DNA of 64,000 bases from Bacillota bacterium (lineage in GTDB: Bacteria; Bacillota; Clostridia; Peptostreptococcales; Anaerovoracaceae): assembly GCA_029006195.1 (NCBI GenBank), contig JAQXGH010000048.1, positions 1 to 64,000 of the forward strand. The letters run 5' to 3'. Position numbers and translations under genes: made by a program. The stretch's first letter is position 1. Each line of letters begins with the position of its first letter. The notes under the pieces are model-generated. The model was given only the letters and a program-made list of their open reading frames with translations, did not search any database and was not told where the DNA came from. Below, piece by piece: positions 1-64,000 of the stretch.

Positions 1-105
<105 letters not shown>

Positions 106-149
106 TCAGCAGTTAAGTCAGCTTAACTGCTGATTTACTAATTAATGTT

Positions 150-226
150 GGGCCATTAGCTCAGTTGGTTAGAGCATCCGGCTCATAACCGGACGGTCCT
201 GGGTTCGAGTCCCCGATGGCCCACCA
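150..226 (+). tRNA. tRNA with CAT anticodon (elongator Met or Ile2), CCA encoded
   Basis: Complete cloverleaf GGGCCAT..TCCGG-CTCATAA-CCGGA..ATGGCCC-A-CCA; CTCATAA loop gives anticodon CAT. Confidence 0.95.
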
Positions 227-239
227 TTTACAACTTTAT

Positions 240-315
240 AGGGGTATAGCTCAGCTGGTAGAGCAGCGGTCTCCAAAACCGCGTGCCGTGGGTTCGATTC
301 CTACTGCCCCTGCCA
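240..315 (+). tRNA. tRNA-Trp(CCA)
   Basis: Cloverleaf AGGGGTA..GCGGT-CTCCAAA-ACCGC..TGCCCCT-G-CCA. Confidence 0.95.
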
Positions 316-334
316 ATTCATTAAAACTTAATAT

Positions 335-411
335 CGGGGTGTAGCGCAGTTTGGTAGCGCAACTGGTTTGGGACCAGTGGGCCGCGGGTTCAAATCCTGC
401 CACCCCGACCA
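335..411 (+). tRNA. tRNA-Pro(TGG)
   Basis: Cloverleaf CGGGGTG..ACTGG-TTTGGGA-CCAGT..CACCCCG-A-CCA. Confidence 0.95.
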
Positions 412-424
412 TATTTTTATTAGT

Positions 425-501
425 GGGCCATTAGCTCAGTTGGTTAGAGCGTCCGGCTCATAACCGGCAGGTCCTGGGTTCGAGTCCCCGATGGCCCACC
501 A
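425..501 (+). tRNA. tRNA with CAT anticodon, second near-identical copy
   Basis: GGGCCAT..G-TCCGG-CTCATAA-CCGGC-A..ATGGCCC-A-CCA; differs from the 150-226 copy at about 3 positions around the top of the anticodon stem. Confidence 0.94.
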
Positions 502-524
502 TTAAAAAGCAAATTAAAATGTAT

Positions 525-600
525 GCCCAGATAGCTCAGTTGGTAGAGCAGGGGACTGAAAATCCCCGTGTCCTTGGTTCGATTCCGAGTCTGGGCACCA
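525..600 (+). tRNA. tRNA-Phe(GAA)
   Basis: Cloverleaf GCCCAGA..GGGGA-CTGAAAA-TCCCC..TCTGGGC-A-CCA. Confidence 0.95.
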
Positions 601-626
601 TTTTTTTTAAAAAAATATAGATACAT

Positions 627-657
627 AAAAAGGTTCCGGATTTTCAGGAACCTTTTT
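627..657. terminator. Intrinsic terminator, probably bidirectional (between tRNA cluster and convergent CDS)
   Basis: AAAAAGGTTCC-ggattttca-GGAACCTTTTT; A-tract and T-tract on opposite sides. Confidence 0.85.
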
Positions 658-670
658 GATTTTAATTTAA

Positions 671-1633
671 TTAGCATTTTCTACCTTGCCAAGTATTATC
701 AGCCCTCATCGTGTTATGAATGGTGTTTAGAATTGTTCTTTTCTTAAAGCTCCATTCGGGCGAAATAAGTGTTGATCTGGGAGCGTCACCTGATATACGG
801 TGAACTGTTATATCGGGTGGTATTATCTCAACTGCTCTGATGAGCAAGTCTACATATTCCTCCATTGTTTCGAATGGAACGAAATCCGGATACTTCTCGG
901 GAAGAAGTGAGCCTCTGACTACGTTCATCATGTGAAGTTTGATGCCGAAAATGTGATCGCCGGCAGAGTTTATTGGCATGCATGCGTGCTTTATGGACTG
1001 CATCATCATATCTTCGGTTTCACCCGGAAGTCCAAGTATGAGATGGGAAACTGTACGTATATTACGGCTTGCCAGCCTCTTTATGGCATCGTCATAATCT
1101 GCCAAATCGTGACAAAGATTCATTGCCTCGGCCGTTGAATCAAATGCTGTCTGAAGGCCTATTTCAACCCAGAGAAAAGTCTTCTTGTTAAGTTCGTCTA
1201 AAAGCTCCAGAACGTCTTCTGGGATGCAGTCTGATCTGGTTGCTATGGCCAAGCCGACAACACCAGGGTGATTTAGCGCTGCTTCGAACTTTTCGCGAAG
1301 CTCTGATACTTCTGCGTATGTATTAGTGTGACTCTGAAAGTAGGCTATGTATTTAGCTTCAGGCCACTTGGATTCTAGCAGTTTAATTTGCTCATCTAAA
1401 GCCTTGTGGATGGAATCTGCGTTAAAACCGCTGCTTGCCATATCACCGGAGCCGCTTTCGGAGCAAAACAGGCAACCTCCATAGCCTTTGCTTCCGTCTC
1501 TGTTTGGGCACGTGAATCCACCGTCTAGTGCGAGTTTTATTATCTTACAGCCGAAGTGCTTCTTAAGCCAGGGGCTGATCATGTTAATTCTTAAGTTTTG
1601 ACCGTCTGAGGTATCGAATATAATTGGTTTCAT
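671..1633 (-). CDS. TIGR01212-family radical SAM protein (YhcC-like)
   Basis: ORF contains CPNRDGSKGYGGCLFCSESGSGD cysteine cluster and YFQSHTNTYA, typical of this radical SAM family. Confidence 0.9.
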   Translation of the reverse strand: MKPIIFDTSDGQNLRINMISPWLKKHFGCKIIKLALDGGFTCPNRDGSKGYGGCLFCSESGSGDMASSGFNADSIHKALDEQIKLLESKWPEAKYIAYFQSHTNTYAEVSELREKFEAALNHPGVVGLAIATRSDCIPEDVLELLDELNKKTFLWVEIGLQTAFDSTAEAMNLCHDLADYDDAIKRLASRNIRTVSHLILGLPGETEDMMMQSIKHACMPINSAGDHIFGIKLHMMNVVRGSLLPEKYPDFVPFETMEEYVDLLIRAVEIIPPDITVHRISGDAPRSTLISPEWSFKKRTILNTIHNTMRADNTWQGRKC

Positions 1634-1669
1634 AGCGCAATTTTACCACAACTTTAATAGACTGAGCAA

Positions 1670-1698
1670 TTGATAGAAACAGCAATCTGATGTATAAT
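1670..1698 (+). promoter_or_regulatory. Sigma-A-type promoter for the queH-initiated gene array
   Basis: TTGATA (1670-1675), 17-bp spacer, TATAAT (1693-1698). Confidence 0.75.
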
Positions 1699-1746
1699 AA
1701 GCTGTTAAATAATGCAAATTGGTCAATTGATTCATGGGTAAAAAAT

Positions 1747-2391
1747 ATGAAAACTAAACCACAGATGGAATGTATCAATATAGAGCAAAATATCCTGATA
1801 GCAGAGGGCGGAAATCTTGAGGTTAAATTAGCTAAACCGACGCTGCTTATCCATAGCTGCTGTGGACCATGCAGTTCGGCTGTGTTAGAAAGGCTCGTTG
1901 ATGAATTCCAGGTTACAGTTTACTATTACAATCCATGCATCACAGATGAGGAAGAGTATAAACGCAGACGAGAAACTCAGTTGCAGCTTATCGAGAAGTT
2001 TAACGCTGATCACATAGGAGAATCTATCGTTGCCTATAAAGAAGGGCCTTACTGCCCTGGAGCGTTCCTTGAACTTGTTAGAGGACATGAGGATGACCCA
2101 GAGGGCGGCGTTAGATGTGCTATCTGCTTTAGACAAAGACTCGACAAGGTTGCTGAGACTGCCAGACTTTCTGGGTTCGATTATTTCGGAACCACATTGA
2201 CAGTCAGCCCTCATAAGAATTACAAGAAAATATCCGAGATAGGTTCAGAAATAGCTCTATTTTATGGCGTTTCTTTCCTTGACAGGGATTTTAAGAAGAA
2301 AGATGGATTCAAAAGATCAGTTGAATTATCAAAGAAGTATGGACTTTATAGGCAAGATTACTGCGGCTGTAAATTCAGCAAGTGGTATTAA
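1747..2391 (+). CDS. queH: Epoxyqueuosine reductase QueH (DUF208)
   Basis: LLIHSCCGPCSSAVLERL, YYYNPCITDEEEYKRR, YCGCKFS motifs. ORF track starts at 1690 but that lies upstream of the predicted TSS, so an internal ATG (1747 or later) is likely. Confidence 0.85.
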   Translation: MKTKPQMECINIEQNILIAEGGNLEVKLAKPTLLIHSCCGPCSSAVLERLVDEFQVTVYYYNPCITDEEEYKRRRETQLQLIEKFNADHIGESIVAYKEGPYCPGAFLELVRGHEDDPEGGVRCAICFRQRLDKVAETARLSGFDYFGTTLTVSPHKNYKKISEIGSEIALFYGVSFLDRDFKKKDGFKRSVELSKKYGLYRQDYCGCKFSKWY

Positions 2392-2424
2392 GTAATGTGC
2401 ATAGATATAGGAAAGGGGAACAAT

Positions 2425-3435
2425 ATGGCACAGTTAATTATTCCAAAAGATTACACTCCACAGATTGACTACATGGAAAGTCAGAGAGCAATCAAGAAGA
2501 TCAAAGACTTCTTCCAGCAGGAACTGGCATATGGCCTTAAGCTGAGAAGAGTATCTGCTCCACTTTTCGTACTTCCTGAATCAGGTCTTAACGACAACCT
2601 TAACGGTGTCGAAAGAACAGTTGGATTCACTATCAAGGACATGGATGAAAAGAATGTTGAAATCGTTCAGTCACTTGCTAAGTGGAAGAGAATGGCACTG
2701 GGAAGATATAACTTTAAGGCAGGTACTGGCCTTTACACTGACATGAATGCTATTAGAAGAGATGAAGAAATGGACAATCTTCACTCAGTATATGTTGACC
2801 AGTGGGACTGGGAAAAGGTTATCCACAAGGAAGACAGAAATCAGGAATACCTTCATGAAACAGTAAGAACTCTTTACACAGCTCTGAAGAACTTAAATGA
2901 CTTCGTTAACAGACATTACAACGAATTAAAGACAGATCTTCCTAACGAAATCTTCTTCATTACTTCACAGGAACTGGAAGATATGTATCCAGGACTCACT
3001 CCTAAGGAAAGAGAAGACGAAATCACAAGAGAAAAGAGAGCTGTATTTATCGAAAAGATCGGTGGCGCGCTTAAGTCAGGTGAACCACATGACGGTAGAG
3101 CTCCAGACTATGATGACTGGGAACTCAACGGCGACATCATCCTTTGGAACGATGTGCTTGATAGAGCAATCGAAATTTCATCAATGGGTATCAGAGTTGA
3201 TGAGGATGCAATGGACAGACAGCTTAAGATCGCTGGCGCTGATGAAAGAAGAGAACTGGACTTCCATAAGAAGATCTTAAACAAGGAACTTCCTTACACT
3301 ATCGGCGGCGGTATCGGTCAGAGCAGACTCTGCATGTACTTCCTGAGAAAGGCTCACATTGGTGAAGTGCAGGCTTCAATCTGGCCAGAAGAAATGATCA
3401 AGGAATGTGCAGAAAACGATATTTTCCTCCTGTAA
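2425..3435 (+). CDS. asnA: Aspartate--ammonia ligase
   Basis: MAQLIIPKDYTPQIDYMESQRAIKKIKDFFQ...YTIGGGIGQSRLCMYFLRKAHIGEVQ; SD GAAAGGGGAA before ATG 2425. Confidence 0.95.
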   Translation: MAQLIIPKDYTPQIDYMESQRAIKKIKDFFQQELAYGLKLRRVSAPLFVLPESGLNDNLNGVERTVGFTIKDMDEKNVEIVQSLAKWKRMALGRYNFKAGTGLYTDMNAIRRDEEMDNLHSVYVDQWDWEKVIHKEDRNQEYLHETVRTLYTALKNLNDFVNRHYNELKTDLPNEIFFITSQELEDMYPGLTPKEREDEITREKRAVFIEKIGGALKSGEPHDGRAPDYDDWELNGDIILWNDVLDRAIEISSMGIRVDEDAMDRQLKIAGADERRELDFHKKILNKELPYTIGGGIGQSRLCMYFLRKAHIGEVQASIWPEEMIKECAENDIFLL

Positions 3436-3450
3436 TTAAACAGATAAAGC

Positions 3451-5484
3451 GTGCAAATGAAATACATTGATGTTGTAATCGACAATAAAAGTGACAGTAC
3501 CGATATGCTGTATACATATGCATGTGAAGATGAAAATGTCAAACTTGGAAGCAAGGTACACGTACCCTTCGCTAGAAGTAAAAATCTAAGGGAAGGGTAC
3601 GTCATCAATACCGTAAGTGAGGACTCTCTTGATCCAGCGGTTATCCCTAAGATAAGAAAGGTGGATCATGTAGATGATGAAATCTCACTTACGGAAGAAA
3701 TGGTGAGCACAGCGGTGTGGATGCGCGGCAGATACATTTGCAGATACATTGATGCGATACACTGTTTCACGCCAGTTGGATCAAAGGCCAAGCGAGGCGG
3801 GCTTGAAAGCGTCATTTCAGATAGAGATGAAGAAGATACTATTAGCAAAACCCTCACACCTGAGCAGGAAGCGGCTCTTGAGATAATAGCCCAGGCTATA
3901 GACAGGCATGAGGCTGAAAGGTTTCTGATTCACGGCGTAACTGGAAGCGGTAAAACTGAAGTTTATATCCGCTCAGCTGAAGAGACTCTTAAGAAAGGCA
4001 GGGGTGTCATTATCCTGGTTCCAGAAATATCACTGACAGGACAGGTTATTGACAGATTCACTGAATTCTTCGGAGATGATTCGGTGGCTGTGCTTCACAG
4101 CAGACTAACACAGAGACAGAGATATGACCAATGGCAGCGAATACACAGGGGGGACGTTAGAATTGTCATTGGGGCCAGATCTGCAGTTTTTGCACCAGTA
4201 GAAAACCTGGGTTTGATAGTAGTCGACGAGGAGCACGAAGCAACTTACAAATCAGACTATACTCCTAAATATGACACCGTTGAGGTCGCTATTAAGAGGC
4301 TTCAGGATAATAGGAACAGAGGTGTCCTGATTTTAGGAAGTGCAACTCCTTCAGTGGTTTCATATAGCAGAAGCCAGGAGGGGATTTACAAATTAATAAA
4401 ACTGACTAAGCGATATAATGATGTTCAGATGCCATCAGCTGAGATCATTGATATGCGTCAGGAACTTAAGGATGGCAACAGATCGGTCGTAAGCCGTAGA
4501 ATGGTAACGGCCATAAATGAGCAACTAAGAGCCGGTAAACAGGTGATGCTGCTCATGAACAGAAGAGGTTATTCGACATTCATATCCTGCAGAGAGTGCG
4601 GGTATGTAGCCAAGTGCCCGACTTGCGGGCTTTCGCTCACTTACCATAACTCTGGCAGAATGCTGGAATGTCACTATTGCGGGCATACGGAGCCGGCGCC
4701 TGATATCTGCCCGGAATGCGGCAGCAGGTACATCAGGTACTTCGGAACAGGAACGGAGAAGGTCGAGGAAGAGATCAGGCAGCTTTTCCCTGAAAGTACT
4801 GTGGAAAGGATAGACCTGGATTCCGTAAAGAAAAAAGGCGAACTCAGTAGGAAGCTTAAAGCTTTTGGAAAGGGAAAAATCGACATCCTGATAGGAACTC
4901 AGCTCATTGCTAAGGGTTTGGATTTCAGAAACGTTGGTCTTGCCGGAATCATTTCGGCTGATGTTTCGCTGAACATCCCTGATTACAGATCGCCGGAGAG
5001 AACTTTCCAGCTTATAACCCAGGCCGCAGGAAGAGCGGGCAGAGGTGAAGAGCCTGGCAAGGTAATAATTCAGACATATAATCCTGATCACTACGCTGTC
5101 ACTTTAGCTGCGAAGCAGGATTTTAACAGCTTCTATGAAGCGGAAATGAAATTCAGAAATCTTATGGGTTATCCGCCGCTTTCGGACGTTTTTCAGATTG
5201 TGTTTACTGCAAATGATCCGGAAATTGCGGGCAGAGGTGCTCAAAACTGGTATGAAGCCATTATGAGCAGGATGACTGAAGATGAACAAAGAAACGTTTT
5301 CAGGCCTCAGGAAGCATATATGAGCAAGATTCGAGACACATACAGATATTCGCTTGTCATCAAATGTCCGAAGGGTCAGAGAAGACATTATGCGGATATT
5401 CTTCGTGAGGTCAAAGAATCTGAGAAAACAAAAAAGAACGAGTATATTGCTGTAGTGGACATTAATCCATACAGTTTCAGATAA
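3451..5484 (+). CDS. priA: Primosomal protein N' (replication restart helicase)
   Basis: Walker A GVTGSGKTEVY, DEEH box, Cys-rich Zn module CRECGYVAKCPTCGLSLTYH..CHYCG..CPECGS. Confidence 0.97.
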   Translation: MQMKYIDVVIDNKSDSTDMLYTYACEDENVKLGSKVHVPFARSKNLREGYVINTVSEDSLDPAVIPKIRKVDHVDDEISLTEEMVSTAVWMRGRYICRYIDAIHCFTPVGSKAKRGGLESVISDRDEEDTISKTLTPEQEAALEIIAQAIDRHEAERFLIHGVTGSGKTEVYIRSAEETLKKGRGVIILVPEISLTGQVIDRFTEFFGDDSVAVLHSRLTQRQRYDQWQRIHRGDVRIVIGARSAVFAPVENLGLIVVDEEHEATYKSDYTPKYDTVEVAIKRLQDNRNRGVLILGSATPSVVSYSRSQEGIYKLIKLTKRYNDVQMPSAEIIDMRQELKDGNRSVVSRRMVTAINEQLRAGKQVMLLMNRRGYSTFISCRECGYVAKCPTCGLSLTYHNSGRMLECHYCGHTEPAPDICPECGSRYIRYFGTGTEKVEEEIRQLFPESTVERIDLDSVKKKGELSRKLKAFGKGKIDILIGTQLIAKGLDFRNVGLAGIISADVSLNIPDYRSPERTFQLITQAAGRAGRGEEPGKVIIQTYNPDHYAVTLAAKQDFNSFYEAEMKFRNLMGYPPLSDVFQIVFTANDPEIAGRGAQNWYEAIMSRMTEDEQRNVFRPQEAYMSKIRDTYRYSLVIKCPKGQRRHYADILREVKESEKTKKNEYIAVVDINPYSFR

Positions 5485-5502
5485 AGTTTAGGAGGAAAAC
5501 AA

Positions 5503-5964
5503 ATGGCATTAAGAAATATTGTAGTAGAAGGCGCACCTATTCTCAGAAAGAGTTGCAGGCCTGTTGACGAAGTAAACGATAGAATTCAGATGATTCTCGA
5601 TGATATGGTAGACACTATGAGAGATGCTATGGGCGTTGGCCTTGCTGCACCACAGATCGGCATCATGAGAAGAATGTTCGTAGCTGAACCTGAGCCAGGT
5701 GAAGTTTACTACTTCGTTAACCCTGAAATCATCTCACTTGAAGGCGAACAGGAAAGCACAGAAGGCTGTCTTTCTGTTCCTGGAATGCAGGGTAAGGTAA
5801 TGAGACCTGAAAAGATCGTAATCAAGGGTCTTGATAGAGAAGGTAATGAACAGCAGTACACATTCGAAGGATTCCACGCAATCGTAATGTGCCACGAATT
5901 TGATCACCTCGAAGGGGTTCTTTACATCGATAAGGCAGACGAAGTGTACAGAATTGAAGAATAA
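5503..5964 (+). CDS. def: Peptide deformylase
   Basis: GVGLAAPQIG, EGCLSVPG, CHEFDHLEGVLYID motifs. Confidence 0.97.
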   Translation: MALRNIVVEGAPILRKSCRPVDEVNDRIQMILDDMVDTMRDAMGVGLAAPQIGIMRRMFVAEPEPGEVYYFVNPEIISLEGEQESTEGCLSVPGMQGKVMRPEKIVIKGLDREGNEQQYTFEGFHAIVMCHEFDHLEGVLYIDKADEVYRIEE

Positions 5965-5977
5965 ATCGGAGAAACAA

Positions 5978-6904
5978 ATGAAAGTAGTATATATGGGAAC
6001 ACCGGACTTCGCGGTTCCTGCAATGCAAAAGCTGCACGATGCCGGTTATGAAATCGCATATGCCGTAACTCAGCCAGATGCTGTGAGCGGCAGAGGAAAA
6101 AAAGTGAATTTCCCACCAGTAAAAGAAAAGGCGCTTGAGCTCGGTATCGAAGTTCTCCAGCCTGAAAAGGTAAGAGGTAATGAAGAGTTTATTCAGAAGA
6201 TCGCTGACGCGGCTCCTGATGTAATCGTAGTTGCTGCATATGGCCAGATCCTGCCGCAGTCAGTTCTGGACATTCCTCGACTTGGTTGTATCAACATTCA
6301 CGGTTCACTTCTTCCTAGATTCAGAGGAGCTTCTCCTATTCAGGCAGCGATTCTGGCTGGTGATGAGGAAACGGGTGTTACCATCATGCATATGGCTAAG
6401 AAGCTGGATGCAGGTAACATGATATCAAAGGCAAGCACGCCAATAGATAAGAAAACTGCAGGCGACCTTCATGATGAACTTGCGGTTTTAGGTGCGGAGC
6501 TTTTGCTTGAAACTATTCCTAAATTAGAAAATTGTGAAGGTGAAGTTCAAGATGAAAACCTGGTAACTTACGCTGGAATGATTACTAAAAAGGATGGCGA
6601 AATCGATTTCACAAAATCTGCTGATGAAATCGAAAGAATGAGCAGAGCTTTCTGTCCATGGCCAGGAACATTCACTCATCTGGGCGATAAGATGCTTAAG
6701 ATCTGGAAAGCTGATGCCATTATGGATAAAGATACGGGCAAGGCGCCAGGAACAGTTGTTGAAGCAAAAAAAGATACTCTTGAAATCGCGTGTGGAGAAG
6801 GCGTTCTTAAGGTTCTGGAAATACAGGCTCCAGGCAAGAAGCGCGTTACTGCGGGCGAATATTTAAGAGGCAACTCCATTGAAATTGGAACGGTTTTGGG
6901 ATAA
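5978..6904 (+). CDS. fmt: Methionyl-tRNA formyltransferase
   Basis: MKVVYMGTPDFAVPAMQ..., NIHGSLLPRFRGASPIQAAILAGDEETGVTIM. Start set at ATG 5978 rather than 5900, which lies inside def. Confidence 0.96.
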   Translation: MKVVYMGTPDFAVPAMQKLHDAGYEIAYAVTQPDAVSGRGKKVNFPPVKEKALELGIEVLQPEKVRGNEEFIQKIADAAPDVIVVAAYGQILPQSVLDIPRLGCINIHGSLLPRFRGASPIQAAILAGDEETGVTIMHMAKKLDAGNMISKASTPIDKKTAGDLHDELAVLGAELLLETIPKLENCEGEVQDENLVTYAGMITKKDGEIDFTKSADEIERMSRAFCPWPGTFTHLGDKMLKIWKADAIMDKDTGKAPGTVVEAKKDTLEIACGEGVLKVLEIQAPGKKRVTAGEYLRGNSIEIGTVLG

Positions 6905-6927
6905 AATATTAAACACGAGGTGATTAA

Positions 6928-7626
6928 ATGTATTATGGTATCGACCCCACAATAATAGTACTTATTCCTGCTATTATATTTACAATATTTGCTCAGGCTA
7001 AGGTTAAGAGTGCATACGCTAAGTATTCACAGATTCCTTGCAGCAGCAAGATGACAGGTGCTCAGGCTGCCAGAATGATTCTGGATAAAAACAATATGAG
7101 TCATGTTCCTATCGAAGTTATATCAGGTACATTAAGTGACAATTACGATCCAACTAAGGACGTAATGCATCTTTCTAATGGAATCGCTTACAGCAATTCG
7201 ATCGCGGCAGTAAGTGTTGCCGCCCACGAATCAGGCCATGCGATTCAGGATGGAAAAAACTTCGCATTTTTAAAGTTTAGAATAGCCATGGTGCCTATAG
7301 TGAATTTAGCTTCAGCTGCATCATGGCCTATTATAATAATCGGAATTATTATGGCTGGTGCGGGCAGTGTTTTTGGAAACACTGTTTTAGACATAGGAAT
7401 TCTGTTATTTGTTATTGTCGTTCTGTTCCATGCTGTTACGCTTCCTGTAGAACTGGATGCCAGTCGCAGGGCGCTTCAGCAGATGAATGCACTAGGTATT
7501 ATTACCGCCGCAGATGAAAGCGGCGCTAAGAAAATGCTTTCAGCAGCAGCTATGACATATGTTGCTGCACTGGCATCATCAATTGCATCACTGATCAGAA
7601 TTCTATTGATAAGAGGTAGAGATTAA
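6928..7626 (+). CDS. Zinc metallopeptidase, YugP family membrane protein
   Basis: AAHESGHAIQD zinc motif, hydrophobic segments; follows fmt as commonly seen. Confidence 0.88.
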   Translation: MYYGIDPTIIVLIPAIIFTIFAQAKVKSAYAKYSQIPCSSKMTGAQAARMILDKNNMSHVPIEVISGTLSDNYDPTKDVMHLSNGIAYSNSIAAVSVAAHESGHAIQDGKNFAFLKFRIAMVPIVNLASAASWPIIIIGIIMAGAGSVFGNTVLDIGILLFVIVVLFHAVTLPVELDASRRALQQMNALGIITAADESGAKKMLSAAAMTYVAALASSIASLIRILLIRGRD

Positions 7627-8915
7627 TGGATAACAATCGTAAAACAGCTTACCTCGTTCTTGAGGACGTAGAAAACAAAAAATCATATTCAAACCTTGCG
7701 CTGAATAATAGAATCGCTATGGTAAGACCATCTTCTCCTGCTTTTGTAAGAGAGCTGGTTTATGGCGTTCTTGAAAGAAAAATTACACTTGATTACTATA
7801 TCGAACAGCTAGTTAAAAACGGAATCAAGAGCTTAAAGTCAAGAGAACTTACAATTCTGAGAATGGGCATATATCAGCTCACTTACATGAATTCAGTTCC
7901 TGAATATGCTGCAGTAAATGAAAGCGTTAACCTGGCTAAGAAGTACTGCAATGGTAAGGATAAGCTCATTAATGGTGTTCTTAGAGAATATCAGCACAGA
8001 AAAATCATGATTAAATTACCTGAAGAGGATGTAGACGAAGTTCAGTATCTTTCGGTTAAGTATTCATATGAGCCATGGATCATCGAACTCTGGCTCAAAT
8101 ATTACGATAGAGCTTTTGTTGAGAAGCTCCTTGAGGCAGGTAACAGCAAACCTCCAATGACTATCAGACTTAACTGGCTTAAGGTTATTAAGAAGGACCT
8201 TGTTGATGCGCTGGAAAAGAGAGGATTCGAAGTAGAAGACGGAACTCTTTGTCAGAATGCCCTTCATGTTAAGGGAAGCGGACTCCTTGATTCAGACCTC
8301 TACGGCCATGGACTTTTCACTCCACAGGATGAAAGTTCAATGCTGGTTGCTGAAAAGCTGAACCCTAAGCATGGAGATTTAATCATGGACGTTTGCGCTG
8401 CTCCTGGCGGCAAGACAACTGCAATTGCAGAAAGAATGAATAATACAGGCAAAATCATTGCTTCAGACATTTACAGAAGAAAAATGGAAAATGTAGCAAG
8501 AGAAGCTAAGAGACTGGGAATCGAGAATATCGAAATTCGGACATGGGATGCTACAAGAGTTGACTCTGCATATGTTGCTAAGGCTGACGGAGTCCTGGTT
8601 GATGCTCCATGTTCAGGTCTTGGTGTTGTAAGAAGAAAGCCTGAAATCAAATACAAAGAAAAACCTGAAAAGATGAATGAACTGCCTAAGAAGCAGCTGA
8701 CGATTCTGTCATCATCTTCAGCATATGTTAAGGTAGGCGGTACTCTCGTTTACAGTACATGTACTATTAATCCTGAAGAAAACGAACAGGTAGTTGATAA
8801 GTTCCTGAGAAAGAACAGTTCATTCAAGAAGATAGAGCAGAAATTACTTCTGCCAACAGAAGATAATACAGATGGATTCTTCATCTGCGTTATGAAGAAA
8901 GATAAAGCACTCTAG
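7626..8915 (+). CDS. rsmB: 16S rRNA (cytosine(967)-C(5))-methyltransferase
   Basis: NusB-like N-terminus plus DVCAAPGGKTTAIAE, DAPCSGLGVVRRKPEIK, YSTCTINPEENE. Confidence 0.95.
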   Translation: MDNNRKTAYLVLEDVENKKSYSNLALNNRIAMVRPSSPAFVRELVYGVLERKITLDYYIEQLVKNGIKSLKSRELTILRMGIYQLTYMNSVPEYAAVNESVNLAKKYCNGKDKLINGVLREYQHRKIMIKLPEEDVDEVQYLSVKYSYEPWIIELWLKYYDRAFVEKLLEAGNSKPPMTIRLNWLKVIKKDLVDALEKRGFEVEDGTLCQNALHVKGSGLLDSDLYGHGLFTPQDESSMLVAEKLNPKHGDLIMDVCAAPGGKTTAIAERMNNTGKIIASDIYRRKMENVAREAKRLGIENIEIRTWDATRVDSAYVAKADGVLVDAPCSGLGVVRRKPEIKYKEKPEKMNELPKKQLTILSSSSAYVKVGGTLVYSTCTINPEENEQVVDKFLRKNSSFKKIEQKLLLPTEDNTDGFFICVMKKDKAL

Positions 8916-8939
8916 GATAATAGAAAGTGAAATCAGATT

Positions 8940-9668
8940 ATGATTCAAATTGGATTCAAGTGCAACAGAGGTGTTGTTAGGCAGAATAACGAGGATGCTT
9001 GTTTTGTTATGCCTAGCCATGATGTTTACATCGTGGCGGATGGCGTCGGCGGAAACAACTCAGGCGAGATAGCTAGCAGAACAGCTGTTGAAACAATAGC
9101 ATCATATGTTAAGGAAAAAGAACTTGAAAAATGCGAAACAACTGAAAACATATTTGAGTTTTTGACTGCAGCAATTGATACAGCCAATGCGAAGATTTTC
9201 ACTAGCGGAATGACGAATCCTCAGCATCGTGGAATGGCGACAACGCTGGTGATGATCTATATAAAAGATAATATCGGGTACATAGTTAATATTGGCGACA
9301 GCAGAGCATATGTGTTAAGAAACGGCAAACTATCACAGATTACTGTCGACCACACATATGTTAACGAACTTATAGCCAAGGGCGTTATTACAGAAGATGA
9401 GGCTGAAAATCATATACAGAAAAATGTAATAACTAAGGCTTTAGGTGCAGAGAGGTTTGCTGAACCGGATTTCTATCAGATAAACTTAAAGAGTGATGAT
9501 GTCATAATGCTCTGTTCAGATGGACTTTACGGTGAAGTAAATGAGGATAGAATAACAGACTTGATTATAAATGCAGAAACAATGAACGGACTTACAGCTG
9601 ACCTTGTTGATGAAGCAAATAGAGCTGGAGGAAGAGATAACATAACTGTTGTTTGCATAAGAGTTTAG
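8940..9668 (+). CDS. Stp1/PrpC-family PP2C protein phosphatase
   Basis: RQNNEDACFV, VADGVGGNNSGEIAS, GDSRAYVLRNG, GGRDNITVV; next to PASTA kinase. Confidence 0.94.
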   Translation: MIQIGFKCNRGVVRQNNEDACFVMPSHDVYIVADGVGGNNSGEIASRTAVETIASYVKEKELEKCETTENIFEFLTAAIDTANAKIFTSGMTNPQHRGMATTLVMIYIKDNIGYIVNIGDSRAYVLRNGKLSQITVDHTYVNELIAKGVITEDEAENHIQKNVITKALGAERFAEPDFYQINLKSDDVIMLCSDGLYGEVNEDRITDLIINAETMNGLTADLVDEANRAGGRDNITVVCIRV

Positions 9669-9677
9669 GAGGCACAG

Positions 9678-11420
9678 ATGAGCAAAGTTCTCGCAGGCAG
9701 ATATGAACTGTTTGAAAGAGTCGGAGAGGGCGGAATGTCAGTTGTCTACAAGGCAAAGGACAAATTTCTCAATCGATTCGTTGCGATTAAAATATTAAAA
9801 CCTGAATTCATCAATGATAAGAAATTCATTGAGAGTTTCAAGCGTGAGTCACAGAATGCGGCAAGCATGTCACATCCTAATATTGTTAACATTTACGATG
9901 TAGGAAGAGAGGGAAATATTCATTACATCGTTATGGAACTCATTGAAGGTAGAGCACTCAGTGACTACATAAAAGATCAGGGAGCAATGGCATATCCGAA
10001 GGTTATAGCTTTATCTAAGCAAATAGCTGCGGCGCTGTCATTTGCCCACAAAAATCATATCATTCACAGAGATGTTAAACCGCATAACGTAATGATTACG
10101 CCAAACGGTACAGCTAAAATCACAGACTTCGGTATTGCAAAGGCTGTAAACGCGGCAACAATTACTGACAACACAGATGGCATTGTTGGATCAGTTCATT
10201 ACTTCTCACCTGAACAGGCAAGAGGCGGATACGTTGATGAGAAATCAGACATATACTCACTGGGTATCGTAATGTACGAAATGCTCACAGGTAAGGTTCC
10301 ATTTGATGGGGATAATCCTGTAAGCATCGCACTTCAGCACATAAACGGTGAAATGATACCGCCATCAAAGGTGGTTTCAGGTGTTCCTCCAGCACTGGAA
10401 CACATCATCATGAAATGTACAGACAAGTATCCTGTTAACAGATATGCATCAGCTGACGAGCTTATCGAAGCACTCAATAATCTGGAATTCGTAGGAAGTG
10501 TAGTTGGAAATTCAGTACTTATGGGTAGAGGAGGAGAAGCTTCTAGAACCCCATCAAGACCAGAGAGAGTACAGCGTGGTCCTATTGCTGAAACAGATTA
10601 TGATGACGGCGACGATATGTATGAAGAATACGACGACGATGAACCAGGACGTTTCTCAGGCCTTAAGAAAAAAATTCTTATCGGTGCAGGCGGCGTTGTT
10701 CTTCTCATCCTAGTAATCATGCTTGCAATGTCACTGTTTGGTAAAGAAGAAATAGAAGCCCCTGCATTAACAGGCTTAACATTTGAACAAGCTCAGGAAG
10801 TAGCTGCTGATTACAAAATCAAGGTAAAAGAGGGCGCTGAAGTTGTGAGTGAAGAAGTCGACAAGGGCCTTATCGTTTCACAGGACCCAGAGCCAGGAAC
10901 AATGATCAAAGAAGGTAGTACAATCGAGGTCAATGTAAGTAAGGGCCTTGGAGATGGAAGCGTTCCTGACCTTAAGGGCAAGATGCAGGAAGACTTGGCA
11001 GAATACCTCCAGGCAGCTGGTTTCAAACTGGGCAATGTAACAACAGAAGCTAGCGATAAACCTGAAGGTACAGTATTAAGCCAGGATCCAGAAGCTGGAA
11101 AGTCCGTTGAAAAGGGTACTGCAATCAACGTAGTAGTAAGTGACGGTTCACTTGGTAAGTCAATCGTTCCATACATGATCGGCAAGTCTCTTAATGAAGC
11201 TAAGGCTGCACTTTCAGCCGCAGGACTCAAGTGCGGAGATGTGTCATCAGACTACAGTACATCTGCTGAAGGAACTGTAATCTGGCAGGAATACTCATCA
11301 AATACTCAGCTCAAGAAGGGCACATCAGTAAAAATCAGAATAAGCAAGGGTCCAAGCCCAACTTCACCAACGCAGCCGCCAACGCAGCCGCCAACAACAC
11401 CTTCGGAAGAAACTGAGTAA
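9678..11420 (+). CDS. PASTA-domain serine/threonine protein kinase (PrkC/Stk1-like)
   Basis: GEGGMSVVYKA, IIHRDVKPHNVMI, DFGIAK; TM segment followed by three PASTA repeats. Confidence 0.96.
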   Translation: MSKVLAGRYELFERVGEGGMSVVYKAKDKFLNRFVAIKILKPEFINDKKFIESFKRESQNAASMSHPNIVNIYDVGREGNIHYIVMELIEGRALSDYIKDQGAMAYPKVIALSKQIAAALSFAHKNHIIHRDVKPHNVMITPNGTAKITDFGIAKAVNAATITDNTDGIVGSVHYFSPEQARGGYVDEKSDIYSLGIVMYEMLTGKVPFDGDNPVSIALQHINGEMIPPSKVVSGVPPALEHIIMKCTDKYPVNRYASADELIEALNNLEFVGSVVGNSVLMGRGGEASRTPSRPERVQRGPIAETDYDDGDDMYEEYDDDEPGRFSGLKKKILIGAGGVVLLILVIMLAMSLFGKEEIEAPALTGLTFEQAQEVAADYKIKVKEGAEVVSEEVDKGLIVSQDPEPGTMIKEGSTIEVNVSKGLGDGSVPDLKGKMQEDLAEYLQAAGFKLGNVTTEASDKPEGTVLSQDPEAGKSVEKGTAINVVVSDGSLGKSIVPYMIGKSLNEAKAALSAAGLKCGDVSSDYSTSAEGTVIWQEYSSNTQLKKGTSVKIRISKGPSPTSPTQPPTQPPTTPSEETE

Positions 11421-11440
11421 AGAAAGGCATTGGATCGACA

Positions 11441-12334
11441 TTGAAGGGTACAATAATTAAAGGAATCGCCGGATTTTATTTTGTGAAATCCGGCGACTAC
11501 GTCTATAGATGTAAGGCCAGAGGCATATTCAAACAAAGAAATATTAAGCCTGCAGTAGGGGACATAGTGGAGATTGAAATCATTGAAGGCAATGATGACA
11601 GCCTTATCACGGAGATATATCCCAGAAAGAACAGCTTCATAAGACCGTTTGTCGCTAACGTAGACTGTTTCGCGATAGTAACGGCTGTAACGAAGCCTGC
11701 GCCGATATTGCAGACTTTGGATAAGTTCCTGGTCATGGCAGAAAAAGCAGATACAGAGATCATACTCTGTATAAATAAATGTGACCTTGCTGACGAAAAC
11801 GGCAAGTCTGGGCAGAGAAAAGCAGCTGAGTCTTTGAGGCTTTTGCGAGAAATATACGAACCGATTTATCCGGTAGTATGCCTTAACGGCGAAACTGGAG
11901 AAGGTACAGAAAGGCTTAAAGAACTCATAAAGGGCAAGAAAACGGCACTGGCAGGGGCGTCCGGTGTTGGTAAATCGACTATTCTGAATAGACTCATACC
12001 AGAGGCCTTTATGGAGACCGGAAGCATTAGCGAGAAGTCACAGAGAGGTAAGCATACGACAAGACATTCGGAACTTTTTGAGATGGATGGAGACAGCAGT
12101 ACGCTTATCTTTGACACACCAGGTTTCACATCATTTGACATTTTAGAGGCAAGTGAAGAGGAATTACAGTTTCTCTATCCAGACATTGCCGAATTTACAG
12201 GAAAGTGCAGATATGATAACTGCAGACATCTTTCGGAACCTGAATGTAAAGTCAAAGAAGCTTTGGAGAAGGGCAAGATCAATAAATACAGATACGAATC
12301 ATATAAACTTCAGATGGAGGAAATCAAAAAATGA
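11441..12334 (+). CDS. rsgA: Ribosome small subunit-dependent GTPase A
   Basis: LAGASGVGKSTILNRL, SQRGKHTTRH, DTPGFTSF, C-terminal Cys/His zinc module. Confidence 0.95.
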   Translation: MKGTIIKGIAGFYFVKSGDYVYRCKARGIFKQRNIKPAVGDIVEIEIIEGNDDSLITEIYPRKNSFIRPFVANVDCFAIVTAVTKPAPILQTLDKFLVMAEKADTEIILCINKCDLADENGKSGQRKAAESLRLLREIYEPIYPVVCLNGETGEGTERLKELIKGKKTALAGASGVGKSTILNRLIPEAFMETGSISEKSQRGKHTTRHSELFEMDGDSSTLIFDTPGFTSFDILEASEEELQFLYPDIAEFTGKCRYDNCRHLSEPECKVKEALEKGKINKYRYESYKLQMEEIKK

Positions 12335-12990
12335 AACAGTTAGCACCGTCAATTTTATCAGCAGATTTTTCAAGACTTGGGGATTCTGTAGCGCAGATCG
12401 AAAAAGGTGGCGCTCATTTGATCCACGTTGACGTAATGGATGGACACTTTGTTCCGAACATCTCGTTTGGTGCAGCTGTTATGAAGAGTCTGGTCGGGAA
12501 GACTTCAATGCCGTTTGACGTTCATCTCATGATCGAAAATCCGGATACATATCTAGAAGATTTTGTTACTCCTCAGACTGAATATATTTCAGTTCACGCA
12601 GAAGCCAGCAAGCATCTTCATAGAACAATTCAGCACATTAAGGCGCAGGGCGTTAAGGCTGGAGTTACACTTAATCCTTCAACTCCGCTTTCAGTTCTGG
12701 ATTATGTATATGAAGACCTGGATCTGGTTATGCTGATGTCAGTAAACCCCGGTTTTGGCGGACAGAAGTTCATACCTCAGACTATAAGAAAGGCTAAAGA
12801 TTTAGTTAAAATCAGAGAAGAAAGAGGCCTTGATTTCAAAATCGAAATAGACGGCGGCGTAAACCTCAAAAATATTAAAGAGTTATCAGAAGCCGGCGTA
12901 GAAATATTCGTTGCAGGTTCTGCTGTATTTGGAGCAGAAGATGTAGTTCAGAGAACAGAAGAATTCGTGAAGCTGTTAGCTGACGAGTAA
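12331..12990 (+). CDS. rpe: Ribulose-phosphate 3-epimerase
   Basis: LAPSILSADFSRLGD, HVDVMDGHFVPNISFG, MSVNPGFGGQKFIP. Confidence 0.97.
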   Translation: MKQLAPSILSADFSRLGDSVAQIEKGGAHLIHVDVMDGHFVPNISFGAAVMKSLVGKTSMPFDVHLMIENPDTYLEDFVTPQTEYISVHAEASKHLHRTIQHIKAQGVKAGVTLNPSTPLSVLDYVYEDLDLVMLMSVNPGFGGQKFIPQTIRKAKDLVKIREERGLDFKIEIDGGVNLKNIKELSEAGVEIFVAGSAVFGAEDVVQRTEEFVKLLADE

Positions 12991-13007
12991 AAATGGGAGG
13001 TTTTTAA

Positions 13008-14033
13008 ATGAGAGTAGTTTTAGACGGAATGGGCGGGGATTACGCACCAAAAGAAACAGTTAAAGGCGCTGTTCTCGCGTCTGCTGAAATTGAAGATGAA
13101 ATCTATATCGTTGGTAACAAAGCAGCAATCGAAAAAGAACTCAATAAAAACGGATACAAGGGTGATCAGATCAAGATCGTTGAAGCAAACGAAGTGATCA
13201 CAATGGAAGACAGCCCAGTAAAGGCTATAAGAAAGAAAAAGGATTCATCACTTGTTGTTGGTCTTAATATGATCAAGAACGGAGAAGGTGATTTGTTTGT
13301 TTCTGCAGGTAATACAGGAGCACTGGTCGTTGGAGCACGCCTTATCCTAGGAAGAATCGATGGTATCGATAGACCGGCTCTGGCAAGTATTTATCCTAAT
13401 ATCACTGGCGGAGAACCTAACCTTCTTGTTGACGCAGGTGCAAGTTCAGAATCAAAGGCTGGAAATATGGTTGAATATGGTCTTATGGGAAGCATATTTG
13501 TAGAAAAGGTTTGGGGAAGAGAAAATCCTAGAGTTGGTCTTGTTAACCTGGGCGTTGAAGAAAGTAAAGGCACAAGCGTAACAAAGGATGCATTCCAGAG
13601 ACTTAAGGCCTCAGACCTCAATTTCGTAGGTAACGTTGAAGCTAGAGAAGTTCCTAAGGGAGCATGCGATGTTATCGTATGTGACGGATTCGTTGGAAAT
13701 GTAATCCTGAAACTTACTGAAGGCGTTGCAATGTCAGTATTTAAGCTGGTTAAACAGACTCTGACAAAGGGAATCAAGAATAAGATCAGCGCACTTCTTA
13801 TTAAGAAGGACCTCACTCAGCTTAAGAACGCTTTCGATTATGAAGAATACGGCGGAGCACCAATTCTGGGCGTATGCGGACCTGTAGTAAAGATGCACGG
13901 ATCATCAACATCAAATGCTGTTAAGAATACTATCATCAAGGGCCTTCCTTATGCTAAGGAAAATGTTGTTGATATCATCAGACATGAAATGTTAAAGGTT
14001 CAGGAACTGATCGAAGAAGATATCGAAGGTTAA
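13008..14033 (+). CDS. plsX: Phosphate acyltransferase PlsX
   Basis: MRVVLDGMGGDYAPKETVKGA, VSAGNTGALV, CDGFVGNV. Confidence 0.96.
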   Translation: MRVVLDGMGGDYAPKETVKGAVLASAEIEDEIYIVGNKAAIEKELNKNGYKGDQIKIVEANEVITMEDSPVKAIRKKKDSSLVVGLNMIKNGEGDLFVSAGNTGALVVGARLILGRIDGIDRPALASIYPNITGGEPNLLVDAGASSESKAGNMVEYGLMGSIFVEKVWGRENPRVGLVNLGVEESKGTSVTKDAFQRLKASDLNFVGNVEAREVPKGACDVIVCDGFVGNVILKLTEGVAMSVFKLVKQTLTKGIKNKISALLIKKDLTQLKNAFDYEEYGGAPILGVCGPVVKMHGSSTSNAVKNTIIKGLPYAKENVVDIIRHEMLKVQELIEEDIEG

Positions 14034-14055
14034 TTTACTTAAGGGAAGATAAAAA

Positions 14056-14739
14056 ATGAGTTCCTTAGAAAATAGATTAAATTATACATTTAAGGACAAA
14101 ACTTTGCTTGAAACAGCACTTACACATAGTTCCTATTCTAAGAGTATTACAGGCGATATGCCATATAATGAAAGACTGGAATTTCTAGGAGATGCCTTCT
14201 TTGATGCAATTATAGGTGAAGCTTTATTTGAAGCATTTCCAAAGGAAGAAGAAGGCTTTCTTTCCAGAATCAGAGCTACCATTGTGTGTGAGACCTCGCT
14301 GGCAAGACATGCGATGGATTTAGAGCTGGGACAGTATATCAGAATAGGCAAAGGCGAAGAAAAAACAGGCGGTAGAGAAAGACCGTCTATTCTTGCCGAC
14401 GCTATGGAAGCCATTATGGGTGCGATTTATCTTGACGGGGGCTTCGAAGAGGTTAAAAAAGTGGTGCTGACACTTTTTGAAGATACCTTAAAGGATGCTC
14501 GTAATGGTAAATATATCATTACAGACTATAAGACCGCACTTCAGGAATGGCTGCAAAGTAAGGGGATAAATCAGATTAAATACGTGCTTACAGGCGAGGA
14601 GGGTCCAGATCATAACAAAACCTTCTTCGTAAGTCTGGAAGTACAGGGTAAAGTTCTCACTGACGGATCAGGTAAGAGCAAAAAACAGGCAGAACAGAAA
14701 GCTGCAGAACTTGCCCTTAGGAGATACGATGTTATTTAA
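14056..14739 (+). CDS. rnc: Ribonuclease III
   Basis: NERLEFLGDAFFDAIIGE signature plus C-terminal dsRBD. Confidence 0.97.
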   Translation: MSSLENRLNYTFKDKTLLETALTHSSYSKSITGDMPYNERLEFLGDAFFDAIIGEALFEAFPKEEEGFLSRIRATIVCETSLARHAMDLELGQYIRIGKGEEKTGGRERPSILADAMEAIMGAIYLDGGFEEVKKVVLTLFEDTLKDARNGKYIITDYKTALQEWLQSKGINQIKYVLTGEEGPDHNKTFFVSLEVQGKVLTDGSGKSKKQAEQKAAELALRRYDVI

Positions 14740-17700
14740 GAAAATTGAAATGCATGGGTTCAAGTCATTTGCTGAACCTGTAACTATAGAATTTAATGAG
14801 GGCATTACAGGTATCGTTGGCCCTAACGGAAGCGGTAAGAGTAATATCAGTGATGCCATTAGATGGGTACTTGGAGAACAGAGCCCTAAGATGCTTCGTG
14901 GCGGCAAGATGGAAGAAGTAATATTTAATGGTACTTCTACAAGAAAGTCAAGAGGTATGGCTGAGGTAACTCTGGTAATTGATAACAGTGATCAGACACT
15001 CCCTATCGATTACAAAGAAGTTGCTATCACAAGAAGAATGTTCAGATCAGGAGAAAGTGAATATCATATCAACGGTAATCAGTGCAGACTCAGGGACATC
15101 AGAGAACTGATAATGGATACTGGTATTGGTGTAGATGGTTACTCTATCATAGGTCAGGGCAAAATTTCTGATATCATCAGTAATAAAACCGAATCAAGAC
15201 GTCTTATCTTTGAAGAAGCTGCAGGTATTGTTGCCTACAAATCAAAGAAAGCTGAAGCTGAGAAAAAGCTGGCATCAACTTCTGCCAACATGGAAAGACT
15301 TCAGGATGTAATCGGAGAAATTGAAAATAGAATCGAAGGTCTGCGTGAAGACAGCGTCAAGGCTACAGAATATCTGGGTCTAAGAGATCGTCATAAGGAA
15401 CTGGAAATCAACATTATTCTCAAAAATGTTGAGAATCTGGAACTCAAAAATGAGTACACAAAAGACGATATAATGGAGCTGGCAAGTAAACTGGAAAATC
15501 TGGCAGACAGAAAAAAAGAAATTGACGATAAGGTAGCTGAAGGAAACAGCAGAAATGAAGCTTTAGAAAAACTTTCTGTTGAAGCAAGAGAAGCTCTTAT
15601 CAAGGCAATTGATGAACTTAATGCAGCTGTTAACAAAAGTGAACTCGATAAAGAGAGAATGGCTGCAATCAAGAAAGATGAACAGAGAATTTCTGAAGAA
15701 ATTCAGGACCTTAACATAAAGCTCGAAAGCGAAAAGGCAAATAAAGAGAATTTCGCAGTTGACAAAGAGCAGATAGACACAGATGCCAAGGCTGCAGAGC
15801 TTGCTCTTTCTGAAAAAGTTGGTGATTATAACAGCTTATCAGACGAAATGGCTCAGCTTGCTGAAGAGGTCGATAAGAATAAAGAAATCATGTTTAAATC
15901 TTCCTCGCTCATAAGCTCAAGTGAAGCTGAAATAGGCAGCTTGAAGCTTTTGCAGGAAACGCTCGAAAGAAGAAAGACATCGCTTCTTGACGATAAGCTC
16001 AAGGGAGAAGACACAAATAGAGAAACTCTCGACGAACTTAATGTAATTAAGCGTGAAAGAAATAATCTGGCAGATGACGTGGCTGAAAGAAAGAGTGAAC
16101 TTGACGAACTGCGCCAGAGAATAAACGAATATACAGCAGAAGAAAAAGAGCTGGTAAAACAGTCAGAAGAACTAAGAATAGGTCTGGGAAGAACATCGGC
16201 AAGAAAGAAGACCATCGAGGAAATGGAAAGCAATTACGAAGGCTATAACTTCGCGGTTAAGCACGTAATGAAATCTGGCCTCGGCGGAATTCACGGGGTA
16301 GTAGCAGACCTTATTGATGTGCCTAAGGGCTATGAAACTGCGATTGAAACTGCACTGGGAGCAGCACTTCAGAATATCGTCTGTGAAGATGACGAAAGCG
16401 CAAAGAGAGCCATTAGATCACTTAAAGAAAACAAAGCCGGCAGAATGACATTCCTGCCGTTAAGCTCGATAAGAGTTGGCAAGAGCAGAACGCCGGATGC
16501 ACCGTCCGAAAAGGGCTTCGTAGGTTTCGGACCTGAATGTGTAACCTTTGACGATAAGTACTCAGAAGTTATCGAATATCTCCTGGGCAGAGTTGTTATC
16601 GTCGATACAATGGATAACGCAGTTAGAATCTCAAAGAAGCTGCGCGGAATGAGAATCGTTACTCTCGAAGGCGAAATCATAAACGCTGGCGGAGCTATTA
16701 CAGGCGGTAAATATAAGAATAAGACAGCGAACATACTGGACAGAAAGGCTGAAATCAACGAATTGGCTGATAAAATCCAGACTATGGAAGCTGAATATAA
16801 TAAGGTTTCAGGAAGACTTGAAACTGTCAGAGCAGAAGGATCAAAGCTTACTGGAGAAATCGGTAAAGGCCAGGATGCACTGCGCCAGGCAGAAAATGAG
16901 CTCATGATTCGTGATAACGAAATCAGAATCGCTGAAGGTGCTCTCCTTGATATCAAGACAAGCGGAGATAAAATCGAGGCCGAGCTTGATAGCATTGCTA
17001 AGGAGCAGGAAAAGTCGAATCAGCTTATCGGATCATTAAGAAATAAAATCGAAACTGCTAGAAAAGAAAGCGCTGAAGCAGAACGAAATGGTGAAGCGAT
17101 ACTTGAGGAATACGAGTCTAAGAAAGCTGTGTTTGACAAGATCGCTGAAGAAATCACTGAAGCCAGAATTGCTGTTACAAGCTGTGAAAACAGACGTGAG
17201 CATGCTGAAGAAATGTTAAAGCGTATCCAGGATGCTGTACTGGAAGTGGAAACAGGCATTGCTGATAGAGAAAACCAGCTGACTTCTATTAAGGCAGAAA
17301 TGGAAGTTCTCACTTCAGGGCACAGTGATGTGGATGAAAAACTTGCTGACAAGGAAGCAGCAAAGGAAAACGCAGAAGTTTATCTCAGCGATATCACAAA
17401 TGAAAAGGCTGCACTCTCGGCAGAATTAAGTGAAATCGTTAAAGAAAAAGAAGAAATAGATAATACAGTAACAACTCTTCAGAATCAGAAATATGAACTG
17501 GATCTGCGCCAGGCAAAGAACGAAACTCAGCTGGAAAACTACAAGGAAAAGCTGTGGGAGGACTTTGAAGTTTCATATATTCAGGCTATGGAATTCAAAT
17601 CAGAAGAATTCAACATGGCTACCGCTGTTAAGGAAAACAGGGTAATTAAGAATAGAATAAAGGAGCTGGGAGAAGTTAATGTAGGCGCGATCAAGGAATA

Positions 17701-18280
17701 CGAAACTGTTAAGGAAAGATACGAATTCCTTTCAGGTGAACGTGCTGATATTCAAAGCGCTATGGATAACCTCACAGGCATTATCGGAGATATGGATAAG
17801 ACTATTAAAGCTAAGTTTAAGGAAAGCTTTGATAACATCGTAATCAACTTCGAAAACCAGTTTAAGAGACTATTTGCTGGAGGTCATGCTGAACTGAGAC
17901 TTTCAGATGCTAATAATCCTCTGGAATCAGATATCGATATCGTAGCTCAGCCTCCTGGCAAAAAGCTGCAGAATATCAACCTGCTTTCAGGTGGCGAAAA
18001 GACTCTGACAGCTATCGCTCTCATGTTCGCTGTACTGGAAGCCAAGCCAACTCCGTTCTGTATTCTGGACGAAGTTGAAGCGGCACTGGACGATGCCAAT
18101 ATCGATAGATTCATAAGCTGTCTCAGACAGTTTAACGGAATACAGTTCGCACTGGTAACTCACCAGAAGTCGACAATGGAACACTCAGATGTTCTTTACG
18201 GTGTAACAATGCCGGAAAAAGGTGTATCAAAAGTACTTTCATTGAGCCTGGAAGATAATCTCGATGAATATAGTGCATAA
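14729..18280 (+). CDS. smc: Chromosome segregation protein SMC
   Basis: Start at ATG 14729 (MLFKKIEMHGFKSFAEPV); Walker A GPNGSGKSNISDAI, coiled coils, hinge, LLSGGEKTLTAIALMFA, DEVEAALDDAN. Confidence 0.97.
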   Translation: MLFKKIEMHGFKSFAEPVTIEFNEGITGIVGPNGSGKSNISDAIRWVLGEQSPKMLRGGKMEEVIFNGTSTRKSRGMAEVTLVIDNSDQTLPIDYKEVAITRRMFRSGESEYHINGNQCRLRDIRELIMDTGIGVDGYSIIGQGKISDIISNKTESRRLIFEEAAGIVAYKSKKAEAEKKLASTSANMERLQDVIGEIENRIEGLREDSVKATEYLGLRDRHKELEINIILKNVENLELKNEYTKDDIMELASKLENLADRKKEIDDKVAEGNSRNEALEKLSVEAREALIKAIDELNAAVNKSELDKERMAAIKKDEQRISEEIQDLNIKLESEKANKENFAVDKEQIDTDAKAAELALSEKVGDYNSLSDEMAQLAEEVDKNKEIMFKSSSLISSSEAEIGSLKLLQETLERRKTSLLDDKLKGEDTNRETLDELNVIKRERNNLADDVAERKSELDELRQRINEYTAEEKELVKQSEELRIGLGRTSARKKTIEEMESNYEGYNFAVKHVMKSGLGGIHGVVADLIDVPKGYETAIETALGAALQNIVCEDDESAKRAIRSLKENKAGRMTFLPLSSIRVGKSRTPDAPSEKGFVGFGPECVTFDDKYSEVIEYLLGRVVIVDTMDNAVRISKKLRGMRIVTLEGEIINAGGAITGGKYKNKTANILDRKAEINELADKIQTMEAEYNKVSGRLETVRAEGSKLTGEIGKGQDALRQAENELMIRDNEIRIAEGALLDIKTSGDKIEAELDSIAKEQEKSNQLIGSLRNKIETARKESAEAERNGEAILEEYESKKAVFDKIAEEITEARIAVTSCENRREHAEEMLKRIQDAVLEVETGIADRENQLTSIKAEMEVLTSGHSDVDEKLADKEAAKENAEVYLSDITNEKAALSAELSEIVKEKEEIDNTVTTLQNQKYELDLRQAKNETQLENYKEKLWEDFEVSYIQAMEFKSEEFNMATAVKENRVIKNRIKELGEVNVGAIKEYETVKERYEFLSGERADIQSAMDNLTGIIGDMDKTIKAKFKESFDNIVINFENQFKRLFAGGHAELRLSDANNPLESDIDIVAQPPGKKLQNINLLSGGEKTLTAIALMFAVLEAKPTPFCILDEVEAALDDANIDRFISCLRQFNGIQFALVTHQKSTMEHSDVLYGVTMPEKGVSKVLSLSLEDNLDEYSA

Positions 18281-18292
18281 CAGGAGAACAAA

Positions 18293-19183
18293 ATGATTGG
18301 AAAAAAGAAAGGCTTTTTCGGAAAGCTGGCAGAAAGAATCACAGATGCTGTACTTTTAAGACCAAGCATCGATGAAGAATTCTTTGAAGAACTTGAAGAA
18401 ATCCTCATTACTTCAGATATAGGAATGGAAACAACAGTTAAAATCGTTGATAGACTTAGAGATGAAGTACAGGAAAATTACCTTGTTAGCCCGGAGAAAA
18501 TCAAGGATAGACTGGCAATGATTATTGCAGATACTATCAATAAAGGTGAGCAGCAGGAACTCAGCAAAAACAGTCCGCTCATCATCCTTATGATCGGTAT
18601 CAATGGCGGCGGCAAGACTACAACCATAGGCAAGCTGGCTTATAAGCTCAAGAAAGAGGGCCGAACAGTTATGCTGGCTGCAGCTGACACATTCAGAGCG
18701 GCAGCGTCAGAGCAGCTTGGCATTTGGGGCGAACGCGTAGGCGTTAACGTTGTTAGACATGGTGAAGGTGCTGACCCTTCAGCCGTAATCTATGATGCTA
18801 TCCAGTCTGCAAAGGCTAAAAACATGGATGTTCTTATCTGCGATACAGCAGGTAGACTTCAGAACAAAAAGAATCTCATGGATGAACTTAACAAGATGAG
18901 TAAAGTTATCTCAAGAGAATGGCCTGGAGCAACAAGAGAAAATCTTCTCGTACTGGATGCAACTACTGGCAAAAATGCAGTTTCACAGGTTTCAGAATTT
19001 GGTGAAGCTGCTGATATAACAGGTATCGTTCTTACTAAGCTGGATGGAACAGCTAAGGGCGGTATCGTTCTCACTATCGCAGATGAATTCAACATGCCTG
19101 TTAAGTTCATTGGCGTAGGTGAAGGCATTGAAGATTTAATGGAATTTGATCCAGAATTCTTCGCAAAGGGAATTTTTGAATAA
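18293..19183 (+). CDS. ftsY: Signal recognition particle receptor FtsY
   Basis: GINGGGKTTTIGKLAYKLK, DTAGRLQNKKNLM, TKLDGTAKGGIV; short acidic domain. Confidence 0.96.
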   Translation: MIGKKKGFFGKLAERITDAVLLRPSIDEEFFEELEEILITSDIGMETTVKIVDRLRDEVQENYLVSPEKIKDRLAMIIADTINKGEQQELSKNSPLIILMIGINGGGKTTTIGKLAYKLKKEGRTVMLAAADTFRAAASEQLGIWGERVGVNVVRHGEGADPSAVIYDAIQSAKAKNMDVLICDTAGRLQNKKNLMDELNKMSKVISREWPGATRENLLVLDATTGKNAVSQVSEFGEAADITGIVLTKLDGTAKGGIVLTIADEFNMPVKFIGVGEGIEDLMEFDPEFFAKGIFE

Positions 19184-19201
19184 AAAGAAAAGGAAGTAAA
19201 A

Positions 19202-20530
19202 ATGAGTAAACCACTAGTAGCCGTAGTCGGCAGACCTAACGTTGGTAAATCAACATTTTTCAACAAGGTCGTTGGACAGAGAGTATCTATCGTAGAAGAT
19301 ACTCCAGGCGTAACAAGAGACAGAATATATGCAGAAGCTGAATGGTGTGGCGTTCATTTTGCACTGATCGATACAGGCGGTATTGAACCTGACACTAAGG
19401 ACGTAATCCTTTCACAGATGCGTGAACAGGCTCAGATGGCAATGGATATGGCAGATGTTATCCTGTTCATGGTAGATGGTAAGGAAGGCCTTACAGCTGC
19501 TGACCGTGAAGTAGGTGAAATGCTTTATAGAACAGGCAAGAAGGTAGTTCTGGCTGTAAACAAAGTAGATAAGCCTAACTTACCGGATGATTTCTACGAT
19601 TTTTATGAACTTGGACTTGGTGAACCTATCGCGATTTCATCAGTAAATATGCTGAACCTTGGAGACCTTCTCGATGCTATCATCGAAAGCTTCCCTGAAG
19701 GTGCAGGAACTGAAGAAGAAGATACGATTAAAATCGCTCTCATCGGTAAGCCAAACACAGGTAAATCATCACTTATCAACAGACTCCTTGGCGAAAACAG
19801 AGTAATCGTTTCTCCTATTGCAGGAACAACAAGAGATTCGATCGATACCCCGTTTGAACATAATGGAGACAAATACATCCTCATCGATACAGCAGGTATC
19901 AGAAGAAAGAGTAAGGTAAACGAAAACATCGAAAGATATAGCGTTCTCAGAGCTATAGCTTCAATCGAAAGATGCGACGTATGCCTTCTCATGATCGATG
20001 CTACAGAAGGTATCACAGAACAGGACAAGAAGATTGCCGGTATGGCTCACGAGGCTGGCAAGGGAATCGTAGTTGTTGTAAACAAGTGGGACCTTGTAGA
20101 AAAAGAAACAAATACAATGAACCAGTTCAAGAAGGAAATTGCCAGAGAACTGGGATTCATGTCATATGCACCATCAGTATTCATTTCAGCGCTGACAGGA
20201 CAGAGAGCTATTCAGGTTGTAGAAATGGCTAAGTACGTTTCAGAAAACAGAGCGATGAGAGTTCCAACTGGTCAGCTGAATACACTGATTACAGATGCGA
20301 CAATGATGAAGCAGCCACCATCAGATAAGGGTAAGAGACTGAAGATTTACTACGTATCACAGGTTGGCGTAAATCCTCCACTCTTCTCGTTCAAAATCAA
20401 CTCAAGACCTCTGATGCACTTCTCATACTCAAGATATCTTGAAAACAAAATCAGAGAAGCATACGGCTTTGTTGGAACATCAATCAAGTTCGTCTTCAGA
20501 GAAAAGGGAGAAAAGGACGACGAAATCTAA
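19202..20530 (+). CDS. der: Ribosome biogenesis GTPase Der (EngA)
   Basis: Two tandem G domains: [12 protein letters not shown] and [12 protein letters not shown]. Confidence 0.97.
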
Positions 20531-20544
20531 GGGAGGCAGTAAAT

Positions 20545-21168
20545 ATGAGTTCAGTAGTTCTGGTTGTAGTTGCGGGAGTAATAGCATATTTTCTGGGAAA
20601 TATCTCACCTTCAACTATTATGGCGAGAGCAAACGGAATCGATATTAAAAAAGAAGGAAGCGGTAACGCAGGTACAACAAATGCACTGCGAGTTATGGGT
20701 AAAAAAGCAGGCGCAATCACATTGGTTGTTGACATATGCAAAGGCGTTGCAGCGGTACTTTTAGGTACACTGATTGCAGGTCAGCTTGGCTCAGTAACGA
20801 GCTGCCTTTGCGTATTCATTGGTCATGTATGGCCGCTTATATACAAGTTCAAAGGTGGCAAGGGAGTAGCTACAGGCTTCGGTGCAATGCTGGCAATCGA
20901 CCCGCTTATGGCAGTGATTATCCTAGCTGTTGTTGTTGTGATAGTTTTGACCACGAAGAGAATGTCAGCAGGATCAATTGTTGGAGGAATCATGTTCCCG
21001 ATTCTGTCACATTTTATGGCACCACAGTTTTTCTGGGTAGCACTTCTGATGGCTATAATTCTGGTTGTAAAGCATAGTGCTAATATCAATAGATTAATCC
21101 ACGGAGAAGAACCACCAATGAGCATTTTTGTTAAGACGGATAAAGATGCTGGAAAGGAAGGCAAATAA
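20545..21168 (+). CDS. plsY: Glycerol-3-phosphate acyltransferase PlsY
   Basis: YFLGNISPSTIMARANGIDIKKEGSGNAGTTNALRVMGKK; FKGGKGVATGFG. Confidence 0.96.
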   Translation: MSSVVLVVVAGVIAYFLGNISPSTIMARANGIDIKKEGSGNAGTTNALRVMGKKAGAITLVVDICKGVAAVLLGTLIAGQLGSVTSCLCVFIGHVWPLIYKFKGGKGVATGFGAMLAIDPLMAVIILAVVVVIVLTTKRMSAGSIVGGIMFPILSHFMAPQFFWVALLMAIILVVKHSANINRLIHGEEPPMSIFVKTDKDAGKEGK

Positions 21169-22193
21169 TGAATATAGGCGTAATAGGAGCAGGTAGTTGG
21201 GGTACAGCTTTAGCAACAGTAGTTGCTGATAAAGGCAATATTGTTAAAATCTTTGACGTAGATGCTGATCATCTTAAGAGAATGGAAGAAAAAAGAGAAA
21301 ATATTGATTATCTCCCAGGTGTAGCTTTAAGTGATAATATTGTGATCGTTTACACTACTGAAGAAGCAATTCAGGATGCAGATGTAGTTCTGTTCTCTGC
21401 ACCAGCACAGCACTTCAGAAGCGCTCTTAAAAATGCGCTTCCTAATATCAAAAAAGATGCTTATATCATCAACGTAGCTAAGGGTATCGAAAAGGGTACT
21501 CACAAGAGAATGTCAGAAATAGCTTCTGAAGCCTTTGCAGAAGATGGATTCGATAGAATGGACAGATATGTAGTTCTCTCAGGCCCTTCACATGCAGAAG
21601 AAGTTGGCAGAAAGCTGCCTACAACTGTAGCTACTGCATCACAGAATGAAGAATCTGCTAAGGTTATTCAGGACCTCTTTATGACAGATCGTTTCAGAGT
21701 ATATACAACTACTGATGTTGTGGGTGTTGAACTGGGAGGCGCACTTAAGAATATCATCGCACTTGGTGCCGGAATATCAGACGGCATGGGATTTGGTGAT
21801 AATGCAAAAGCTGCACTCATAACTAGAGGACTTATGGAAATTACAAGACTGGGCCTTAAGATCGGTGCCAAAGCAGAAACTTTCGCTGGTCTTACTGGAA
21901 CAGGCGACCTTATCGTAACTTGTACTAGTATGCATTCAAGAAACCGCAGATGCGGTATCCTGATGGGCGAAGGAATGAGCCCTGAAGATGCTGTTAAGGA
22001 AGTTGGAATGGTAGTAGAAGGCATGTTTACTGCTGAAGCTGCTTACGAGCTTGCTAAAATAGCTGGAGTTGAAATGCCTATTACAGATGCAATTTATAAA
22101 GTAACAACAGGAGAAATGAAGGCAACAGAGGCGCTGATCAGCCTTATGGGAAGAGAAAAGCGTCAGGAACAGGATTACCCTTCAGATAATTAG
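21168..22193 (+). CDS. gpsA: NAD(P)H-dependent glycerol-3-phosphate dehydrogenase
   Basis: IGVIGAGSWGTALATVVADKG, NVAKGIEKGT, LSGPSHAEEV, GLTGTGDLIVTC. Confidence 0.97.
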   Translation: MNIGVIGAGSWGTALATVVADKGNIVKIFDVDADHLKRMEEKRENIDYLPGVALSDNIVIVYTTEEAIQDADVVLFSAPAQHFRSALKNALPNIKKDAYIINVAKGIEKGTHKRMSEIASEAFAEDGFDRMDRYVVLSGPSHAEEVGRKLPTTVATASQNEESAKVIQDLFMTDRFRVYTTTDVVGVELGGALKNIIALGAGISDGMGFGDNAKAALITRGLMEITRLGLKIGAKAETFAGLTGTGDLIVTCTSMHSRNRRCGILMGEGMSPEDAVKEVGMVVEGMFTAEAAYELAKIAGVEMPITDAIYKVTTGEMKATEALISLMGREKRQEQDYPSDN

Positions 22194-22195
22194 TA

Positions 22196-23572
22196 ATGTC
22201 AGGAAATAAAACCTATAACATAATAACTTTCGGATGCCAGATGAATGAACATGATTCTGAAACGATTTCAGGAATGCTTCAGCAGAGAGGCTATATTGAA
22301 GCACCTGAAAAAAACGAATCTGATATCACAATCATTAACACTTGCAGCATTAGAGAGAATGCTGATAAGCGATTCTTTGGCACTCTGGGACAACTTAAGA
22401 AGATAAAAGAAAAAAATCCGGAATATGTAACATGTGTTTGCGGATGTATGATGCAGCAGGATCATATTGTTCAGGAGTTAAAGCAGAAATACCCTTGGGT
22501 AGATATTATTTTCGGAACACATAACATCTGCGAATTCCCTGATATGCTTGAAGAAGTTTACGAAAGAAGAAGTAAAGCTACTAAGAGAACAAAGAACAGA
22601 GATCTCAGAATCCACAGAGTATATGAGGATACTGACAAAATCGCAGAAGGGCTTCCTGCTAAGAGACTTTATAAGCATAAGAGCTTCGTAAATATCATGT
22701 TTGGATGTAACAATTTCTGCACTTACTGCATAGTTCCTTATACTAGAGGACGCGAGAAGAGCAGAAAACCAGAAGATATTATCAGCGAAATCAAGGCTTT
22801 AGTTTCAGATGGAGTTAAGGAAGTTACCCTTCTGGGCCAGAACGTAAATTCATACAGCGGCGTTGGCGCAGATGGCAAGCAGTGGGACTTCACTGATCTT
22901 ATATATGCACTCAATGATATAGATGGCCTTGAGCGTATAAGATTCATGACATCTCACCCTAAGGATCTTTCTGATAAGCTCATTAAAGCCTTTAGGGAAT
23001 GTGATAAACTCTGCAACTACATTCACCTGCCGGTACAGGCTGGAAGCAGCCGGGTGCTGAAGAGAATGAACAGAAGATACACTAGAGAAAAGTATCTGGA
23101 TCTAGTAAGAAAACTTCGCCAGGCGGTACCAGGTATCGCTATAAGTACAGATATCATCGTTGGCTTCCCTGGGGAAACCGAAGAAGATTTCGAAGAAACA
23201 TTAACTCTTGCTAAGGAAGTACAATACGATTCAGCTTTTACATTCCTTTACTCAATACGAAAGGGAACACCTGCAGCTGAATATGAAGACCAGATTCCTG
23301 AACTTGTAAAGCATGAGAGATTTAATAGACTCCTTGACATAATGAATAACGGTAGTGCGATGAAGAATGCAGCTTATGTCGGAAGAGTCGAGAAGGTACT
23401 TGTTGATGGTCTCAGCAAAAAGGACGATAAGATTTATTCTGGAAGAACAGAAGGCTTTAAGCTTGTTGATTTCACAGCGGATGAAAACGCTGGAGAAGAA
23501 CTGATCGGACAGATAGTTGAAGTTGAGATCACTGATTCTAATACATTTAGCTTAAGAGGAAGACTGAAATAA
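22196..23572 (+). CDS. miaB: tRNA-2-methylthio-N6-dimethylallyladenosine synthase
   Basis: TFGCQMNEHDSE, MFGCNNFCTYCIVPYTRGREKSR, C-terminal TRAM. Confidence 0.97.
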   Translation: MSGNKTYNIITFGCQMNEHDSETISGMLQQRGYIEAPEKNESDITIINTCSIRENADKRFFGTLGQLKKIKEKNPEYVTCVCGCMMQQDHIVQELKQKYPWVDIIFGTHNICEFPDMLEEVYERRSKATKRTKNRDLRIHRVYEDTDKIAEGLPAKRLYKHKSFVNIMFGCNNFCTYCIVPYTRGREKSRKPEDIISEIKALVSDGVKEVTLLGQNVNSYSGVGADGKQWDFTDLIYALNDIDGLERIRFMTSHPKDLSDKLIKAFRECDKLCNYIHLPVQAGSSRVLKRMNRRYTREKYLDLVRKLRQAVPGIAISTDIIVGFPGETEEDFEETLTLAKEVQYDSAFTFLYSIRKGTPAAEYEDQIPELVKHERFNRLLDIMNNGSAMKNAAYVGRVEKVLVDGLSKKDDKIYSGRTEGFKLVDFTADENAGEELIGQIVEVEITDSNTFSLRGRLK

Positions 23573-23573
23573 A

Positions 23574-24938
23574 ATGAATAAGTTAAGAGCAGTAGCACTT
23601 ACAGTTGTAATGATTACATCATTCACAATGTCAATGACAGGCTCTGCAATGAATTTATCGGTGCCGGGAATAAGCGCTGAATTCAATGCACAGGCAGAAA
23701 CAGTTGGATGGATGATAACAGGATATATGTTAACGGTTGCTGCACTTAGTGTTCCGTTCGGAAGATGGGCGGATATAACATGCAGAAAGACGGTTCTTGT
23801 TACAGGAATCGTCATCTTCGTTTTTGGATGTTTCGGAGCTGTAATGGCTTCCTCAATGCCGATGCTCCTGGTAATGCGAATTATACAGGGCATAGGCGGT
23901 GCGATGGTTTTGAGCACGAACACTCCTATTTTACTAAGTGCGTATCCGCCTAACATGAAGGGCAAGGCTTTAGGCCTTTCCATAGGGTCAGTATATGTGG
24001 GCCTTTCACTGGGGCCGGTAATCGGAGGAATACTTACTCATAACATTGGATGGAGATCCATTTTCATATTCGCAGGTGGTATTTCTATAATAGCACTTGT
24101 GACTGCCGTTTTCGGCCTTCCTAAGGTTGATTCGGAAGGCAAAGGCCGCAAGATGGATTATGCAGGCAGCTGCCTATTTGCTATTTTTATAGTGATGTTT
24201 ATGCTGGGTCTTTCTAAGATAGAGGGTGGTCTGGTTCCGATTATCATTGCGGTAATTGGATTTGCCATCGGTGTAACCTTTGTATTATTCGAAACAAAGC
24301 AAAAAGATCCTGTACTTAATGTTTCACTGTTTAGAAGTAACATAGGATACACGCTAAGCAATGTGGCAGCACTTATGAATTACGCAGCAACATTTGCCAT
24401 CAGTTATTTAACATCCATATATCTGCAGGTGGTTTTGGGATACAGTTCTCAGTCTGCTGGATTTATCCTGATTTGCCAGCCTTTGATCATGGCTTTATTA
24501 ACACCTAAAATGGGCAAACTGTCGGATAAATATTCGCCATTTAAAATGTCATCGATAGGTATGGGGCTTTGTGCCATCGGGGCGGCGTTCTATATCTTTA
24601 TGGGCGAGGAAACAAGCGTTGCTTATATTGCTTTCGCTCTTGCCATTACGGGATTAGGTTTTGCATTCTTCTCATCACCTAATACCAATGCGGTAATGTC
24701 ATGCGTGGAAAAAAAGGACTACGGCGTTGCAACATCAGTATTAAATACTATGAGAACCGTCGGACAGACAAGCAGTATGGTTATTGTTACGATTATAGTA
24801 ACGTTCCTTATGCCGGGTGCAGTTCTTACAGATGTCCAGCCTGAAACGCTTGTTAAAGTTATAAATATATCGTTCACTATTTTCACTTTAATGTGTTTTT
24901 CGGGTGTGTTTATTTCGTTAAAAAGAAAGAGGGAATAA
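23574..24938 (+). CDS. MFS transporter (DHA2-like)
   Basis: Multi-TM; MNLSVPGISAEFNAQAETVGWMITGYMLTVAALSVPFGRWAD, typical MFS motif A. Confidence 0.88.
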   Translation: MNKLRAVALTVVMITSFTMSMTGSAMNLSVPGISAEFNAQAETVGWMITGYMLTVAALSVPFGRWADITCRKTVLVTGIVIFVFGCFGAVMASSMPMLLVMRIIQGIGGAMVLSTNTPILLSAYPPNMKGKALGLSIGSVYVGLSLGPVIGGILTHNIGWRSIFIFAGGISIIALVTAVFGLPKVDSEGKGRKMDYAGSCLFAIFIVMFMLGLSKIEGGLVPIIIAVIGFAIGVTFVLFETKQKDPVLNVSLFRSNIGYTLSNVAALMNYAATFAISYLTSIYLQVVLGYSSQSAGFILICQPLIMALLTPKMGKLSDKYSPFKMSSIGMGLCAIGAAFYIFMGEETSVAYIAFALAITGLGFAFFSSPNTNAVMSCVEKKDYGVATSVLNTMRTVGQTSSMVIVTIIVTFLMPGAVLTDVQPETLVKVINISFTIFTLMCFSGVFISLKRKRE

Positions 24939-25066
24939 TCGGTTTTCAGCCATATGCATACATGCATAATTGATATATGTTTATGTGCTCGATTTTTGTC
25001 GATTTGTAGTATAATAACGACAAGAAAAGCTGTTTATTTCTTAACAAGTTCTAAGGAGGATGAGTT

Positions 25067-26791
25067 ATGAAAATACAATTTTGTGGAGCTACAACTGGCG
25101 TGACAGGTTCATGTCACTTGATTTCAACTGAGAATCACAAAATACTCCTCGATTGCGGACAGTTTCAGGGCGGTAGAGCTCAGGAAGAAATGAATGCAGA
25201 GGAATTTCCTTTTAATCCTGCAGAGATTGAATACATGGTACTCAGCCATGCGCATATCGATCATTGCGGTAGAATTCCACTTCTCGTTAAGAGAGGTTTT
25301 AAGGGCGATATCTACTGTACAGACGCAACTGCAGACTTGCTAGAAATTATGCTTAAAGACAGCGGCCATATCCATGAGAAAGAAGCTGAATGGCAGAACA
25401 GAAAGAATGAGAGAGCAGGCAGACCATTCGTTGAACCTCTCTATACAGAGAAGGATGCAGAAGCTGCCCTTAAGTTCATCAAGCCGGTTCTTTACGATCA
25501 GCTTATCGAACTGAACGATGAGATGAGAATCGTATTTAACGATGCGGGACATATTCTCGGTTCAGCTATCACAGAACTGTGGGTAACAGAGGGTGAAAAT
25601 GTTTCTAAGATAGTTTTCTCAGGAGATTTGGGTGTTATGGATAGACCAATACTCAGAAATCCTACAATAATCAAGAAGGCTGATTATGTAATCATGGAAA
25701 CTACTTACGGCAACAGACTTCATCCGGAGAACTCACTGGATGTTGCAGAGCTGTTTAATATTATCAAAGAAACTGCGCAGCGTGGAGGCAATACTGTTAT
25801 TCCTTCATTTGCAGTCGGCAGAACACAGGAACTCATCTATGAGCTCAATAAGGTCTATGATGGTGAAGGCGAACTGCACGATGCGCTTAAGGATGTTAAG
25901 GTTTACATCGATAGCCCTATGGCATCAAATGCGACAATCGTATTTAAAAGAAATGCTCAGGTATTCGATGAAGAAACTAAGGAATACATCGCTAAAGGTG
26001 ATAATCCGCTTGAATTCAAGAACCTTAAGTTCACTAGAACAAGCGAAGAATCACAGTGGATTAATATAAATAAGGAACCTAAGGTTATCATTTCAGCAAG
26101 CGGTATGTGTGAAGCTGGAAGAATCAGACACCATTTGAAGCATAACCTTTGGGATGAGAAATCAAGCGTTATCTTTGTAGGTTATCAGGCAGAAAGTACT
26201 TTAGGCAGACTCCTTGTTGAGGGTGCTAAAGAAGTAACTCTGTTTGGTGAAACAGTAACTGTTAACGCACAGATACATAACCTGGAAGGATTCTCAGGCC
26301 ATGCTGATAAGAATGGACTTATGGACTGGCTTAGAGGCTTCGAGAAGGAACCTAAGAAAATATTCCTGGTTCACGGCGAGCCACAGGCTAAGATGGACTT
26401 CGCGGCATCTGTGGAGGCTGAACTCGGATATAAACCAATTCCTATCGTTGTAAATTCAGAGTATGAGCTTGAAAGCGGTACTGAAGAAGTTGTAAGCATG
26501 CAGCAGGCGATGGAAGCTGAGGTTGATGAGAAGAAGATCAATGACACAAGAATGGAACTCTACGATGTTAGAAGACGTCTTGAAGATATAATATATAATG
26601 CTAATCTGTCATTTGATAAGGATACTTCACCGGAAAAACTGGCTAGAATCAAGAACATCATTCAGGAACTCGAGAAATCAGCTATCAATTTAGGCGAAAC
26701 TATTGCTGAATCTGATGAAAACAGCGAAAATATAGAAATTTCAACATCAGATATGAATAAAATAAAGGCAAGCAGAGTTAGAAAAGTCTAA
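25067..26791 (+). CDS. MBL-fold metallohydrolase with RNA-specificity (beta-CASP) domain
   Basis: SHAHIDHCGRIP, SGDLG, SASGMCEAGRIRHHLKHNL, GFSGHADKNGL. Confidence 0.92.
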   Translation: MKIQFCGATTGVTGSCHLISTENHKILLDCGQFQGGRAQEEMNAEEFPFNPAEIEYMVLSHAHIDHCGRIPLLVKRGFKGDIYCTDATADLLEIMLKDSGHIHEKEAEWQNRKNERAGRPFVEPLYTEKDAEAALKFIKPVLYDQLIELNDEMRIVFNDAGHILGSAITELWVTEGENVSKIVFSGDLGVMDRPILRNPTIIKKADYVIMETTYGNRLHPENSLDVAELFNIIKETAQRGGNTVIPSFAVGRTQELIYELNKVYDGEGELHDALKDVKVYIDSPMASNATIVFKRNAQVFDEETKEYIAKGDNPLEFKNLKFTRTSEESQWININKEPKVIISASGMCEAGRIRHHLKHNLWDEKSSVIFVGYQAESTLGRLLVEGAKEVTLFGETVTVNAQIHNLEGFSGHADKNGLMDWLRGFEKEPKKIFLVHGEPQAKMDFAASVEAELGYKPIPIVVNSEYELESGTEEVVSMQQAMEAEVDEKKINDTRMELYDVRRRLEDIIYNANLSFDKDTSPEKLARIKNIIQELEKSAINLGETIAESDENSENIEISTSDMNKIKASRVRKV

Positions 26792-26884
26792 ATTATTAAA
26801 AATGAGAAAAAATGTTCAAAATCAATAATTCTATGGTAAAATATAATTAATAAAGCTGTTTTCAGAATTGTTGAGGATTAAAGA

Positions 26885-28675
26885 ATGCCAGATTTAATGG
26901 GAATAAAATCCAGCGTACAGCAATTTGCCGATGCAATTGGAATTGCGCTGGGTGTAGAAGTTGAAATAGTAGATAATAAGCTTAACATCATAGGTGGTAC
27001 AGGAATATACAGCAAGATGGTTGGCCAGAAGGAAGAAGGCGGCGATCTTGAGAGTAATTACTTATATGCCAGAGTGCTTAGAACTGGTGTTACTCAGTTT
27101 ATTGAAGATGCTTTATCTGATGCTGAATATGATGAAGGAGGAGCAGGAGCTACTCTTTCAGGTGAAAGAGCAGAAATATGCACACCTATAAAGGTCAATG
27201 ATAATATTATTGGGATCATAGGTCTTATCGCATTCAACGATGAACAGATGAATATTTTGTCGGACCCTAACAGGAGTCTGATTCCATTTGTTGAGAAAAT
27301 GGCGGATCTTCTGGCGGCTAAGTCGGAGCAGCAGAGAAAACTCAAGAAAGTTGAGGTTTCCAGAGATGAAATGTCAACTGTGCTTGAAACAGCGCATGAA
27401 GGTATCTTTGCACTTGATAAGAAGGGTTATGTCAAGCACTGTAACCACAGAGCTGCTAGATTATTTGAGACAACTAAGGTTGACTTATTAGGTAAACACA
27501 TAAACAACATAATGCCTGGAAGTCCAGCCGTTAAGGTACTGGAAACAGGCAGAGGATATACAGAAAATGAAGAAATCTTCAGCTATGGAGATAGACAGTT
27601 CCACTTCATCGTTACAGTTAAACCTTTTATGGGTGGGGATGAAGTTGACGGTGTAGTAGTATCATTTAGAGATATTGAAGAAGCTCAAAAGTTGGTGTAT
27701 AATTTCAACAATAGGGCCGTGAAGAATACTGTAGATGATATCATCGGAAATAGCCGTAAGATAATGACTGCCAAGAGGCAGACTCTCGTTATTTCGAAGA
27801 GTAATTCTACAATTCTTATCACAGGTGAAAGTGGCACCGGTAAAGAAATGTTCGCGAAAGCCGTTCATTTTGCTAGCTCTAGGGCTGATAAACCTTTCGT
27901 AACAGTAAACTGTGGAGCAATTCCAGAAAACCTTCTGGAGAGTGAACTGTTTGGTTACGAGAAGGGAGCATTTACGGGAGCAAGTGATAAGGGTAAGACA
28001 GGTAAGTTTGAACAAGCTGATGGTGGCACGATATTCCTTGATGAAATAGGTGATATGCCACTGCATCTGCAGGTCAAGATACTGCACGTGCTCCAGAACA
28101 TGCAGTTCGAACGTATAGGTGGCAACAGAGAGATCATGGTTGATGTTCGTGTTATTGCGGCAACAAACAAGAATCTGGAGGCACTTATCTCTGAGGGTAA
28201 ATTCAGAGAGGACTTATACTACAGATTAAGTGTTATTCCTCTTAGCATTCCACCGCTCAGAGAGAGAAAAGAAGATATTAAATTACTGATGTATCACTTC
28301 CTCAGGAAGTACAATACATTCATGAATAGAAAGATCAGTGGATTCTCTAAGGAAGTTGAAGAACTTTATATGAACCATGACTGGCCAGGTAATGTTAGAG
28401 AACTTGAGAATGCCGTTGAATATGGAACTAATATGGCGTTCGGTAATATGATCACTATTGATGAAGTTCCAGCTCGAATCCTCAAGAAGGAAGAGGAAAT
28501 CGTTAAATTCAAGAATCTGGACAGACCTCTTGCTGAGCAGGTTAAAATGTACGAGAAGGAAATAATCACTCGTAAACTTAAGCAGCACAATGGTGTTAAA
28601 GACATCGTGGCTAAGGAACTGGGATTGTCCAGAGCAACACTGTATAGAAAGCTCTCAGAGCTTGATATAAAATAA
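26885..28675 (+). CDS. Sigma-54-interacting transcriptional activator (GAF/PAS-like sensor, AAA+, Fis HTH)
   Basis: [22 protein letters not shown] loop, [20 protein letters not shown]-terminal [16 protein letters not shown]. Confidence 0.93.
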
Positions 28676-28727
28676 TCATTTATTCTATATTGTTTCACAA
28701 AAGCATAGAATTCTAAGGAGGAAAATT

Positions 28728-30086
28728 ATGTCATTAAGAGAAGCATTACCAAAAATCGTTACTCCACTGCCAGGCCCTAAGGCTCAGGCTATGATCGAAA
28801 GAAGAGCTAAGAACGTTCCAGGCGCTATCGGTACAGCTTACAAGTGCTGCATCGAAAGAGGTGAAGGCGCTATGTTCGAAGACGTTGATGGAAACATCTT
28901 CCTCGACTGGATCGCAGGCGTTGGCGTACTGAACATTGGTTACAGCCACCCAGAACTCATCGAAGCAGTTAAGGAACAGGCTGACAAGTTCTTCCACTCA
29001 ATGTTCAACATCACTACTCACGAAACTTACCTCAAGTTAGCAGAAGAAATGAACAGAATCGTTCCAGTTAAGGGCGACGCTAAGAAGTCATACTTCGTAT
29101 GCTCAGGTTCAGAAGCTGACGAAAACGCTGTTAAGGTTGCTAGAGGCTTCACTAAGAGACCTAACATCATCGTATTCACAGGTGCTTTCCACGGTAGAAC
29201 TGCTATGACAATGACTATGACTGCTAAGAAGTCATACGCTGTTGACATGGGTCCTTTCCCTGATGGTATCTACAGAGTAGAATTCCCTAACCTTTACAGA
29301 GCTCCTGGTCACATGACTGAAGAAGAAGCAATCGCTTACTATGTAAAGAAGTTAGAAGACGCTCTTATCGAAGTAACTCCTGCTCACCAGTGTGCTGCTA
29401 TCGTATTCGAACCAGTACAGGGCGAAGGCGGCTTCATTCCTGCACCTATCGAATGGGTTAAGGCTGTAAGAAGAATCTGTGACGAAAATGGCATCCTCAT
29501 GGTATGTGACGAAGTACAGTGCGGTTGGTCAAGATCAGGTAAGATGTTCGCATCACAGTATTTCGCAGATGCTGGTTGCGCTCCTGACATCATGACTACA
29601 GCTAAGTCAATCGCTGGTGGTCTCCCACTTTCAGCAATCACTGCTAGAGCAGAAATCATGGATGCAGTTCCTGGCGGTACTATCGGTGGTACTTATGGTG
29701 CAAACGCTGTTTCAGCTGCTGCTGCTATTAAGGTTATCGAAGTTATGGAAAGAGATGACTACCCAGGTAAGGCAATGCACATTGCAGAAGTTTCAAAGGC
29801 TAAGATGGCTGCTATGGCTGAAAAGTATCCTTGCATCGGCGATGTTAGAGGTACAGGCGCAATGATGGGTATCGAATTCGTAACTGATAGAGAAACTAAG
29901 GAACCTGCTGCTGCATTAGTAAGCGCTATCGTTCAGAACGCTATGAACAAGGGTCTGTTACTCGAAGCTGCTGGTACTTACAACAACGTTATCAGACTTC
30001 TGATTCCACTCGTAGTAACTGACGAACAGCTCGAAGTTGGTTTCGAAATCCTCGAATCAGCAATCGCTGAAGAATCAGCAAAGTAG
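28728..30086 (+). CDS. Class-III aminotransferase (aspartate aminotransferase family; gabT/argD-like)
   Basis: FLDWIAGVGVLNIGYSHPELIEAV, FHGRTAMTM, CDEVQCGWSRSGKMFA, MTTAKSIAGGLPLSA. Confidence 0.9.
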   Translation: MSLREALPKIVTPLPGPKAQAMIERRAKNVPGAIGTAYKCCIERGEGAMFEDVDGNIFLDWIAGVGVLNIGYSHPELIEAVKEQADKFFHSMFNITTHETYLKLAEEMNRIVPVKGDAKKSYFVCSGSEADENAVKVARGFTKRPNIIVFTGAFHGRTAMTMTMTAKKSYAVDMGPFPDGIYRVEFPNLYRAPGHMTEEEAIAYYVKKLEDALIEVTPAHQCAAIVFEPVQGEGGFIPAPIEWVKAVRRICDENGILMVCDEVQCGWSRSGKMFASQYFADAGCAPDIMTTAKSIAGGLPLSAITARAEIMDAVPGGTIGGTYGANAVSAAAAIKVIEVMERDDYPGKAMHIAEVSKAKMAAMAEKYPCIGDVRGTGAMMGIEFVTDRETKEPAAALVSAIVQNAMNKGLLLEAAGTYNNVIRLLIPLVVTDEQLEVGFEILESAIAEESAK

Positions 30087-30120
30087 TTTTGGCTTAGTCC
30101 ACAGTAACTAATTTGTAATA

Positions 30121-30152
30121 AAAAAGCTTCCCTTTTTGGGAAGCTTTTTTAT
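30121..30152. terminator. Intrinsic terminator after aminotransferase
   Basis: AATAAAAAAGCTTCCC-ttttt-GGGAAGCTTTTTTATT perfect inverted repeat. Confidence 0.92.
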
Positions 30153-30218
30153 TGGGAATTAATGAATAACAATTCAATATATAATATGTATAGTTTTGTT
30201 TTTTACTCAAATTTACGG

Positions 30219-30247
30219 TTGATTTATATAGGCTTTTTGGTTATAAT
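30219..30247 (+). promoter_or_regulatory. Sigma-A-type promoter of candidate sRNA
   Basis: TTGATT (30219-30224), 17-bp spacer, TATAAT (30242-30247). Confidence 0.7.
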
Positions 30248-30253
30248 ACAAGT

Positions 30254-30336
30254 GAAGTTATCCCCCTGATAACTTCATTAATCTCTAATCCCAATACCCC
30301 TTTTAACAAAAGAGACCTTCGGGTCTCTTTTGTTTT
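30254..30336 (+). ncRNA. Candidate small RNA with C-rich loop and linker, ending in an intrinsic terminator
   Basis: 5' hairpin GAAGTTAT-CCCCCTG-ATAACTTC, linker ATTAATCTCTAATCCCAATACCCCTTTT, terminator AACAAAAGAGACC-TTCG-GGTCTCTTTTGTTTT; no credible ORF between promoter and terminator. Confidence 0.55.
30305..30336 (+). terminator. Intrinsic terminator of candidate sRNA
   Basis: AACAAAAGAGACC-TTCG-GGTCTCTTTTGTTTT. Confidence 0.85.
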
Positions 30337-30352
30337 ATGTTATAATAATTTC

Positions 30353-31387
30353 ATGAAGCACATAGTTGAAGAATTTGAAGAAATCATATACGAAAGCGCG
30401 CTCTGGAATTTCTATTTTGACGGAATGAAAGTGGGAGTTTTAGATATCGAAACAACAGGCTTAAATCCATCAAGAAATAAGTTTGTCCTGGGATGTATCT
30501 ACGATGTTCAGTCACATAAACTCCACCAGATTTTAGCTCAGTCAAGAGCAGAGGAAATGCAGAGCTTAGCTGAATACATAAAGCTCATTGATAATTTAGA
30601 TGTTGTATTAACATATAACGGCAGGCATTTTGACATACCTTTCATTCAGAAGAGGATGGAGGTATCAAGAAATGCCGTTAATTATATTATGAGGGGTAGT
30701 GAAGATTGTTTCTTGCCTTACAATCTGGATCTTTATTTAGTGCTTAATGGGTATTCGCCGATAAAGAAACTGGTTCCTAACATGAAACAGAAAACCATCG
30801 AGAACTATATGGGCTTCTGGATGAACAGGGCGGATGAAATCTCTGGTGCTGAAAGTGTCGATCTTTTTAATCATTACGAAGCCACTGGAGATGAAGAAGC
30901 TGAGAAGAAGATCCTGCTCCACAACAATGATGACGTAAGGCAGCTTACTAAACTGTCAAAGGCAGTAATAAAAAGTGACTTTCACAAGGCTATGTTCGCG
31001 CTTGGTTTTCCTGTTAGAAATTTAATTATCAGGAAGATAAGGTTAGAACGCGATGCTTTAGAAATCAAGGGATTGCAACGCGTTAAGGCTATGAATGGAG
31101 TATCGCCAATAGACTATATGGGATATTCGTTCGGTGATTATCCTACTGTATCAAGGTTCAGAAAAGATACGGCTGATTTTTTACTTAGACTTCCTATAAT
31201 CAGGCAGTCAGGAATGGCGCTTGCTGATATTCGAGCAGCTGGACTTGATGAAGAAGAATTCGGAATGTATCCATCTTGTGGAAGTGGTTTTCTCATTTTA
31301 GAGGATGGCAATGGAATCAGACATATGGAAACAAACCATCTCATTAAAGCATTCATAGAGAAATTTATTGATTTCGAACTAAACTAG
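30353..31387 (+). CDS. Ribonuclease H-like domain protein (YprB-like exonuclease)
   Basis: GVLDIETTGLNPSRNKFVLGC (DxE), LTYNGRHFDIPFIQKRM, HNNDDVRQLTKL. Confidence 0.85.
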   Translation: MKHIVEEFEEIIYESALWNFYFDGMKVGVLDIETTGLNPSRNKFVLGCIYDVQSHKLHQILAQSRAEEMQSLAEYIKLIDNLDVVLTYNGRHFDIPFIQKRMEVSRNAVNYIMRGSEDCFLPYNLDLYLVLNGYSPIKKLVPNMKQKTIENYMGFWMNRADEISGAESVDLFNHYEATGDEEAEKKILLHNNDDVRQLTKLSKAVIKSDFHKAMFALGFPVRNLIIRKIRLERDALEIKGLQRVKAMNGVSPIDYMGYSFGDYPTVSRFRKDTADFLLRLPIIRQSGMALADIRAAGLDEEEFGMYPSCGSGFLILEDGNGIRHMETNHLIKAFIEKFIDFELN

Positions 31388-31419
31388 AAATTTGGATCAT
31401 AAAAGGAAAGAGATTTGTA

Positions 31420-32298
31420 ATGATAAATCAATTTGTAAATTATCTGATAACAGAAAAGCGCAAGGCAGAAAACACAGTTGCTGCCTACGAGAGTGATGTT
31501 AGAGAGTTTGCAGGTTTTGAAGAAGGAAGAGGCGTTAACGACTTGGCAAATTGCACCAGCACAGACGTGGTTGCGTATTTACATGAATTAAGAGCTCAGA
31601 AGAAATCTTCTTCTACAATAAACAGAAAGCTATCGTCTATCAGGGCTTTTTATTCATACCTTATGAGTAGAGAAATCGTAAAGGACAATCCTACTTCGGG
31701 TGTCAAATCACCTAAGCCTGAACCTAAGGAACTTGAATATTTATCACTTCAGGATATAGATAAATTAATGGAAGCTCAGGACGAAAGTGATAAGGGAATA
31801 AGAGATAGAGCAATCCTTGAGGTACTATATGCTACTGGCATTAAGGCTAGCGAACTGATAGCTATGAATGTTGAAGATGCTAACATAAGAATGGGCTTTA
31901 TCACTTGCAATAATGATTATGAGCATGCGAGAATAGTGCCTCTTGGCAGACCTGCCAGAGCAGCTCTTGAGAAATATATTTATAACGTAAGACCTAAATT
32001 GCTGCTTGGCAATGAGGAAGAAAAGGCTATGTTCCTCAATTATCAAGGTGTTAGGATCTCCAGACAGGGGCTTTGGAAGGTCCTTAAGGAGTGCGGCAAG
32101 AAAGCTGAACTTGACATAGGGCTTAACCCTAATATTATTAGGAATTCATTTGCCATTCATATGCTGCAGAATGGAGCTGACCTTAAGTCGCTTCAGGAGC
32201 TTATGGGGTATGAAGATATTTCGGCTACTCAGATTTATCTGACAGCCATGAAAACAAGGATAAAGGATGTTTATGATAGAGCGCACCCTAGAGCATAA
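31420..32298 (+). CDS. XerD-like tyrosine recombinase with degenerate active site
   Basis: N-terminal SAM-like domain ENTVAAYESDVREFAGF, STINRKLSSIRAFYSYL; C-terminal LYATGIKASELIAM...NPNIIRNSFAIHMLQNGADLKSLQELMGYEDISATQIYLTAMKTRIKDVYDRAHPRA. Confidence 0.85.
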   Translation: MINQFVNYLITEKRKAENTVAAYESDVREFAGFEEGRGVNDLANCTSTDVVAYLHELRAQKKSSSTINRKLSSIRAFYSYLMSREIVKDNPTSGVKSPKPEPKELEYLSLQDIDKLMEAQDESDKGIRDRAILEVLYATGIKASELIAMNVEDANIRMGFITCNNDYEHARIVPLGRPARAALEKYIYNVRPKLLLGNEEEKAMFLNYQGVRISRQGLWKVLKECGKKAELDIGLNPNIIRNSFAIHMLQNGADLKSLQELMGYEDISATQIYLTAMKTRIKDVYDRAHPRA

Positions 32299-32322
32299 AA
32301 ATAAAAAATCTGTTATTCGATA

Positions 32323-32351
32323 TTGAGTATATATGCACAATTAGGTATAAT
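32323..32351 (+). promoter_or_regulatory. Sigma-A-type promoter for carB
   Basis: TTGAGT (32323-32328), 17-bp spacer, TATAAT (32346-32351). Confidence 0.7.
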
Positions 32352-32390
32352 GTATTAGTTTTGTAAATAATGGAGATAGAAGGTGTGAAA

Positions 32391-35300
32391 ATGGGAAAAC
32401 TAAAAGATGTCAATAAAGTATTAATTATCGGTTCAGGTCCGATCGTTATCGGACAGGCATGCGAATTTGACTATTCAGGAACACAGGCTTGTAAGGCTCT
32501 GAGAAAGCTTGGATATGAAATCGTTCTTGTTAACTCAAACCCTGCAACAATCATGACAGATCCTGAAATTGCTGATGTAACATACATCGAGCCTCTTAAT
32601 GTTAAGAGACTTGAACAGATTATCGCTAAGGAACGTCCTGATGCAGTGCTCCCTAACCTGGGAGGTCAGTCAGGCCTTAACCTTTGCTCAGAACTGGCTC
32701 AGAAGGGCGTTCTCGACAAGTACGGCGTTAAGGTAATCGGTGTTCAGCTGGACGCTATCGAAAGAGGCGAAGACAGAATCGAATTCAAGAAGACTATGGA
32801 CAGACTGGGCATTGAAATGGCAAGAAGCCAGGTTTGCTACACTGTTGAAGAAGGCCTTGAAATCGCAGAAAGACTGGGCTTCCCAGTTGTATTAAGACCT
32901 GCTTATACTATGGGCGGTACAGGCGGCGGTATTGTAAATAATGAAGAAGAGTTCAGGGCTGTATGCAGCAGAGGTCTGCAGGCCAGCCTTGTAGGTCAGG
33001 TTCTGGTTGAAGAATGTATTACTGGATGGGAAGAACTCGAACTGGAAGTAGTTAGAGACTCAGAAGGTAACATGATCACAGTATGCTTCATTGAAAACAT
33101 CGACCCTGTTGGTGTTCACACTGGTGACTCATTCTGTTCAGCTCCTATGCTCACAATTCCTGAAGATGTTCAGAAGGAACTGCAGAGACAGGCGTATGCA
33201 ATCGTAAATGAAATCGAAGTTATCGGTGGAACAAATGTACAGTTCGCACGTGATACAGAAAGTGGCAGAATAATCGTAATCGAAATCAACCCACGTACAT
33301 CACGTTCATCAGCTCTGGCATCAAAGGCAACAGGTTTCCCAATTGCTCTTGTATCAGCTATGCTGGCTGCAGGACTCACACTTAAAGATATTCCATGTGG
33401 TAAGTATGGTACTCTCGACAAGTACGTACCAGATGGAGATTACATTGTAATCAAGTTTGCTCGTTGGGCTTTCGAAAAGTTCAAGGGCGTTGAAGATAAG
33501 CTCGGAACTCAGATGAGAGCTGTAGGCGAAGTTATGAGTATTGGTAAGACTTATAAGGAAGCTTTCCAGAAGGCAATCAGATCACTGGAAAACGGCCACT
33601 ATGGTCTTGGCCACGCTAACAACTTTGATTCTCTGACTAAGGAAGAACTCCTTGCTAAGTTAGAATATCCAACAAGTGAGCGTCAGTTCGTAATGTATGA
33701 AGCCTTCAGAAAGGGTGCTACAGTTGATGAAATCTTCGAACTGACTAAGATCAAGCACTACTTCCTTGAACAGATGAAGGAACTGGTTGAAGAAGAAGAA
33801 GCTTTACTTCAGGCTAAGGGTTCACTTCCTTCAGATGAAGCTCTTATTACAGCTAAGAAGGATGGTTTCTCAGATAAGTACCTCAGCCAGATTCTCGAAG
33901 TTCCTGAAGCAGACATCAGAAACAAGAGACTTGCTCTGGGTGTTGAAGAATGCTGGGAAGGCGTACACGTAAGCGGTACAGAAAACAGTGCTTACTACTA
34001 CTCAACTTACAACTCAGAAGATAAGAATCCTGTTTCATCAAACAAGAAAATCATGATTCTGGGTGGTGGCCCTAACAGAATCGGACAGGGTATCGAATTC
34101 GACTACTGCTGCGTACATGCTGCAATGGCTCTTAAGAAGCTGGGATTCGAAACTATCATCGTTAACTGTAATCCAGAAACTGTATCAACAGACTATGATA
34201 CATCAGATAAGCTCTACTTCGAACCACTCACACTGGAAGATGTACTGAGCATTTACAATAAAGAAAAGCCTCTGGGCGTAATCGCACAGTTCGGTGGACA
34301 GACTCCACTTAACCTGGCTTCACAGCTCAAGGCAAACGGCGTAAACATCCTGGGAACTTCACCTGAAATCATCGACCTGGCAGAAGATAGAGATAACTTC
34401 CGTGCTATGATGGATAAACTGGGAATCCCAATGCCAGAAGCAGGCATGGCTGTAAACGTTGAAGAAGCTCTCAAAATCGCAAATGAAATCACATATCCTG
34501 TAATGGTTAGACCTTCATACGTTCTTGGTGGTCGTGGTATGGAAATCGTATATGACGATGAAATGCTGACAGACTACATGAATGCAGCTGTAGGCGTAAC
34601 TCCTGACAGACCTATCCTCATCGATAGATTCCTTAATAATGCTATGGAATGTGAATCAGATGCTATCTGCGATGGCAAGCATGCGTTCGTTCCTGCAGTT
34701 ATGGAACACATCGAAGAAGCAGGCGTACACTCAGGTGACTCAGCTTGTATCATTCCTTCGAGACACATTTCAGATGAACATCTGGCTACAATCAAGGAAT
34801 ACACTCGTAAAATCGCAGAAGAACTTCATGTAGAAGGTCTTATGAACATGCAGTATGCTATCGAAAACGATAAGGTATACGTAATCGAAGCTAACCCTAG
34901 AGCTTCACGTACAGTTCCTCTCGTATCAAAGGTATGTAACATCAGAATGGTACCTCTGGCAACTGAAATCGTAACAAGAGAGCTTACTGGTAAGCCTTCA
35001 CCAATTGAAGGTCTTAAGGAAAATGATATTCCTTACTATGGTGTTAAGGAATCAGCATTCCCATTCAACATGTTCCAGGAAGTTGACCCTGTGCTTGGAC
35101 CTGAAATGCGTTCAACAGGCGAAGTTCTTGGCCTTGCTGAAAACTGGTCAGAAGCATTCTATAAGTCACAGGAAGCTGTTAACTACGAACTTCCAACTGA
35201 AGGCGGCGTTCTTATTTCAGTAAGTGATAAGGATAAGGATGATGCTGTAGAAGTTGCTAGAAACTTCCACGAAGCTGGAATGCCAATCTACGCTACAGGC

Positions 35301-35606
35301 GGAACATTTGCTAAGATTATCCAGGCTGGTATCCCTGCTGAATTCATCAGAAAGCTTAATGAAGACAGCAACGCTATCCTCGATAAGATCGGTGATGGAA
35401 CAATCAAGATCGTTGTTAATTCAGCTCGTGGTATCATCTCAAAGAGACATGACCAGTACATCAGAAGAGCTGCTATTAAGAATAAGATACCTTACATGAC
35501 TACAATGAGAGCTGCAAAGGCTGCAGCACAGGCTATCAATCAGATTAAGGTAAATGGACAGAGCGAACTTTGCTCACTTCAGGAACTGCACGCTAAGATC
35601 AAGTAG
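32391..35606 (+). CDS. carB: Carbamoyl-phosphate synthase large subunit
   Basis: MGKLKDVNKVLIIGSGPIVIGQACEFDYSGTQACKALRKLGYE; duplicated ATP-grasp halves; C-terminal MGS-like domain. Confidence 0.97.
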   Translation: MGKLKDVNKVLIIGSGPIVIGQACEFDYSGTQACKALRKLGYEIVLVNSNPATIMTDPEIADVTYIEPLNVKRLEQIIAKERPDAVLPNLGGQSGLNLCSELAQKGVLDKYGVKVIGVQLDAIERGEDRIEFKKTMDRLGIEMARSQVCYTVEEGLEIAERLGFPVVLRPAYTMGGTGGGIVNNEEEFRAVCSRGLQASLVGQVLVEECITGWEELELEVVRDSEGNMITVCFIENIDPVGVHTGDSFCSAPMLTIPEDVQKELQRQAYAIVNEIEVIGGTNVQFARDTESGRIIVIEINPRTSRSSALASKATGFPIALVSAMLAAGLTLKDIPCGKYGTLDKYVPDGDYIVIKFARWAFEKFKGVEDKLGTQMRAVGEVMSIGKTYKEAFQKAIRSLENGHYGLGHANNFDSLTKEELLAKLEYPTSERQFVMYEAFRKGATVDEIFELTKIKHYFLEQMKELVEEEEALLQAKGSLPSDEALITAKKDGFSDKYLSQILEVPEADIRNKRLALGVEECWEGVHVSGTENSAYYYSTYNSEDKNPVSSNKKIMILGGGPNRIGQGIEFDYCCVHAAMALKKLGFETIIVNCNPETVSTDYDTSDKLYFEPLTLEDVLSIYNKEKPLGVIAQFGGQTPLNLASQLKANGVNILGTSPEIIDLAEDRDNFRAMMDKLGIPMPEAGMAVNVEEALKIANEITYPVMVRPSYVLGGRGMEIVYDDEMLTDYMNAAVGVTPDRPILIDRFLNNAMECESDAICDGKHAFVPAVMEHIEEAGVHSGDSACIIPSRHISDEHLATIKEYTRKIAEELHVEGLMNMQYAIENDKVYVIEANPRASRTVPLVSKVCNIRMVPLATEIVTRELTGKPSPIEGLKENDIPYYGVKESAFPFNMFQEVDPVLGPEMRSTGEVLGLAENWSEAFYKSQEAVNYELPTEGGVLISVSDKDKDDAVEVARNFHEAGMPIYATGGTFAKIIQAGIPAEFIRKLNEDSNAILDKIGDGTIKIVVNSARGIISKRHDQYIRRAAIKNKIPYMTTMRAAKAAAQAINQIKVNGQSELCSLQELHAKIK

Positions 35607-35633
35607 TCAGAAAACAAAACCCTAAATATATTG

Positions 35634-35666
35634 CGACTGCAAGGAAAAAATCCTTGCAGTCGTTTT
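35634..35666 (+). terminator. Intrinsic terminator after carB
   Basis: CGACTGCAAGG-aaaaaat-CCTTGCAGTCG-TTTT. Confidence 0.9.
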
Positions 35667-35682
35667 AATATTGAGATATAAT
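35654..35682 (+). promoter_or_regulatory. Promoter for rplS, -35 embedded in the carB terminator arm
   Basis: TTGCAG (35654-35659), 17-bp spacer, TATAAT (35677-35682). Confidence 0.65.
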
Positions 35683-35689
35683 AATCAAG

Positions 35690-35807
35690 CGTGCACAGAC
35701 ACGCGATGTGTAATATAACGGGTGGTCCTCTGATCAGGCCAGTGACATAGATCACAATTTTCCAGGAAGATCAAGAACATGCCGAAGGGAAGGAAGGAAC
35801 AATAATA
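35690..35807 (+). promoter_or_regulatory. Structured rplS 5' leader (possibly the L19 leader family)
   Basis: ~118-nt untranslated leader with several local hairpins (GCGTG..CACGC, TGGTC..GGCCA, GTGA..TCAC) before ribosomal protein L19; family membership not verified. Confidence 0.45.
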
Positions 35808-36146
35808 ATGAACGTATTAGAATCAGTTGCACAGGAATACCTTAAGTCTGACATCCCTGCATTTAACGTTGGTGACACTGTAAAGGTACACGTTAAAATC
35901 AAAGAAGGAAACAGAGAAAGAATTCAGATCTTCGAAGGTTTCGTACTTAAGAAGCAGAATGGTGGAATCGGCGAAACATTCACAGTAAGAAGAATCGCTT
36001 CAGGCGTTGGCGTTGAAAAGACATTCCCAATGCACTCACCACTGGTAGAAAAGATCGAAGTTGTAAGACAGGGTAAAGTTAGAAGAGCAAGACTTCACTA
36101 CATGCGCCAGAGAACTGGTAAGTCAGCTAAGATCAAGACTAAGTAA
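35808..36146 (+). CDS. rplS: 50S ribosomal protein L19
   Basis: [60 protein letters not shown]. Confidence 0.98.
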
Positions 36147-36160
36147 ACCAAATGAAATTA

Positions 36161-36190
36161 AAGAGGAGCTGGTAACAGGCTCCTTTTTGA
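36161..36190 (+). terminator. Short intrinsic terminator after rplS
   Basis: GAGGAGC-tggtaacag-GCTCCTTTTTG followed by T-rich tract. Confidence 0.6.
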
Positions 36191-36212
36191 TTTGTATTTC
36201 AGGAGGGAAAAT

Positions 36213-37076
36213 ATGATTGATAATATTAACTGGTATCCCGGTCATATGAAAAAAACGAGAGAACTCATTCAGCAGAACCTTAAGATGGTAGATGCTGTAA
36301 TCGAGGTTATCGACGCCAGAATTCCGGTATCAAGCCGTAACCCAATCATTGACGAACTCGTTAAGGGAAAGCCTCGTATCATAGCGCTTAATAAGAGTGA
36401 TCTGGCTGATGATAAGGCTAATAAAATGTGGATAAAGGCTTTGGAAGTAGTGGTTTCCGAGGGCGAAAATATTGTGGAAACAAGAGTACTCCCAATGGAC
36501 TGCATGTCAGGCAAGGGGGTAAAGGAGCTCTTTAGAATGCTTGAATCCATGGAAGATGAGAAAAATAAGACAAGAAGCATGAAGAAGCCGTATAGACTTA
36601 TGGTAGTTGGAGTTCCTAATGTTGGCAAGTCATCTCTCATCAATAGAATGACTGGAAGAAAGAGTGCTAAAACAGGCGACAGACCTGGTGTAACCAAGGG
36701 CAAACAGTGGCTTAAGCTTTCTAATGGAATGCAGCTTCTTGATACTCCGGGAATCCTCTGGCCTAAATTCGAGGATCCAAAGGCAGGCCTTAATTTGGCC
36801 TTTTGCGGCTCAATTAAGGATGAAATCCTTGATGTTCCTACATTGGGAATGGAACTCATCGGAGCGCTTTCGGATACTTATCCGCAGCTTCTTATGGATC
36901 GTTATAAACTGGATGAAATCTGCGAAACTCCACTTGAAAACATGGAAAATATCGCTCAGAAGAGAGGCTGCATTTTATCTGGTAAGAGAATCGATTATGA
37001 GAGAACGGGGAAGATGGTTCTTGATGAATTCAGAGCTGCTAAGATCGGTAGAATCACTTTAGAACTGCCGGAATAG
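36213..37076 (+). CDS. rbgA: Ribosome biogenesis GTPase YlqF (RbgA)
   Basis: Circularly permuted GTPase: [35 protein letters not shown]. Confidence 0.95.
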   Translation: MIDNINWYPGHMKKTRELIQQNLKMVDAVIEVIDARIPVSSRNPIIDELVKGKPRIIALNKSDLADDKANKMWIKALEVVVSEGENIVETRVLPMDCMSGKGVKELFRMLESMEDEKNKTRSMKKPYRLMVVGVPNVGKSSLINRMTGRKSAKTGDRPGVTKGKQWLKLSNGMQLLDTPGILWPKFEDPKAGLNLAFCGSIKDEILDVPTLGMELIGALSDTYPQLLMDRYKLDEICETPLENMENIAQKRGCILSGKRIDYERTGKMVLDEFRAAKIGRITLELPE

Positions 37077-37085
37077 GGGAAACTC

Positions 37086-37745
37086 ATGACTAAAGAAGAG
37101 AGAATCCAGAAACAAAAAGAACGCCTTGTGGAAATGAAAATCCCGCAGCAGGAGCTTCATGCTAAAGGTTATAAATTCATAGCAGGGGCAGACGAAGTGG
37201 GAAGAGGCCCGCTGGCTGGCCCTGTTGTAACTGCTGCGGTTGTGTTGCCGGAAGACTTTGATGTCTTAGGTATTGATGATTCAAAAAAGCTTTCTGAAAA
37301 GAGAAGAGATGAGCTTTTTGATGTTATCAAGGATAAAGCGCTGGCATGGGGGATAGGAATGTCTGATCATGATGTTATCGATGAAATCAACATTCTTCAG
37401 GCTACAAAGCAGGCTATGGTAAAAGCAGTAGCTGCCTGTGAAGAGATGCTTTTCGAACGCCAGGGTGCGGGAATTGACTATGTGATTTTTGACGCCATGA
37501 CAGTTGACGGTGTGGATAAACCTCAGGAGGGCGTCATAAAAGGCGATTCCAAGGTGCTCGCGATAGCGGCGGCTTCGATAATCGCTAAGGTAACAAGGGA
37601 TAGAATGATGGTGGAATATGCCAAAGAATACCCTTACTATGCTTTTGAGAGAAACAAAGGCTATGGAACTAAGGCTCATTACAAGGGCCTTCATGAGCAC
37701 GGCATATGTCCTATCCATCGCAGAACATTCCTTAAGAACTTATAA
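37086..37745 (+). CDS. rnhB: Ribonuclease HII
   Basis: IAGADEVGRGPLAGPVVTAAVVLP, DDSKKLSEKRRDEL, KGYGTKAHYKGL. Confidence 0.97.
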   Translation: MTKEERIQKQKERLVEMKIPQQELHAKGYKFIAGADEVGRGPLAGPVVTAAVVLPEDFDVLGIDDSKKLSEKRRDELFDVIKDKALAWGIGMSDHDVIDEINILQATKQAMVKAVAACEEMLFERQGAGIDYVIFDAMTVDGVDKPQEGVIKGDSKVLAIAAASIIAKVTRDRMMVEYAKEYPYYAFERNKGYGTKAHYKGLHEHGICPIHRRTFLKNL

Positions 37746-37788
37746 TAAATCTATTTGCCATCAATATTTTTGTTGTGGTATAATAAAC

Positions 37789-37889
37789 GTGTTATACGAC
37801 TGACGGATAAGTGGAATTGACCACATGAAGTATAACCGAGGATTACGTCGACCGTCTGGGCATAGTGTCCGGATGATCGACTGTTTTTT
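37789..37889 (+). promoter_or_regulatory. ZTP (pfl motif) riboswitch controlling fhs, terminator-type expression platform
   Basis: P1 GTTATAC (37791-37797)/GTATAAC (37830-37836), P2 GTGG/CCAC, GACTGACGG junction, downstream CCGTCTGGGCA; GACGG (37802-37806) complements CCGTC (37852-37856). Confidence 0.92.
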
Positions 37890-37891
37890 TT
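37847..37891 (+). terminator. Riboswitch-associated intrinsic terminator
   Basis: GTCGACCGTCTGGGCA-tag-TGTCCGGATGATCGAC followed by T8. Confidence 0.8.
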
Positions 37892-37953
37892 GCCTCGATT
37901 CATTCGGCGGAAGTTAAGCAAAGGTTTTAGCATTTTGTAAAGGAGACGCGAAA

Positions 37954-39639
37954 ATGGAATTTAAGACTGATATTCAGATCGCCCAGGAAGCTGAAATGAA
38001 GAAAATCACTGAGATTGCTGCAGCTGCAGGAATCGACGACAAGTATGTAGAACTTTATGGTAACTACAAAGCAAAAATCGACTATAACATTCTTAGAGAT
38101 AAGGCTGATACACCTGATGGTAAGCTGATTCTTGTTACTGCTATTTCACCAACTCCAGCTGGAGAAGGTAAGACAACTACAACAGTTGGTCTGGCAGATG
38201 CAATGAACAAGATCGGCCTTAAGACAATGACAGCTCTTAGAGAACCTTCAATGGGTCCTGTATTTGGTATTAAGGGCGGCGCTGCTGGCGGCGGATACGC
38301 ACAGGTAGTTCCAATGGAAGACATCAACCTGCACTTCACAGGCGATATGCACGCAATCGGCGCTGCAAACAACCTGCTGGCTGCTATGCTGGACAACCAC
38401 ATTCAGCAGGGTAACGTGCTGGGAATCGACCCAAGAAAGATCACTTGGAAGAGATGCGTTGATATGAACGACAGACAGCTCCGTTCAGTAATCGATGGAC
38501 TCGGTGGCAAGATCAACGGTATGCCTCGTGAAGACGGCTTTGATATCACAGTAGCAAGTGAAATCATGGCTATCATGTGCCTGGCTAGCGATATCGATGA
38601 TCTCAAGGAAAGACTCAAGAAGATTATCGTAGCATACACATATAATGATGAACCTGTAACAGCAGCTCAGCTGAAGGCTGAAGGTGCTATGGCAGCTATC
38701 CTTAAGGATGCTCTTAAGCCAAACCTGGTTCAGACTCTGGAACATACACCTGCATTCATACATGGCGGTCCTTTCGCTAACATCGCACATGGTTGTAACT
38801 CAGTAATGGCAACAAGACTGGCTCTTAAGATGGCTGACTATGTTGTAACAGAAGCAGGATTTGGTGCTGACCTTGGTGCAGAAAAGTTCCTGGACATCAA
38901 GTGCAGAATGGCAGGACTGGTTCCATCAGCAGTAGTAATCGTAGCAACTGTTAGAGCTCTCAAGCATCACGGAGGCGTTGCTAAGGCTGATCTTAATAAC
39001 GAAAATCTGGAAGCATTAGAAGCTGGTCTTCCTAACCTGCTTCAGCACGTTGAAAATATTACTCAGGTATTCGGACTTCCTGCAGTAGTTGCTATCAACA
39101 GATTCCCTACAGATACAGAAGCAGAACTTGCACTGGTTGAAGAAAAGTGTAAGGAACTCGGCGTTAATGTTGCATTAAGTGAAGTTTGGGGCAAGGGCGG
39201 CGAAGGCGGTATCGCACTGGCAAACGAAGTTAAGAGACTGTGCGATGAAAGCAATTCAGCTGAAACATTCCAGTTCACTTATGATTCAGAGATGGGTCTT
39301 GCTGACAAGATCAGAGCAATCGCTAAGAAGATTTATAGAGCTGACGATGTTAAGTTCCAGCCTGCTGCAACTAAGACAATCAAGCAGCTTGAAGAACTGG
39401 GATTTGGCAATATGCCTATCTGCGTAGGTAAGACTCAGTACAGCTTCTCAGATAACCAGAAACTTCTCGGCGCACCTAGAAACTTCGAAATGACAGTTAG
39501 AGAAGTTAAGGTTTCAGCAGGAGCTGGATTCGTTGTAGCTCTTACCGGCAGCATCATGACAATGCCAGGACTTCCTAAGAAGCCTGCTGCAGAAAACATC
39601 GATGTAGATAGCACTGGTAAGATCAGCGGATTATTCTAA
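37954..39639 (+). CDS. fhs: Formate--tetrahydrofolate ligase
   Basis: [46 protein letters not shown]. Confidence 0.98.
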
Positions 39640-39660
39640 GATATAACTGCAAAGGCTATA

Positions 39661-39692
39661 AGGCATCGGCAAAAAATTGCCGATGCTTTTTT
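39661..39692 (+). terminator. Intrinsic terminator after fhs
   Basis: GCATCGGCAA-aaaa-TTGCCGATGC-TTTTTT. Confidence 0.9.
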
Positions 39693-39785
39693 ATACTTAA
39701 TTTATGTTAAGGTCGTATCCGAGACGGGCGTTTTTTTGATAAAATGAAAAAACAGTATTGATTATTATGGAGAAGGAATATCCGC

Positions 39786-42086
39786 ATGAGAAAAGATAAA
39801 ATGAGAAGATCAATGGCAGCAATACTGGCTGCAGTATTATCGATTACGATGAGCTTTACGACGTCTATAGGCTTTGCACAGGACGGCGTAGGTGTTTCGT
39901 ATGCTGACGACCCACTTACAAATAAAGAAGTTCAGGAACAGAAGGCTATGGAACCTGAGGTTCTTGATGGCATTAATGAAATCGATGAAAGACAGGCGCT
40001 TGAATTTGATAATGCGGCTGATCCTGTGGGCGCTGATGATTCCTCCAGATATGACCCTAGAGGACAGGCATGGTTCAGCAATGTACATATAAAGAATCAG
40101 CGTGAAACTGAGCTTTGCTGGGCATGTTCACTGGCTAGCGCTGCTGAAATATCATATAATAAGAACAATAATGGGAATGGTGAAGAGTTGTCAGCTGTAC
40201 AGTTGGCTTACTTTTGCTGTAACAGACAGAATGACCCGTTAGGCAATACAGAAAGAGACACTAATCATGTAGCTGGTAATTATGCGGCAAATGGCGGAAA
40301 TCCTATAATTGGTTCAATGTCTCTTGAAACATGGCAGGGTTATGCCAGCGAAACAAGGGTGCCTTTTGAAGATTACACAAATGGCAATAATGGTTTGAAC
40401 CTGTCTGCAGATATGGCTTATCAGGATGATGTTATTATCAAGGACATGAATAGAGTTCTCAGTCCTGAAGATATGAAGACATTTATCCGTCAAAACGGAA
40501 GTGTTATAGCATGCCTTTATTATGGAACTCAGTATATGGATTATAATGGCGGAAGTTTCTCATATTATAGCGGAATGGTTAAGCCTAATCATGCTGTAAC
40601 AGTAGTAGGCTGGGATGATAATTATTTTGATAAGACAGAGGCTGCTAATGATTTCTATAATAAAAACGCCGGTATTATCAGCAAAGGCGCATGGATTGTC
40701 CAGAATAGCTGGGGTGAAGATTGGGGTGACAATGGATATTTTTATGTATCATATGATGAATCTCTAAGCAATATCGTAACTGTTTATGTCGAAGATGCGG
40801 ATAATTACGACAAGAATTATCAGTATGACGGCAATTCTTCATTAGCATATCACACTGTCAGAAAAGGTGAATCCGTTGCTAATGTTTATAGTGTAGACGA
40901 GAAAGAATCTTCTAAGATGGAAATGCTTACGGCTGTAGCTTTTTCAACATATGACGCTAATGAAACATCGTATGATATTGAAATTTACACAAACGTTAGC
41001 AACAAGAATAAGCCAACGAGTGGTGACCTTGCCTGCAGTATGTCTGATGTAAATGTAGGTAAGGCAGGGTATCATAAGCTCCTTCTGCCTAATACTGTAA
41101 TGCTGGAAGGCGGAACTTCATATTCAGTTGTGATCACTGCCAAGAGGACTTCTTATATCGGGGTTGAAACAAATTCTGATTATGGGTGGTTTACTTGCAA
41201 TGCAGGACTTGATAAGGGCCAGAGTTTTGTTTTCAACAATTCAACTAAAAAATGGAAAGACCTCTATTCTATGGATAGATGTAATAGAATAAAGGCCTTC
41301 ACTAAAGGCGTTGCTACCGTAAGCCTTAGTCAGACAGATTTTGAGTACGATGGGCAGCCACACTATCCTGCAGTAAACATGATTATGGAAGATGGCAGAA
41401 TGCTTAAGGAGGGTGAAGATTTCGACGTTTCCTATAGCAATGCTAAATATCCTGGAACAGGTAAATGCACTATCACAGGAATGGGTGATTTTGTCGGTAC
41501 TATTGAACTGGAATACACTATCAGTGCCGCTACGCAGATAAGGGAGACTGCGAAAAATACAACAAGCCTTACTCTTGAATGGGACAAATGCCCTGAAATG
41601 GGATATATGATTTACAGAGCTAAAGGCAGCGGCAAGTTCTCAAAGGTAAAGACTATATCTGATTCGGACGTAACAAGCTGGACAAATACCAAGCTTTCAT
41701 CTGGTACAACGTATAAGTACAAGATCAGACCTTATGTTAAGGCATCAAAGAAGACTACTTATTACGGCACATACTCAGATATTTTAGTGACAGTAACTAA
41801 GCCGCTTAAGTCTGTAATGAACAAACCGACTACAGGAACCAGCCACTATGTTAAGTTTTCATGGAAAAAGAAAACCGGAAGCGGATACGAACTGGTCGTA
41901 GCTGATAACGAAGAGTTCGAAAAACCTGAAGTTTATACAATTACTTCTTCAAAGACTTTATCAAAGAAACTTTTAGATAAGGAAAAGGGTGTTAAATATT
42001 ATGCTAAGGTAAGAGCTTTTAAGACATGTGAAGGCGAAAAAATTTATGGTCTTTACAGTCCTGTTAAATCGATTACATGTAAATAA
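39786..42086 (+). CDS. Secreted C1 (papain-like) family peptidase with lectin-like, repeat and Fn3-like C-terminal domains
   Basis: Signal peptide; KNQRETELCWACSLASAAE, PNHAVTVVGWDDNY, IVQNSWGEDWGDNGYFYVSYDE (Gln/Cys/His/Asn residues). Confidence 0.9.
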   Translation: MRKDKMRRSMAAILAAVLSITMSFTTSIGFAQDGVGVSYADDPLTNKEVQEQKAMEPEVLDGINEIDERQALEFDNAADPVGADDSSRYDPRGQAWFSNVHIKNQRETELCWACSLASAAEISYNKNNNGNGEELSAVQLAYFCCNRQNDPLGNTERDTNHVAGNYAANGGNPIIGSMSLETWQGYASETRVPFEDYTNGNNGLNLSADMAYQDDVIIKDMNRVLSPEDMKTFIRQNGSVIACLYYGTQYMDYNGGSFSYYSGMVKPNHAVTVVGWDDNYFDKTEAANDFYNKNAGIISKGAWIVQNSWGEDWGDNGYFYVSYDESLSNIVTVYVEDADNYDKNYQYDGNSSLAYHTVRKGESVANVYSVDEKESSKMEMLTAVAFSTYDANETSYDIEIYTNVSNKNKPTSGDLACSMSDVNVGKAGYHKLLLPNTVMLEGGTSYSVVITAKRTSYIGVETNSDYGWFTCNAGLDKGQSFVFNNSTKKWKDLYSMDRCNRIKAFTKGVATVSLSQTDFEYDGQPHYPAVNMIMEDGRMLKEGEDFDVSYSNAKYPGTGKCTITGMGDFVGTIELEYTISAATQIRETAKNTTSLTLEWDKCPEMGYMIYRAKGSGKFSKVKTISDSDVTSWTNTKLSSGTTYKYKIRPYVKASKKTTYYGTYSDILVTVTKPLKSVMNKPTTGTSHYVKFSWKKKTGSGYELVVADNEEFEKPEVYTITSSKTLSKKLLDKEKGVKYYAKVRAFKTCEGEKIYGLYSPVKSITCK

Positions 42087-42094
42087 ATAGTGCG

Positions 42095-42136
42095 AAAAAA
42101 ATACGCTGTAATCTTAAAATCACAGCGTATTTTTTA
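42095..42136. terminator. Intrinsic terminator after C1 peptidase
   Basis: AAAAAATACGCTGT...ACAGCGTATTTTTT. Confidence 0.88.
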
Positions 42137-42289
42137 TTAGAAAAAAGACTGCAAACGATAATATTTTATTGCCTCGATATATGTACACACTACTGTGTTT
42201 TTTTGGTATAATAATTTTGTATATCTATGCCTTTTTTTAAGAAAAATGCTGGATTTGCTACAAAATACATAGGAGACGGGGGATGTAAC

Positions 42290-43540
42290 ATGAAGATTGA
42301 AATTGGATATGGCGAAGAGAAGAAAAATGTAGAACTCCCTGATAAGCAAGTTATTTCGATCGTAAGACCGAATGATGTTGTTCAGGAAGCGTCTGGAAGA
42401 GCTGCTGTACTTATTGCGCTTGCCAATCCCGTCGGAACACCTAGACTTAGAGATTTAGCTGAACCAGGCGAGAAGATAGTGATCGTAACAAGCGACATAA
42501 CAAGACCGATGCCTTCATACGAAGTGCTGCCGCTTATTGTTGACGAACTCAGTGAAGCTGGAGTTACAGTGGATGACATTACGATCGTATTAGCTAGAGG
42601 CGATCATAGAACTCATACAGAAGAAGAGAAGAGAATGCTTATAGGCAGCACTCTTTACGGACAGGTAAACTGTGTTGAAAGTGATCCGCAGGACTGCGTT
42701 AACATGGGAACTACGAAGCTGGGAACACCGGTGGATATTTCAAGAGTAGTTGCTGAAGCGGATCTTAGAATCTGCATTGGTAATATCGATTTCCACTACT
42801 TTGCAGGTTATTCAGGTGGATCTAAGGCTATAATGCCTGGAACATCAACACTTGAAGCAATCGAGATGAACTACTCTAGAATGAATGATCCTGATGCACA
42901 CATTGGACAGCTTGATGGTAACCCTATCAGGGGCGATATCGATGATGCGGCCAGATTCTGTAAGATAGATTTTATACTTAATGTTGTACTTGATGAGAAA
43001 AAGAAAATCGTATATGCAGTAGCAGGAGATTATCTTAAAGCGCACAGGAAGGGATGCGAATTCCTTGATAAGATGTATAAGGTCGAAATACCTGAGCGCG
43101 CTGATATAGTAATAGCTTCCGCTAACGGAGCACCTAAGGATATTAATCTCTATCAGACAGAAAAGGTTCTTGAAAATGCCAAGTATGCAGTCAAGGACGG
43201 AGGAACAGTAATACTGGTGGGAGCATGCAATGAAGGCATGGGCAATAAGGTATTTGAACAGTGGATGAACGAAGCTGAAAGCCCGCAGTCACTGGTAGAC
43301 CGAATCGGTAGAGAGTTCAAGCTTGGCGGACATAAGGCAGCTGCCATGGCAACAGTAATGGTCAATAGAAAGGTGAATGTCAGTCTGGTATCAGAAATGG
43401 ATGCTGATGCTGTAAGTAAGATGTTCATGACACCTTTTAATAATGTGCAAGATGCTGTGGACGCAGCAATTGCGAAACACGGCAACGAAGCAACAATTAT
43501 AGTAATGCCATTTGGCGGAGCAACTCTGCCAATAGAGTAA
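42290..43540 (+). CDS. larA: Nickel-dependent lactate racemase family protein (LarA-like)
   Basis: LARGDHRTHTEEEKRMLIG, GNIDFHYFAGYSGGSKAIMPG (His/Lys of LarA); start set at ATG 42290. Confidence 0.88.
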   Translation: MKIEIGYGEEKKNVELPDKQVISIVRPNDVVQEASGRAAVLIALANPVGTPRLRDLAEPGEKIVIVTSDITRPMPSYEVLPLIVDELSEAGVTVDDITIVLARGDHRTHTEEEKRMLIGSTLYGQVNCVESDPQDCVNMGTTKLGTPVDISRVVAEADLRICIGNIDFHYFAGYSGGSKAIMPGTSTLEAIEMNYSRMNDPDAHIGQLDGNPIRGDIDDAARFCKIDFILNVVLDEKKKIVYAVAGDYLKAHRKGCEFLDKMYKVEIPERADIVIASANGAPKDINLYQTEKVLENAKYAVKDGGTVILVGACNEGMGNKVFEQWMNEAESPQSLVDRIGREFKLGGHKAAAMATVMVNRKVNVSLVSEMDADAVSKMFMTPFNNVQDAVDAAIAKHGNEATIIVMPFGGATLPIE

Positions 43541-43561
43541 ATAGAGGAGAGAATAACAAAA

Positions 43562-46255
43562 ATGGAGAACAATTTAGCTAAAACTTATAACCCTAAAGAA
43601 TTCGAAGACAGAATATACGAAAGCTGGGAAACAAGCGGTGCATTTAAGGCTGAAGTTGATAGAGACAAGAAGCCATATACAATCGTAATGCCACCTCCAA
43701 ACATCACAGGTCAGCTGCACATGGGTCACGCTCTTGACCATACTCTTCAGGATATCCTGATTAGATGGAAGAGAATGCAGGGCTACAGTGCATTATGGGT
43801 TCCTGGTTCAGACCACGCTTCAATCGCAACTGAAGTTAAGGTCGTTAACAAGATCAGAGAAGAAGAAGGCCTGGAAAAGGAAGATCTGGGAAGAGAAGAA
43901 TTCCTGAAGAGAGCATGGGCATGGAAGGAAGAATACGGCGGCAGAATCACTAAGCAGTGTCGTAAGCTGGGGGACTCATGTGACTGGGAAAGAGAAAGAT
44001 TCACAATGGATGAAGGCTGCAACCATGCAGTTAAGACAGCTTTCATTAAGCTCTACGAAAAGGGACTTATCTACAGAGGCCACAGACTGGTTAACTGGTG
44101 TCCAGTATGCGGAACTTCACTCTCAGATGCTGAAGTTGAACACGAAGATAAGAACGGTAAGTACTGGTACTTCAAGTATCCTGCAGTAAATCCAACTGCT
44201 GACTTCGATGGTATCGTAGTTGCTACATCAAGACCTGAAACAATGTTCGCAGATGAAGCTATCGCTGTTCATCCTGACGACGAAAGATATAAGAATGTAA
44301 TCGGACAGAAGGTTATTCTCCCAATGGTAGGAAAGGAAATCCCTATCATCGCAGATAGCTATCCTGATCCAGAGAAGGGAACAGGTGCAGTAAAGATCAC
44401 TCCTGCACACGACCCTAACGACTTCGAAGTAGGCCAGAGACATGACCTGCCAATGGTAAGCTGTATCAATAATGACGCAAGCATGAACGAACTGGCTGGC
44501 AAGTATGAAGGTCAGGACAGATACGAATGCAGAAAGAACTGGGTTGCTGACCTGGAAGAAGCAGGTTTCCTTGTTAAGACTGAAGAAAAGGTTATCCCAA
44601 TGGGTACTTGCTACAGATGCCACACTGTAATCGAAGACATGATTTCAGATCAGTGGTTCGTAGCAATGGAAGATCTCGCAAAGCCTGCAATCGAAGCAGT
44701 AAAGAAGGGCACATCAAAGTTCATTCCAGAAAGATTTGATAAGACATACTTCCACTGGCTGGAAGAAATCAGAGACTGGTGTATCTCCAGACAGCTCTGG
44801 TGGGGACATAGAATTCCAGCATATTACTGTGAAGAATGTGGCGAAATGGTAGTTGCAGCTGATACTCCAGAAAAGTGTCCTAAGTGCGGCGCTACTCATT
44901 TCCATCAGGATGAAGACGTTCTGGATACTTGGTTCTCAAGTGCTTTATGGCCTTTCTCAACACTGGGCTGGCCAGAAAAGACTGTAGATTTGGAATACTT
45001 CTATCCAACAACAACAATGGTAACAGGCTATGATATCATCTTCTTCTGGGTAGTAAGAATGATGTTCTCAGGCCTTGAATACATGGGCGAAGTTCCATTC
45101 TATGACATCTACATCCACGGTCTTGTTAGAGACGCACAGGGTCGTAAGATGAGTAAGTCACTCGGCAACGGTATCGATCCACTGGAAGTTATCGACCAGT
45201 ACGGTGCTGATGCATTAAGATTCATGCTCTCAACTGGTATCACACCAGGTAACGACATGAGATTCACAACTGACAGACTTGAAAACGCTAGAAACTTCGC
45301 TAACAAGCTCTGGAATGCATCAAGATTCGTAATCATGAACCTCCAGGACGAAGAAGGAAACTTCAAGTCAATGGACTTCGATATGGACAAGCTCCAGGAC
45401 GAAGATAAGTGGATGCTTTCAAGAGTAAACGATGCAGCTAAGTACATCGAAACTGCAATGGAAAGATATGACCTGGCACTGGCAGGACAGAGAGCATACG
45501 ATCTCATCTGGAATGAATACTGTGACTGGTATATCGAACTCGTTAAGGGCAGACTCTATGGTGACGATGAAGCTGATAAGGCAGTTGCTAGAGCAGTACT
45601 GGTTAAGGCTCTTAAGGACATGCTTGCACTGCTTCACCCATTCATGCCATTCATAACAGAAGAAATCTGGAGCTACCTGCCTGCAGGCGAAGTAAGCGAA
45701 GATAATCCTAACAATTTCCTGATCAAGAGCCAGTGGCCATGCTATAACGAAGATAATACATTCGCAGCAGAATCTGAACGTCTGGAAATGGCAATGTCCA
45801 TCATCAAGAGCATCAGAAATATCAGAGCAGAGGCTGATGCAGCTCCAAGCAAGAAGCTGACTGCTGTAATTCTCTACGGTGAAGGCAGAGAAGAAACAGT
45901 TAAGGCTGGCGAAAGATATATTAAGAAACTGGCTAATATTACAGAAATTACATTTATCAATGATAAAAAGGATGTACCTGAAGAAACAATGTCAGCAGTA
46001 GTTGACGGTGCTGAAGTATACATTCCGCTTGATGACATCATGGATTATGAAGCAGAACTTGATCGTCTCAAGAAAGAAAAGAAGAAGCTTGAAGGCGAAG
46101 TTAAGAGAGTTACAGGTAAGCTTTCAAATCCTGGATTTGTTAACAAGGCACCTGCTAAGGTTGTTGAAGAAGAAAAGAACAAGCAGGTTATGTACGAAGA
46201 AATGCTGGCTAAGGTTATTGCCAGATTAGAAATCGTAGAAAAGAAAGTAAACTAA
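43562..46255 (+). CDS. valS: Valine--tRNA ligase
   Basis: PPPNITGQLHMGHALDHTLQDILIRWKRMQGY, KMSKSLGNGIDP, C-terminal coiled coil. Confidence 0.98.
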   Translation: MENNLAKTYNPKEFEDRIYESWETSGAFKAEVDRDKKPYTIVMPPPNITGQLHMGHALDHTLQDILIRWKRMQGYSALWVPGSDHASIATEVKVVNKIREEEGLEKEDLGREEFLKRAWAWKEEYGGRITKQCRKLGDSCDWERERFTMDEGCNHAVKTAFIKLYEKGLIYRGHRLVNWCPVCGTSLSDAEVEHEDKNGKYWYFKYPAVNPTADFDGIVVATSRPETMFADEAIAVHPDDERYKNVIGQKVILPMVGKEIPIIADSYPDPEKGTGAVKITPAHDPNDFEVGQRHDLPMVSCINNDASMNELAGKYEGQDRYECRKNWVADLEEAGFLVKTEEKVIPMGTCYRCHTVIEDMISDQWFVAMEDLAKPAIEAVKKGTSKFIPERFDKTYFHWLEEIRDWCISRQLWWGHRIPAYYCEECGEMVVAADTPEKCPKCGATHFHQDEDVLDTWFSSALWPFSTLGWPEKTVDLEYFYPTTTMVTGYDIIFFWVVRMMFSGLEYMGEVPFYDIYIHGLVRDAQGRKMSKSLGNGIDPLEVIDQYGADALRFMLSTGITPGNDMRFTTDRLENARNFANKLWNASRFVIMNLQDEEGNFKSMDFDMDKLQDEDKWMLSRVNDAAKYIETAMERYDLALAGQRAYDLIWNEYCDWYIELVKGRLYGDDEADKAVARAVLVKALKDMLALLHPFMPFITEEIWSYLPAGEVSEDNPNNFLIKSQWPCYNEDNTFAAESERLEMAMSIIKSIRNIRAEADAAPSKKLTAVILYGEGREETVKAGERYIKKLANITEITFINDKKDVPEETMSAVVDGAEVYIPLDDIMDYEAELDRLKKEKKKLEGEVKRVTGKLSNPGFVNKAPAKVVEEEKNKQVMYEEMLAKVIARLEIVEKKVN

Positions 46256-46256
46256 C

Positions 46257-47642
46257 ATGACAACAGCAGTAGAGAAATTCGAAGAATTTAATAAATTCGG
46301 CATCCTTTTAGGACTGGATCGAATCAGAGAACTCCTTAGGAGACTGGGGGATCCTCAAAAGGATGGCAAATACATTCACATCACAGGAACAAACGGCAAG
46401 GGCTCAGTATCCAAGTATTTGGAGAAAGGCCTTGCGAGTTGTGGATATAAGGTTGGCCTTTACACATCGCCTTATATCGAGAAGTTCAATGAGAGAATTC
46501 AGTGCGGCGGCGAGATGATTTCGGATGAAGATCTGGAGCGTATCGGCAATATGGCACTGGCAAAGGCTGAAGAAATGGTTAAGGACGGCCTTGATTCTCC
46601 AACTGAATTTGAAGTTGTAATGGCCACAGCCTTCCTGTATTTCAAAGAGCAGGCACCGGATATCGTAATATTGGAAGCCGGCATGGGAGGAATCGGTGAT
46701 GCTACAAATGTCATCGATAAGCCTTTAGTAAGCGTTTTCACAAACGTTACTTTTGACCACATGCATGCTCTCGGTAATACTTTGGAAGCAATCGCGACTG
46801 ATAAGGCGGGCATTATCAAAGAAGGATGCCCTGTTGTATCAAACGTTGACATTCGTGAACCTGCAGTAGTTATAGCTAAGACTGCTTATGAGAAGGGCTG
46901 CAGACTTTACGATACATCAAAAATCAAGTGCACTATCGATTGGCAGACTCCTCTGGAGCAGCAGGTGAGCATGGAACTCTGGTATACAGATTACAGTGAG
47001 GTTATAACTTCAATGGTTGGTAAGCACCAGGCTGAAAATGTTAAGACTGCTCTGGCTGTAATCGAAGTTCTGAGAAAAGATCAGAAGATAAAGGTTGAAA
47101 GAAGCGCTCTATATAAGGGCATCAGAGAAGCTGTTCAGCCTGGACGATTCGAAGTATTAAGAGGCAGAGACGGCGAGAAACCGTACGTTATCATCGATGG
47201 CGCACATAACGATGCGGGTGGTGCATCAGTTGCAAATGCAGTTAAGAGCCTGTTCCCGGATAGCAAGACATTAGTTGTTGCGGGAATGGTTTCAAATAAA
47301 GAAATCGATAAAGTCGTTTCACATTTCGCTGAGATAGCTGACGGCTTCATCGCTACAGCTCCGGATTATGACGAGAGGAAACTCGAGGCAGCAGACCTAG
47401 CGGAGCACATTACAAACGTATTAGAAGAATTAGAGAAGAAGGGCGAAGGTAGAGGCGCCAAGGTAATCGCAGTTGCAGATACTCCTAGCCATAGCGTTGA
47501 ACTGGCACTTAACGTAAAAGATGATTACGACGTTATACTTTTCGCAGGATCACTGTATCTGATAGGGGAAATCAGAAGCATTTTTTCTAAAAATACTGAT
47601 TATGACTATGACCGTACACTCAAGTATGGGAATAGGAAATAA
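46257..47642 (+). CDS. folC: Bifunctional folylpolyglutamate synthase/dihydrofolate synthase
   Basis: HITGTNGKGSVSKYLEKGL, YTSPYIEKFNERIQ, DGAHNDAGG. Confidence 0.95.
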   Translation: MTTAVEKFEEFNKFGILLGLDRIRELLRRLGDPQKDGKYIHITGTNGKGSVSKYLEKGLASCGYKVGLYTSPYIEKFNERIQCGGEMISDEDLERIGNMALAKAEEMVKDGLDSPTEFEVVMATAFLYFKEQAPDIVILEAGMGGIGDATNVIDKPLVSVFTNVTFDHMHALGNTLEAIATDKAGIIKEGCPVVSNVDIREPAVVIAKTAYEKGCRLYDTSKIKCTIDWQTPLEQQVSMELWYTDYSEVITSMVGKHQAENVKTALAVIEVLRKDQKIKVERSALYKGIREAVQPGRFEVLRGRDGEKPYVIIDGAHNDAGGASVANAVKSLFPDSKTLVVAGMVSNKEIDKVVSHFAEIADGFIATAPDYDERKLEAADLAEHITNVLEELEKKGEGRGAKVIAVADTPSHSVELALNVKDDYDVILFAGSLYLIGEIRSIFSKNTDYDYDRTLKYGNRK

Positions 47643-47664
47643 TCCAAGTTTAGAGGTGAGAATC

Positions 47665-48585
47665 ATGGAAAAATTAGCTGGAAAAAAAGTACTTCTTTAC
47701 TACAACCCATATTCAGGAAATGGTATCTTCCGTAACAATTTGGATCATATCATCGAGAGGATACAGGATGCAGGGTTTCAGGCAGTACCGGTAAGAATGA
47801 ATCACGGTATTGTTATCGAGAAAGTATTCGCTACTATGAATCAGGAAGAATACAGCAGAATCATCTGCTGCGGCGGTGATGGCACTATCAACATCTGTGT
47901 AAATGCCATGGTTAGAAATGACATTCACCTTCCTATAGGAATTCTTCCTTCAGGCACAGCGAATGATTTCGCATACTATTATGAGCTTCCGTCTGATATT
48001 GATATGGCCTTAGACGTTGCGCTTGGAAGTAAGACAACACAGGCCGATGTAGGCAGAGCTAATGGCAGATGTTTCATTAACGTTTGCGCTCTCGGAGCAA
48101 TGGTTGATGTCAGCCAGAAAACTGACCCTAGAGTTAAACATGCAATAGGATCTTTAGCATATTACATTACAGCTGTAAGCGAACTGCCTCAGATCCACCC
48201 TATCAAGGTTAGACTCACAACAAAAGAAAGTGTTCACGATGAAGAAATATACTTCATGACAGTTCTTAACGGTGAATCTGCAGGCGGCTTCAGAAAGCTT
48301 TCTCCAGATGCATCAATGAAGGACGGCAAGCTCGATATAATTGTATTTAAGAAGATGCCAATAGTTGATTTTGCTCCGCTCCTCCATCAGGTTATTATCG
48401 GAACACATCCAGAAAACAAAAACGTCCTCTATTTCCAGACTGATTATCTGAAGATAGAATCGGACGAAGATATAGCTACAGACTTCGACGGTGAAGCTGG
48501 CGAAAAGCTGCCAATCGAATTCTCGCTCGAAAAATTGAGACTCGAAGTTTTTGTCTCAGAAAGGACATGGCATTACGATGACTAA
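47665..48585 (+). CDS. Diacylglycerol kinase / YegS-family lipid kinase
   Basis: YYNPYSGNGIFRNNLD, CCGGDGTINICVNAM, GILPSGTANDFA. Confidence 0.92.
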   Translation: MEKLAGKKVLLYYNPYSGNGIFRNNLDHIIERIQDAGFQAVPVRMNHGIVIEKVFATMNQEEYSRIICCGGDGTINICVNAMVRNDIHLPIGILPSGTANDFAYYYELPSDIDMALDVALGSKTTQADVGRANGRCFINVCALGAMVDVSQKTDPRVKHAIGSLAYYITAVSELPQIHPIKVRLTTKESVHDEEIYFMTVLNGESAGGFRKLSPDASMKDGKLDIIVFKKMPIVDFAPLLHQVIIGTHPENKNVLYFQTDYLKIESDEDIATDFDGEAGEKLPIEFSLEKLRLEVFVSERTWHYDD

Positions 48586-49036
48586 TTATATTATCAGGGA
48601 AACAGAAGAATACGATAAGCTGGTACCGTTTTTTATCGAAAACGAACTGGAATTCACCGAAGATGATGCTATCGAAGTTCCAACATACATCCAGAAATGC
48701 TGGGAAATCATAGAAGGTGAAGACCCTGAAAACGGCAGACTTATAGGAGGTTTCGTTCTTGGCAAGAGAGAAGGCGAATACATCTGCGATGGTATCGCTA
48801 TAGATAAGGCTTACAGAAAGAGCCATCTGGGAAAGAGCCTTCTGGAACTTGCAATCGAAGAAATCAGAGCAAATGGCGGAAAGAGAATATATCTTGTTGC
48901 CAGAGCACCTGAATTCTTCAGAAAACAAGGCTTTAATACAGTTTCAAGGGAAGAGGCACCAAACTTCTTTGAATGCCTCACATGCCCTCAGTATGGTGTA
49001 AGCTGCCATCCTGAAGTAATGCTATATAACTTATAA
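48578..49036 (+). CDS. GNAT family N-acetyltransferase with C-terminal Cys cluster
   Basis: GIAIDKAYRKSHLGKSLLELAIEEI acetyl-CoA motif; C-terminal ECLTCPQYGVSCHPEVM. Confidence 0.88.
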   Translation: MTNYIIRETEEYDKLVPFFIENELEFTEDDAIEVPTYIQKCWEIIEGEDPENGRLIGGFVLGKREGEYICDGIAIDKAYRKSHLGKSLLELAIEEIRANGGKRIYLVARAPEFFRKQGFNTVSREEAPNFFECLTCPQYGVSCHPEVMLYNL

Positions 49037-49053
49037 ATTTGTAAGGAGATACA

Positions 49054-50223
49054 ATGAGAAGATTATTTACTTTTCTGATTGCTCTGTGTCTGGCGTTTTC
49101 AGTGTCAGTTCCGGTATCGTTAATAGACGATGATTCGGGATCTGCAGCTTTTGCAGCAAAGGCTACAAAAGAAAACAAAAACGCTCAGATGGGCCACAGC
49201 ATCAAAAGGCTCAAAACAAGTAAAGATAATGAAGATGTTGTCTATGCTGCTAGAGTTGTAGCTGTAGGCGAAAACGGCGGAGAGGAATTAACCAAATTTT
49301 TCAAAGACTACCAGTCTGGATATCTGGTGGGCATAGATGTCAGCTACTGGCAGGGAAACATTAATTGGGATAAAGTTGCAGGAGAAGTTGACTTCGCTAT
49401 CTTAAGATGCGGATACGGTAAAAACGTAAAGTCAAAGGACGACAGCACTTTTGAGAAAAATGCCAGAGCCTGCGAAGAAAGAGGCATCCCATACGGTGTC
49501 TATCTCTACTCATATGCGAATACTGTAGCTAAGGCTGAAGATGAAGCGGACCACTGCCTGAGACTCCTTAAGGGTCACGAGCCTGACCTTCCGATTTATT
49601 ACGACCTGGAAGATAAGGAGGTATCAAAGGCTGGAAGTACAAGAATCAAGAAAATGGCTAAAGCTTTCTGCAAGAGAATAACAGAAAACGGCTACAAAGC
49701 AGGTGTATATGCCAGCCTCTCATGGTGGCAGAGCAAGCTGGGAACAAGTGCTGATGGATACAGCAAGTGGGTTGCTCAATGGAATACAAGCTGCAGCGCA
49801 TCAGAGGCACAAATCTGGCAGTTCTCCAGTAATGGCACTGTTCCTGGAATCTCAGGAAGGGTAGATATGAACGAGATGATGATTCCTAAATCAGAAATGG
49901 ATACCTTCATGGAAGGTGCATACACTAAATTTAGCGGCCAGGCTAAAAACGTTGATGACTATGAAGCCATCGTTCTCGAAAACAATGTAACTGTAAAGAT
50001 GGGACCTGGAACTGGTTTTAGAACTTCAGGAACCCTGCGGGCTGGAACTAAGATCAATGTAAGTGAAACCTATAACGGATACGCTCACCTGACTGATGGT
50101 AAAGGTGTAAATATCAAGAAACTCGAAGGCGGAATCACTGAAGGTGGTACACCTGAATATCAGGGATCATCTACAGAAGATGAGGCTGATAGCTGGATCC
50201 CGCTTGATGCTATCGCCTTCTAA
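49054..50223 (+). CDS. GH25 lysozyme with SH3-like C-terminal domain, secreted
   Basis: Signal peptide; GIDVSYWQGNINWDKV, YYDLEDKE, GVYASLSWWQ; SH3-like VTVKMGPGTGFRTSGTL. Confidence 0.9.
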   Translation: MRRLFTFLIALCLAFSVSVPVSLIDDDSGSAAFAAKATKENKNAQMGHSIKRLKTSKDNEDVVYAARVVAVGENGGEELTKFFKDYQSGYLVGIDVSYWQGNINWDKVAGEVDFAILRCGYGKNVKSKDDSTFEKNARACEERGIPYGVYLYSYANTVAKAEDEADHCLRLLKGHEPDLPIYYDLEDKEVSKAGSTRIKKMAKAFCKRITENGYKAGVYASLSWWQSKLGTSADGYSKWVAQWNTSCSASEAQIWQFSSNGTVPGISGRVDMNEMMIPKSEMDTFMEGAYTKFSGQAKNVDDYEAIVLENNVTVKMGPGTGFRTSGTLRAGTKINVSETYNGYAHLTDGKGVNIKKLEGGITEGGTPEYQGSSTEDEADSWIPLDAIAF

Positions 50224-50289
50224 GATCACAACCAGTTATCCTAAAGATATTGCTGATGACAATGAATAGCTAGGAGGCAACGACTAATC

Positions 50290-51804
50290 ATGAGAAACAA
50301 AATTCTTAAATGGACAATGATAATGGTTCTTTCTGTATCATTGGCTGTTTCACCTGCGGTGGGCGTTATGGAAGCTCATGCTGGCGATGATGGTCAATAT
50401 CTCAGATCACCTGCTGATACTAATCTGGAAGGCAAGAATGCGATTGCCCTCATGGTGGATTCAGACACTAAGGATGTTCTTCAGGACCCTATGTTCTACA
50501 GATATTACGATATCGGGCTTTTTGGTCAGATAAAGAAGAAGACTGTAGATACTGACGAAATGGAGAAATACAACACTCCTTCCGCTGATACTAAAGATAT
50601 GAAAGCTGAAGTTGTATCAGATATGAACTGCATGGGATGCGGTATATCAGGTCTTGGTAAAGCTGAAGTTCCGTCTAAGTACAAAAACTACAAAAGATAC
50701 AATTGTCTCGACATTTCAGAGTGGCAGAAGAAGATTTCCGCGTCTAACTGGAAGACTGTTAAGAACGCAGGTGTTACACACGTAATCATACGTGTAGGCG
50801 GAAGTTATCTTAAATCAGGAAGCTCATTCTCAGATACATATTATGAGCAGAACATTACAAACGCATACAACGCTGGACTTAAAATAGGTGTTTACTATTT
50901 CTCACAGGCTTTAACAACAGCTGAAGCGCAGAGAGAAGCTGAATATACACTTAAGCTTATCAAGCCTTATAAGAGCAAGATCACAATGCCTGTAGTATTT
51001 GACTATGAATCAAACGAAAGCGGCAGACTGACAGGATCAAAACTCAAGTCACTTGGAAAGAGCGGTACAGCTACAAAAATCTGCGAAGCTTTCTGCGAAA
51101 AGGTAAAGAGTGAAGGCTATACTCCAATGGTATACGCTAACTACACAACTCTGGAAAATTACCTTAATTACAAGACTCTTCAGAGCAAGTACAAAATCTG
51201 GCTGGCTAATTACACTACAAAGGGCACTGCTACAACATATCCGGGAGAATATTATGCTTGGCAGTACAGCTCAAGTGGTAGAGTAAGCGGAATAAGCGGC
51301 GACCTTGATATGAACTATATCTTCTCAAAGAGCGGCTCAAGCGAAACGTCACAGACAGTAACGCCGCCGGAAACTAATGGAAGCGCAAGTAACGATGAAA
51401 GTACTAGCCAAACTCAGAAACCGCAAATAACAGATGTAACTGCTTATAAGGTAAAGGTAAAATCCAAGGTAAATTACAGAACAGGTCCTGGAACTTCATA
51501 TACTAAAAAGGGATCGTTCAAGAAGGGAAAAATCCTCACAATCAACGGTAAGTGTAAAGTCGGTGATGCAACATGGGGAAGAACTAAAGGCGGAAATTTC
51601 CTTAACCTGAAATACACAAAGAAGTATGGATACCAGGTAAAGACAACAACACGTCTTAACTATAGAACAGGTCCTGGAACTTCATATAAAGTAAAGGGAA
51701 CATTTGCCAAGGGTAAAGTGCTGACGATCGTTTCTAAGAAAAACGGATGGGGTAAAACTAGCGGAGGCAATTACGTCCTGCTTAAATATACAAAAAAGTT
51801 ATAA
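50290..51804 (+). CDS. GH25 lysozyme with two C-terminal SH3-like repeats, secreted
   Basis: Signal peptide; CLDISEWQKKISASNW, VVFDYESNESG; KVNYRTGPGTSYTKKGSF and RLNYRTGPGTSYKVKGTF. Confidence 0.9.
   Translation: MRNKILKWTMIMVLSVSLAVSPAVGVMEAHAGDDGQYLRSPADTNLEGKNAIALMVDSDTKDVLQDPMFYRYYDIGLFGQIKKKTVDTDEMEKYNTPSADTKDMKAEVVSDMNCMGCGISGLGKAEVPSKYKNYKRYNCLDISEWQKKISASNWKTVKNAGVTHVIIRVGGSYLKSGSSFSDTYYEQNITNAYNAGLKIGVYYFSQALTTAEAQREAEYTLKLIKPYKSKITMPVVFDYESNESGRLTGSKLKSLGKSGTATKICEAFCEKVKSEGYTPMVYANYTTLENYLNYKTLQSKYKIWLANYTTKGTATTYPGEYYAWQYSSSGRVSGISGDLDMNYIFSKSGSSETSQTVTPPETNGSASNDESTSQTQKPQITDVTAYKVKVKSKVNYRTGPGTSYTKKGSFKKGKILTINGKCKVGDATWGRTKGGNFLNLKYTKKYGYQVKTTTRLNYRTGPGTSYKVKGTFAKGKVLTIVSKKNGWGKTSGGNYVLLKYTKKL
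51478..51502 (+). repeat. 25-nt direct repeat, copy 1 (SH3 module)
   Basis: AGAACAGGTCCTGGAACTTCATATA, identical to copy at 51664. Confidence 0.9.
51664..51688 (+). repeat. 25-nt direct repeat, copy 2 (SH3 module)
   Basis: Identical AGAACAGGTCCTGGAACTTCATATA, 186-bp period. Confidence 0.9.
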
Positions 51805-51865
51805 TACTAAATCTTTAATAACATAATGTATAAAACTTCAATGAATCTAAACGGGAGGTTTGAGA

Positions 51866-53542
51866 ATGGGTTACAAAGAAGAGTATAACAAGTGGATAAA
51901 CAGTGAATTCGTAAGCGAAGAAGACAAGAAAGTTCTTGGCGAAATGAACGATAGCGAAATATACGAAGCTTTCTACAAGAGTGCTGAGTTCGGTACTGCA
52001 GGCATGCGTGGAATCATGGGTCCTGGTACAAACAGATTAAACACTAACACAGTAAGAATGGCTTCAAAGGGCTTAGCTGAATATCTGCAGAGCAGTGATG
52101 AGGTGACGGGAACCCCTTCAGTTGCCATCGCATATGATACAAGAAACAATTCAGAAAGCTATGCTATGGAAACAGCTAAGGTTTTGGCTGCAGCTGGAGT
52201 AAAGGCATACATTTTTGACAGATACTCACCAGTACCACTTCTTTCATTTGCTGTTAGACATCTGGGTTGCGACGGCGGCGTAGTAATTACAGCAAGCCAT
52301 AACACTAGAGAATATAACGGTTATAAGGTATATGACAACACAGGATGCCAGATGAGCACAGAACCTGCAGCTAAGATCGCTGCAAACATGGAAGCTCTGG
52401 CAGATCCTCTTAACATTGCAACTGCCGCAGAAGATGATGCTAATATCATCAAGATCGGTGACGAAGTAGTTGAAGCTTTCCTTGAAGCAATTAACGGATG
52501 CGGAACTATCGAAGAAGATGGATATGATGCAAAGGCTGCAGCCGCTGACCTCAAGGTAGTTTACACATCGATCCACGGTTCAGGTAGAGACTTCGTTATG
52601 GCTGCACTGGAAAAGTCAGGCTTCACTAATGTTAAGCTGACTGAGGAACAGGCAGAATTCAACGGCGACTTCCCAACTGTTGCAAAGCCAAATCCAGAAG
52701 ATTCAGCTGCATTAAGATATGCTGCTAAGATCGCTATCGAAGAAGGAGCTGACATCGTTATCGGTACTGACCCTGACTGTGACAGAATCGGCGTTGGCGT
52801 TATCTTAGAAGATGGAAACGTAAGATACCTTTCAGGTAACCAGACAGGTGCACTGCTCGTTAACTATCTTAAGGGACAGGGCACACTGATCACTACAATC
52901 GTAACAAGTGAACTTGGTCCTATCGTTGCTAAGGCGAAGGGAATCAATGTTGAACTTACACTTACAGGATTCAAGTACATCGGCGGAATCATGAACGAAA
53001 TGCAGGCTGCCGGTAAGGAAGATAACTTCTTCATGGGTTATGAAGAAAGCTATGGATACCTCACTGGACTTCATGCTAGAGATAAGGACGGCGTTTCAGC
53101 TGCACTGGCTATATGTAAGATGGCAGCTTACTGGAAGGCTCAGGGCAAGTCATTATCAGATGTTTTAGATTCAATTTATGATGAATATGGATTCTGGCTT
53201 GACGCACAGGAGTCATTCGTATATGAAGGTTCAGAGGGCGAAGCAGTAATGAAGAAAATCATGGAAGACTTAAGATCTGCAGGCGCTAGCATCTTTGACG
53301 AATGGGATGATGAAAACAAGGGTACAGTAGAATACATCGACTATAAGGAAGGTATCGGTAATCTTCCTACAGCTAATGTATTAAAGTACAGATTTGGAGA
53401 TAGTTCATGGATCGCTGTAAGACCTTCAGGTACAGAACCTAAAATCAAGGTTTACTACTGCATGAGAGGTGCAACTGAAGCTGAAGCAGCTAGAAGAAAA
53501 GACGCTGCAGCAGCATGCGTTGGCAAGTTTACAGCGGTTTAA
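51866..53542 (+). CDS. Phospho-sugar mutase (alpha-phosphoglucomutase type)
   Basis: FGTAGMRGIMGPGTNRLN, VITASHNTREYNGYKVYD, GTDPDCDRIGVGV, VRPSGTEPKIKVY. Confidence 0.94.
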   Translation: MGYKEEYNKWINSEFVSEEDKKVLGEMNDSEIYEAFYKSAEFGTAGMRGIMGPGTNRLNTNTVRMASKGLAEYLQSSDEVTGTPSVAIAYDTRNNSESYAMETAKVLAAAGVKAYIFDRYSPVPLLSFAVRHLGCDGGVVITASHNTREYNGYKVYDNTGCQMSTEPAAKIAANMEALADPLNIATAAEDDANIIKIGDEVVEAFLEAINGCGTIEEDGYDAKAAAADLKVVYTSIHGSGRDFVMAALEKSGFTNVKLTEEQAEFNGDFPTVAKPNPEDSAALRYAAKIAIEEGADIVIGTDPDCDRIGVGVILEDGNVRYLSGNQTGALLVNYLKGQGTLITTIVTSELGPIVAKAKGINVELTLTGFKYIGGIMNEMQAAGKEDNFFMGYEESYGYLTGLHARDKDGVSAALAICKMAAYWKAQGKSLSDVLDSIYDEYGFWLDAQESFVYEGSEGEAVMKKIMEDLRSAGASIFDEWDDENKGTVEYIDYKEGIGNLPTANVLKYRFGDSSWIAVRPSGTEPKIKVYYCMRGATEAEAARRKDAAAACVGKFTAV

Positions 53543-53558
53543 GAGACGTGTCAGCTTG

Positions 53559-53587
53559 TTGAACTAAAAGATTCCAGCTGATATAAT
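53559..53587 (+). promoter_or_regulatory. Sigma-A-type promoter for LCP-ddl genes
   Basis: TTGAAC (53559-53564), 17-bp spacer, TATAAT (53582-53587). Confidence 0.7.
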
Positions 53588-53620
53588 GAAATTTAGCCGT
53601 TTAAAGGGAGACACCATAAA

Positions 53621-54961
53621 ATGGGTGATGACAGAGAAAGACAATACAAAGAATACCTGGCGATGAGAGAGCGTGCGGAACGTAATAAGGCGAGAGAGAC
53701 TGGGTTGCAGGATGAATCGGGTTATTACGTTTCGAACAGACCTCGTTACTCAGAAGAAGAGTACAGACGTCAGGAAATGGAGAGGATGGAGCAGCAGCGT
53801 CTTTATGAAGAAGAAATAAGACGTAGAGAAAGGGAAGCCTATATGGCAACCAGAGAAAAAGCCGGTCCATCCCCATCATACCCATCGGGTAATGATGGAG
53901 GCAGAAAAAGAAAGAAAGGAAGAAGCGGTTTTAGAATTTTCGCAATGATAGTTCTAATGCTTTTCCTGGCACTTGGCGGACTGGCAGGAGTTGGATATGC
54001 CATTGTTAATAGTGTTTTAAATAACATTGGTCATGTTGATGTTGACGTAAACAATATCGGTATTGACCCAGATGTTGACAACGAACTTTCGCAGTATAGA
54101 AATATTGCCGTTTTAGGAATAGACTCCAGAGATATGGAAGACGATTCTGATGCCAGAAGTGATTCCATAATAATAGTAAGCATGGATAAAGAGACAAACG
54201 AAATTAAAATGTTCTCCGTATTTAGAGATACCATGCTGAATCTGGGTGAAGATGTTGGGTATAACGGACTCGATAAGATAACGCATGCTTACTACTACGG
54301 TAAAGCTGAACGTTCACTCTATGCACTCAACAGAAATCTTGATCTTAATATCAAGGAAGTTGTTGTAGTTAACTGGAAGGCTGTGGCAGATACTATCGAT
54401 GCTGTTGGAGGTATTGATATTAACATCGAAGAAGCCGAAATGAACGAAATGAATAAGTTCATCCACGAAACTTCAAAGAAAACCGGACTCGAAGATGAGG
54501 ACATCGATATTACAGAAACAGGTGAGCAGACAGTTAACGGAGTTCAGGCCGTAACCTACGCCAGAATAAGAAAAGATGCGATCACAGGAGACTACAGACG
54601 TAACGAAAGAATGAAAATCGTAGTTAAGGCAACGTTTGATAAGGCTGTTTCAAACCTTAACTTCGACATGATCAAACAAATCGCTACAGTAGTAATGCCT
54701 GAAATTAAGACAAACATAGAGTCAAAGGAACTTATGGAAATGGTTATTCACCTTGGCGATTATAAGATGAATGACACAACTACCGGCTGGCCATATGATG
54801 TTGGAGAATGGGTAGGCGACGCCTGGTACGGTCCGCCAAGAACCCTCTATTCAAATGTTGTTAAACTCCACGAAAACTTCTTTAATCAGAAAGGCTATGT
54901 TCCTACAGAAGACGTAGAGAATATCAGTTACAACATTTCGTACCTGACCGGGTTATATTAA
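53621..54961 (+). CDS. LytR-CpsA-Psr (LCP) family protein with long charged N-terminus
   Basis: Single TM after basic stretch; AVLGIDSRDMEDDSDARSDSIIIVSMDKETNEIKMFSVFRDTML; YARIRKDAITGDYRRNERM. Confidence 0.93.
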   Translation: MGDDRERQYKEYLAMRERAERNKARETGLQDESGYYVSNRPRYSEEEYRRQEMERMEQQRLYEEEIRRREREAYMATREKAGPSPSYPSGNDGGRKRKKGRSGFRIFAMIVLMLFLALGGLAGVGYAIVNSVLNNIGHVDVDVNNIGIDPDVDNELSQYRNIAVLGIDSRDMEDDSDARSDSIIIVSMDKETNEIKMFSVFRDTMLNLGEDVGYNGLDKITHAYYYGKAERSLYALNRNLDLNIKEVVVVNWKAVADTIDAVGGIDINIEEAEMNEMNKFIHETSKKTGLEDEDIDITETGEQTVNGVQAVTYARIRKDAITGDYRRNERMKIVVKATFDKAVSNLNFDMIKQIATVVMPEIKTNIESKELMEMVIHLGDYKMNDTTTGWPYDVGEWVGDAWYGPPRTLYSNVVKLHENFFNQKGYVPTEDVENISYNISYLTGLY

Positions 54962-54972
54962 AGGGAATGAAA

Positions 54973-56067
54973 ATGAGTGACAAACTAACACTTTTAGTAA
55001 TATTTGGAGGTGCATCATCAGAGCACGAAGTATCGTGCAATTCAGCAGCCTCCGTTCTTACAAACATAAATAAAGAAAAATACGACATTAAAACCGTAGG
55101 CATCACCAAAAAAGGCGTATGGCTTTATACAAAGGCGACAACAGACCAGATTGCATCAGGCGAATGGGAATCATTAGAAGATAATAAATTCGCACACATC
55201 ATCACTGACTACTCAAAGAGACTTAGAGTAGATGATATAGGCGATATGAATATTGACGTAGTGTTCCCGATCCTTCACGGTAAAAACGGCGAAGACGGCA
55301 CCATGCAGGGACTTCTGGAGCTGGCAGGGATCCCCTTCGTTGGACCGGATTCCACTGCATCAGCATCCAGTATGGATAAGGCTATCACAAAGGCTATTAT
55401 CGAGCAGGCTGGTGTATGTGATCAGGCTGAATGCTGCATAGTACATAGCGGCTGTGATCTTGATGAGATATCATTTGTAATCGAAGAACATTTCGAAGGC
55501 GAATATCCGCTCTTCGTTAAACCTGCTAATGCGGGATCATCAGTTGGTATCAGCAAGGTTAAATCAAGAGAAATGCTGCCTAAGGCACTGGCTGTAGCTT
55601 TTGCAGAAGATAAGAAGGTACTTGTTGAGAAGGCAATCGTAGGCAGAGAAATTGAAGTAGCCGTACTTGGCAATTACGGAGCATCTGGAGAAAGTGCTCC
55701 TAGAGCATCGCTTATCGGCGAAATCATTTCTGCTAATGAATTCTATGATTATACTGCCAAGTACAATAATGTAGGCTCAGTCACCAGCGTGGTTAAGGAC
55801 CTCAGTCCTGAACTGGAAACTGCGATCAGAGATACTGCAGTAAGCATCTACGAAGTAATGGGATGCGACGGATTCTCCAGAGTAGACTTCTTCCTTGAAG
55901 CGGGGGAAAGCGGTGGTTTTGAAGATGGCAGACTTGTATTTAACGAAATAAATACAATACCTGGGTTTACAAAAATCAGTATGTATCCACAGCTTTGGGA
56001 TGCAACAGGAATCCCATACAGCGAACTTATAGATAGACTTATCGGTCTGGCTTTAGAAAAGAATTAA
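54973..56067 (+). CDS. ddl: D-alanine--D-alanine ligase
   Basis: LVIFGGASSEHEVSCNSAASV, LHGKNGEDGTMQGLLELAGIPFVGPD, NEINTIPGFTKISMYPQLW. Confidence 0.96.
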   Translation: MSDKLTLLVIFGGASSEHEVSCNSAASVLTNINKEKYDIKTVGITKKGVWLYTKATTDQIASGEWESLEDNKFAHIITDYSKRLRVDDIGDMNIDVVFPILHGKNGEDGTMQGLLELAGIPFVGPDSTASASSMDKAITKAIIEQAGVCDQAECCIVHSGCDLDEISFVIEEHFEGEYPLFVKPANAGSSVGISKVKSREMLPKALAVAFAEDKKVLVEKAIVGREIEVAVLGNYGASGESAPRASLIGEIISANEFYDYTAKYNNVGSVTSVVKDLSPELETAIRDTAVSIYEVMGCDGFSRVDFFLEAGESGGFEDGRLVFNEINTIPGFTKISMYPQLWDATGIPYSELIDRLIGLALEKN

Positions 56068-56084
56068 TATTAGGAGGAATATAA

Positions 56085-58040
56085 ATGAAAGTTACATTAA
56101 AAGATGGTTCTGTTAGGGAATATGAACAGAATATGACAGTTCTGGACGTTGCTTTTGATATCAGCGAAGGTCTGGCTAGAAATGTTGTTGGTGGCGAAAT
56201 CAATGGTGAAGTTGTTGATCTGCGTACAGAAATCACAGAAGACTGCACCCTGAATCTTTTAACTATGAAGGATGAAGCGGGTCTTCAGATCGTTCGTCAT
56301 ACCACTGCACATATCTTAGCAGAAGCAGTTCAGAATCTCTTCCCTAACGCTAAGATCGCTATCGGACCATCAATTGCTGAAGGGTTCTACTATGACTTCG
56401 AAGCAGATCCTTTCTCAAGAGAAGATCTCGACAACATCGAAAAGGAAATGAAGAAGATCATAAAGAAGGGAAACAAGATCACTCGTTATACTCTTCCTAA
56501 GGATGAAGCAATCGCTATGATGAAGGAAAGAGATGAAAAGTTCAAGGTAGAACTTATCGAAGATCTTCCAGATGGCGAAACAATCTCATTCTATGATCAG
56601 GGCGGTTTCGTTGACCTTTGCGCTGGCCCTCATATGCAGAGCACTAAGGGCATCAAGGCATATAAGCTGATTTCATCATCAATGGCTTACTGGAGAGGCG
56701 ATGAAAAGAGAGAAAGACTTCAGAGAATCTATGGTACTGCATTCGCAACTAAGGATGAACTGGCAGCTTACATGGATCACCTCGAAGACATTAAGATGAG
56801 AGACCACAATAGACTTGGCCGTGAAATGGGACTTTTCACTACAGTAGATGTAGTTGGTCAGGGCCTGCCGCTCTTTACTCCTAAGGGAACTAAGATGATC
56901 ATGAAGCTCCAGAGATGGATCGAAGATCTGGAAGACAAAGAATGGGGCTATATTAGAACAAGAACTCCTCTGATGGCTAAGTCAGATCTTTACAAGATTT
57001 CAGGCCACTGGGATCACTATATGGACGGTATGTTCGTTCTTAATCAGGATTCAGAAGATAAGGAAACAATGGCACTTCGTCCAATGACTTGTCCGTTCCA
57101 GTACTATGTTTATATGAATGAACAGCATTCATACCGTGAACTGCCTTACAGAATGAGTGAAACATCAACTCTCTTCCGTAACGAAGATTCAGGTGAAATG
57201 CACGGCCTGACTCGTGTACGTCAGTTCACTATCACTGAAGGTCACATCATCTTAAGACCTGACCAGGCAGAAGAAGAACTGACAAGATGCGTAGAACTTG
57301 CTAACTACGTAATGACAACTCTGGGACTTGAAGGCGACGTTAAGTACCGTCTCTCAAAGTGGGATCCAGAAAACACAGAAAAGTACCTTGGAGATGAAGA
57401 ATACTGGAACAGCACTCAGCAGTATCTCCGTGATGTAATGGATAAGAATAATATCGCTTACGATGAAGAAGAAGGCGAAGCTGCATTCTATGGCCCTAAG
57501 ATCGATATCCAGGCTAAGAACGTATACGGCAAGGAAGATACAATGGTTACTATCCAGCTCGACTGTGCTAGTGCAGAAAAGTTCGGAATGTACTACATCG
57601 ATGAAACTGGTGCTAAGGTTCGTCCATGGATCATCCACCGTACATCAATGGGATGCTATGAAAGAACAATGGCATGGCTCATCGAACACTATGCTGGCAA
57701 GTTCCCTACATGGCTTTGTCCTGAACAGGTTAGAATCCTTACAATTTCAGAAAAGGCAGCTGAATATGCAGAAGAAGTCAGAAAGCAGCTGGCTGCAAAC
57801 GGCGTAGATGTAACAGCTGACTTAAGAAGTGAAAAGATCGGTTACAAGATCAGAGAAGCTCGTATGGCAAGAGTTCCTTACATGCTGGTAGTTGGTGTTA
57901 ACGAAGCTGAAGAAGGAACAGTTGCAGTAAGAAGCCGTTACGCAGGCGATGAAGGTACAAAGCCAGTTCAGCAGTTTATCGATGAAATCTGCGAAGAAAT
58001 CAGAACAAAAGAAATTAGAAAGATCGAAGAAGAAAAATAA
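56085..58040 (+). CDS. thrS: Threonine--tRNA ligase
   Basis: TGS domain, HTTAHILAEAVQNLFPNAKIAIGPSI, MTCPFQYYVY, RTSMGCYERTMAWLIEHYAG. Confidence 0.98.
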   Translation: MKVTLKDGSVREYEQNMTVLDVAFDISEGLARNVVGGEINGEVVDLRTEITEDCTLNLLTMKDEAGLQIVRHTTAHILAEAVQNLFPNAKIAIGPSIAEGFYYDFEADPFSREDLDNIEKEMKKIIKKGNKITRYTLPKDEAIAMMKERDEKFKVELIEDLPDGETISFYDQGGFVDLCAGPHMQSTKGIKAYKLISSSMAYWRGDEKRERLQRIYGTAFATKDELAAYMDHLEDIKMRDHNRLGREMGLFTTVDVVGQGLPLFTPKGTKMIMKLQRWIEDLEDKEWGYIRTRTPLMAKSDLYKISGHWDHYMDGMFVLNQDSEDKETMALRPMTCPFQYYVYMNEQHSYRELPYRMSETSTLFRNEDSGEMHGLTRVRQFTITEGHIILRPDQAEEELTRCVELANYVMTTLGLEGDVKYRLSKWDPENTEKYLGDEEYWNSTQQYLRDVMDKNNIAYDEEEGEAAFYGPKIDIQAKNVYGKEDTMVTIQLDCASAEKFGMYYIDETGAKVRPWIIHRTSMGCYERTMAWLIEHYAGKFPTWLCPEQVRILTISEKAAEYAEEVRKQLAANGVDVTADLRSEKIGYKIREARMARVPYMLVVGVNEAEEGTVAVRSRYAGDEGTKPVQQFIDEICEEIRTKEIRKIEEEK

Positions 58041-58045
58041 GCACT

Positions 58046-58074
58046 TTGATAATTTTATAAGTTGTAGATATGAT
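58046..58074 (+). promoter_or_regulatory. Sigma-A-type promoter upstream of second LCP gene
   Basis: TTGATA (58046-58051), 17-bp spacer, TATGAT (58069-58074). Confidence 0.65.
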
Positions 58075-58094
58075 TGGAAGGATTAATTAGAAGT

Positions 58095-59672
58095 ATGAAA
58101 GATAAGCAGAAAAAGCATAGAAAACCTCATATACTGCCAGATTCCATAATTATGAGTATTATTCTGCTCATTGGATTTTTCTGTCAGTTAGTATTTCTGA
58201 TGTTTGTTCTGGCATTAGACGTACTGCCAATTAAATATGCGGCAGCTGTTATCGGCGCATTATTACTGATAGATATAATCGCTGTACTGCTGCTGAATAG
58301 CAAGAAGAAATTAAGCGCAAAACCTATACTGGGCCTAATCATGGTAGTCCTTGTGGCAAACGTATTGTTCGTTGGAGATTACTATCTCTACAATACTTAC
58401 GATACTTTGCAAAAAATCAGTAAGCACAAAGCTAGATGGGAAATGTACGATGTTATAGCACTTAATGGCGGTAAGTATCAGACAGAAAATGACTTTGACG
58501 GTGAAACTATCAATACTATCGCAATGCAGTCAAAGCAGCTTAATGAAGCTAAAGAAACACTCGTCACTAAGGCTGGAGTTGAATACAACGAAGAACCGAA
58601 TCTGCTCTCAGTTGGCCACCACATTATGGATGAAAACGGAGAAACTCATGACGAGCTTATCCTGGTAACAAATTCTGAATACAAGGTTTTAAGAGGCGCG
58701 ATTGAAGGTTTTGGAGAAAACACAAACGTAATCTACAAGATAAAGGTTAAGAAGAGAGTTAACGACAGCGCTAACAGAATCGACGTTACTGAAGAATCAT
58801 TCAACGTGCTTATTTCAGGTAACGACGTATGGGGTTCAATCGATCAGGAAGCTCTTAGTGATGTTAACATGATTATGACTGTTAACCCTAAGACAAGAGA
58901 AATCCTGCTCACTTCAATCCCTAGAGACAGTTACATTCCTCTTCATACATATGGACAGAGAGATAAACTTACACATTCCGGAATATATGGAGAAGAAGAA
59001 ACTAAACATACAATTGAGGACTTCCTGGAAACTCAGATAAACTACACACTTCGTGTTAACTTCTCGATGCTGGTAGATATAGTAAATGCTATCGACGGTG
59101 TTGATGTATACAACGATGTTGACTTCATCTCACATCCTAAGCATTGGCACTATAAGAAGGGTAATCTTCACCTTGAAGGCCATAGAGCATTATGGTTTGC
59201 TAGAGAAAGAAAGGCATTCCTTGAAGGTGACATGAAGAGAAATGAAAACCAGCAGAAAGTTCTCACTGCCATTATCGACAAGGTATCAAGCAGTAAGGTT
59301 ATTCTGACAAGATACCCTAAGATCCTCAACTCAGTTGAAGATGAAATGGCTACAGACCTTACAGCTCAGGATCTGAAAAAGCTTGCTAAGATGCAGCTTA
59401 AGGACATGAATGGCTGGAAAATCAGCAGAGTTAATATCGTCGGCGGAACAGGAATGGCACCATGCTACAGTATGGGTAACCAGAACCTGTCATGCGTATT
59501 CCCAAGCGAAGAATCAGTAGAAGAGGCTAAGAAGAAGATTCACGACGTTATGTATCCTGTTGAAAACAACAAGAAAAAGAATGTCCCTCAGGACGAACAG
59601 AAAGACAGCGAAGGTAAAGACAAGAGTACAGATAGCACTAAGGCAGACAATGGGTCTGAAGGAGAAAAATAA
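58095..59672 (+). CDS. LytR-CpsA-Psr (LCP) family protein, multi-TM N-terminus
   Basis: Three hydrophobic segments then VNPKTREILLTSIPRDSYIP, WFARERKAFLEGDMKRNENQQKVLTAIIDK. Start moved from 58074 (inside the -10) to ATG 58095. Confidence 0.92.
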   Translation: MKDKQKKHRKPHILPDSIIMSIILLIGFFCQLVFLMFVLALDVLPIKYAAAVIGALLLIDIIAVLLLNSKKKLSAKPILGLIMVVLVANVLFVGDYYLYNTYDTLQKISKHKARWEMYDVIALNGGKYQTENDFDGETINTIAMQSKQLNEAKETLVTKAGVEYNEEPNLLSVGHHIMDENGETHDELILVTNSEYKVLRGAIEGFGENTNVIYKIKVKKRVNDSANRIDVTEESFNVLISGNDVWGSIDQEALSDVNMIMTVNPKTREILLTSIPRDSYIPLHTYGQRDKLTHSGIYGEEETKHTIEDFLETQINYTLRVNFSMLVDIVNAIDGVDVYNDVDFISHPKHWHYKKGNLHLEGHRALWFARERKAFLEGDMKRNENQQKVLTAIIDKVSSSKVILTRYPKILNSVEDEMATDLTAQDLKKLAKMQLKDMNGWKISRVNIVGGTGMAPCYSMGNQNLSCVFPSEESVEEAKKKIHDVMYPVENNKKKNVPQDEQKDSEGKDKSTDSTKADNGSEGEK

Positions 59673-60652
59673 TGAAGAAGATTCTGAGCAAAAGAGTGGT
59701 AATTACAATGTGCTCGCTGGTAGTTGCAATATTGGCTGCTTCAGCTATTTACATTAATGTTAGTAAACCATACGCGATTATTATCGATGGCCAGGAAGTT
59801 GCATTGGTAAACAGTGAACTTTCAGCTAAGGATGTTAAGAAGGCTATTATAAATGACTATAAGGCTGCTGATTCAACTGTTCTGAAGTCAAATTTTGACA
59901 AGAAGATAAAGGTTGAAAAAATCGATTTCATGGACAGATACGAAGGTGAGTCCGTATTCTCAAAGAAAAAGGTTATAAAGCATCTGGAAGATCTCAATGG
60001 TGAAGACGGCGAATTCTTTACTGCAACAGTTGTAGGACAGACAGAAGGTAAGGAAGATTACACTCCTGATACTGTTTACATCAAGAATGAGTCAATGTAT
60101 GCAGGTGAAAAGAACGTAAAGACTGAAGGTAAGGAAGGCGTACGTCAGGTTACAAGAAAGATCACAACTGTAAACGGAGAAGAAATCGATAACGAAATCA
60201 CTGAAGAAGAAATCGTCAAGAAAGGTACTGCAGCGGTAATCGAGAAGGGAACTATCGGTCTGCCTGAAGGTGCTGACTGGGAAACTTATGAAGGCGAACC
60301 TGTATTTGATGATGGCGGTGACCTTGTTGATATCGCACTTCTCTATCAGGGTGTACCTTACAGATATGGCGGAAACAGCCTTATCACAGGTGTAGACTGC
60401 GTAACATTCGTTACTCAGATGTATAAGAAATACGGAATCTCACTTCCAAACAGCCATAAGGGTCTGAGAAAATCAGGCGTTGGCGTTTCATATTCAAATA
60501 TGAAGCCTGGTGATGTACTTTGTTATTCAAGACACGTAGCTATTTATATAGGAAAAGGTAAGATCATTCATGCTACATCAGGTAAGGGCGTACACATCAG
60601 CAATGTTTATAAAGGACAGAAGTTAGTTACAATACGTAGAATCGCAAATTAA
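59672..60652 (+). CDS. NlpC/P60 family cell-wall hydrolase with G5-like region
   Basis: N-terminal TM; YRYGGNSLITGVDCVTFVTQMYKKYGISLP, PGDVLCYSRHVAIYIGKGKIIHAT. Confidence 0.9.
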   Translation: MKKILSKRVVITMCSLVVAILAASAIYINVSKPYAIIIDGQEVALVNSELSAKDVKKAIINDYKAADSTVLKSNFDKKIKVEKIDFMDRYEGESVFSKKKVIKHLEDLNGEDGEFFTATVVGQTEGKEDYTPDTVYIKNESMYAGEKNVKTEGKEGVRQVTRKITTVNGEEIDNEITEEEIVKKGTAAVIEKGTIGLPEGADWETYEGEPVFDDGGDLVDIALLYQGVPYRYGGNSLITGVDCVTFVTQMYKKYGISLPNSHKGLRKSGVGVSYSNMKPGDVLCYSRHVAIYIGKGKIIHATSGKGVHISNVYKGQKLVTIRRIAN

Positions 60653-61945
60653 ATGTTGGCAGTAATACGAAGATTATTAGAAAAAACAAATAACATAAAA
60701 AGAAGTTCATATGTATGGAATGCCATGAATGCCATCATTTCAGCTCTTCAGAGTCCAGTGATAATGATGGTAATGACGAGGACAAATGGCGTTGATGACG
60801 CAGGTGTTTTCTCGATTGCGTTCGCAGTAGCTACACTGATGCTGTATGTCGGTCTTTACGGACTGAGAAGATTTCAGTCATCAGATATGCATAACAAGTA
60901 CACATTTGGTGAATATCATGGTATGAGAATACTTACATGTTCAATGATGTTATTTGTCAGTCTTATGTATTGCTTCTACGGACTTTGCTTCACCAATTAT
61001 ACAAGTGAAAAGGCAACTGTAATATTCCTCATCTGCATAGCTAAGTGCTGTCAGGCTTACTCTGACGTATATCATGGATGCATGCAGCAAAAGGGGAGAC
61101 TGGATGTAGCGACTAAGTCATCATCTGTCAGATATCTGGCAGAAATGGTTCTTTATGCTGTAGCTCTGGTTATTACAAAGAACCTTATCATTTCAACAGC
61201 TGTATTCACAGCTGCATCTATATTCTTCCTGCTCATCACATCAGTAAACGCAGGAAAGAATTATTGTTACTATAAGCCTGAATTCAACTGGAAGAAAATC
61301 AGGATGCTGGCAATCGAGGGCTTCCCTCTTTTTATCAGCCTCTTTCTGAATATGTATATAAGCAATGCGCCTAAATATGCTATCGACCAGTATCTTAATG
61401 ACGAAGTTCAGGCAATTTACAATATGATATTCATGCCGGCCTTTATGGTAATGATGATATCGAATTTCATATTCAATCCGATACTCACAACCTATGCAGA
61501 GCTTTGGCTGGCTAAGACAAAAGAAGCACTCGCTTCACTTAAAAAGCATATCGCGGGTCAGATGATGGTAGTACTGGGGCTTACGATCCTGGGTCTTATA
61601 GTGGCCTATACAATCGCAATTCCTCTGCTTTCACTGATTTTCGGTGTGGATCTAAGTTCCTATAAAATGGAACTTTGCGTTGTAATGATCGGTGGCGGAG
61701 TACTGGCTTACTGCACTTTCTTCAGTACAGTATTAACGGTTATTCGCCTTCAGCAGAGCCTTATGGTCTGCTATGTGATCGTGTCATTGGCAGCCAAATT
61801 GCTGTCAAAGGTATTTGTTACTAATTTGGGTATTATGGGAGCGGCGTCCATGTATGCGGCGCTTATGATCCTTCTGGCTCTTATGCTCGGAGCAATAACT
61901 TTGTGGCGAATAAGAAAAGAAGGAAAACTATTGAATAAAAAATAG
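60653..61945 (+). CDS. Polysaccharide flippase (Wzx/MATE-like membrane protein)
   Basis: 12-14 hydrophobic segments; position next to WecE-like and LCP genes. Confidence 0.78.
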   Translation: MLAVIRRLLEKTNNIKRSSYVWNAMNAIISALQSPVIMMVMTRTNGVDDAGVFSIAFAVATLMLYVGLYGLRRFQSSDMHNKYTFGEYHGMRILTCSMMLFVSLMYCFYGLCFTNYTSEKATVIFLICIAKCCQAYSDVYHGCMQQKGRLDVATKSSSVRYLAEMVLYAVALVITKNLIISTAVFTAASIFFLLITSVNAGKNYCYYKPEFNWKKIRMLAIEGFPLFISLFLNMYISNAPKYAIDQYLNDEVQAIYNMIFMPAFMVMMISNFIFNPILTTYAELWLAKTKEALASLKKHIAGQMMVVLGLTILGLIVAYTIAIPLLSLIFGVDLSSYKMELCVVMIGGGVLAYCTFFSTVLTVIRLQQSLMVCYVIVSLAAKLLSKVFVTNLGIMGAASMYAALMILLALMLGAITLWRIRKEGKLLNKK

Positions 61946-61946
61946 A

Positions 61947-63086
61947 ATGGAGAGTAAGATGATCAACTTTAATGTAACACCATATGTTGGTAAAGAGCTT
62001 GAGTACATAAAACAGGCAATTGATAATCGCAAACTGTGCGGAGATGGTGAATTCACTAAGAAGTGCAATTCATGGATCGAAGAAAATACAGGTGTGACAA
62101 GAGCACTGCTTACAACTTCATGCACACAGGCTTTGGAAATGGCAGCGATCCTTGCTGACATCAAACCAGGTGATGAAGTAATTCTTCCTTCATTCACGTT
62201 TGTTTCAACAGCCAATGCATTCGTAATGCGTGGCGCAAAGCTCGTATTCGTCGATATAAGAGAAGATACTAAGAACATCGATGAAAAGCTCATCGAAAAC
62301 GCAATTACAGAGAAAACTAAAGTTATCGCTCCTGTACACTATGCAGGCGTAGGATGCGAAATGGACACTATCCTTAAGATCGCTAAGGAAAATAACATCA
62401 CCGTAGTTGAAGACGCAGCACAGGGCGTGATGGCATCATATAAGGGCAAGGCCCTGGGAAGCATGGGAGACTATGGCTGCTTCAGCTTCCACGAAACAAA
62501 GAACTACAGCATGGGCGAAGGCGGAGCTATTCTGATCAATGATAAAATCAAAGCAGAAGAAGCTGAAATCATCAGAGAGAAGGGTACAGACAGAAGCAGA
62601 TTCTTAAGAGGACAGGTAGACAAGTACTCATGGGTTTCAATGGGTTCATCATATCTGCCAAGCGATATGAACGCTGCATTCCTCCTGGCTCAGCTGGAAA
62701 AAGCCGCAGAAATAAACGAAAACAGACTGACTAGCTGGAACGCTTATAAGCAAAGGCTGCAGCCTTTGGAAGACAAGGGCGTTCTGAGACTCCCTGTAAT
62801 TCCAGAAGAATGCAAGCACAATGCTCATATGTTCTACCTGGTAACAGATGGAATCGAACAGAGAAGCCAGCTTATTAAGCATCTCAGAGCTAATGAAATC
62901 GAAGCTGTATTCCACTATGTACCTCTGCATTCAGCAAAGGCTGGCCTCGAATTCGGCAGATTTAGTGGCGAAGATAAGAATACAACAAGAATCGCTGAGT
63001 CACTTGTTAGACTTCCTATGTACTATGGATTAAAGGAAGATGAAATCGACTACATATGTGAAAAAATAAACGCATTTTATAAATAA
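61947..63086 (+). CDS. DegT/DnrJ/EryC1 aminotransferase, WecE/RffA-like (dTDP-4-amino-4,6-dideoxygalactose transaminase)
   Basis: INFNVTPYVGKELEYIKQAIDNRKLCGDGEFTKKCNSWIEENTG, GDEVILPSFTFVSTANAFVMRGAKLVFVDIREDTKNIDE, FSFHETKNYSMGEGGAILIN; long stretches resemble E. coli WecE as I recall it. Confidence 0.9.
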   Translation: MESKMINFNVTPYVGKELEYIKQAIDNRKLCGDGEFTKKCNSWIEENTGVTRALLTTSCTQALEMAAILADIKPGDEVILPSFTFVSTANAFVMRGAKLVFVDIREDTKNIDEKLIENAITEKTKVIAPVHYAGVGCEMDTILKIAKENNITVVEDAAQGVMASYKGKALGSMGDYGCFSFHETKNYSMGEGGAILINDKIKAEEAEIIREKGTDRSRFLRGQVDKYSWVSMGSSYLPSDMNAAFLLAQLEKAAEINENRLTSWNAYKQRLQPLEDKGVLRLPVIPEECKHNAHMFYLVTDGIEQRSQLIKHLRANEIEAVFHYVPLHSAKAGLEFGRFSGEDKNTTRIAESLVRLPMYYGLKEDEIDYICEKINAFYK

Positions 63087-63114
63087 AATTTGTCAAAGGT
63101 TTAGGGGCAGACCA

Positions 63115-64000
63115 TGAAAAAAGTTATGATTTTAGGCGCAGGAATATATCAGGTGCCTATTATAAAGAAAGCGATGGAAATGGGATTCGAAACCATCGCA
63201 GTATCTCCAGATGGAAATTATCCAGGCCTTAAAATCGCGGACAAGGTATATAACATCGATGTTCGCGACGGAGAAGCTATCCTGAAAATCGCACGTGAAG
63301 AGGGCATTTGCGGCATTACAACCGACCAGACTGATATCGCTGTCAGAACAGTTGCTTACGTAGCTGAGAAGATGGGTATTCCAGGCATCGGTTTTGAATG
63401 CGCTAAGCTTTTCACGGACAAATACCTTATGCGTACAAAGACTACGCAGCTGGGACTTCCAACTATCCCGTTTAAGATGGTAGGAAGCTATGAAGAAGCA
63501 GAAAGCTTCTTTAAGGAAATTGGTGGAGACGTAATCATAAAGCCTGTGGATAACCAGGGAAGCAGAGGAATTTTTTTTATCAGCAGCATTGAAATGCTGA
63601 AGGATCATTTCGAAGAGTCAAAGGGATATTCGGCATCAGGCAACGTTATTATTGAAAAGCACATCAAAGGTCCGGAATTTGAAGTAGATTCTATCCTCGT
63701 TGATTACGAAGAGAAGACACTTATGTATGCCGATACTGACCTTTATGATATACCTGACGTTTTCGCATCGAGAACTAGGCTTTATCCATCAGTTGCTGAT
63801 GATAAGGTAGTAGAGAAGCTGTTAAAGCTTAACCATGATATTATCACAGGCTTTGGACTTAAGCAGGGCCTTACTCACAGCGAATACATTATGGACGAAG
63901 AAGACGGTGAAATTTACCTTATAGAAGCTGCAGCAAGAGGCGGCGGCTCATTCATCTCTTCTGACATAGCAAGACTTCAGACTGGCGTTGACACATCACA
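63115..64000 (+). CDS. ATP-grasp domain protein (3' truncated by window end)
   Basis: Open frame from ATG 63115: MKKVMILGAGIYQVPIIKKAMEMGFETIAVSPDGNYPGLKIADKVYNIDVRD...; carbamoyl-phosphate-synthase-like ATP-grasp pattern. Absent from the ORF track because it runs off the end. Confidence 0.85.

Follow-up and report, generated by a model that had tools for sequence, protein, structure and literature searches.

A conserved C-rich small RNA of Peptostreptococcales with a divergent sister in Clostridiaceae and a possible connection to Spo0A

Between two protein-coding genes of an Anaerovoracaceae genome lies what is almost certainly a real, conserved and stand-alone RNA gene, and the family to which it belongs is, as judged from sequence comparison, common to Peptostreptococcales, with a divergent sister in Clostridiaceae. 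The explanation that we favour, with reasonable though not strong confidence, is that of a trans-acting C-rich antisense RNA that would block G-rich ribosome-binding sites, would be controlled by Spo0A in spore-formers and would have spo0A itself as one of its targets.

The RNA unit and its conservation

The elements of the unit in the window (the whole stretch of 64,000 nucleotides that was analyzed) are the following:

30121..30152, no strand assigned: strong terminator hairpin behind the aminotransferase gene upstream, read from the sequence, separating the RNA unit from that gene
30219..30247, plus strand: sigma-A-type promoter TTGATT-N17-TATAAT, without a Spo0A-like box
30254..30336, plus strand: small RNA of 83 nt, with a start inferred at about 30254 ± 2 and the 3' end in the U-run past the terminator
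30254..30276, plus strand: 5' hairpin GAAGUUAU-CCCCCUG-AUAACUUC, its GGUUAU/AUAACC arms near-invariant among relatives
30262..30266, plus strand: C5 loop (4–6 C among relatives), which would make the first contact with G5-G6 runs in Shine-Dalgarno (SD) sequences
30277..30304, plus strand: unpaired G-free linker AUUAAUCUCUAAUCCCAAUACCCCUUUU, the most conserved part and proposed second seed
30305..30336, plus strand: intrinsic terminator, a 13-bp stem (30305–30334) plus TT

Reading of the window sequence confirmed every element that an earlier note on this DNA had listed (promoter, hairpin, linker with AATCCC, 13-bp terminator), as well as the separate terminator upstream. The -35 (30219–30224) and -10 (30242–30247) hexamers are spaced by 17 nt and match the consensus at 10 of 12 positions, while the linker carries AATCCC and ATACCCCTTTT. 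The 83-nt RNA folds as had been drawn, with −28.8 kcal/mol vs. −9.2 ± 2.5 kcal/mol for shuffled sequences (z = −7.8), and the 5' hairpin with its C5 loop was placed correctly, but its stem comprises 9 bp in RNAfold and not the 8 that had been counted. Taken alone, the promoter is not beyond chance (it is the best among 4 promoter-like sites in the scan, where shuffles give 2.2), and 2 terminator-like sites were found vs. 0.3 in shuffles; the unit as a whole lies far beyond chance because it is kept throughout the order. The RNA occurs as a single copy within the window's genome.

With a covariance model based on 25 diverse copies, the RNA was located in 205 of 299 genomes and 98 of 135 genera of Peptostreptococcales, which bears out the expectation that hairpin, C-rich linker and terminator would recur in related genomes, and a DNA search recovered it in 75 of 100 relatives. 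The carriers include Anaerovoracaceae, Romboutsia, Paraclostridium, Alkaliphilus and probably C. difficile, together with Emergencia timonensis, Eubacterium pyruvativorans, Tepidibacter and Anaerosolibacter, and wherever the placement of a named carrier was checked it was Peptostreptococcales. In class-wide samples the RNA was essentially confined to this order, with one strong outsider (G236), and in the phylum sample matches were present in only two genomes, both from the window's family. Several weak class-level matches of the covariance model (L118-L122, L129) look like chance.

The 5' hairpin with its C5 loop and the G-poor linker, TCTCTAWTCCCAATACCCCTTTT, are almost invariant across the order; in the alignment, variation is slight in the loop and in the segment UCUCUAWUCCCAAUACCCC, and G is all but missing from the linker. 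Upstream of same-genus orthologues of the exonuclease gene that follows in the window, the RNA is retained almost letter for letter, with only 45–61% identity for the protein itself. Conservation of the 5' hairpin is one of sequence, with little covariation. In the terminator, conversely, the sequence is free to change, yet all 208 cells are paired (100%); of its 13 pairs, 7 vary on both sides, and its covariation score exceeds that of every shuffle. Since the loop (4–6 C) and the length of the linker vary among relatives, there is no conserved reading frame; a coding role was accordingly rejected, as a GTG frame that is open in some species is broken by the variable loop and by linker indels. 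Copy number differs among carriers: Paraclostridium has three copies in tandem, at a spacing of about 198 bp and each under a separate promoter (in Paraclostridium benzoelyticum, L208:2556-3007, each also with a TGTCGAA box), and one genus of family f4 (g559) has up to five.

Two other weak class-level matches (L116, L117) proved real and led to another, likewise near-invariant RNA, GGUUAUUGACCAUAUAACCUCUCAUAAAUUCUCAAUACCCUUUUAUACC with a terminator after it, in family f51 (order of G425), by inference Clostridiaceae. This sister RNA occurs in many genera (loci L116, L117, L423-L447), has a promoter with TTGACA and a TGNCG box, and has no match in Rfam. It keeps the hairpin arms and an AAUACCC-UUUU linker and has lost the C5 loop, so that the effector proper may be the linker.

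Genomic setting: stand-alone unit or leader

In several families the RNA has as its neighbours thiI-nifS(-LUD), encoded on one strand, and asparaginase, pcrA/ligA and an RNase H-like exonuclease, encoded on the other, and lies between the two groups, a shared locus that suggests vertical descent at one place. In the window's family the exonuclease gene (30353) has moved beside the RNA; its start lies less than 30 nt past the terminator in the window, as it does in a number of close relatives, an arrangement that speaks for the RNA being an attenuated 5' leader or other regulatory element of this gene. We regard this as highly improbable, given that an extended -10 of its own (TGTTATAAT, 30338–30346, six bases before the ATG) serves the exonuclease gene, that no alternative antiterminator structure is apparent in the fold of the 83-nt RNA, and that elsewhere the RNA, itself unchanged, has asparaginase, a convergent gene or a gene kilobases away as its next neighbour. 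As a general explanation it is already refuted by the probable C. difficile genome, in which the neighbouring amino-acid ABC gene is convergent to the RNA. A constant downstream gene on the same strand, by which a 5' leader or riboswitch is recognized, was not found among the carriers, whereas an independent promoter, a terminator and a conserved unpaired seed, the general marks of a trans-acting sRNA, are all present. The earlier proposal of a stand-alone sRNA with C-rich segments is thus upheld by the order-wide conservation and the unit's own promoter and terminator, and the leader of the 30353 gene, which had been named as the alternative, is ruled out by the varying or convergent downstream gene.

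The genome here called probable C. difficile has a pilin gene, the spoIIA cluster and pfl genes near the RNA locus, and is very probably that species. As for the exonuclease gene, its extended -10 (window 30338-30355) is kept in the relatives L003, L005, L010 and L027, and its mRNA is probably leaderless.

Spo0A, candidate targets and rival explanations

The motif TGTCG(AA) is the core of the Spo0A box (consensus TGNCGAA). In RNA promoters it occurs immediately before the -35 or inside the spacer, occupying only a few fixed positions. Genomes were scanned for Spo0A_C and the promoters for the TGTCG box, which was found in 24 of 28 genomes with full-length Spo0A vs. 2 of 26 without Spo0A (Fisher 3.7e−9; raw genome counts, which are not phylogenetically independent events). 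Within the window's family alone the counts were 4/8 vs. 0/22 (p = 0.003), at a shuffled background of 5%. Sister promoters in Clostridiaceae carry the box in 20 of 25 cases (background 2.5%), one of them having TGACG, which fits the consensus. Neither Spo0A nor the box was found in the window's genome, an assembly that is 85% complete and with which close relatives agree. Some genomes with Spo0A have no box, its context varies (TGTCGG, TGTCGT and TGTCGC besides TGTCGAA), and one genome rated 100% complete (G047, locus L090) has no Spo0A match, yet a perfect TTTGTCGAA box in its RNA promoter. On balance, this pattern makes it likely that Spo0A controls transcription of the RNA in spore-formers.

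The SD of spo0A is a G5-G6 run in 20 of 21 RNA-bearing genomes when read by eye (C. difficile included) and in 17 of 18 by script; at these loci (L262-L281, L252) it is unlike the typical AGGAGG. Among ordinary translation starts, taken from stretches of roughly 0.3–0.4 Mb per genome, a G5 run precedes 2% in the window's genome, 8% in C. difficile and 13% in G046. In the latter, where the spo0A start codon was chosen by hand, the 5' arm and loop are predicted to pair over 13 bp with spo0A (−21.6 kcal/mol, rank 1 of 325 translation starts), and in the probable C. difficile the loop pairs at −14.4 kcal/mol (rank 14 of 320). Pairing of the linker to spo0A was discarded as unremarkable (rank 141 of 320 in C. 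difficile). Complementarity to the spo0A ribosome-binding site, as would characterize a SpoY-type SD-targeting sRNA, is therefore present. In the control, 8 of 21 clostridial genomes without the RNA also have a G5 run at spo0A, enriched over the background and below the carriers (carriers vs. non-carriers, Fisher 2.6e−4, uncorrected for phylogeny), so the run is not specific to the RNA; moreover, G-rich SDs that complement a C-run are easily found. We therefore put forward spo0A as a direct target only tentatively, as a candidate that may well prove wrong.

The two example targets that had been proposed from the window, the asnA SD and the larA leader, did not hold among orthologues: asnA has ordinary AGGAGG-type SDs with G5 in 0 of 19, and larA has a G5 run in 2 of 14 (in the window's genome larA ranks third of 294 starts for loop pairing). 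What remains of the SD-targeting proposal is its plausibility and a conserved candidate in spo0A. The genome has two LarA-like racemase genes (window 42290-43537 and G000:C1:48679-49917), and the GGGGG leader precedes only the copy in the window.

The favoured mechanism would run as follows. The stand-alone gene would yield a noncoding RNA of about 80 nt from its own promoter, whose C5 loop and linker would pair in trans with G-rich SD regions and thereby block ribosome binding. In spore-forming lineages, Spo0A would control its transcription through the TGTCG(AA) promoter box, and the spo0A mRNA, with its G5-G6 SD, would be one target, closing a feedback loop. Originally tied to Spo0A, the RNA would have been kept in the window's lineage; it persists in the window's organism, for which neither Spo0A nor Hfq was detected, and there would have to act on other mRNAs and without Hfq. 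The predicted pairing with G-rich SDs is the probable mode of action. Hfq was absent from all 30 genomes of the window's family that were searched, the window's genome (G000) included, and was present in most, not all, of the other families searched; since families with and without Hfq carry the RNA in near-invariant form, the window's lineage does not need Hfq for it. Being conserved almost perfectly in a family with no detectable Hfq, this RNA is a promising example of RNA regulation independent of Hfq.

The main rival is a conserved sRNA whose chief role is to bind or titrate a protein or a second RNA; the invariant hairpin and linker would then serve for recognition, not as SD-pairing seeds. 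The near letter-for-letter retention of both parts, together with the scarce covariation in the 5' hairpin, suggests sequence-specific recognition, and the sister's preservation of the arms and AAUACCC after losing the C5 loop, as well as the lack of Hfq in the window's family, point in the same direction. Against it, the linker is G-free and predicted to be unpaired, C-runs are a hallmark of SD-targeting sRNAs, and the complementarity to the spo0A SD is conserved, which leaves this possibility rather unlikely. Slightly less improbable, in our estimate, is an SD-targeting C-rich sRNA with no tie to Spo0A, the TGTCG motif being the site of another regulator and the spo0A G-run coincidental; the varying box contexts, the box in G047 and the G-runs in RNA-free genomes argue for this reading, but it has to contend with the phyletic link between box and Spo0A and with the recurrence of the box, TGACG included, in the Clostridiaceae sister.

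Taken to its furthest extent, the antisense explanation would make the RNA an ancient sporulation-linked sRNA of Peptostreptococcales and Clostridiaceae, forming a feedback loop with Spo0A and acting on other mRNAs with G-rich SDs as well, with the lineages that lost Spo0A having kept the RNA and dropped the box; this broader scenario is speculative and we consider it doubtful. If true, a Spo0A-tied sRNA in two clostridial orders would give the decision to sporulate a further conserved level of post-transcriptional control in Clostridia, which are not known to have the Bacillus phosphorelay.

Comparison with known RNAs

A cmscan of the window and 13 relatives against Rfam 15 gave no match for the RNA at the gathering threshold, and at E < 10 the unit was likewise unmatched, the matches being terminator look-alikes. 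The literature search, which covered the running text of papers, retrieved no description of the RNA and no paper printing its sequence words, although some RNA-seq catalogue of C. difficile or Clostridium probably lists it without a name. The family thus appears new to Rfam and to the searched literature, whereas C-rich trans-acting sRNAs of Gram-positive bacteria are a known kind. It is a nearly invariant bacterial RNA family of about a hundred genera that is missing from Rfam, and its carriers range from gut commensals and rumen bacteria to, probably, C. difficile, with the divergent form in Clostridiaceae.

Membership in the RsaE/RoxS or csRNA type, which the earlier note had invoked, found no match in Rfam 15. 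RsaE/RoxS of Staphylococcus and Bacillus is an independent sRNA of ~100 nt with unpaired C-rich segments and a terminator, conserved order-wide and pairing with G-rich SDs. The RNA described here shares the unpaired C-rich seeds (C5 loop, CCC and CCCC in the linker), a functional resemblance only, and differs in lacking any sequence or covariance match (also at E < 10), in its hairpin, and in a promoter box that would point to Spo0A and not to ResD/Rex. Like the csRNAs of the CiaR regulon in Streptococcus, it is short and C-rich, has a hairpin-linker-terminator layout and sometimes occurs in several copies (in tandem in Paraclostridium); unlike them, it has no CiaR repeat (TTTAAG-N5-TTTAAG) within 30150-30253 and no Rfam csRNA match on its strand, the only one, at 22 bits, being fortuitous and on the opposite strand of a neighbouring terminator.

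In C. difficile, the spo0A mRNA is an sRNA hub, and SpoY (nc020) favours a G-rich RBS-like motif, blocks the spo0A RBS and represses translation (PMC10267692). Complementarity to the spo0A RBS is common to SpoY and our RNA, which are probably distinct, to judge from the estimated locus: SpoY shares its start site with CDIF630_00827, while the RNA, which lies ~22 kb from spoIIAA in the probable C. difficile, is estimated to be near CDIF630_00866, about 40 genes away (based on the SpoY tag, PaLoc tags (PMC11238072), the spoIIAA coordinate (PMC7438776) and the gene order in L251/L261). A further likeness, by description, is to solB of C. acetobutylicum, which is likewise a clostridial sRNA and is connected with the phase under Spo0A control (PMC3879012). 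Elsewhere in the window, a ZMP/ZTP riboswitch (Rfam RF01750) is located at 37786-37868.
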